Assembly (NCBI GenBank): GCA_040754675.1
Contig: JBFMCJ010000002.1
Coordinates: forward strand, 1-34,021
Reading direction: 5' to 3'
DNA length: 34,021 nt
Source: Bacillota bacterium
GTDB lineage: Bacteria; Bacillota; Limnochordia; Limnochordales; Geochordaceae
The position numbers were made by a program, and so were the translations under genes. A model generated the notes under the pieces. It had not been told where the DNA came from, did not search any database, and worked only from the letters and a program-made list of their open reading frames with translations. Below, piece by piece: positions 1-34,021 of the stretch (positions are counted from its first letter, which is position 1; each line of letters starts with the position of its first letter).

Positions 1-409
1 CCCACCCTTCCCGATCCATCCAGCGGTCGGCCACCTGGACGGCTGCCACTGCCAGGAGCGATCCCAGGCTCTCGCGCCAGCCGACCCCCAGGGCGACCGC
101 CGCCAGCACCGCGACGGACTCCAGGAGGTCCCGGGGGCGGTGGCGGGACGCCATTCCCACGGCCCACGCGCCCCCCACCAGGGAGATGGCCCAGGCGGGG
201 CAGGCGGCCGCGCCGAGCCCCACCAGTACCGCAGCGTAACTGGCGCACGCCGCCGAATCCCATCCAGGCTCGCCGTCCACGGCTGCGTCTACCAGCTTGA
301 TCGCGGCGCCCGCGGCCCATACGCCAAGGGCCGCCAGACCAAGCCCGAGGATCCCCGCCCCGCCTGCGCCGCTAGACGCGCCGCTGCAGGAACTTTCGAA
401 CGGCGGCAA
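1..409 (-). CDS. Uncharacterised multi-pass membrane protein (3' end cut by window edge)
   Basis: The frame is open from about 409 to the window edge and gives at least 136 residues. It reads as hydrophobic alanine/leucine/glycine/valine segments, roughly residues 15-45, 60-85 and 97-125, separated by short polar loops, so a multi-pass membrane protein is likely. The last visible residues (ending DRWMDREGW) are polar. The best start is a TTG at 409, preceded by GGAGG nine bases upstream. It lies inside the 3' end of the GTPase gene, giving a 38-base overlap and suggesting translational coupling. No family is recognised with confidence. The hydrophobic stretch leading into a charged tail loosely recalls YIEGIA-type sporulation membrane proteins, but this is too weak to name it. 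The carboxyl end is missing. Confidence 0.55.
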   Translation of the reverse strand, partial: MPPFESSCSGASSGAGGAGILGLGLAALGVWAAGAAIKLVDAAVDGEPGWDSAACASYAAVLVGLGAAACPAWAISLVGGAWAVGMASRHRPRDLLESVAVLAAVALGVGWRESLGSLLAVAAVQVADRWMDREGW

Positions 410-1007
410 ATCCCCACGCCTCCAGCGCCGAGATGCCCAGCACCGTGCGCCGGGGCCAGGCCCGCCGCACCGACTCCAACCCCGCACGACCGCCCGGTAG
501 GTCGAGCTTGTTGACCAGCACGGCGTACCCGCCCCGCCGCTCACCGTACCGCCCGAGCTGGGCGTCCAGGTCGTCCTCGTCCAGCAGCCGCTCGGGCGCC
601 CTGGCCGTCCCAGGGCCATCCACCACGTGCAGCACGATCCGGCTCTCCATCACCAGCGCCAGCGTCTCCGCCATGCTGCGGCGCAGCGCGGGATCGGGGT
701 GGATCTGCGCGGTGAGGCCCACCGTGTCCACGAGCCGCACCGTCACCTGGCGCTTGGCGTGGCGCCACTCGACGTCCAGGTGCTGGATCTGGCGCGTCGT
801 GGGGGTGCCCGTGCCTACAAGCTGGGCAACCGCGGCCGACAGATCCATCTCAACCCACTCGCCGTCGTCCGGCTCCTGGGCCCGGCGGCGCACCACGAGC
901 CGCCGGTGCCCGCACCACTGGGCGAACCGTAGCACGAACAGCGTTTTGCCCACGCCGGGCCGGCCCACGACGCAGGCATCGGCCGGGGTGTGCATCGCGG
1001 GCCCCAT
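372..1007 (-). CDS. Small stand-alone GTPase (P-loop, Era/Der-like fold)
   Basis: A 211-residue protein with a nearly complete set of G motifs. G1 is GRPGVGKT at 15-22, G3 is DTVG at 94-97, G4 is NKLD at 166-169, and a G5-like SAL lies near 193-195. The middle 'LVMESRIVLHVVDG' stretch is the usual beta strand after switch II. There is no KH, OB or other accessory domain, so it is not Era, Der, Obg or HflX. It is essentially a bare G domain that presumably hydrolyses GTP. The start is ATG at 1007 with GAGGG directly abutting it; a second ATG at 995 is an alternative. It overlaps a membrane-protein gene downstream, which suggests a two-gene unit. Upstream it is separated from spoVK by a gap holding a transposase remnant. 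In Bacillus the gene after spoVK is also a GTPase (HflX), but this protein lacks the HflX architecture. Its specific role is unknown. Confidence 0.8.
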   Translation of the reverse strand: MGPAMHTPADACVVGRPGVGKTLFVLRFAQWCGHRRLVVRRRAQEPDDGEWVEMDLSAAVAQLVGTGTPTTRQIQHLDVEWRHAKRQVTVRLVDTVGLTAQIHPDPALRRSMAETLALVMESRIVLHVVDGPGTARAPERLLDEDDLDAQLGRYGERRGGYAVLVNKLDLPGGRAGLESVRRAWPRRTVLGISALEAWGFAAVRKFLQRRV

Positions 1008-1085
1008 CCCTCTTCACCGAACAGCCGCCCGGAAGCCCCCGTCTCGAGGCGCGGGGAGCAAGGGCGGCTTCCCCCCTCCTCGCTC

Positions 1086-1289
1086 TGCCGGCAGGCGCGA
1101 GAGCGCGTGGGGATTTGGGTCGTACCCGTCCGACCCCACGGCACCTCGTCGCGCGCGTCGCGCTCCGCCCGATGCCATCAGCCGGCGTCCCGGATGGTCC
1201 GCCACAAGGCTATCTGCCAGCACGGCTGCACCACGCTCCATGCCGATGCCAACCCGGCGCAAAACCTCTGGCGCCGTGCGGCGAAGTTT
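1086..1289 (+). pseudogene. tnpB: Decayed C-terminal fragment of a TnpB (IS200/IS605-type) nuclease
   Basis: One plus-strand frame in this gap resembles the TnpB C-terminus. It has a 'GIWVVPVRPHGTSS' strand (TnpB usually reads GIPVV.V.P..TS), then a zinc-ribbon-like stretch, then 'LHADANPAQNL' matching the HAD.NAA.NI motif that carries the last RuvC aspartate. The ribbon is broken: the first Cys pair is replaced by Ala and Ser, and the second reads C-Q-H-G-C instead of C..CG. The rest of TnpB is missing, and no start codon, TnpA or end hairpins were found. The remnant ends where spoVK's stop codon begins. It is the only coding-like element on the plus strand. The motif order supports the call, but the degeneration leaves some risk of chance resemblance. 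Confidence 0.6.
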
Positions 1290-2326
1290 CAGGCTCCCTC
1301 GACGGGAGACGGGACGGAGGCCAACGCCCCTTCAAAGGGGATGTCCTCGACCCGGATGAGCATCAACTCCTCCCGGGTGGGCGCGGGGACGGCGTGAAGC
1401 CTCACCGCCTGCAGGCGGATGGCGGCCTCCAGGATGTTGCGCACGAGCCGGGCGTTGCCGAAGTGGAAGGGCTCCGTGACGCGCCGCAGCATCAACACCG
1501 CCGCGAGGCGTTCCCTGGCCTCGGGGCTGAGGCGGTAGTCACGTGCTTTCAGCATGTGGGTGGCAATCTGGAGCAGCTCCTCACCGTTGTAGTCCGGAAA
1601 GTCGATGACGAAGGGGATGCGGGACCGCAGCCCCGGGTTGAGCCGCAGGAAAAACTCCATCTCCTGCCGGTATCCGGCCATGATGACCACCAGTTCGTGG
1701 CGGTGGTCTTCCATCGCTTTGACGAGGCCATCCACCGCCTCCTTCCCGAAGTCCTTGTCACCACCGCGGGCCAGGCTGTAGGCCTCGTCAATGAACAGAA
1801 CTCCCCCGATGGCGCGGCGGATCTGTTCGCGGGTGCGCTGAGCGGTGTGGCCCACGAACTCCCCCACCAGGTCGGCCCGCTCTACCTCGACGGTGTGGCC
1901 TTTGGGCAAAACGCCCAGCGCCTTCAGCATCCGCCCGATGATGCGCGCCACGGTGGTCTTGCCGGTGCCAGGGTTTCCCTTGAACGCCATGTGCAGCACC
2001 AGGGGCTCAGCGGCGAGCCCGGCGGCGGCGCGCTTCTGGCGGATCTCCACGTAGGCCCGCAGTTCCCGCACCGCCCGCTTGACGCTGTGGAGACCGACCA
2101 GCGCGTCGAGTTCGGCCATCGCCTGCTGGAGGCTGTCACCGTCCCGGGCGCTGTGGGAATCGGGCGGTGGGGTGGAAGCCTCGTCGGAGGCGTCGGCGCC
2201 ATCGGTGCCGCGGCGACCTCCCCGCTCGAACTGGTCTGCCAGCAGGTGAAGGGCGTGGCCGGGGCTCAGGCGCCCGTCGGCCACTCGCTCGATGAGCGAT
2301 CGGGTGCTCGTGCGAGGGTGTGCCAT
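1289..2326 (-). CDS. spoVK: SpoVK-like AAA+ ATPase (CbxX/CfxQ family)
   Basis: A 345-residue AAA+ ATPase with Walker A GNPGTGKTT at 117-125, Walker B VLFIDE at 176-181 followed by AYSL, and the 'GLRSRIPFVIDFPDY' arginine-finger/sensor region. This pattern is diagnostic of the CbxX/CfxQ group, which includes SpoVK of spore-formers, required for spore maturation in Bacillus. The first ~75 residues are variable and polar, and a small helix ('LSPGHALHLLADQF') precedes the conserved 'LDALVGLHSVKRAVREL' entry. The start is ATG at 2326, four bases after the miaA stop. A longer frame exists upstream but would overlap miaA by more than 150 bases. No clear Shine-Dalgarno site is visible, so translation is probably coupled to miaA. 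Its position right after miaA matches spore-forming Bacillota, though hfq is missing between them. It could be a general CbxX protein, but the context favours SpoVK. Confidence 0.88.
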   Translation of the reverse strand: MAHPRTSTRSLIERVADGRLSPGHALHLLADQFERGGRRGTDGADASDEASTPPPDSHSARDGDSLQQAMAELDALVGLHSVKRAVRELRAYVEIRQKRAAAGLAAEPLVLHMAFKGNPGTGKTTVARIIGRMLKALGVLPKGHTVEVERADLVGEFVGHTAQRTREQIRRAIGGVLFIDEAYSLARGGDKDFGKEAVDGLVKAMEDHRHELVVIMAGYRQEMEFFLRLNPGLRSRIPFVIDFPDYNGEELLQIATHMLKARDYRLSPEARERLAAVLMLRRVTEPFHFGNARLVRNILEAAIRLQAVRLHAVPAPTREELMLIRVEDIPFEGALASVPSPVEGA

Positions 2327-2330
2327 CAAG

Positions 2331-3314
2331 TCATCTATACGCAGCCGGCGGCCCGGACGCAGCCGCCCGTTCGAGGTAGTACCGTGCCACTGCGCCCGCG
2401 GCCGCGTCCAGGCTTCCCAGCGCCGAGAGGTCAAACCAGCGGATGCGGGGATCCGGGCGAAACCACGTGAGCTGGCGCCTGGCATAGTGGCGCGTCGCCA
2501 GCTTCAGGTGTTCGACGGCGCGGGCAAACGTGAGTTCGCCCGCCAGGTACCGCGCCATTTCCTTGTAGCCCAGCGCCTGCATGGCGGTGTTCCCTGGGCC
2601 CAGGCCGCGCAGAAGCAGCCGGCGGGTCTCGTCGACGAGCCCACGCGCGACCTGCTCGTCCACGCGGCGGTGGATGCGCTCGTAGAGTACGGGACGGGGG
2701 CGGATCAACCCGACCCAGACCGCCGCAAGAGGGCGAGCGGACCGCCGGGCCTCGCGCTGCAGTTCGCTCAAGGGCTTTCCCGTGACCTCGTATGCCTCGA
2801 GCGCCCGGATCACCCGGCGCACGTTGTGGGGGTGAATCCGCGCCGCTGCCTCGGGGTCCACTTCCGCGAGGCGCCGGTATAGGAGCCCGGATCCCTCTCG
2901 CCTGGCCTGTGCCTCGAGGTGCGCCCGCACGGAGGGATCGTATCCGCCCGGCGCGGGCAGGAGGTCGTCCACAAACGCCCGGATGTAGAGCCCCGTGCCG
3001 CCGCAAACGATGGCGAGCCGCCCGCGGCTCTCGATGGCGGCCAGCGCCCGGCGCGCCAGCTCCCGGTAGATAGAGGCGTTGAAGGGCTCCTCGGGGTCGG
3101 CGACGTCGATCAGGTGATGTTCCACCCCGCGCCGCTGCTCGGGCGTGGGCTTGTCGGTACCGATATCGAGGCCCCGGTAAACCTGCATGGCGTCGGCCGA
3201 GATGACCTCGGCACCCAGCCTCAATGCCACCTCGATGGCCAGCTCGGTCTTCCCGACCGCGGTCGGCCCCGCGATGACGAGGAGCGGCCGCAGCGGGAGC
3301 GTCCCGTCAGACAT
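2331..3314 (-). CDS. miaA: tRNA dimethylallyltransferase MiaA
   Basis: This enzyme transfers the dimethylallyl group of DMAPP to N6 of A37 in tRNAs that read UNN codons, giving i6A, which MiaB (encoded upstream in this cluster) then methylthiolates. At 327 residues it has the family length. The P-loop is GPTAVGKT at 16-23, followed by SADAMQVYRGLDIGTDKP with the catalytic Asp at 41, HHLIDV, GGTGLYIRA, and the C-terminal 'QALGYKEM' and 'ATRHYARRQLTWFR' blocks typical of MiaA. The start is ATG at 3314; it overlaps the preceding methyltransferase by eight bases, so the two are translationally coupled. The stop lies four bases before spoVK. Confidence 0.97.
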   Translation of the reverse strand: MSDGTLPLRPLLVIAGPTAVGKTELAIEVALRLGAEVISADAMQVYRGLDIGTDKPTPEQRRGVEHHLIDVADPEEPFNASIYRELARRALAAIESRGRLAIVCGGTGLYIRAFVDDLLPAPGGYDPSVRAHLEAQARREGSGLLYRRLAEVDPEAAARIHPHNVRRVIRALEAYEVTGKPLSELQREARRSARPLAAVWVGLIRPRPVLYERIHRRVDEQVARGLVDETRRLLLRGLGPGNTAMQALGYKEMARYLAGELTFARAVEHLKLATRHYARRQLTWFRPDPRIRWFDLSALGSLDAAAGAVARYYLERAAASGPPAAYR

Positions 3315-4107
3315 CCCAGATCCCGTACACGACGCGGCTTGATCGCCCGCCCCAAAGGCGCGGGGGGCCGAGCGCAGCCAGGCGGGCAGAGTCGCGGCGG
3401 TCTTTCACCACCACCCGGCGGCGGGCCGCCGAGAGGGCTGCCTGCACAACGTCCGCTGCCAGAGGGCCTTCATCGGCCACCCTGCGCCAGGAGGCCATTG
3501 AAGCTGACCCTGAAAGAGGCCGTTCGAACATGACATCGAAGTAGACCACGTCAAAGGAGCCGGGGTCTGCCATGGCCAGGACCTTCGAGTGGTCGGCTGC
3601 CACCACCTCGATGCGCGCCGCCGCCGCCGCCACGTCACCATCCTCCCACCCATAGCCCCGAAGCCCCTCACGCACGAGGACGGCCAGTGCCGCCACCTTC
3701 TCGACGCCGGTCACCCAGCCCGCGGGGCCGGCCGCAAAAGCGGCCACCAGCGCGTCGGACGCAAGGCCGAGGGTTGCGTCCAGCACCTGCTCGCCTCCCG
3801 AGAGGCCCATGGCCTCCACCATCGGATCCGCCATCCCCCTCCGGAGCAGGCGTATTCGATGAAGGGCCATGCCCGGGTGGTAAGCGAGCCGCCTGCTCCC
3901 TACCTGGATGGCCAGCCCGTGGCGCTCCACGACCAGAAAAGCGCAAGGGAGCGCCGGCTCAGGGCAGTCAAGGGCGCGATCCCCGCGGGGCACAAACGGC
4001 GCCCCGATCTCCCCGGCGATCGCCCGGGCTCTCGCCTCCTGCAGCCCGGTCGGCTCACGCCCCGTGGTGACGAGCCAGACCCGATCAGGGGGGTGTCCGG
4101 CGGCCAA
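3307..4107 (-). CDS. Class I SAM-dependent methyltransferase, RsmJ-like (SAM_MT/DUF548 type)
   Basis: A Rossmann methyltransferase. Motif I is 'VLDATLGLASDALVAA', motif II is 'VTGVEK', and the catalytic-loop equivalent is 'SFDVVYFDVMFERP'. The N-terminal 'VWLVTTGREPTGLQEARARAIAGEIGAPFVPR' region, an alpha/beta cap, and this loop resemble the family of E. coli RsmJ, which makes m2G1516 in 16S rRNA. The substrate here is not proven, but an RNA is likely from its place between mutL and miaA. The frame opens with an ATG at 4158 inside mutL, but those first residues only mirror the mutL 3' end. A TTG at 4107, with GAGGAG about 13 bases upstream, is the more likely start; it still overlaps mutL by 23 bases. 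The protein is about 266 residues. It overlaps miaA by eight bases. Confidence 0.8.
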   Translation of the reverse strand: MAAGHPPDRVWLVTTGREPTGLQEARARAIAGEIGAPFVPRGDRALDCPEPALPCAFLVVERHGLAIQVGSRRLAYHPGMALHRIRLLRRGMADPMVEAMGLSGGEQVLDATLGLASDALVAAFAAGPAGWVTGVEKVAALAVLVREGLRGYGWEDGDVAAAAARIEVVAADHSKVLAMADPGSFDVVYFDVMFERPLSGSASMASWRRVADEGPLAADVVQAALSAARRRVVVKDRRDSARLAALGPPRLWGGRSSRVVYGIWDV

Positions 4108-5845
4108 AGCGCCGATCCAGCTCCTCGACCGGAATGCTGACCACCACCGGCCGCCCATGCGGGCACGTGTAGGGGTTGTCCGCCAGCGCCAGGCCTTCCA
4201 CCAGCATCCGCATGGCGGCGGTATTGAGGGCGGTCCCGGCCTTGACCGCGCTCTTGCACGCGACGTTCTTGAGCAACCGGAGCTCCCAGGGTGCCGGCGC
4301 GGCGGATTCTTCCAGGTGGGCTCCGGGCGCTTCGGGGAGCTCGGGCAGTTCCCTGGCCAGCGCCTCGAAGAGAGCGCGAAGCTCGTTCTCGTGTGGTGCG
4401 GCCGGGAACCCCGGAACGGCCGGCAGCGACCGCACCAGGACGTGCCGGGGCCCGAACGCCTCCGCCTGCAGCCCTACGCGGCCAAGCCACGGCAGCAACG
4501 GCCGCAACGCTTCGGCGGCGGCCCAGGTGAGTTCGAGGGTCACCGGCGCGAGAAGCTGTTGGGCGGGGGCAGGGCTTCCGGCGCGGGCCTTCAGCATCTG
4601 CTCGAAGATGAGACGTTCGTGGGCGACGTGCTGGTCCACGACCATCAGGGCCCCCGGCGCCTCGGCCAGGATGTACGTGGCGAACAGTTGCCCGACGGCC
4701 TTGAGCCGCCGCAGTTGGGCCGGCAGCGGCTCCCGAGAGGCCGCACCCCACGGCAGGGCCGCAGGCTCGGCAGCTTTCGCCGGAGCCGGCGGCAGGCCCG
4801 GTGGAGACAGCAGCTGGCCCGTCGGTGACGGCGCGGACCTGGCCGCCAGCATGACGGGCGGGGCAGACCGCAGGGCCTCCCTTACGGCCGTGACCACCAG
4901 GGAGAAGATCAGGTGCTCGTCCCGGAAGCGTACGAAGAGCTTCGCGGGGTGCACGTTCACGTCCACCCAGGACGGATCCACGTCCAGGTAAACGAACGCG
5001 ACAGGAAACCGCCCTGGCGCCAGGCGCCCCTCAAAGCCCCGCACCGCGGCCGTGGCCACGGTCCTGTCCTGCACCCAGCGCCCGTTGACGAACGTCCAGA
5101 GGTGATCGCGCCGAGGGCGGGTGAGGTCGGGCGGACCGATAAGCCCCCGAAGCGTGACGGGCCCCCTGGCGCCCCCGGCAGGCAACAGCACACCGGCTTC
5201 CTGCGGGCCGATGACGGCAGCAGCGGCGGCCCGGATGTCGCCGTCGCCCGGCGTAGCAAAGCGAACCTCCCGCCCTGCGGTCACCTCGAAGGCCACCCCG
5301 GGGTGCCCGAGCGCAATGCGTGCGGCCGCCTCCACGCACGCTCGCTGCTCCGCGGCCCCGCTTTTCAGGTACCGGCGCCGGGCCGGGGTATTGAAGAAGA
5401 GGCGCCGCACCCACACCGTGGTCCCCTCGGGCGCCGGAGCCGGGCCCGCGCTCATCTTCTGGCCGCCCGCTATGATGACCCGGAAACCCTCCGGCCGGTG
5501 GCGGGGCCTGGTCAGGATCTCGAGTTCTGCGACCGCCGCAATGGCTGCCAGCGCCTCGCCCCGGAATCCGAGCGTGTTTACCACGGCCAGATCTTCCCGA
5601 CGGCGGAGCTTGCTCGTGGCGTGGCGCAGGAAGCATATCTCGGCGTCCTCCGGCTCCATCCCCTCGCCGTCGTCGCTCACTCGCAAGGCGCTTGCGTCTT
5701 CGGCCACGTCGATGCGGATGCGGCGGGCGTTCGCGTCAATGGCATTCTCGACGAGTTCCTTGAGGGCCGAGGCAGGGCGGTCCACCACCTCGCCGGCCGC
5801 GATATGATCGATGACGTCGTCCGGGAGCTGAACGATCTTGCCCAT
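4085..5845 (-). CDS. mutL: DNA mismatch repair protein MutL (endonuclease-type)
   Basis: A 586-residue MutL. The GHKL ATPase N-terminus shows 'HIAAGEVVDRPASALKELVENAIDA' with catalytic Glu30 and Mg-binding Asn34, 'DDGEGM', 'RHATSKL' and 'TLGFRGEAL'. The transducer domain carries 'FVNGRWV' and 'DVNVHPAKLFVRF'. A proline/alanine-rich linker (about 330-375) leads to a dimerisation and nuclease domain. That domain has the metal-binding motif DQHVAHERLIFE (canonical DQHA..E....E, with Val for the usual Ala), 'ACKSAVKAG' and 'CPHGRP'. These residues mark the nicking MutL of organisms without MutH. It acts with MutS, encoded 15 bases upstream. The start is ATG at 5845, preceded by an AAGGCGGG Shine-Dalgarno-like stretch. 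Confidence 0.97.
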   Translation of the reverse strand: MGKIVQLPDDVIDHIAAGEVVDRPASALKELVENAIDANARRIRIDVAEDASALRVSDDGEGMEPEDAEICFLRHATSKLRRREDLAVVNTLGFRGEALAAIAAVAELEILTRPRHRPEGFRVIIAGGQKMSAGPAPAPEGTTVWVRRLFFNTPARRRYLKSGAAEQRACVEAAARIALGHPGVAFEVTAGREVRFATPGDGDIRAAAAAVIGPQEAGVLLPAGGARGPVTLRGLIGPPDLTRPRRDHLWTFVNGRWVQDRTVATAAVRGFEGRLAPGRFPVAFVYLDVDPSWVDVNVHPAKLFVRFRDEHLIFSLVVTAVREALRSAPPVMLAARSAPSPTGQLLSPPGLPPAPAKAAEPAALPWGAASREPLPAQLRRLKAVGQLFATYILAEAPGALMVVDQHVAHERLIFEQMLKARAGSPAPAQQLLAPVTLELTWAAAEALRPLLPWLGRVGLQAEAFGPRHVLVRSLPAVPGFPAAPHENELRALFEALARELPELPEAPGAHLEESAAPAPWELRLLKNVACKSAVKAGTALNTAAMRMLVEGLALADNPYTCPHGRPVVVSIPVEELDRRFGRRTPP

Positions 5846-5860
5846 CGGTCCCGCCTTTTT

Positions 5861-8539
5861 TCAGCCCTCGAAGAGGAGCGTCTGGCTGAGCTCCACCGCC
5901 GAACGGCGAGGGCGCACCCGGGGGCGCCTGGGAGCTGCCGGGCCGTCTAGCGCGGCCGGAGCGGGCCGCAAGGAGGGCGAAACGGCCGCCGCAGGCGGTG
6001 CGGGGGCGCAGGCCGCTGCGGCACGCTCGGCGGCCCGTTCTGCGTGGGGGGCCGCCCCCTCCAGGTGGTAGAGCACCTCCTGTGCCCTGCGCACCACGCT
6101 TTCGGGAAGTCCGGCCAGGCGGGCGACTTCGATGCCGTAGCTGCGGTCCGCCGCTCCCGGCCTCACCTGGCGCAGGAACGCGATGCCATCGGGCGTTTGG
6201 GCGACTGCCGCATGGAGGTTGAAGACGCCCTCCAGGGCGCCCTCGAGTTCCGTCAGTTCGTGGAAGTGCGTGGCCACCAGCGTCCGGCACCCCAGGTCGT
6301 GGAGTGCTTCCACGATAGCCCACGCGAGGCTGAGCCCGTCGTAGGTGGCCGTACCCCGCCCCACCTCGTCCAAGACCACCAGGCTGCGGGGTGTTGCGTG
6401 GCGCAGGATATAGGCGCTCTCGCTCATCTCCACCATGAACGTGGATCGCCCCGAGGCCAGATCGTCCGAAGCGCCCACCCGGGTCATGATCCGGTCCACA
6501 ACGCCGATGCGGGCGTGCTGCGCGGGGACGAAGCTTCCCATCTGCGCCAGGATCACCAGGAGCGCCGCCTGCCGCAGGTAGGTGGACTTGCCGCCCATGT
6601 TGGGGCCCGTCACGATGGCGAGCCGGTGTGCGCCCGTGTCCAGGTACAGGTCGTTGGGCACGAAGGGCACGTCCGGCAGCGTGGCCTCCACCACGGGGTG
6701 GCGCCCCTTGCGGATCTCGATGACGGAGCCGTCGTCCACCACCGGCCGCGTCCACCCGCGCCGCACCGCGATCTCCGCCAGGGCCGCCGCTACGTCGAGC
6801 CGGGCGACCGCCCGTGCCGCCGCCTGGATGGCCGGGGAGAGCGCCAGCACGCGCTGTACGAGCGCCTGGAACAGCTCGGCCTCCCGGGTGCCGATGCGCT
6901 CCTCTGCTTCCAGGACGCGGCCCTCCCACGACTTGAGCTCTGCCGTCACGAAGCGTTCCGCGCCGCTGAGGGTCTGGCGGCGCTCGTAGTCCGCGGGAAC
7001 CAGCCTGAGGTTCGGCCGGGTCACCTCGATGTAATAACCGAAGACTTTGTTGAACCCCACCTTGAGCGAGCGGATGCCCGTGCGGTCGCGTTCCCTGGAC
7101 TCCAGGCCCGCGATCCAGCGGCGCCCTTCCTCTGCATCCGAGCGAAGCCTGTCCAGCTCCGGGTCGTAGCCGGGCCGGATGCAGCCCCCGTCCCTGGGGT
7201 CGACGGGCGGGTCGTCGGAGAGGGCCCGTTCAAGCTCGGCGGCGAGATCCGCGAGTTTCGGGCGTCCCTGGGCCACCACCTCGAGGTCGCGGATGGCGAC
7301 GGGCTCCCCGGCCGCGCTCAGCGGCTCGGCCACCGCCCAGATCGCCTCGCTGCGCTGCAGGAATTCCCGCAGTGCCACAAGATCCCGCGGCGTTGCCCTG
7401 CCGGTGCCCGCCCGGCCCAGCAGCCGCTCGGCGTCCGGCAGGCCGTTCAGCAGGCTGCGGAGTCGCCCGCGGCGCAGGTGGTCGCCGAAGACCGCCTCGA
7501 CGGCCTCCTGGCGTGCCCGGATGGTCGCCACGTCCGTCAGCGGTTCTTCCAGGTAGCGGCGCAACATCCGCGACCCGGCGGCGGTGAGCGTCTCGTCGAT
7601 GACACCCAGGAGCGACCCTTTCCGGGTGCGCTGGCGCAGGCTCGCCGTCAGCTCCAGGTTGAGGGCCGTGGAGGGGTCGATGAAGAGCCCCGCCCTGGGG
7701 TCGTAGCTCTCCAGGCCGGTGATGTGAACGAGCCTGTCCTTCTGCGTGTCCAGCAAGTAGGCGAGGGCGGCCCCGGCGGCCACCTGGGCCTCGGGCCACT
7801 CTTCGATCCCGAACGCCGCAAGCGACGCCACGCCGAAGTGCTGAAGCAGGGCACGCCTCGCCTCCGCCGGGTCCCATGCCCGGTTCTCCCAGGGGGTGAG
7901 GGCAGCGTGAAGCTCACGGCGCACAGCCTGCGCCACGTCCGGGTCGTCAGCCAGCGCAGGGGGCAGGACGAGTTCGTCGGGGGCCAGCCGGCGCAGTTCG
8001 TCGAGAGCGGCCCGCAGGGCCGAACCCCGGGTCCCGGCGTCGCCCGAAAGGCGGGTCGCGCGCAGTTCCCCGGTGGAGACGTCCGCAAACGCCAGCCCTG
8101 CCGCCTTCTCGGCCACCCACAGGACGGCCACGTACCGGCGCTCCCGCCCCGAGTCGCTCTCCAGTGTGCCGCGCGTCACCACCCGGATGACGTCCCGCCG
8201 CACGACCCCGCGGGCAAGGCGGGGTTCCTCGAGTTGCTCGCAGATGGCCACGCGGTACCCGGCGTTTACCAGCTGGGCAATGTACGTGTTGGCCGCATGG
8301 TGCGGCACCCCGCACATGGGCACCCGCCGGCCCTTGCCGATCTCCCGGCTCGTGAGGGTGATGTTGAGGACGGAGGCCCCGATCTCGGCGTCCTCGCCAA
8401 AAAGTTCATAAAAGTCGCCGAGCCGGAACAACAGCAGGGCGCCCGGATGCGCCGCCTTGAGCGCCTGGTACTGCTTGAGCATCGGCGTGGCCTCGTCGCC
8501 AGCAGAAAGGTCCTTGCCTTCCGTGGGCAGCGCTGCCAC
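5861..8539 (-). CDS. mutS: DNA mismatch repair ATPase MutS
   Basis: MutS recognises mispaired or looped bases and recruits MutL. The N-terminal mismatch domain has TPMLKQY and the F-Y-E wedge motif (GDFYELF, Phe43 and Glu45 from the chosen start). The connector, lever and clamp regions follow. The ATPase has Walker A TGPNMGGKST, the signature 'SAYILRHAT' and Walker B VVLDEVGRGTATYDG, then a helix-turn-helix dimerisation region. The C-terminal ~80 residues are a low-complexity alanine/proline/arginine tail ending in 'LSQTLLFEG', a beta-clamp-binding-like end. The start is uncertain. ATG at 8482 has a good GAGG site, but it would remove the conserved Thr-Pro before Met. GTG at 8539 keeps it and gives about 892 residues; GTG at 8560 is also possible. 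It sits 32 bases after miaB. Confidence 0.95.
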   Translation of the reverse strand: MAALPTEGKDLSAGDEATPMLKQYQALKAAHPGALLLFRLGDFYELFGEDAEIGASVLNITLTSREIGKGRRVPMCGVPHHAANTYIAQLVNAGYRVAICEQLEEPRLARGVVRRDVIRVVTRGTLESDSGRERRYVAVLWVAEKAAGLAFADVSTGELRATRLSGDAGTRGSALRAALDELRRLAPDELVLPPALADDPDVAQAVRRELHAALTPWENRAWDPAEARRALLQHFGVASLAAFGIEEWPEAQVAAGAALAYLLDTQKDRLVHITGLESYDPRAGLFIDPSTALNLELTASLRQRTRKGSLLGVIDETLTAAGSRMLRRYLEEPLTDVATIRARQEAVEAVFGDHLRRGRLRSLLNGLPDAERLLGRAGTGRATPRDLVALREFLQRSEAIWAVAEPLSAAGEPVAIRDLEVVAQGRPKLADLAAELERALSDDPPVDPRDGGCIRPGYDPELDRLRSDAEEGRRWIAGLESRERDRTGIRSLKVGFNKVFGYYIEVTRPNLRLVPADYERRQTLSGAERFVTAELKSWEGRVLEAEERIGTREAELFQALVQRVLALSPAIQAAARAVARLDVAAALAEIAVRRGWTRPVVDDGSVIEIRKGRHPVVEATLPDVPFVPNDLYLDTGAHRLAIVTGPNMGGKSTYLRQAALLVILAQMGSFVPAQHARIGVVDRIMTRVGASDDLASGRSTFMVEMSESAYILRHATPRSLVVLDEVGRGTATYDGLSLAWAIVEALHDLGCRTLVATHFHELTELEGALEGVFNLHAAVAQTPDGIAFLRQVRPGAADRSYGIEVARLAGLPESVVRRAQEVLYHLEGAAPHAERAAERAAAACAPAPPAAAVSPSLRPAPAALDGPAAPRRPRVRPRRSAVELSQTLLFEG

Positions 8540-8571
8540 CCCCTGCCCTGCCGCCCTCACCCGGCAGCCGA

Positions 8572-10053
8572 TCAACCGGCTCGCGGTGGGGCTGCCGCGG
8601 CGCTCGCGGCCTTCGGGCCGGCTGCCATCGCCGCGGGCATGTCCCGACGCCCGAAGAGCGTCCACGTGTTGACGTCCTCGACGTACACCGGCACCAGCCG
8701 CCCCATCAGGCGCTGCCGCTCTTCGCCGGGCGCGTCGAAGACCACGACTTTGTTGGTGCGGGTGCGGCCGGAGAGGCGGTCCGGGTTGGTTTCGCTTGCG
8801 CCCTCCACCAGCACCTCGACCACCTGGCCGCGGTAGGGCTGGTTGCGCTCCAGGCTGATGGCGTTCTGGAGTTCGATGAGCCGCTGGATGCGATCCCGCT
8901 TCACCGGCTCGGGAACGGGGTCGGGGAGCTTGAGCGCCGCCGTTCCCGGGCGCGGCGAGTAGACGAAGGTGAACGCCGAGTCGAAGCGCACCCGGCGCAC
9001 CAGTTCCAGCGTGGCCTGGAAGTCCTCCTCGGTCTCGCCGGGGAACCCCACGATGATGTCGGTGGTGACGGCCAGACCCGGGACGGCGGACCTCAAGCGC
9101 TCCACCAGGTCGGCGAACTCCGCCGCCGTGTAGCGGCGCCCCATCCGGTGCAAGATGCGGTCGCTTCCCGACTGCACCGCGAGGTGGATGTGCTCGGCCA
9201 CCTTGGGAAGCCGGGCCATGGCCTCGATGAGGTCGTCCGTGAGCTCGCGGGGGTGGTTGGAGGTGAAGCGGATGCGCTCGAGCCCCTCGACGGAGCTGAG
9301 ACGCTCCAGCAGCGAGGCCAGCGTCACGCTGCGGCCCGGCAGGTCGCGCCCGTAGGCGTTCACCGTCTGGCCGAGCAGCGTCACCTCCTTGACGCCCTGC
9401 CCGACCAGTTCCCGCACCTCGCGCTCAACGGCCTGGGGGAGGCGGCTGCGCTGGCGGCCACGGGTATTGGGCACCACGCAGAAGGTGCAGCGGTAGTCGC
9501 ACCCGTAGATGGCGCTCACGAACGCGGTCACGGCGCCCGGGTCGCGAAGCACGGGCAGGCCCTCGACGATCTCGCCCTCGTCGTGCCAGACCTCTACCGC
9601 CCGGCGGCCCGTCTCGATGACCTGCTGGAGCAGCTCGGGGAAGCGGTGGAGATTGAGCGTCCCCATGATGAGGTCGACGTGCGGGAGGCTTTCCTTCATG
9701 CGGTCGAGCTCCGGCCGCTGCTGCGGCATGCACCCGGCGATCCCGATGATCATCCCGGGCCGGCGTTCCTTGAGCGCCCGCAGGCCGGCCACCTGGCCGT
9801 ACACCTTGCGCTCGGGATTCTCGCGGACGCTGCACGTGTTGAACAGCACCAGGTCGGCTTCCTCGATGCGGTCGGTGAAGCCGTACCCCATCTGCGCCAG
9901 CATGCCTGCAAGGGTCTGGGAGTCCCGCACGTTCATCTGGCAGCCCAGGGTGACGATGTGGGCAAGCCGCGCCCTGCTGCCGTTCGCCTGCACCAAAAGC
10001 GCGTTCCCCTCTCCGGCGGGTGCCAGGAGCCCTGGCAACACTACATCGACCAT
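8572..10053 (-). CDS. miaB: tRNA-2-methylthio-N6-dimethylallyladenosine synthase MiaB
   Basis: A radical-SAM methylthiotransferase that converts i6A37 to ms2i6A37 in tRNA. The UPF0004 domain carries three Cys for the auxiliary cluster (Cys38 in TLGCQMN, Cys74 in FNTCSVRE, Cys108 in GIAGCMPQ). The radical-SAM domain has C-D-Y-R-C-T-F-C (Cys185, 189, 192). 'TDIIVGFPGETEEDF' and 'FTFVYSPRPGTAA' follow, then a C-terminal TRAM domain (about 390-470) and a short alanine-rich tail. The product is 493 residues if ATG at 10053 is used, but no Shine-Dalgarno site precedes it. A TTG at 9996 has GGAGAGGGG nine bases upstream and still precedes all conserved motifs, so the true N-terminus may be 19 residues shorter. 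The gene lies 25 bases after the spermidine-synthase-like gene. Confidence 0.96.
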   Translation of the reverse strand: MVDVVLPGLLAPAGEGNALLVQANGSRARLAHIVTLGCQMNVRDSQTLAGMLAQMGYGFTDRIEEADLVLFNTCSVRENPERKVYGQVAGLRALKERRPGMIIGIAGCMPQQRPELDRMKESLPHVDLIMGTLNLHRFPELLQQVIETGRRAVEVWHDEGEIVEGLPVLRDPGAVTAFVSAIYGCDYRCTFCVVPNTRGRQRSRLPQAVEREVRELVGQGVKEVTLLGQTVNAYGRDLPGRSVTLASLLERLSSVEGLERIRFTSNHPRELTDDLIEAMARLPKVAEHIHLAVQSGSDRILHRMGRRYTAAEFADLVERLRSAVPGLAVTTDIIVGFPGETEEDFQATLELVRRVRFDSAFTFVYSPRPGTAALKLPDPVPEPVKRDRIQRLIELQNAISLERNQPYRGQVVEVLVEGASETNPDRLSGRTRTNKVVVFDAPGEERQRLMGRLVPVYVEDVNTWTLFGRRDMPAAMAAGPKAASAAAAPPRAG

Positions 10054-10078
10054 TATAACCGGGGCCGCCGTGGGCGAA

Positions 10079-11659
10079 CTAGATGCGCAGGAGCGTGTCT
10101 ACGGGGGCGTGGTTGTCGGTCAGGACCGGCACGTCGTCGGTGGGGATGGGTTCGACCACGAGGGAACGGGCCAGGGTGCCAGACCCGGGGGGAAGGCGGC
10201 CCTCACGTTCCAGCCGCTCGACCGTTGCCCGGAACGCCTCGGGGCTCAAGGGGGCCTGGTCGGTGGCCAGCACGATGATGTTGCGCTGAACCGGGTCGAT
10301 GGCGCTGCCGGAGGTGGTCCCGACGGGCAGCACGTACACCGTCGGGAAGACGGCCTTCAGGCTCTTGAGCATGGAGCGGAACAGCAGGCTGTGCCGGCCC
10401 GAGAGCGACCCGATGATGTTGGAGGCCACCACGCCGCCGGGGTTCAGGCGCTGCTTCAACTCCTCGATGAATTCCACGGTGGCCAGGTGAAAGGGGATGG
10501 AGTGGGCGAAGTACGCGTCGAGGAAGACCGCATCGTAGCGGTGAGGCGTGCGCCGTACGAACATCCGGCCGTCTTCGGCTGCCACGTTGAGGCGAGGGTT
10601 GTCGGCCGGCACCTGGAAGTAGCGGCGCGCCAGGCGCACCACTTCGGGGTCGAGCTCGGCCACGTCGATGGTAACCCGGGGGTACACCTCGAGGAAGTTC
10701 TTGGGCACCGACCCGCCGCCGAGCCCCACCATCAGCACCCGTTCGGCCTCAGGCACGAGGGACATGGCAAGGTGGAAGTAGCGCGTGTACCAGAAGACGA
10801 GCGCCTTCGGGTCGGCGAGATCCATCGCGCTCTGCCAGGAGTCGTCGAACTTGAGGTAGCGGGTGCCGGTACGGTCGTCCACCACCAGGATGTGATGGTA
10901 GGCACTGTCCTTCTCGAAAACCACCTGCCCGCGGTCCTCCGCCATCCCCGTCCAGGTGGCCTGGCCTATGCCGGCCCGGATGCTGGCGCCGGCCGCCAGG
11001 ATGGCCACAAGCGCCCAGAACGCCGCGTACCGAGGGGGACGCCCCCGGGGTTTCGCCTGCTTGTGCGCAGCCGGGTGGGTGCGGCCGGTATACCCCCACC
11101 CCACTACCGTGAGGCCCAGTACGACCAGCACCGCGCCGAGCACGTACAGGATATCCGTGACCCCGAGCCACGCCACCAGGTAAAACGCCGTGAACAGGGT
11201 GCCCACGATGCTCCCGGCGGTGCTCACCGCGTACAGAAGGCCCGCCGTCGAACCGATGGTCTGCACGCGCTGGGCGGCGAGCCGGATCGCGTACGGCGAG
11301 ACGGTGCCAAGGAACAGCCCGGGAAGGAAGAACAGGACCAGCGCCGATACGAGCGACCCCTCGCGGACCCCGACGCCCTCCTGAACCATCCAGAAGTTGA
11401 AGCGACCGGCCCACAGCGGCATGGCTGTCACGAAGACTCCCGGGACGACGATGAGCCACCCCAGCCACTCGGCATACGGTCTCCGGTCCGCCAGACGCCC
11501 ACCGATGAAGTAGCCGGCCGTCAGCGACGCGAGCACCACCGAGATGAGGCTGCCCCAGACGTAGATGGAGTTGCCGAAGTACGGGGCAAGCAGGCGGCTG
11601 CCCACCATCTCCAGGGCCATCAGCACGGCTCCGGAAACGAAGACAATCCCCGCGAGCAT
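10079..11659 (-). CDS. Membrane-fused spermidine-synthase-like protein
   Basis: A 526-residue fusion. Residues 1-215 form about seven hydrophobic helices resembling half of a transporter ('SGAVLMALEMVGSRLLAPYFG', 'GLFLGTVSPYAIRLAA', 'STAGSIVGTLFTAFYLV'). Residues ~230-500 form a Rossmann methyltransferase/aminopropyltransferase fold with 'VLMVGLGGGSVPK', acidic 'VAELDPEVVRLARR', 'EDGRMFVRRT' and 'YDAVFLDAYFAHSIPFHL'. This matches the fused MFS/spermidine-synthase class common in bacterial genomes. The loop after the catalytic-site Asp lacks the D-P arrangement seen in true SpeE enzymes, so spermidine synthesis is not assured and the substrate is unknown. The start is ATG at 11659, with GGGAG eight bases upstream. 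It follows the SLH gene by 49 bases and precedes miaB by 25, so it bridges envelope and tRNA/repair genes. Confidence 0.85.
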   Translation of the reverse strand: MLAGIVFVSGAVLMALEMVGSRLLAPYFGNSIYVWGSLISVVLASLTAGYFIGGRLADRRPYAEWLGWLIVVPGVFVTAMPLWAGRFNFWMVQEGVGVREGSLVSALVLFFLPGLFLGTVSPYAIRLAAQRVQTIGSTAGLLYAVSTAGSIVGTLFTAFYLVAWLGVTDILYVLGAVLVVLGLTVVGWGYTGRTHPAAHKQAKPRGRPPRYAAFWALVAILAAGASIRAGIGQATWTGMAEDRGQVVFEKDSAYHHILVVDDRTGTRYLKFDDSWQSAMDLADPKALVFWYTRYFHLAMSLVPEAERVLMVGLGGGSVPKNFLEVYPRVTIDVAELDPEVVRLARRYFQVPADNPRLNVAAEDGRMFVRRTPHRYDAVFLDAYFAHSIPFHLATVEFIEELKQRLNPGGVVASNIIGSLSGRHSLLFRSMLKSLKAVFPTVYVLPVGTTSGSAIDPVQRNIIVLATDQAPLSPEAFRATVERLEREGRLPPGSGTLARSLVVEPIPTDDVPVLTDNHAPVDTLLRI

Positions 11660-11708
11660 GTCTCACGCTCCCATCGTGGAGGCGGTTCGGCCACTGTTCC
11701 GCCGAGTT

Positions 11709-13010
11709 TCACGGCACGATCAATGCGGCCACTGCCAGGACGACTCCCGCCAGAGCGGCAGCCATCAACCACCGGCTCTGCGTGCGGAGTGATTCCACTT
11801 CCGCCTGCAAATCCCGCTGAGCGGTCAACTGGCCGCCCGGGTCGCGAACCAGGTTCTTCACGATTTCGTCCGTGCGGGCCCGCTCCTGCTCCAGGGCGGC
11901 ACGCAGGCTGTCGACCTCGCTTCTGAGCTGGCGCCGCTCCTGCTCCGATGCCGCGAGCTGCTGGCGCAGGGTGGCAAGATCGGCGTTCAGCTTGTCGATC
12001 TGGGCGGTCGACGCCTGCAGGCGCTGCAGGCTCTCCTGTTGGGCGCTCAGCAGCGCTCCGGCCTGTTCGGGCTGGATCCCGCTCCGGCTGAGCGACGTGA
12101 TGAGCGTGTCGAGGTTTGTCCGGAGAGTGCCCAGTTCCTGCTGCTGGGCCTGAAGCGCCGCCTGGAGCTGCTGCAACTGGGCGCTGGAGGCCTGAAGGCG
12201 CTGGGAGGTGGCCTGCCCTTCCGCCTGGATCTGCCCCACCAGGTCCTGCGTGAGAGCCTGGATGTGGTTTTGCAGCGAGGCAGTCGTGCGCTCCAGGGCC
12301 TGAACGGATTGGCTCATCCCGACCAGTTCGACCCTGCGCGCCGCGAGATCCCGGTCCAGGCCGTCAAGGCGGCCCTGAAGGTCCTGGATTACCGTGCCGA
12401 GCCCCTTGGCCGTGTTCTCCACCTGGGTAACGCGCTGGGAGACGCCGCCAAGCTGCTGGTTGAGCGTCTGCGTCGCCTGCTCGACCTGCGTGAGCCTGCG
12501 GTCCGAGGCGGCGGCGTTCTGGGAGAACTGGGCCAGTACCTCGGTCAGCTTCGCGTCGATGCGGCTCACGTCCCGCGCCCCGGCGTCCAGGCGCTGGTTC
12601 ACCTGCGAACGCTGGTCCTGCCAGCGAGCAAGCTCCTCCCGGAACTCGTTGGTCAACTGCCGGACCAGCCGCAGGTCGTCGCCGGAGAGGCGGGTCTGGC
12701 CGCTCTCGACGTCCTGCAAGAGCCGGGCGATGACGGCGGCCAGGGTGTAGCGGTCAACGGGCCTCGATCCGTCGAACCGGCCCGCCTGCAGCGTGAGGTA
12801 TCCCCGCTGCACCAGCGTCACCACGGCCTGATACGCCCAGTGCTCGGGCCGCACGTCGGTGATGGTGGGCTCTGCCTGGGAGGCCTGGGCCTGTGCCACC
12901 GGCACGGCCGGCCCGAGCGCCGCCGCGGCGGCCACCACACCCGCCAGCAGGGTCGTTGCCCAGCGGGCCGGGAACAGGCGCTTGCCCATCATGTTGAGAG
13001 ATCCCTCCAT
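11709..13010 (-). CDS. Exported SLH-domain coiled-coil protein with C-terminal membrane helix
   Basis: A 433-residue secreted protein. It has an N-terminal signal peptide (charged MGKRLFPARW, then an alanine-rich core, cleavage near AQA-Q) and a single SLH domain (about 50-105, 'ITDVRPEHWAYQAVVTLVQRGYL' then 'FDGSRPVDRYTLAAVIARLL'). About 290 residues of coiled coil rich in Gln, Leu, Ala and Arg follow. The end is a C-terminal hydrophobic helix ('WLMAAALAGVVLAVAALIVP') at the stop. SLH domains bind pyruvylated cell-wall polymers, so this molecule could bridge peptidoglycan and a membrane. In diderm Bacillota, OmpM has SLH plus coiled coil plus a beta-barrel; here the barrel is replaced by one helix. 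Starts at 13010 (AGAGGG six bases upstream) and 12992 (GGAGGG ten upstream) are both plausible. The gene follows the cohesin-like gene by 36 bases. Confidence 0.85.
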   Translation of the reverse strand: MEGSLNMMGKRLFPARWATTLLAGVVAAAAALGPAVPVAQAQASQAEPTITDVRPEHWAYQAVVTLVQRGYLTLQAGRFDGSRPVDRYTLAAVIARLLQDVESGQTRLSGDDLRLVRQLTNEFREELARWQDQRSQVNQRLDAGARDVSRIDAKLTEVLAQFSQNAAASDRRLTQVEQATQTLNQQLGGVSQRVTQVENTAKGLGTVIQDLQGRLDGLDRDLAARRVELVGMSQSVQALERTTASLQNHIQALTQDLVGQIQAEGQATSQRLQASSAQLQQLQAALQAQQQELGTLRTNLDTLITSLSRSGIQPEQAGALLSAQQESLQRLQASTAQIDKLNADLATLRQQLAASEQERRQLRSEVDSLRAALEQERARTDEIVKNLVRDPGGQLTAQRDLQAEVESLRTQSRWLMAAALAGVVLAVAALIVP

Positions 13011-13046
13011 ACCAAGCCCTCTTGCGTGAGTTTGGCTCGCAGGCGC

Positions 13047-15206
13047 TCATGACCCGCCCGGGGATCGGGCAGGCGCGGTCGGCCCTGTCCCCACCGCGAC
13101 CCCCAGCTGTGGCCGCTTGCCTTCCGGGCTGATGCGATAGACCACCTGCCCCGCCGCGTCCCGGAACTCTGCCGCTACCACCTGCACGGCACCCTGTCCG
13201 GTGCGGCTCGCCACCAGCCGGAGCACCAGCAGGCTCGCCGTCCCCTGGGACTCGACGGGTGACGAGGCTTCGATGCTTACCTTCCCTGCCTCGTCGTCCG
13301 CCGCGCGTACCGAGAAGCCAGGCGCCGCACCGCCTGCAGCCGGGCCGCCGGTCTGTGAGGAGGGGGACGTCCCCACGAACAGAGTCCCGCGGTCCACGGC
13401 CAGAGCACCGCCTGCCAGCCGCATCACGGCCGGGTCGAATGCGACGTCGATGCGGGCGGTAGAAAACCTCGGCAGGTTTCGAGCCCGGATCTCAACGTTG
13501 AACGCCTGCCCCGGGGAGAGGTCCCCGGTGTCCGGCCACCCTGCCCCCGGCACCACCAGGATCTCGGCGTCCCTCGGCGGGACGATGACCGTATTGGTGG
13601 GAACCGGCTGCTCCCCTGCTCCGGGGTAGGTCACCCTGAGCGAGTATGGAATGTTGCCGGACGCACCGGTGGGCTTCACGAGCCACCGCAGTTCCACCTG
13701 CTCCTCGGGCCGCAGGGTCCCGACATAGCGGCGGTCGCTGTCGCCCGGAGCCACCTTGAGGCCGTACGGGGTCAACAGCTGCGCGGATACCTGGTACGCC
13801 TCCACCCCTCCGTCGTTGCGGACAACCCCCGTGACCTGGAAAGGATCCGGGCTCCACTGCCCGTCCATCACATCCAGGCGGGCCGGCCCCCGCAGCTGGA
13901 CCCACAGCCGGGCGGGGGTCACCACGCGCAAGCCGCGGCGCGCCTCGTTGGGTTCCGCGTTGGCAGCCTCCGCGCGGACTGAGAAGGTGAGTTGGGCCGG
14001 CGAAGTCGCGGTGACCCGCGCCGCCCACGTCGCCTGCGCCGTCTGGCCCGGCGGGATCTCACCAAGCTCGCGCACGGCTGACTCGCCCGGTAAAAGATCG
14101 AGCCCTCCCGGAAGCTCAAGCGACACCCTGGTCTCCCGCGCGGCGCCGCGCCCCGTGTTCTGCACGTACGCCAGGATCGTCACGGGCTCGGTCTGGCCGA
14201 TGACCGCCATCTCCGGGCTCGACAGCCCCACGGCAAGCTGCCCGGGGACGATGCTGATGCCGCCCATCCCGTAGTAGACAACGATGGACCGGCTCTGCCC
14301 GGGCTGCACCTCCTGCGGGTCAAAGAACAGCGCCACCGCGCTGTCCAGCTCGTACTCGCCCTTCCGCTCAAATGTCCGTCCGGGCGCGAAGTCGAACTCC
14401 CAGAGGCTGTCCCGCAGGACGCCCCAGTTGGTGAAGTAGACGCGGTCAGGCGGCGTCACCTCGCCGCCCCGCAGCGTCCCCTGGGCGATGACCGCCGGCT
14501 GGGCCAGCGAGTCGAAGGCCTGCCAGAACTCGGGCATCTCCTGCTGGGAGCGGGAAAGTACCGTGTCGCTCTCGACCGCCCGCTCCCCCACGCGGAACGG
14601 CGCCCCGTCGTTGCTTCCAGCCATCGCGTCCAGCACGACCCGGAAGCCGATCGGGTGAGGCTTCTGGTCGTTGTTGATGGCCACGTACTCAATGCGAACG
14701 GTGTCAGGCAGGCCGGTCGTGCGTCCCCGGGCAATGCTCAGGCGCTGGACCACCTCGATGCCGGCGGGGTACTGCCAGGCGGCCTCGATCTCCTGTCCGC
14801 CCTGGACCAGCCGCGGCGCCGTCACGGGCCGCCCGAAGGGCCCGTCCTTGCCGGCCGGCAGGTGGGTTGGCCCTCCAAACACATAGGAGGTGCCGTCGAT
14901 GCGAACCGTCGTGAACGAAGTCCAGGGCTCCTCGCCCCCGTAGATGAGGGGACGGTTGTTGTCGTCACCGCGCTCCGGGTTGCCCCCCGTGGTGCTGACG
15001 GAGAAACGCCCGGTGGCATCCGGGGAGTTGTTCACCACCACCCGGATGTACTCGTTGAACAGCTCGACGCGACCCGGCCCCCCGGGGGCCTCCTGGGTGT
15101 GGGCCTGCCCTCCCAGGGCCAGCATGGCCAGGATGCCTGCCACAAGAATGCGTCTTCTCGCGCTTTTCCCCGAGGAGGCGCCCTCCTGGCGCGAATACGT
15201 CCTCAT
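13047..15206 (-). CDS. Secreted multidomain protein with CARDB and cohesin-like domains
   Basis: A large exported protein of about 719 residues. A basic stretch (SARRR) and hydrophobic 'ILVAGILAMLALGGQA' form a signal peptide. The next ~300 residues ('FNEYIRVVVNNSPDATGRFSVSTTGG...') are an unrecognised beta-rich domain with many aromatic and Gly residues. Two immunoglobulin-like repeats follow. One is CARDB-like ('VTILAYVQNTGRGAARETRVSLELP', then 'LGEIPPGQTAQATWAARV'), and a similar one begins at 'FQVTGVVRNDGGVEAYQV'. The C-terminal ~130 residues look like a cohesin fold ('LSPGQAFNVEIRARNL', 'ARIDVAFDPAVMRLAG', 'ASLLVLRLVA'). No catalytic motif is visible, so a structural or binding role outside the cell is inferred. 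ATG at 15206 has GGTGA about 11 bases upstream; GTG at 15221 is an alternative. It lies just after tonB. Confidence 0.8.
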   Translation of the reverse strand: MRTYSRQEGASSGKSARRRILVAGILAMLALGGQAHTQEAPGGPGRVELFNEYIRVVVNNSPDATGRFSVSTTGGNPERGDDNNRPLIYGGEEPWTSFTTVRIDGTSYVFGGPTHLPAGKDGPFGRPVTAPRLVQGGQEIEAAWQYPAGIEVVQRLSIARGRTTGLPDTVRIEYVAINNDQKPHPIGFRVVLDAMAGSNDGAPFRVGERAVESDTVLSRSQQEMPEFWQAFDSLAQPAVIAQGTLRGGEVTPPDRVYFTNWGVLRDSLWEFDFAPGRTFERKGEYELDSAVALFFDPQEVQPGQSRSIVVYYGMGGISIVPGQLAVGLSSPEMAVIGQTEPVTILAYVQNTGRGAARETRVSLELPGGLDLLPGESAVRELGEIPPGQTAQATWAARVTATSPAQLTFSVRAEAANAEPNEARRGLRVVTPARLWVQLRGPARLDVMDGQWSPDPFQVTGVVRNDGGVEAYQVSAQLLTPYGLKVAPGDSDRRYVGTLRPEEQVELRWLVKPTGASGNIPYSLRVTYPGAGEQPVPTNTVIVPPRDAEILVVPGAGWPDTGDLSPGQAFNVEIRARNLPRFSTARIDVAFDPAVMRLAGGALAVDRGTLFVGTSPSSQTGGPAAGGAAPGFSVRAADDEAGKVSIEASSPVESQGTASLLVLRLVASRTGQGAVQVVAAEFRDAAGQVVYRISPEGKRPQLGVAVGTGPTAPARSPGGS

Positions 15207-15230
15207 ACCTTGCTGTGTCACCTGCCCCGA

Positions 15231-16154
15231 TTACAGGTAAGTCACGCGCTCGCTGACCAGGCGGTAGCTCACGCTTGGCTGGGCGCGGCCCTGTTCGTCC
15301 CGGGTAATGGCGAAGTCGAACAGCACGGTCAGACGATACGGCCGCTTAACGGAAGAGGGCTTGAAGCGCCACCGGTCACGAACCCACCGCTCGGCAAAGG
15401 CGTCCAGCTGGGTCCCCGTGCGCTGCTTGAACGCCACGCTGCTGATGCTGCCATCCACACTGACGGTGATCTCCAAAAGCACCTGCCCCTGGGCACCGTA
15501 CGTCAGGGCGTTCTTCGGGTAGATCGGCGGGCTTGAGTCCACCACCATGGCCGCCGTGAGATCGGGTTCAGGGGGGCCCGGCGGGGGGTTGTCCTCCCGG
15601 ACGCCACCGGTCCCTGCACTGTCCTGGCGGGTCAGCGGACCCTCCGCCTCGGCCTCCTTCTGCGTCTCGGGTTGGGCACTCTTAGCCGCCGGCTCCCTGG
15701 GTGCAGCCGCGACGGCCACTGCAGGCCCGCGTTCCGAGGTGAGCACCTGCTGAGTCGACTTCGGGGACGTGCTGGAAACGGGAGCCGGCCGGGGCGCCAC
15801 CTGCGCCTTGTCAGGCGCCGGCGCGGGGGCCGACGTCTTGGGAGTGACCTGCGGCTTGGGCTTTTCCGCCACAACCTTGGCGGCAGCAGGCGGCGCCTTC
15901 TTGCTCTCCTGGCCGGACCCTCCCGCCGCGGAACTCTCCCGGGCGGGGCGCGGCGAGACCGGGCCGGGCGCCGGCGCGGGCGCCACCGGGATCACCTGCA
16001 CCACCGCCCCTTCGCTCTTGGGCAGCACGAAGCGATCGGTGAGGATCACCCGCGAAAGGACGAGCAGCAGTATGGCGTGCAGCAGGAGCGAAACCCCAAC
16101 GAACGGCTCAAGCCGCCCCGGCTGTTGCGACGGTCCCGTTTTCGCCGCCATCAT
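15231..16154 (-). CDS. tonB: TonB family energy-transducing protein
   Basis: A 307-residue protein with classic TonB layout: a short cytoplasmic start, then one membrane helix ('FVGVSLLLHAILLLVLSRVIL') carrying the S...H spacing essential in TonB. A ~150-residue proline/alanine/lysine-rich periplasmic spacer follows. The C-terminal TonB domain has 'PIYPKNALTYGAQGQVLLEITVSVDGSI' and 'DRWRFKP'. With ExbB and ExbD upstream, it would transmit the proton gradient to an outer-membrane partner. No TonB-dependent receptor lies in the window. Starts are ambiguous. ATG at 16154 (with another ATG next to it) follows a GGGG stretch. GTG at 16205 directly follows the exbD stop and has GGAG about 11 bases upstream. 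The shorter form is given. This protein implies a periplasm-spanning need in a spore-former. Confidence 0.9.
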   Translation of the reverse strand: MMAAKTGPSQQPGRLEPFVGVSLLLHAILLLVLSRVILTDRFVLPKSEGAVVQVIPVAPAPAPGPVSPRPARESSAAGGSGQESKKAPPAAAKVVAEKPKPQVTPKTSAPAPAPDKAQVAPRPAPVSSTSPKSTQQVLTSERGPAVAVAAAPREPAAKSAQPETQKEAEAEGPLTRQDSAGTGGVREDNPPPGPPEPDLTAAMVVDSSPPIYPKNALTYGAQGQVLLEITVSVDGSISSVAFKQRTGTQLDAFAERWVRDRWRFKPSSVKRPYRLTVLFDFAITRDEQGRAQPSVSYRLVSERVTYL

Positions 16155-16205
16155 GGCCCCGCCATTCACCCCTGCACCGGGCCGGGCTATGGGACCCCTC
16201 CACAC

Positions 16206-16631
16206 TCACCGTCCCGCTCCGGACGCCGCACTGGTGAGCTCCACCGCCAGCCCCAGGCGGTAGGCCCCCGCCCGGCGCAGCACGTCGATGGCCTGCACCA
16301 CCAGGTCGTACTTGATCCCCTTATCGGCCCGGACGATGACGAGCTGGTCCGGCCGGCGCCGCACCGCGTCCCCCACCAGGGCGCCCATCTGCGCCAGGTT
16401 CACGGGACGCCCGTCCACGTAGTAGCGCCCCGCCCGGTCGATGGTCACCACCAGTTCCGGAGAGGCCTCCCGGGTGGCGGTGACCGCCCGGGGCAGGTCA
16501 AGCCTCAAGGTCGCCGGTTCGGTGCGAAACGTGGTGAAAACCATGAAGAACGCCAGCAGGAAGAACATCACGTCGACCATGTTGATGATCTCGACGCGAG
16601 GCCGCCCGCGAACGGTTCGTGTGATGGCCAC
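16206..16631 (-). CDS. exbD: ExbD/TolR family proton-channel subunit
   Basis: A 141-residue protein with one N-terminal membrane helix, 'INMVDVMFFLLAFFMVFTTF', including Asp20, the conserved protonatable residue of ExbD/TolR/MotB. A periplasmic domain of about 100 residues follows, with 'RRRPDQLVIVRADKGIKYDLVVQAIDVLRRAGAYRLGLAVE' matching the conserved ExbD C-terminal fold. It pairs with ExbB to form the motor. The start is GTG at 16631, nine bases after the exbB stop; the stop TGA touches the possible GTG start of tonB. ExbD is preferred over TolR because tonB follows and no tolA, tolB or pal is in sight. Confidence 0.93.
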   Translation of the reverse strand: MAITRTVRGRPRVEIINMVDVMFFLLAFFMVFTTFRTEPATLRLDLPRAVTATREASPELVVTIDRAGRYYVDGRPVNLAQMGALVGDAVRRRPDQLVIVRADKGIKYDLVVQAIDVLRRAGAYRLGLAVELTSAASGAGR

Positions 16632-16640
16632 GACCCTGCG

Positions 16641-17267
16641 CTAGCTCCTTCCGCGGACCTCAGAGAGGAGTTGCAAAAACTGGGACGTCGTCCGGTTGAG
16701 GGCCGCCACCCGGCGGTCGATGATCCCGGACAGGTACACGTAGACGAACAGCACCGGCACCGCGATGGTGAGCCCTGCAGCCGTAGTGATCAGCGCTTCT
16801 GCGATGCCCGCGCTCAAGCCCGACGGTTCAACCCCCTCCATGGCCGCCAGGATCCGGAAGCTGCGGATGATACCGGTGACCGTTCCAAGAAGCCCCAGCA
16901 TGGGCGCGCCCGTGACGATGGCATCGAGCCACGCCATGCGGCTTTCCATCTTCTGGACCTCGTCCTGACCCACCCGCTCGATGCGCGCCCGTACTTCTTC
17001 CAGAGGGCGGTCCCACGCCGCCAGCCCCTCCGCCAGCACCGCAGAGGTTGGGCCGTTTGCCCTTCGAATCGTCTGCATCGCTTCGAGCAGCCGCCCCTCG
17101 TGGACGAGGATGCGGAGCTCGTCCATGATGCGGTCGGAGTCGCCGCGAAGCTTGGCAAAGTACCACAGACGTTCGAGGCTGATGGCGACGGCGAATACCG
17201 AGACGAGGCCCAGCGGAATCATGACCGGGCCGCCCTTGACCAGAATGTCAACCACGGTGGCGAACAT
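16641..17267 (-). CDS. exbB: MotA/TolQ/ExbB family proton-channel protein
   Basis: A 208-residue protein with three membrane segments: an N-terminal helix ('VMIPLGLVSVFAVAISLERL') and a C-terminal pair containing 'GAPMLGLLGTVTGIIRSF' and 'GIAEALITTAAGLTIAVPVLFVYVYL', signature sequences of ExbB/TolQ. The Thr residues in these stretches correspond to the polar residues lining the proton path. It forms the stator pentamer with the ExbD dimer. ATG at 17267 follows a very good GAGGAGG site four bases upstream. It is the first gene of the envelope cluster, with a 195-base spacer upstream that presumably carries the promoter. Confidence 0.94.
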   Translation of the reverse strand: MFATVVDILVKGGPVMIPLGLVSVFAVAISLERLWYFAKLRGDSDRIMDELRILVHEGRLLEAMQTIRRANGPTSAVLAEGLAAWDRPLEEVRARIERVGQDEVQKMESRMAWLDAIVTGAPMLGLLGTVTGIIRSFRILAAMEGVEPSGLSAGIAEALITTAAGLTIAVPVLFVYVYLSGIIDRRVAALNRTTSQFLQLLSEVRGRS

Positions 17268-17301
17268 GACGCCTCCTCACAAGCCCGCGGCCTGGGCCCG
17301 T

Positions 17302-17325
17302 CTGCCTGTCCAGACAGACTGGCAG
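17302..17325 (-). promoter_or_regulatory. Imperfect inverted repeat upstream of exbB
   Basis: The arms CTGCC and GGCAG enclose a tight palindrome, CTGTC-CA-GACAG, on the plus strand, about 35-58 bases before the exbB start codon. It sits where an operator or leader hairpin would be expected for the envelope cluster. No convincing -35/-10 pair could be assigned, so this is a structural observation only. Confidence 0.3.
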
Positions 17326-17462
17326 GGATTTCGACGGCCTGGAAGCAATCCCTACCGTTGCGGGGCCGTTTCCAACACCCTCCGGCGTTGTCGCACGCCT
17401 TCGGGCCGCAGGCCCCCCTATAACCCTCGAAAGCTCCAGGAAATCTCAGGGGTACCGGCGCT

Positions 17463-18254
17463 TTACAGGATTTTCTCCAGGAAGGCGCGGGTGCGGGGCT
17501 CCTTCGGGGCGGGGAAGACCTCGCTCGGCGGGCCCTGCTCCACGATGCGGCCTTCGTCCATGAAGATGACCCGGCGAGCCGCCTCTCGGGCGAAGCCCAT
17601 CTCGTGGGTGACCACCACCATGGTCATGCCCTCCCTGGCCAGGTCGCGCATGACGTCGAGCACTTCCTTGATCATCTCGGGGTCCAAAGCGCTCGTCGGT
17701 TCGTCGAAGAGCATGATCTTGGGCCGCATCGCAAGCCCTCTGGCGATGGCCACGCGCTGCTGCTGTCCCCCGGAGAGCTGGGAGGGGTACGCGTTGGCCT
17801 TGTCCGGAATCCCCACTTTCTCCAGGAGCGCCAGCGCCTCGCGGCGCGCCTGTTCGGGAGGGATCCCGCGCACCTTGATGGGCGCCAGCGTGATGTTCTC
17901 CAGCGCCGTCATGTGCGGGTACAAATTGAACTGCTGGAAAACCATCCCCACCTCGCTTCGAAGCCGCGTGATGGGGGTCTTCGGGTCGTTGACGTCGAAG
18001 CTGTCCACCACGATGGTGCCCTGCTGGATCGGCTCCAGGCGGTTGATGCAGCGCAGAAGGGTGCTCTTGCCCGATCCGCTTGGCCCGATGATGACCAGCA
18101 CCTCGCCCGGGTAAATCTCGAGATCGATCCCCTTGAGCACGTGAAGCGATCCGAACCACTTGTGAACGCCCTGAAACCGGATGATGGGCGTCTGCTGCTG
18201 AGCCTGCTGCGCTTGGCGCACCTGCTGCGCCTGCGGTGCTTCCGAGACGACCAC
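17463..18254 (-). CDS. Polar amino-acid-type ABC transporter ATP-binding protein
   Basis: A GlnQ/HisP-type ATPase of about 263 residues. It has '[25 protein letters not shown]', Walker [10 protein letters not shown], a Q-loop in '[20 protein letters not shown]', signature LSGGQQQR, Walker [15 protein letters not shown] and the switch His in VVVTHEM. These are diagnostic for the amino-acid uptake class. No permease or binding-protein gene is adjacent, so it must work with subunits encoded elsewhere or have lost them. The frame opens at 18452, but that would cross the terminator of the upstream gene. GTG at 18254 with AAGGGG eleven bases upstream is a better start. Between it and the ATPase core is an unusual Gln/Ala-rich stretch (about 22 residues, '[16 protein letters not shown]'), which may be a linker or mean that translation starts later. 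Confidence 0.88.
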
Positions 18255-18344
18255 CCCTGGGGACACCCCTTCTGCCAGGCCTGGGCTTCTTTTCGAAGCC
18301 GTCTCGATTGTTCCTGCGGCGGGCCCGAAAAAGAGAGGTGCCGG

Positions 18345-18389
18345 AAAACTAAAACCCCGGCGGCTTCGAGCTTCGAAGCAGCGCCGGGG
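18345..18389 (-). terminator. Intrinsic terminator after the sporulation/acetyltransferase unit
   Basis: On the minus strand, CCCCGGCG, a two-base bulge, GCTTCGA, a three-base loop, TCGAAGC and CGCCGGGG form a stem of 15 pairs. It is followed at once by TTTTAGTTTT. It begins 23 bases after the stop of the acetyltransferase gene and lies before the ABC ATPase start. This is the clearest Rho-independent terminator in the window and probably ends the transcript carrying dacF-spoIIA-sigF-acetyltransferase. Confidence 0.93.
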
Positions 18390-18411
18390 ATGGTGCGACA
18401 GGGTCCGGTCG

Positions 18412-18963
18412 TCAGGCGGACAGCGCTCCTGGATCCCGGGTGCGTTCGGCAAGGGCCTCCTCAGGCGTTACGCTCATCAGGAGAAGTTCGTCCGGGCGCC
18501 CGTCCTCCACGACGTGCATGCGCCCTTCCTTGCGAAAGCCGCACTTCTCGTAGCAACGGATGGCCCGCCGGTTGCTCCTGAGCACCCGCAGGTAGATACT
18601 CCGCATGTGGCGCTGCTCGAAGAGGTAGCGCAGCAGGGTCCGGATGGCTTCGGTGCCGAGACCCTGGTTCCACAGCTCCGGCCGGCCGATGCGGATCCGC
18701 AGCTCCGCCTCGCCGCTTCGCCAGGCGATGTGATGCAGATCCACGTCGCCGATGGGAACGCCGTCCGGCCCTTCGATGATGAACGTCAGCCGGTACCGGT
18801 CCCGCCGGCTTTGCTCCACCCACTCCTGGGTGCGTTCCAGGGTGGTAGGGTACTCGCCGTGAACGAACTGCGCCACCTCGGGGTTCAAAGACCACTGCAG
18901 GAGGTAGGGAGCATCCTCGGGCCTGACCGGCCGGAGGCCGATCCGTTCCCCCTCGATGCGCAT
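18412..18963 (-). CDS. GNAT-family N-acetyltransferase (RimJ/RimL-like)
   Basis: A 183-residue acetyltransferase of the RimJ/RimL/SpeG type, using acetyl-CoA. '[17 protein letters not shown]' opens the fold. '[29 protein letters not shown]' is motif A with the Q/R-x-x-G-x-G/A acetyl-CoA loop (here N-Q-G-L-G). '[26 protein letters not shown]' is motif B. The substrate cannot be read from sequence: ribosomal protein, polyamine or small molecule are all possible. ATG at 18963 has a strong GAGGGAG site seven bases upstream, which decides it over longer frames. It follows sigF by 162 bases and is the last gene before the terminator. Confidence 0.88.
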
Positions 18964-18981
18964 CGCAGCACTCCCTCGCTC

Positions 18982-18991
18982 ACTACGTAGT
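18982..18991. promoter_or_regulatory. 10-bp perfect palindrome upstream of the acetyltransferase gene
   Basis: ACTACGTAGT is a perfect inverted repeat 19-28 bases before the acetyltransferase start codon, in the 162-base gap after sigF. It partly adjoins the Shine-Dalgarno region and could be a regulator site, or chance. The rest of the gap holds no recognisable gene. Confidence 0.2.
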
Positions 18992-19125
18992 TGTCGCTGC
19001 ATCTTTGCAAGGTACGGCTCTTTCGACGGTCGCAACGTTTCGAGGGGACGTTCGTCTTTGGCCGGCGTCCGCCATCGCTCACGCGAATTCGAAGCGCTTC
19101 ACGCCGACCCTTCCGGCAAGTGAAG

Positions 19126-19839
19126 TCACGGCTGGGATGAAGTGGCAGGCGCCTCCAGATCGCGCCGCAGATGAGCCAGCGCCTCCCGCTCCCGGCGGGA
19201 AACAACAGGCTGGGAAAGGCCGAGGAGCTGCGCCACCTCCCGCTGGCGCAGGCCCTGGAAGAAGCGGAGGTAGACGATGCGCCGAAGCTCATCGGGCAGC
19301 CGCCCCAGCGCCCGGCGAACGTCCAGCGTATCGGCCCAGTGCTCGGCTTCACCCGGAGGGGCGGCAGGCGAAAGCGGCGTCTCTTCCAGCGGGACGGGCG
19401 CCGCCATGGCCCCCACGGCGGCCGCGAGTTCGGCGGCGTCCACGCCCATCATGGCGGCAAGCTCGGTGAGGGTCGCATCGCGCCCCCTGTCCGCCTGGAA
19501 CCGCCGGCGGCACTCCTCGGCTGCACGCAGCAGTTCCGCCGCTCCCCGGACTCCGCTGACGGCCCGGCTCTTCTCCACCAGCCGGCGAAGTTGGCCGAGC
19601 ATGATGGGAACCGCACAGGTGGCAAAGGAGACCCCGGCCGAAGGATCGAAGCGCGCCGCGGCCTCGACCAGACCCAGCCGCGCGGCCTGCAGCAGGTCGT
19701 CGAACTCCACCGGAAAGGCCCGGAAGCGCCTGGCCACCGCCACGGCCAGCTTCTCGTGCTCTTCCGGGCGAACGGGGAGGCGATCAGCGGGGGCCCGCTT
19801 GCTTTTGATCGGCGGCAGGCCGCTTGAACAGGCGCACAC
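19126..19839 (-). CDS. sigF: Forespore-type RNA polymerase sigma factor (SigF)
   Basis: A 237-residue sigma-70-family factor. Region 2 is 'VEFDDLLQAARLGLVEAAARFDPSAGVSFATCAVPIMLGQLRRLV', close to the sporulation sigma F/G pattern. Region 3 is 'RGRDATLTELAAMMGVDAAELAAAV'. Region 4 has 'LPDELRRIVYLRFFQGLRQREVAQLLGLSQPVVSRREREAL', a helix-turn-helix. The usual SQVQVSR of sigma F reads SQPVVSR, and the KVSRS block is not clear, so it is divergent. Assignment rests on its place directly after spoIIAB. The only start upstream of region 2 is GTG at 19839, giving a 56-base overlap with spoIIAB; GTG codons further in would remove part of region 2.1. It would direct early forespore genes. Confidence 0.85.
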   Translation of the reverse strand: MCACSSGLPPIKSKRAPADRLPVRPEEHEKLAVAVARRFRAFPVEFDDLLQAARLGLVEAAARFDPSAGVSFATCAVPIMLGQLRRLVEKSRAVSGVRGAAELLRAAEECRRRFQADRGRDATLTELAAMMGVDAAELAAAVGAMAAPVPLEETPLSPAAPPGEAEHWADTLDVRRALGRLPDELRRIVYLRFFQGLRQREVAQLLGLSQPVVSRREREALAHLRRDLEAPATSSQP

Positions 19840-20281
19840 AGGTGCCCTCTCCCGGGACGGAGTCCACGAGCACCTGGTCCATGTACGTTTCGGCTACGGA
19901 AAAGCCGATGCCCAGGTGGTCTCCGCCAGCACTCGAGTAGCCGGCCTCCCGCGCTCTGGCCACGTCTTTGATCCCCCGGCCCCTGTCCTCCACTACCACC
20001 TCGAGCCCCCCGTCCTGCGCCCGGCCGGCGACCCAGACCGGGCCCGGGGACTGGCCCGCGTAGGCGTGAATCACGGCGTTGGCCACCATCTCGGAGACGG
20101 CCAGCTTGATGTCCTCGATCTCGTCCAGCGTGAAGGCCAACCGCGCGGCGAAGGCCGCGACGACCGCCCTGGCGAAGGCCAGGTTATCGGGGGACGCCGC
20201 AATGGCCAAAAGGAAGCTGTCCGGCCCTTGTCCCCATGCCGCAGTCAGCCATCTCGGCGAGCGTGCCGGTTCACCGCTCAT
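19784..20281 (-). CDS. spoIIAB: Anti-sigma F factor and protein kinase SpoIIAB
   Basis: A 165-residue GHKL-type kinase. It has N-box 'LAVSEMVANAVIHAY', G1 box 'VEDRGRGIKDVARAREAGYSS' and 'LGIGFSVAETYMDQVLVDS' near the C-terminus, all as in SpoIIAB. It binds sigma F and phosphorylates SpoIIAA. The N-terminus has about 25 extra residues before 'LLAIAASPDNLAFARAVV' compared with typical family members. ATG at 20281 overlaps the spoIIAA stop by 11 bases. The 3' end overlaps sigF by 56 bases, an unusually long nesting. Confidence 0.95.
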   Translation of the reverse strand: MSGEPARSPRWLTAAWGQGPDSFLLAIAASPDNLAFARAVVAAFAARLAFTLDEIEDIKLAVSEMVANAVIHAYAGQSPGPVWVAGRAQDGGLEVVVEDRGRGIKDVARAREAGYSSAGGDHLGIGFSVAETYMDQVLVDSVPGEGTCVRLFKRPAADQKQAGPR

Positions 20282-20672
20282 GGGGCGTGCGCCTCCTCCG
20301 CCTCGGGGCAGGCCCGCTGCGCTTCGGGGCCAGGCGGGTGAGGGCTTCCGCCTCGCTGCCGGCTACCTCCACCAGCCTGAGCGCGCCGCTGATCTCCAGC
20401 ATCCGGCGCACCCGGGGGGTGACTTCCACCACCACCAGCCGCCCGCCCCGGCCGAGGGCCGCCCGGTACCGGCCGAGGATCACGGCGATGCCGGTGCTAT
20501 CGAGAAAGGTGAGCCCCTTCAAGTTGAGAACGATGTGCCGGAGCTCGCCGTTGCCGGCCCAGGCCTCCTCGACGGGGTTGCGAAGCTGTGCGGCCGATGC
20601 CATGTCGAGTTCGCCTTCGACGCGTGCGACCAGTACGGGTCCCTGACGCTGCAGTTGGACCGTGACCGCCAA
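20271..20672 (-). CDS. spoIIAA: Anti-sigma F factor antagonist SpoIIAA
   Basis: A 133-residue STAS-domain protein. 'VEGELDMASAAQLRNPVEEA', 'LRHIVLNLKGLTFLDSTGIAVILGRYRA' and 'RVRRMLEISGALRLVEV' match SpoIIAA. The Ser of the D-S-T-G motif (Ser59) is the site SpoIIAB would phosphorylate; the next residue is Thr rather than the usual Ser. A basic arginine-rich tail of about 18 residues extends past the STAS fold. The start is a rare TTG at 20672 with GGGAGGG eight bases upstream. Gene order dacF-spoIIAA-spoIIAB-sigF is the standard one. Confidence 0.95.
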   Translation of the reverse strand: MAVTVQLQRQGPVLVARVEGELDMASAAQLRNPVEEAWAGNGELRHIVLNLKGLTFLDSTGIAVILGRYRAALGRGGRLVVVEVTPRVRRMLEISGALRLVEVAGSEAEALTRLAPKRSGPAPRRRRRTPHER

Positions 20673-20723
20673 GAACGGGGCCCTCCCACTGTCTGTTTCC
20701 AGGCCACGAGTACCGCAACGCCA

Positions 20724-21992
20724 TTACTTCGCCTGGGGCGGTGCCGGTTTCCTCCCGACAGGAACCCAGGCCTGCATAAAGGAGCGCACCTGGCGCGCCA
20801 CCAGTTCGCCCCACCCGGCTACCTCGACCGGTTGGGCCACCTTGACCGGCACCTCGGCGAGAAGCTTACCCGATGCCGGTTCGACGAGCCGAACCATCCC
20901 GACCCGGGCGTCTGGCCCCAGGGGCGCCACCAGCTGTGAAGGCAGTTCAGCCTTCTTTTCCACCTGGACCTTGGTGCCCCGCTCGACGGTCATGAAGGCG
21001 TCCTGTGCCAGCACCAGGGCAACGTAGGCGGGCTTGCCGCGTGCCACCTCGGCCGCGCCCACCACGTCGCCCGAGGAGGCCAGCCGGCGCGCCTCGTAGC
21101 GCCGGAAACCCCAGTCGAACAGCGCCCTCACGTCGTTTTCCCGGTCCTTCGCCGTGGGTGCGCCCATGGTGACCGCGATGAGCCGCAGGTTATCTCTCAT
21201 CGACGTGACCGCGACGCAGTAGCCGGCTTCGCTGGTCATGCCGGTCTTCAGCCCGTCCAGGCCGGGGTAGCGCTTCAACATGCGGTTGAAGTTGTAGAGT
21301 ACCGGCTTTTTGATGCCGTTCTGGCGCATCGTGTACTCCCACGTGGAGACGAGTTCCAGCAGGCCGGGCGTCTGGACCGCCTGGCGGGAGAGCAGGGCCA
21401 GATCGTAGGCGCTTGCGACGTGCGGACCGGGATCGCCGGTCTGCTGGGGCGGCAGCCCCGTGGAGTTGGCGAAGCGAGTGTTTTTCATGCCCAAAGCCGC
21501 CGCGCGCCGGTTCATCATGTCGACGAACGCGCTCTCGGAGCCGGCCAGGAACTCCGCAACCGCCACCGACGCGTCGTTGGCCGAACCCACCGCGATGGCG
21601 TAGAGAAGCTCCCGCAGCGGCATGCGTTCGCCGACTTCGAGCCAGATCTGGCTGCCTCCCATCGAGGCGGCGTGCTCCGAGGCGACCACCTCGTCGGCCA
21701 TGCTGGCCCGGCCTTCGCTGATGGCTTCCAGGGCCAGCATGAGGGTCATGATCTTGGTCACGCTGGCAGGCGGGAGAGGCTCGTCGGGGTTGAGCGCGTA
21801 GAACACCTGCCCGCTGGCCGCGTCCATCAGCACCGCTGCCCTGGAGGCGAGCTTCAGTTCGGGGACGGCCGGCGGCGCCATCGTCAGCAGCCACTCCGAA
21901 CGCCCCGGCGCGTTGCCGGGGATGCGCCAGACGATCCACAGGGCAACGGCCGCCGCCAGAGCTACCAGCAGCATGGCGAGACGCCGGACCAC
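20724..21992 (-). CDS. dacF: D-alanyl-D-alanine carboxypeptidase, DacF-like
   Basis: A 422-residue low-molecular-weight penicillin-binding protein. An N-terminal hydrophobic helix (4-22) acts as signal or anchor. The catalytic motifs are S-V-T-K (Ser77, Lys80), S-A-N (137-139) and K-T-G in 'LDGLKTGMTSEAGYC'. After the peptidase domain comes a PBP5-type C-terminal beta domain, with an amphipathic C-terminal stretch ('LVARQVRSFMQAW') as the probable membrane anchor. It trims peptidoglycan stem peptides; DacF works in spore cortex modification in Bacillus. The start is GTG at 21992, settled by a strong AGGAGGTG site (22000-22007) seven bases upstream. It lies just upstream of spoIIAA with a 51-base gap. 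Confidence 0.95.
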   Translation of the reverse strand: MVRRLAMLLVALAAAVALWIVWRIPGNAPGRSEWLLTMAPPAVPELKLASRAAVLMDAASGQVFYALNPDEPLPPASVTKIMTLMLALEAISEGRASMADEVVASEHAASMGGSQIWLEVGERMPLRELLYAIAVGSANDASVAVAEFLAGSESAFVDMMNRRAAALGMKNTRFANSTGLPPQQTGDPGPHVASAYDLALLSRQAVQTPGLLELVSTWEYTMRQNGIKKPVLYNFNRMLKRYPGLDGLKTGMTSEAGYCVAVTSMRDNLRLIAVTMGAPTAKDRENDVRALFDWGFRRYEARRLASSGDVVGAAEVARGKPAYVALVLAQDAFMTVERGTKVQVEKKAELPSQLVAPLGPDARVGMVRLVEPASGKLLAEVPVKVAQPVEVAGWGELVARQVRSFMQAWVPVGRKPAPPQAK

Positions 21993-22012
21993 GCAGCGCC
22001 ACCTCCTGGGCC

Positions 22013-22031
22013 TGCCGCAGTTGCTGCGGCA
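22013..22031. promoter_or_regulatory. Perfect hairpin between deoB and dacF
   Basis: TGCCGCAG and CTGCGGCA form a perfect eight-pair stem with a three-base TTG loop, about 93 bases past the deoB stop and just before the dacF Shine-Dalgarno site. No T-run follows on the minus strand, so it is not a standard terminator. It could be an attenuating or processing element, or chance. Confidence 0.35.
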
Positions 22032-22123
22032 CTACCCTATGAAGAGGCGGCCCGGCGCAGAACCGCAGGGCGAGACGGCCATCCTGCGCGGCCTTTCCGC
22101 CGCGGCTCGGGCATTGCCGCAAG

Positions 22124-23332
22124 CTAGATCAGCACGTCGGCGGCAAAGCTCTGGCCTGCGTCGAAATCCGGGCGGGGGCGCAGGCCCAGCATGTCGGCCA
22201 CGGTGGCGGCCACGTCGGCGAAGCTCTCCCTGACCCCAAGCTGCACGCCAGCCCGGATCGGGCGGCCGGTGACGAGGAGCGGCACGTACTCCCGGGAGTG
22301 GTCCGTGCTGGGCGTGACGGGGTCGTTTCCGTGATCCGCCGTGAGGATGAGGACGTCTCGGGCTGTCAGCTCTTGGAGGATCTCCGGCAGCCTGCGGTCG
22401 AACGCCTCGATGCCTCGCGCGTAGGCAACCGGGTCGTTACGGTGGCCCCACAGCGTGTCGAAGTCCACCAGGTTGGTCATGATGAGGCCCCGCCGGTTGG
22501 AGGTGCGCCTCAGGAAATCCAGCGTGGCGTCCACGCCCTCCATGTTGTCTTGGGTGTGGACGGCCTCGGTGATGCCCTGCTCCGCGAAGATATCCTCGAT
22601 CTTCCCTACGGCCCACACCCCCATGCCGGCTTGCGCGACACGGTCGAGAAGAGTCGGCCTGGGGGGCTTCAGGCTGAAGTCCCGCCTGCGGGGCGTCCGG
22701 CGGAACGACCCGGGGCTGCCCTCGAAGGGCCGGGCGATGACGCGCCCGACGGCGTGCGGGCCCCGCAGGATGCCGCGAGCGACCTCACACATGCGGTAAA
22801 GCTCCTCGACCGGTATCACGTCCTCATGGGCCGCGATCTGGAAGACGCTGTCGGCCGAGGTGTAGACGATCGGGCAACCCGTGCGCAGGTGCTCGGCGCC
22901 GAGCTCTTGGATGATCGCGGTGCCGGAAGCGGGGCGGTTACCCAACACCTTGCGTCCGATGGCATGCTCGAACGCCTCGATGATCTCGGCAGGAAAGCCG
23001 TTGGGGTAAACCGGGAAAGGCCTCTTTGTCACAATGCCCGCCAGTTCCCAGTGGCCCGTGGTGGTGTCCTTCCCGGCCGACCGTTCCGCCATCTTGCCGT
23101 AGGCTGCCTGCGGGTGCGGCGGGCACGAGAGTCCGGGAATGGCGTCAATACAGCCCAGCCCGAGCCGCTCCAATCCTGGGGCCGAGAGCCCTCCAACCGA
23201 TTCGGCCGCGTGGCGCAGCGTGTGGCTGCCCTGGTCGCCGTAGTTCGCGGCGTCCGGGAGCTCGCCGATGCCGACGCTGTCCAGGACGATGATTACGACG
23301 CGGTCAACGGGCGCCCTCGCTGCCATGTTCAT
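22124..23332 (-). CDS. deoB: Phosphopentomutase
   Basis: A 402-residue alkaline-phosphatase-superfamily enzyme that interconverts (deoxy)ribose 1- and 5-phosphate in nucleoside salvage. The metal-binding '[21 protein letters not shown]' (Asp18) opens it. '[13 protein letters not shown]' contains the Thr that is phosphorylated, and '[25 protein letters not shown]' holds further metal ligands. ATG at 23332 is decided by an AAGAGGAG site (23338-23345) five bases upstream. It lies between spoIIM and dacF, as drm does in Bacillus, but no purine nucleoside phosphorylase gene follows. Confidence 0.97.
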
Positions 23333-23378
23333 TTCCGCTCCTCTTTGAAGTGGCCGTCGCGTGCAACTCCCCGGCGGA

Positions 23379-24023
23379 TTATACCTCCCATCCCAAGAAC
23401 CCCAGCAACAGCCGCGCCGCCGACACACCCAGGACCTCCACCGCAGCAGCCGCTGCCGTTGCGCCGAGGAAACGCAGGCCCGCGCGGCAGTACGCGCCGA
23501 ACGCCGCCGGAAGCCAGACGGACGAAGCGCCCAGCATGGATCGCCCGCACGCGGCAGCGAACGCCAGCGCCTCCCCCGCCGCGCCCAGGGTGGCATACAG
23601 CCCGAGGAGATGCGCCGGCAGCGCGCTCAGCGCCAGGAGCGGCACACCCCTCGGCCCCCAACCGACCAGCGCCGATCCGAGCACGATGCCGGCGGTGTAG
23701 CTACGCAGCACGGCGGCGCCCACAGCCAGCGGGCTGGCCACGACGCTCAGGCCGAAAAGCCAGACGGCCGCGGCCCCCCAGGCAAGCTGCCGCCCCAGGG
23801 CAGCTGCCAGCGGCCCCCAGGGCCCGTCTCCCTCCGGCCAGACCCACGCGGCGTAAAGGGCGGGCGTAGGGGCCTGTTCGGGGGCGGCAAGCGCGTGGTG
23901 AACCCCAACCCCGAAGGCGGCTGCGGCCAGGGCCGTCATCACGAGACGCACGGCGCCCGGCGCACTCGCCGCGGTTGCGCCCGGAGCAGGGGTGCCCCAT
24001 GCCAGAAGGCCGCTCCCCCTCAC
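23379..24023 (-). CDS. spoIIM: Stage II sporulation protein M-like membrane protein
   Basis: An alanine/leucine-rich, multi-pass membrane protein of 214 residues, the typical SpoIIM length. Its central '[32 protein letters not shown]' and '[27 protein letters not shown]' segments match the SpoIIM pattern, including a conserved-type Pro-His/Asn before a long hydrophobic stretch. In Bacillus, SpoIIM with SpoIID and SpoIIP drives septal peptidoglycan hydrolysis and engulfment. GTG at 24023 overlaps the upstream stop by four bases (GTGA), preceded by GGGGGG, and fixes the start; a longer frame from 24098 only mirrors the neighbour. The sequence is highly divergent, so synteny is part of the evidence. 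Confidence 0.75.
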
Positions 24024-25180
24024 GAAGAGCCCCCCGCTCCGGCCGCCGGGCTCGCCGCTTCCCACAGCATGGCAAGCACCCGGCCGGCCGAAAGGCATGC
24101 ATCAAAGAAGGGCGGGTCGTCTTGCGGCGTGCGTCCCATGCTTTCAGGGGCGACGGGCAACCGAAAGAGTGCCGGGCGAACGGGGGCGGGGTCCACCTCC
24201 ACGACCCGGTGCCGGGCGAGGAGGCCGCTTCTGCTCAACTGCCGGATCACCGCGCTGCGAAAACGTCCGGGAAGCGACCCGGGGAGGACCAAAAGGGCCG
24301 GCCTCGCCGTGATCCGCCCGAACGCCAGCCGGTCGTGGTGGCTCAAGCCCCGGTGCCGGGCCCTCGCGTCCCGCAGGGACAGCCGTGGCACCAGCACGGG
24401 TGCTGCGCCGAGAGCCCCCGCCAGGTCGCACAGGGACGCAGCCTCCAGGCACGTATGGCCCAGCGCGGTGGCCGTGCCCACCACCCCCGGGCCCGGGCCC
24501 AGAATCACCACGTCGGCCCCCGCCCTCTGCGCGACGGCCAGGGCTGAGGCGGGATGCACCGCCTCCATGTCTCCCCCGAAGGCCTGGCCTGAGGTGATGA
24601 CGAGTCCGATGATGCGGGCCCGCCGCAGCAGGTGAAGGTAACGGCTCACGTGGGCCGGAAGCGCGGCCGAATCCGTCATCACGTACGCTACCTTCAGGTC
24701 TGGCGAACACCCGGCGGCCCACCGGCACGCGGCGGCAACCACCCCTACCATGCTGTGGAGCGACACGACCGCAACGGGCAGCCCCCGCAGGTCCGGAGCG
24801 TCCCGTACGGCACGGTGGTAGGGGCCGGCCGGCTCCTCGGCCGCCATGACGGCAAGCTGCACCGGCGTGTAGCGGAGCTTCATGATATGCCCGTGCCGCC
24901 GGCTGGCGGGCGGCGTGGCCCAGCCCCCCGCCAGCGGTGGAGGGTCGAGCGGCGCCACCACGACGTGCTGCCCGCCGGTTCCCAGACCCAGGCTGACCGC
25001 CGTGGTGTTGAGCAACACGCGCTGCCCGGGAAACCAGGCCTCGTAGCTCAGGTCACAAAAAGCCCATGCCCGCCCGCTCGAGGGGTCACCCGGGCCTGGG
25101 TCAATGTCAACCAAAAGATCGATCCTGCGGCCTTGCCGCCCCACCACCTGCCGCACGACGCCCGCACGAAGCTCCATCAT
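24020..25180 (-). CDS. DUF3866 family protein
   Basis: A 386-residue protein of the DUF3866 family, known in spore-forming Bacillota next to spoIIM. It opens with 'RAGVVRQVVGRQGRRIDLLVDI' and contains 'GQRVLLNTTAVSLGLGTGGQHVVVAPL', 'RHGHIMKLRYTPVQLAVMAAEEP' and a central alpha/beta region ('VAVVSLHSMVGVVAAACRW', 'VAYVMTDSAALPAHVSRYL', 'VVILGPGPGVVGTATALGHTCLEAASL'). No enzymatic motif is recognised and its biochemical role is unknown. There is no signal peptide and no membrane segment. The start is a tandem ATG pair at 25180/25177 with GGGG immediately before. It shares a GTGA overlap with spoIIM, so the two are probably co-translated. Confidence 0.87.
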   Translation of the reverse strand: MMELRAGVVRQVVGRQGRRIDLLVDIDPGPGDPSSGRAWAFCDLSYEAWFPGQRVLLNTTAVSLGLGTGGQHVVVAPLDPPPLAGGWATPPASRRHGHIMKLRYTPVQLAVMAAEEPAGPYHRAVRDAPDLRGLPVAVVSLHSMVGVVAAACRWAAGCSPDLKVAYVMTDSAALPAHVSRYLHLLRRARIIGLVITSGQAFGGDMEAVHPASALAVAQRAGADVVILGPGPGVVGTATALGHTCLEAASLCDLAGALGAAPVLVPRLSLRDARARHRGLSHHDRLAFGRITARPALLVLPGSLPGRFRSAVIRQLSRSGLLARHRVVEVDPAPVRPALFRLPVAPESMGRTPQDDPPFFDACLSAGRVLAMLWEAASPAAGAGGSS

Positions 25181-25240
25181 GCCCCTGTTTGCCGCGAGCG
25201 GGCCCGCAGGTGGCGGGCGCGACCTTACCGCATTTAGGCT

Positions 25241-27463
25241 CTAGTGCCCGCCCCGCCGGCCGCCGAAACCGCCGCCCGGCCGCCGGGCGTCCCATCGACC
25301 TTCCCGGCGCCGGCGGTCCTCGCCGCTCGGGCGAACGGCCTGGCCATCGGCCTGCCGCTGCGCCGCGGGAAGGGCTTCCTTGCGGGACAGGTTGATCCGC
25401 CCCAGGCGGTCGATCTCGGTGACTTTCACCAGAACCTCGTCACCTACGTTGACGACATCCTCGACTCGGCCCACCCGTTCGGGAGCCAGTTCGGAGATGT
25501 GGACCAGCCCTTCCTTGCCCGGCAGGATCTCCACGAACGCCCCGAAGCTGGTGGTGCGCTTCACCTTGCCCAGGTAGACCGCGCCGACCTCGACGTCGCG
25601 GACCAGGTTCTGGATGATCTCGGCGGCCTTCTTGCCGCTGCCCTCATCGGCCGAGGCGATGAAGACCCGCCCGTCGTCCTCCACGTCGATCTCTACGCCC
25701 GTCTGCTCGATGATCTTCCGGATCATCTTGCCGCCGGGGCCGATGACGTCGCGGATCTTGTCCACGGGGATCTCCAGGGTGATGATCCGCGGCGCCCGTG
25801 GCGAGAGTTCGGGCCGCGGCCGGTCGATGACCTGCAGCATCCTGTCCAGGATGAAGAGCCGCCCGGCCTTCGCCTGCGCGAGGGCCTGGGCCAGGATCTC
25901 CCGGGTCACGCCGTGCACCTTGATGTCCATCTGAACGGCCGTGACGCCGTCCTTCGTCCCGGCCACCTTGAAGTCCATGTCGCCCAGGGCGTCCTCGATG
26001 CCCTGGATGTCGGTGAGCACGACGAACCGGTCCTGCCACTTGACCAGGCCCATGGCCACCCCGGCAACGGGCTTCCTGATGGGTACGCCGGCATCCATCA
26101 GCGCAAGCGTGCTGCCGCAGACGCTGGCCTGGGAGGTCGAACCGTTGGACTCCAGCACCTCTGAAACGAGGCGGATCGTGTAGGGAAACTCATCCTCGGA
26201 AGGGATGACCGGCAAAAGCGCGCGCTCCGCCAGGGCCCCGTGGCCGATCTCGCGGCGGCCAGGCGCCCGCATGGGCCGTACCTCGCCCACGCTGTACGGC
26301 GGGAAGTTGTAGTGGTGGATGTAGCGCTTGCGGTCCTCCTCGCGCAGGTCGTCAAGCAGCTGCTCGTCTGACTTGAGCCCCAGCGTGCACGTGGTCAGCA
26401 CCTGGGTCTGGCCGCGCACGAACAGCCCCGAGCCGTGCGTGCGGGGCAGCACCCCCACCTCGCACCAGATGGGCCGGATCTCGTTGGGGCGGCGGCCGTC
26501 CGGCCGGTCCCCCTCCTCCACAATCATGCGCCGGACCTCGTCCTTGAGCAGCTTGTCGAGGATGGTCTCGACGTCCTTGAGAAGCGGCGCGGCCTGCTCC
26601 TCCCCGCCGTGCTCGGAGACGAAGCGCTCGATGATCTCCTGCCGGGCCTTCTCGATGGCCTCCTCACGCGCGAGCTTGTCGGGGTTTTTCACCGCGGCCG
26701 AAAGCACGGCTCGGCCGTGGTGCTCGACCCACGCTGCCACGCCAGGGTCGGGCGTAAACAGCGGGACCTCCACCTTTGGCTTGCCCGCGTCGGCGCGCAA
26801 CTGCTCCTGCAGGGCCACCACCCGCTTGATCTGCTCGTGGCCCTGCATGATGGCGTCGAGCACCTGCTCCTCCGGTACCTCGTCGGCCCCCGCCTCGACC
26901 ATCATGATGGCGTCCTTGGTGCCCGCCACCACCAGGTTGAGCTGGCTGGCCTTCTGCTGCTCGGCCGTGGGGTTGATGACGATCTGGCCATCTACGAGCC
27001 CCACCCGGACGGCCCCCACAGGACCCAGGAACGGGATCTCCGAGATCGTCAGGGCGGCGGAAGCGCCGATGATGCCGAGGACATCCGGCGGGGCGTCGTG
27101 ATCCACGCTGAGGGTCGTCACCACGACCTGGACGTCGTTGCGGAACCCCTCGGGAAACAGCGGCCTGATCGGCCGGTCCACCATACGGGCCGACAGCGTG
27201 GCGATCTCTCCCGGTTTGCCCTCCCGGCGGCCCCATCCCCCCGGGATCTTGCCGACTGCGTACATGCGCTCCTCGAAATCGACCAAGAGCGGGAAGAAGT
27301 CGATCCCTTCCCGCGGCTGCCGTGACATGGTCGCCGTCACCAGAAGGACGGTGTCCCCGTAACGGGCCAAAACCGACCCGCCCGCCTGCCGTGCCAGCTT
27401 GCCGGTTTCGAGCACCAGCCGGCGACCTGCCAGCTCCATTTCGTAACGGTCAACGTCAAACAT
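25241..27463 (-). CDS. pnp: Polyribonucleotide nucleotidyltransferase (PNPase)
   Basis: A 740-residue phosphorolytic 3'-5' exoribonuclease. Two RNase PH domains flank a helical linker. The second holds the '[20 protein letters not shown]' Asp pair, which binds the catalytic metal. A KH domain (about 555-615, '[29 protein letters not shown]') and an S1 domain (about 620-700, '[33 protein letters not shown]') follow, then a basic Arg/Gly-rich tail (last ~30 residues). The tail is longer and more RGG-like than usual and could aid RNA binding. ATG at 27463 lies 23 bases after rpsO, with GGGAGG about 13 bases upstream. The rpsO-pnp pair is a widely conserved operon. Confidence 0.98.
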
Positions 27464-27486
27464 ATGCTTGCTTGTGCCTCCCTGGG

Positions 27487-27756
27487 CTACCGGCGCAATC
27501 CGAGCCGCTCGACCAGTTCCCGGTAACGCTGGACGTCGCTGCGTTCGAGGTAGTTGAGCAGGCCCCGGCGCTGCCCGATGAGTTTGTAGAGCCCTCGCCG
27601 GCTGTGAAAGTCCTTGCGGTGCACCTTGAGGTGTTCCGTGAGGTCGTTGATGCGCTGGGTCAGAAGAGCGATCTGGACCTCAGGGGAGCCCGTGTCCCCT
27701 TCGTGCCGGCGGAACTCCTGGATCAGGTTCTCCTTGACCTCTTTGTTGAGTGGCAT
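27487..27756 (-). CDS. rpsO: 30S ribosomal protein S15
   Basis: An 89-residue S15. '[29 protein letters not shown]', '[25 protein letters not shown]' and '[13 protein letters not shown]' are the family signature. It binds 16S rRNA helix h22 in the central domain. ATG at 27756 is preceded by a strong AAGGAGGA site 11 bases upstream. The 105-base gap before it holds an inverted repeat, where S15 often controls its own mRNA. Confidence 0.98.
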
Positions 27757-27801
27757 GCCTGAAGCATCCTCCTTCTCTACTCTGGAAGCGCCCGCAGCCC
27801 A

Positions 27802-27832
27802 AACCCGGTGCGGAGGACGAGAACGCCGGGTT
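27802..27832 (-). promoter_or_regulatory. Hairpin in the rpsO leader (possible S15 autoregulatory element)
   Basis: AACCCGG and CCGGGTT form a seven-pair stem around a 17-base loop that holds GC-rich half-sites. It lies 46-76 bases before the rpsO start and 30 bases after the ribF stop. Many bacteria use structured rpsO leaders bound by S15. The known S15 motifs cannot be matched with confidence from sequence. It lacks a T-run, so a terminator is less likely. Confidence 0.35.
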
Positions 27833-27861
27833 CGAGCGACGGGTTTCGCGCGCTCACTCTA

Positions 27862-28875
27862 TCACACTCCGGGCCTCTGCTGAAGATGCGGCTCACGCGC
27901 CGCAGCGAAGTAGGCCAGGGCGGACCTGCGGTCTGCCTCGATCTGGGCCGCGAGCTTTTGGGCGCTTTCAAAGCGTACGATGGGCCGCAGCTTCTGGAGC
28001 AGGTCCACGGACACCTGCCGGCCGTACAGTTCCCACCACCCTTCGAGGACATGCACCTCAAGCCAGCGCCGCGCGTCCTGGCCAAAGGTGGGACGAGCGC
28101 TGATCACCGCGAGGGCCGGCATGCCGTCGAGAAGCGCCAGGTACACCCCGTCGGCCGGCACAAGCTGCAGCGGATCCGGCCGCACGTTGGCGGTGGGGTA
28201 GCCCAGAGCGCGCCCCCGGCCGTCCCCTTTTACGACGACCCCGCCGACCCGGTAGGCCCTGCCGAGGAGCCGGGCCGCCTCCTTTACGTCGCCTTCTTGA
28301 AGCAGCCGGCGAATCTCGCTCGACGAGACGACGCGCCCGCCGCTTTCGACGGGCTGGACAATCCGAACCGCCAGGCCCGCTTTCTCACCGAACCGCTCGA
28401 GCGTGGCTGCCGACCCGCTGCGGTTGCGCCCGAATCCGAAGTTGAACCCCGCCACCACCCCTCGAGCACGGAGCTGCCGGCGCAAGACGCAATCGACGAA
28501 CGTCTCGGCGTCCAGCGCCGCGAGCTTGCGGTCGAAGGTGATGACGGCCACGGCGGCCGCTCCGCTTTGGAGGAGCAGCCGCACACGCTCGGGCAGCGGC
28601 GTGAGGATGGGGAGCGCGGACGCCGGGTTCAACACGTGGCGCGGGTGCGGCTCGAAGGTGACCGCAACGCAGGCCGCGCCCTGTTTGAAGGCCAGTTCGG
28701 CCGCCTGCCCCACGATGGCCTGGTGCCCCAGGTGAACCCCATCGAAGGTCCCGATGGCAACCACCGTCTCCCCGGCGGGTGGCTCCGGGGGGTACCATCC
28801 GATGCGGGCGGGGTGAGCCGTCTCATCCGGCTCCAACAGATATCGATCGTTGCGCAGCAGACATCGCCCCTTCAC
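27862..28875 (-). CDS. ribF: Bifunctional riboflavin kinase/FAD synthetase
   Basis: A 337-residue enzyme that makes FMN and FAD. The N-terminal FAD synthetase (nucleotidyltransferase) domain has 'VVAIGTFDGVHLGHQ', 'FEPHPRHV' and 'VVAGFNFGFGRNRSG'. The C-terminal riboflavin kinase domain has 'VVVKGDGRGRALGYPTANV' and 'GVYLALL'. The C-terminus is slightly longer than in many relatives. GTG at 28875 overlaps the truB stop by four bases (GTGA). No Shine-Dalgarno site is clear; coupling to truB is likely. A TTG at 28836 is another possible start. Confidence 0.96.
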   Translation of the reverse strand: MKGRCLLRNDRYLLEPDETAHPARIGWYPPEPPAGETVVAIGTFDGVHLGHQAIVGQAAELAFKQGAACVAVTFEPHPRHVLNPASALPILTPLPERVRLLLQSGAAAVAVITFDRKLAALDAETFVDCVLRRQLRARGVVAGFNFGFGRNRSGSAATLERFGEKAGLAVRIVQPVESGGRVVSSSEIRRLLQEGDVKEAARLLGRAYRVGGVVVKGDGRGRALGYPTANVRPDPLQLVPADGVYLALLDGMPALAVISARPTFGQDARRWLEVHVLEGWWELYGRQVSVDLLQKLRPIVRFESAQKLAAQIEADRRSALAYFAAAREPHLQQRPGV

Positions 28876-29837
28876 GGGAGAGCGGCAGCCGATAGCAGCC
28901 GCTCCGGGCGCACGAGCACCCGGGCATCCGGGTGCTGGTCCAGCACGCCAACCCCGAAGAAGCGGCCCTCGCCGTCGTACAACCGCAACCGGTCGCCTTT
29001 CTGGAGGCTTGCCGGCCTGGGTACCGCGGGCGGCCACTCCACAGCAAGCCCGTTGCGAGCGCGCTTCAACTCGGCCCCCTCCAGGCGGACGGGCGGATAG
29101 TGCTGCAGCCCCGCGTCCATGGGCATCAGGTACTCGGCCAGCCGGTTCTGCCGGGAAGCCGCCTCGAGCTCCTCGAGGGTGGCGCTCTCTTCCAAGCGGA
29201 ACGGCCCGCTGCGCGTCCTCACGAGGAAGCCCAGGTGGGCGCCGCATCCGAGCCGGTCGCCCACGTCGGCGCAGATGGTGCGGACGTACGTGCCCGAACT
29301 GCACGTGATGTCAAACAGCACCCGCGCCCCGAACCCGGCGTTCTCTGAGTGAGGCGGCCAGACCTCCACTACCTGTAAGTCGTAGACCTCGACGGTGCGG
29401 GCCGGGGGCTGGACTTCCACGCCCTCCCGCGCAAGCTCGTACAGCCTGCGCCCCTGGTAGTGAACGGCCGAAACCATGGGTGGGCGCTGCTGTATCGTGC
29501 CGATCATGCCCGCCAGGGCCGCATCCACTTCGCTCCACGGGATCTCGAACGCTTCGGCCACAGAAAGGGTCCGCCCCGCCGCGTCCTGGGAGTCGGTCCG
29601 GACGCCCAGCACCATCTCGGCGCGGTAAGCCTTCTCGGATTCCTGCAGGAAGGCCGCAAAACGGGTGGCCTGCCCGACGCAGATCACCAGAACCCCTGCC
29701 GCGCCGGGGTCCAGGGTTCCGGCGTGCCCGACCCTCCGCTCACCGGAGAGCCGCCGTACGACGTTGACGACGTCGTGGGAGGTCATGCCGGGCGGCTTGA
29801 GGAGGTTGAGCAGACCGTCGATGGTTGTTTCAGCCAC
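28872..29837 (-). CDS. truB: tRNA pseudouridine(55) synthase TruB
   Basis: A 321-residue enzyme that makes pseudouridine 55 in the T-loop of tRNAs. 'GLLNLLKPPGMTSHDVVNVVRR', the catalytic 'GHAGTLDPGAAGVLVICVG' (active-site Asp), 'EKAYRAEMVLG', 'GTIQQRPPMVSAVHYQGRRLYELAREG' and 'CSSGTYVRTICADVG' mark the family. A C-terminal PUA-like region follows. GTG at 29837 overlaps the nrnA stop by eight bases; no strong Shine-Dalgarno site is visible. It sits between nrnA and ribF in the classic infB-rbfA-nrnA-truB-ribF order. Confidence 0.97.
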   Translation of the reverse strand: MAETTIDGLLNLLKPPGMTSHDVVNVVRRLSGERRVGHAGTLDPGAAGVLVICVGQATRFAAFLQESEKAYRAEMVLGVRTDSQDAAGRTLSVAEAFEIPWSEVDAALAGMIGTIQQRPPMVSAVHYQGRRLYELAREGVEVQPPARTVEVYDLQVVEVWPPHSENAGFGARVLFDITCSSGTYVRTICADVGDRLGCGAHLGFLVRTRSGPFRLEESATLEELEAASRQNRLAEYLMPMDAGLQHYPPVRLEGAELKRARNGLAVEWPPAVPRPASLQKGDRLRLYDGEGRFFGVGVLDQHPDARVLVRPERLLSAAALP

Positions 29838-30867
29838 CTCTGCTCTGCCGGCCGTCCAGGGGAAGGCTCTCCTGGCCCTGCGCGACCGCCTGCCTGCAGG
29901 CCTCGATGACCTGCCGGACGGCGACCGCCAGGGGAGCGGCCAGGGTGCAGCCCGCCGCCCGCAAGTGCCCGCCGCCCCCGAACGTCCGGGCAATCGCTGA
30001 CACATCCACGTAGCGCTGAGAGCGCAGGCTGACCCGGGTCTTACCCGGCTCCAGCTCCTTGAACAGAACCGCGACCTCGACGCCGTCCACCATCCGGGGA
30101 TACTGGACGAGCCCCTCGACCTCGCTGGGCGTAACGCCCGCTTGAGCGGCCTCCTCGCGGCTGAGCTCGATCCAGGCGATCCGGCCGTCATCGGTCCGGC
30201 GCAGGTTCGAGAGCATCCGCCCAAGCAGCCGAATGAACTCCCACGAGCGCGTGTCGTAGATGCGCGCCGACACGTCGTGGGGATCCACGCCCTTCTCCAC
30301 CAGCTCCGCCGCCAGGGCCAGCGTCCGGGCCGAGGTGTTGCTGAACCGGAACGCCCCCGTGTCGGTCAGGATCGCGGCATAGAGGCAGGTGGCGATCTCC
30401 CGGGTGACGGGGGCGCCAAGCGCCCGGACCAGGTAGTAGACCAGTTCTCCAGTGGCCGCCGCGGCCGGTTCCACGAGCCAGTGGTCGGCTGCGCGGATGT
30501 TGGTGTTGTGGTGGTCGACGTTCAGCGTCAGGCGAGCACGTTGCACCAACGGCCATGCAGCACCGAGGCGTTCCTCTCGGACCTCGGTGTCCAGGACGGC
30601 GACGACATCGGGGATCAGCCAGTCCGGGGCGCCCACCAGCAGGTCGTCGTGCCCGGGAAGGAAGTGCCAGTACCGGGGGTCGGGATCCGGGCTAACCGCC
30701 CACGCGGTCTTTCCCAGCCCCGACAGGGCAAGCTTCAGCGCCAGAATCGACCCGATGCTGTCCAGATCGGGATCCACGTGCCCCACGACCGCGATCCGCT
30801 CCTTCGCCAGAAGCCACCGGGCAATGGTCGTGACGGCCTGCTCGATCTCCGGCCATTCGGCGGTCAC
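29830..30867 (-). CDS. nrnA: DHH-family bifunctional oligoribonuclease/pAp phosphatase NrnA
   Basis: A 345-residue DHH/DHHA1 phosphoesterase. The DHH domain has 'VGHVDPDLDSIGSILAL' (the H-x-D-x-D metal motif), 'VLDTEV', 'LNVDHHNTN' (the DHH itself) and 'TDTGAF'. The DHHA1 domain near the C-terminus has 'ARTFGGGGHLRAAGC'. It degrades short RNA oligomers and pAp. GTG at 30867 overlaps the rbfA stop by four bases (GTGA). The short C-terminal tail runs into truB. Confidence 0.95.
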   Translation of the reverse strand: MTAEWPEIEQAVTTIARWLLAKERIAVVGHVDPDLDSIGSILALKLALSGLGKTAWAVSPDPDPRYWHFLPGHDDLLVGAPDWLIPDVVAVLDTEVREERLGAAWPLVQRARLTLNVDHHNTNIRAADHWLVEPAAAATGELVYYLVRALGAPVTREIATCLYAAILTDTGAFRFSNTSARTLALAAELVEKGVDPHDVSARIYDTRSWEFIRLLGRMLSNLRRTDDGRIAWIELSREEAAQAGVTPSEVEGLVQYPRMVDGVEVAVLFKELEPGKTRVSLRSQRYVDVSAIARTFGGGGHLRAAGCTLAAPLAVAVRQVIEACRQAVAQGQESLPLDGRQSRGG

Positions 30868-31289
30868 GTGCCGTCCTCCCTGCCTTCGCCGAAGGTGCGG
30901 CCGGTATCCTCGCCTGGCCCGGCCGCAGAGCGGGCTTGGGTTCGTTGGGCCTCCCGCCGGAGCTGGTACAGGATGGTCATCACCCGTGCGCCCCGCTCCA
31001 CGGATTCGTCAAAGTAGAAGCTGATCTCGGGCGTGTGGCGCAGCCGGATGCGCTGGCCGGCCTCCGTCCGCACGTATCCCCGGGCCTGGTCGAGCACCCC
31101 GAGCGTGCGGCGGCGGTCTTCCTCGCTGCCCAGCACGCTTACGAACACCTTGACATGGCGCAGGTCGGGAGAGACCTCCACGTCCGTGACGGTGACGAAT
31201 CCAAGGCGCGGGTCTTTCATGCGCCGGAGGATGTCGCTGACCTCCCGGCGGTACTCCTCCCTGAGCCGTTCAACGCGCAGCCTGCCCAT
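30864..31289 (-). CDS. rbfA: 30S ribosome-binding factor RbfA
   Basis: A 141-residue 16S rRNA maturation factor. 'RVERLREEYRREVSDILRR', 'DPRLGFVTVTDVEVSPDLRHVKVFVSVLG' and 'LRHTPEISFYFDES' are the family signature (KH-type fold). A polar tail of about 25 residues extends past the fold. ATG at 31289 has AGGAG about 11 bases upstream; it follows ylxP by 28 bases. Confidence 0.96.
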   Translation of the reverse strand: MGRLRVERLREEYRREVSDILRRMKDPRLGFVTVTDVEVSPDLRHVKVFVSVLGSEEDRRRTLGVLDQARGYVRTEAGQRIRLRHTPEISFYFDESVERGARVMTILYQLRREAQRTQARSAAGPGEDTGRTFGEGREDGT

Positions 31290-31317
31290 GCGGCGTGCAC
31301 TCCTGCCCTGTCTTGTA

Positions 31318-31602
31318 TCAGCAGTAGAAGGATACCTCGAACTGGGTCAGTTCGGCCTCGGCGTTTCCCTCCACGAGGCGGCGGGCCTGGTCCATCACCG
31401 CTCGTGCCTGCGCCTCCGTCTGGCTGACGCAGGCGACGGCCAGGCGAGCCCGCTGCCAGCTGAACGGTTCTTCCAGTTCGGCCACCGAGACATTCAGGCG
31501 AGCCTTGAGCCGGTCGGCGAGCGACCGGACGACGCGGCGCCGATCCTTGAGCGACTGGCTGCTCTCGATCCAGAGGTCGGCCGTCCCGACGGCTACCACC
31601 AT
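31318..31602 (-). CDS. ylxP: DUF503 family protein (YlxP)
   Basis: A 94-residue protein typical of the DUF503/YlxP family between infB and rbfA. 'AVGTADLWIESSQSLKDRRRVVRSLADRLKARLNVSVAELE' and 'LAVACVSQTEAQARAVMDQARRLVEG' are its hallmark. Reports link YlxP to ribosome maturation, but its exact job is not settled. ATG at 31602 has GAGG eight bases upstream; a longer frame from 31647 would add an unconserved stretch. Confidence 0.93.
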   Translation of the reverse strand: MVVAVGTADLWIESSQSLKDRRRVVRSLADRLKARLNVSVAELEEPFSWQRARLAVACVSQTEAQARAVMDQARRLVEGNAEAELTQFEVSFYC

Positions 31603-31660
31603 GGCTGCTGCCTCGCCTTCAAGGCCCGGGCCGAGGCGAGGCCTCAAGCCCCGCCCCTGC

Positions 31661-34021
31661 TCACGCGCCCGCCCGGTTGCCTGCGGCGGACGCCTGCGCG
31701 GTCGGGCTCACCTCGGCCATCTCGTAGATCTCCAGGACGTCGCCCTCCTTGATGTCGTTGAACCGCTCGAGTCCGATGCCGCATTCGTAGCCGGCCGCCA
31801 CCTCGCGCACGTCGTCCTTGAAGCGCTTCAGCGAGGCGATCTTGCCCTCGAAGACCACCACGTTGTCGCGGAGGACCCGCACGCTGGCACTGCGCACCAC
31901 GCGGCCGTCGGTGACGTAGCAGCCGGCCACGGTGCCAACGCCGGACACCTTGAAGGTGCGCCGCACCTCCACCCGGCCGAGCACGCGCTCTTCGAGGCGC
32001 GGCTTGAGCAGCCCCTGCATGGCCGCCTTCACATCATCGATGACCTCGTAGATGATGCGGTAGGTGCGCACGTCCACCTGATCCCGTTCGGCCACCCGCC
32101 GGGCGTTGGCGTCGGGGCGCACGTTGAACCCGATGATGATGGCGTTCGAGGCGGCGGCCAGATTGACATCCGCTTCGCTGATGCCGCCCACCGCTCCGTG
32201 GATGATGTTCACCTGGACCTGGTCGCCGGAAAGCTGCTGGAGCGCCGACTGGAGCGCCTCCAGCGATCCCTGGACGTCGGCCTTGATGACCACGTTGAGA
32301 TCCCGCCGCTCGCCCTCGGCCGCCATCCGGCTCAGCGACTCCAGGGTCATCCGGGCGGTGGGCCGGAGCTGCTCGGCCCGCTGCTTCTGGAGCCGCTCTC
32401 CGGCGATGCGGCGGGCGGTCTCCTCATCCGGGGTCACCATCAAAAGGTCGCCGGGCTGCGGCACGTCGGCCAACCCCAGCACCACGATGGGCGTGGAAGG
32501 CCCCGCCTGCTGGCGTGGCCGGCCCTTGTCGTCCATCAGGGCCCGCACCCTGCCGGGGACGGCGCCCACAATGACGGGATCCCCTACCTTGAGGGTGCCC
32601 TCCCGGATGAGCACTGTGGCCACCGGGCCGCGGCCCCGGTCGAGCTGCGCCTCCACGACGACGCCCGTGGCCGGGCGGTCGACCGGCGCCTTCAGCTCCT
32701 TGAGGTCGGCTACCAGCAGGATCATCTCGAGAAGCTCGTCGATGCCCTGGCGGCGAAGGGCCGAGACCGGCACCATGACGGTGTCGCCGCCCCACTCCTC
32801 GGGCACGAGTCCGTGCTCCGCGAGCTGCTGCTTCACCCTGTCGGGGTTGGCCGTCGGCTTGTCGATTTTGTTGATGGCCACCACGAGGGGGACACCGGCG
32901 GCCTTCGCATGGTTGATGGCCTCCACCGTCTGCGGCATGACGCCGTCGTCGGCAGCCACCACCAGGACGGCGATGTCGGTCACCTGCGCGCCCCGGGCGC
33001 GCATGGCAGTGAACGCCTCGTGGCCGGGTGTATCGAGAAACGTGATGAGCCGGCCCTGCGCCTCCACCTGGTAGGCGCCGATGTGCTGCGTGATGCCCCC
33101 GTACTCCTGGGCGGCCACCCGGCTTTCGCGGATCACGTCCAAAAGCGTGGTCTTGCCGTGGTCGACGTGACCCATGATGGTGACCACCGGCGGCCGCGGT
33201 TCGAGGCGCGCCGGCTTCCCGGCAGCCTGCTGCTGCAGCTCCTCGAGGAACCGCTCCTCGCTCGTCTTAGGGCGCTGCACGGTGAAGCCGAAGCGCTGTG
33301 CCACCGCCGCGGCCACGTCGAACGGGATCTCCTGCGTGATGCTCGCCATCACGTTTTGCTTGATGAGCTGCTTGATCAGTTCCGCCGCCGATACGCCGAG
33401 CCGGGACGCCAGGTCCCGCACCACGATCCGCTGCGGGAGTTCGATGGTTCCGCCCCGAGGCGGCTGAGGCGCGGGCTGGGCGGGCAGCGCCGGACGCCCC
33501 ATCCCCCGAGGCGGCGCTGCGTGCGGGTGCGGCCGCCTTTTCGCTTGAGACCCCCGATCTGCAGCCGGCCGCCCTGCGTGCGCCGGTCGCCCTTCCTTGG
33601 GACGTGCCGGGGCAGGCGGCGCGGCCGCCTTCGGGGCGAACTTGCCGGCCGGCTGTCCGTGCCGCGGAGGCGCCTGCTTCGCGGGCGCCTGCGCAGCAGG
33701 CTTTTGGGCCGCGGGAGAAGGCGCGGCGGCTTTCGCCTGCTCGCCTGCCGGACGACCCGCAGGCGCGGCCGCGTGCCGTTCGAGGGCCGGCTTGCGCTGC
33801 TCGGCGGCAACTCTCTGTTCGCCTCCGGTACGCTGGTCGGTGGCCGGCCGCTGGTCCGCGACCGGTCGTGGCTTCTCAGGGGGCCGGATGACGGCCGGAG
33901 CACCCGAAGGTGGCTTGACAACCTGCGGCGCGGCCGGCGCGCTGTCCGCCCGGGCACCCGCGGCCGAGGCGGGTCTCGGTGGTGCGGGCGGCCGCTCTGA
34001 GACTGCCGGAGACGGAAAAGC
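31661..34021 (-). CDS. infB: Translation initiation factor IF-2 (5' end cut by window edge)
   Basis: At least 786 residues of IF-2. It places fMet-tRNA on the 30S subunit and hydrolyses GTP on subunit joining. The ~175 residues nearest the edge are a proline/alanine/glutamine/arginine-rich, low-complexity region. The IF2N domain follows ('[37 protein letters not shown]'), then the G domain (G1 '[14 protein letters not shown]', '[13 protein letters not shown]', '[16 protein letters not shown]', 'NKIDK'). Domains II-IV follow, with C-terminal '[13 protein letters not shown]' and '[34 protein letters not shown]'. The frame stays open to the edge with no stop, so the true start is outside. The visible ATG at 33502 is internal and too close to IF2N to be trusted. 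It is the first gene of the block and is followed by ylxP after 58 bases. Confidence 0.98.

Follow-up and report, generated by a model that had tools for sequence, protein, structure and literature searches.

Five adjacent genes of a Limnochordia genome, encoding an ExbB-ExbD motor, a TonB-like force transducer, a secreted protein of 724 residues and an SLH/coiled-coil protein, were found to make up a module of constant composition and order. By analogy with Tol-Pal, we give about even chances to the proposal that these five genes specify a proton-driven trans-envelope link, connecting the outer membrane to the wall in diderm Bacillota.

The genes follow each other in tandem on the minus strand, between positions 11709 and 17267 of the window, that is, the whole stretch of 34,021 nucleotides that was analysed (Table 1). 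Their close spacing, pointed out in the original prediction, was confirmed: gaps along the exbB-exbD-tonB-724-SLH run measure 9, 0, 9 and 36 bases. A search of the region for sigma-70 promoters found none, the outcome being at about chance level, so that co-transcription is proposed on the basis of spacing and conservation only.

Table 1. Coordinates of the module genes in the window and of selected genes at related loci. The three hydrolase genes are examples, eight more loci having one.
Feature	Locus	Coordinates	Strand	Evidence
exbB/tolQ-family motor subunit, 208 aa	window	16641..17267	-	PF01618 E 1.9e-28
exbD/tolR-family motor subunit, 141 aa	window	16206..16631	-	PF02472 E 6.4e-28
TonB-like force transducer, 324 aa	window	15231..16205	-	PF03544 E 3.5e-10
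Secreted multi-beta-sandwich protein, 724 aa	window	13047..15221	-	NEW3 PF10633 E 1.8e-9
SLH/coiled-coil protein, 433 aa	window	11709..13010	-	SLH by homologues and profile
Long SLH protein, family f12	L050	2731-7074		
Long SLH protein, family f12	L068	8862-13304		
Cell-wall hydrolase	L148	11593-12177		PF07486
Cell-wall hydrolase	L206	8757-9335		PF07486
Cell-wall hydrolase	L140	11589-12212		PF07486

The original prediction had allowed that the five genes might turn out scattered in close relatives. They do not; the order is kept there and far beyond the class. The 724-aa protein was present in 59 of 61 genomes (the source genome and 60 relatives), and the exbB-exbD-tonB-724-SLH order was found in the 17-kb stretches from 39 relatives wherever the contig was long enough. 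When 84,980 species genomes were scanned, 233 relatives came up, the best 80 of which were examined for order and keep it; they include Orenia, Halonatronum, Halanaerobacter and Frackibacter (Halanaerobiales), as well as Hydrogenispora. Together these two sets amount to 119 loci, some representing one genome reached twice, and encode 88 different members of the 724-aa family. All five genes were detected in 98 of the 119 loci. They were strictly contiguous and on one strand in 96 of these 98, with median gaps from -1 to 18 bases, and the two non-contiguous loci seem to be artefacts of ORF calling where frames overlap. Where a gene was missing, a contig end cuts through the module in the loci examined. 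Finally, the order was kept at all uncut loci (19 of 19) of a third set of 20, drawn from additional families within the phylum; the TonB profile missed the ORF in the tonB slot in three loci of this set, and exbD was uncalled in one. Because it is kept over many families, this gene order is not a product of chance, and since the flanking genes vary by lineage, the constant unit consists of the five genes. Two class genomes (G027 and G054) have Omp85, and the 724-aa protein was not found in them.

Upstream of the module in the window lie a dacF-type carboxypeptidase, spoIIAA (STAS protein), spoIIAB (anti-sigma kinase) and a sigF-type factor, and an AAA protein of the spoVK type is encoded further downstream. 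The sporulation neighbourhood described earlier was thus recovered with the exception of spoIIM: Pfam matched nothing in the ORF at its expected position (23379-24098). Genes for an ABC ATPase and a GNAT protein adjoin the module without being members of it. At one checked Limnochordia locus, SpoVAC was found downstream. The association with spoIIAB-sigF belongs to the Limnochordia neighbourhood only; spo neighbours being largely confined to this lineage, they say little about function, and a sporulation link was dropped as a clue. A cell-wall hydrolase (PF07486) was detected just downstream of the SLH gene, mostly as the next gene, in 11 Halanaerobiales-type loci, which fits work where the wall meets the outer membrane.

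A TonB system had been taken to imply two membranes, and a search for outer-membrane assembly and LPS genes elsewhere in the genome had been proposed. The data agree with two membranes. The source genome (4.47 Mb in 795 contigs), whose named relatives are Limnochordia, encodes one Omp85 protein, and in cultivated Limnochordia an outer membrane is visible in thin section (PMC11456536). Omp85/BamA was found in 71 of 73 class genomes. In a genome of the same genus, the Omp85 neighbourhood holds TamB, OmpH and a BamA that has POTRA domains, and an SLH gene lies some 22 kb further on; the corresponding region of a more distant class member holds TamB, OmpH, LpxB and an SLH protein of 788 aa. These OmpM-like SLH proteins encoded near Omp85 in relatives imply that passive tethering may already be covered, a point against the tethering role proposed for the module.

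Co-distribution was analysed in 398 genomes spread evenly over the phylum. Of the 101 genomes with Omp85, 87 have the full-length 724-aa family; of the 297 without, 1 does (Fisher 1.5e-71; the sampled genomes are related, so this value overstates their independence, the pattern nonetheless spanning dozens of families). Within the sampled phylum the full-length family is therefore restricted to Omp85-bearing genomes, with one exception in 297. The 14 genomes with Omp85 only fall almost all within two families (f44 and f74), which we guess to be Negativicutes. These two families apart, the module is nearly as widespread in the sample as Omp85, and it is a usable marker of an outer membrane.

The motor subunits keep their functional residues: Thr129 and Thr162 of ExbB were invariant across 15 module homologues, as was the channel aspartate D20 of ExbD among module homologues. 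In NCBIfam scores they come nearer to TolQ/TolR than to ExbB/ExbD. A Tol affiliation on this ground was rejected, since the receptor-linked motors of the class score alike. In an ExbB tree, the receptor-linked proteins form one clade (100/100), whose position among the module sequences is weakly supported. The TonB-like protein consists of an N-terminal helix, a Pro/Ala-rich linker and a TonB C-terminal domain; H43, the histidine of the membrane helix, is one of its three invariant residues. The profile of the C-terminal domain matched PDB TonB domains (3e-12) much better than TolA (0.02), and the AF2 model of this domain (pLDDT 89.7) had TonB domains as top Foldseek matches. Most lineages, among them Halanaerobiales, also share a conserved L-T-S motif in the linker, ahead of the C-terminal domain.

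The 724-aa protein carries a signal peptide, a new conserved N-terminal domain (residues ~50-340, the best conserved part of the protein), a NEW3 domain (345-416), a beta-domain and a cohesin-like C-terminal domain; its homologues also have a signal peptide, mostly without lipobox. It had first been labelled CARDB/cohesin-like. The second half of the label holds, as the family profile matches cohesin structures in the C-terminal part and an Orenia homologue matches Pfam Cohesin (PF00963, E 2.5e-10). CARDB stayed below threshold, the domain above threshold being NEW3. No match was obtained with this protein in NCBIfam. Its model (pLDDT 88.4) is all-beta, a string of beta-sandwiches, for which a Foldseek search of the PDB gave no single known relative; proteins of generic multi-Ig type, the only candidates, were discarded, with TM below 0.3 among the matches listed. 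The N-terminal domain is also found in genomes that lack Omp85, as part of large secreted proteins of ~1300-2600 aa (L212-L216).

Most of the fifth protein is coiled coil, preceded by a signal peptide and an SLH domain of OmpM type and followed by a hydrophobic helix at the C-terminus. Pfam SLH was not called in the window protein itself; its homologues exceed the cut-off, and a profile including it matches OmpM SLH structures, the nearest being Veillonella OmpM (8bys/8bym), so the earlier SLH/coiled-coil label is kept. The terminal helix was present in 99 of 101 homologues, versus 1/108, 3/105 and 4/103 in three control proteins. In hydrophobicity it differs little from the inner-membrane helices encoded in the operon, a value that fits either membrane. 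A C-terminal Phe was sought in the 101 homologues and found in none. The length of the protein ranges from 213 to 1480 aa, and in family f12 it is about three times longer than elsewhere (1447-1480 aa).

Ordered by role, the module resembles E. coli tolQ-tolR-tolA-tolB-pal: motor, motor, transducer, soluble protein, wall-binding anchor. It differs in that the C-terminal domain of the transducer is of TonB and not TolA type, that the multi-beta-sandwich 724-aa protein stands in place of the TolB beta-propeller, and that Pal is an OmpA-domain outer-membrane lipoprotein whereas the fifth protein is of SLH/coiled-coil type. With no propeller, no Pal and a TonB-type domain, membership in the true Tol-Pal family was ruled out. 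OmpA-domain hits, obtained in most class genomes, at first resembled Pal; in the source genome the sole OmpA-domain protein is MotB, beside MotA. The SLH protein is like Omp-alpha (OmpA1) of Thermotoga maritima, which combines SLH, a long coiled coil and some 20 hydrophobic C-terminal residues (PMC3387000); the likeness is one of architecture, and the module protein differs by its constant link to a motor operon. OmpM of Negativicutes provides the nearest structures for the SLH domain, but the module protein ends in a hydrophobic helix and has no beta-barrel.

From this analogy we infer how the parts would work together. ExbB-ExbD would be the rotary motor in the inner membrane, and the TonB-like protein an arm crossing the periplasm, passing on force via its C-terminal domain. 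The 724-aa protein would act as a soluble periplasmic partner in the position of TolB. In that of Pal, the SLH/coiled-coil protein would be a wall-binding anchor, its SLH domain gripping peptidoglycan and its terminal helix being inserted in a membrane, most probably the outer membrane. By repeated cycles of pulling, the motor would load the anchor or release it, and the outer membrane would in this way keep up with the wall in growth, in division or in the engulfment of a spore. The probable role of the module is to pull the outer membrane to the wall or to hold it there, and not to import nutrients. This agrees with the suggestion, made in the original prediction, that the two secreted proteins are partners of the motor or stabilise the envelope. 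Some observations go against a tether: SLH proteins of 1447-1480 aa exceed the length that a plain rod across the periplasm would seem to require, the transducer domain resembles TonB and not TolA, and the 724-aa protein is no beta-propeller.

An ordinary Ton system is what the canonical sequences of ExbB, ExbD and TonB would suggest at first sight; the receptor would then be too divergent for detection and the two secreted genes mere neighbours. The source genome has no receptor Plug domain, which extends to the whole genome the earlier remark that no TonB-dependent receptor is present. Plug was absent from 64 of 73 class genomes and present in 9, where it detected receptors easily (E 1e-16 to 1e-32). 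A second TonB was found in 7 of the 9 Plug-bearing genomes and in 1 of the 64 others. In four of the five receptor loci inspected, the receptor gene is directly followed by exbB, exbD and tonB; the remaining locus has a receptor with tonB. Of 20 further genomes with the module, the majority from other classes, 11 lacked Plug as well. The secreted genes, moreover, keep their position over distant lineages. An ordinary Ton system with an overlooked receptor is therefore very improbable. The module shares homologous motor subunits and transducer with Ton systems, functional residues included, but has no receptor in most genomes and has two constant new partners, while receptors mostly come with a second TonB and often with their own motor. 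It is independent of TonB-dependent receptors and is not an ordinary Ton system. A few Limnochordia (loci L179-L182) have a canonical receptor-exbB-exbD-tonB operon besides the module.

Two other roles were considered. Motor and TonB might energise transport or secretion through an outer-membrane channel encoded elsewhere, an OmpM-type porin or another barrel, with the 724-aa protein serving as adaptor or in substrate binding and the SLH protein as scaffold. The receptor-driving type of the TonB domain is compatible with this, and cohesin-like and NEW3 domains often belong to binding proteins. However, the lineages seen show no barrel gene in constant linkage with the module; what the motor does have as constant companions is one soluble protein and one anchor that binds the wall, so that we consider a transport role unlikely. 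A motor for peptidoglycan remodelling or growth, exerting force on the wall or on hydrolases instead of the outer membrane, and possibly active in engulfment, would account for the wall-binding SLH domain, for the hydrolase gene adjoining the module in Halanaerobiales and for spoIIAB-sigF upstream and, in one case, SpoVAC downstream in Limnochordia. These hydrolase and spo neighbours are nevertheless lineage-specific, and a purely wall-directed motor fits poorly with the lack of the full-length 724-aa protein in all but one of the 297 sampled genomes without Omp85; we hold it to be quite unlikely.

The tethering proposal bears on a prediction in the literature. In a 2025 survey of force transducers, Tol-Pal was confined to Gracilicutes and, among diderm Firmicutes, Ton systems were detectable in Negativicutes only; the survey predicts further outer-membrane-stabilising systems yet to be found (PMC12204202), for which the module is a candidate. 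It would help to explain how diderm Bacillota hold and constrict their outer membrane without Tol-Pal; monoderms are believed to have evolved in part by losing such links between outer membrane and wall. A broader and more tentative reading, to which we give somewhat less than an even chance, is that diderm Bacillota outside Negativicutes have an ancient, unrecognised counterpart of Tol-Pal, in which ExbBD-TonB would energise an Omp-alpha-like anchor through a new family of beta-sandwich proteins, and that this counterpart was ancestral and lost with the outer membrane. The view that the module is undescribed is provisionally upheld, as no description of it was found in the open-access literature; the nearest is a remark in the 2009 genome paper of Halothermothrix orenii, where ExbB, ExbD and TonB occur together without a receptor (PMC2626281). 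Carriers of the module include cultivated Halanaerobiales, so the idea can be tested there.
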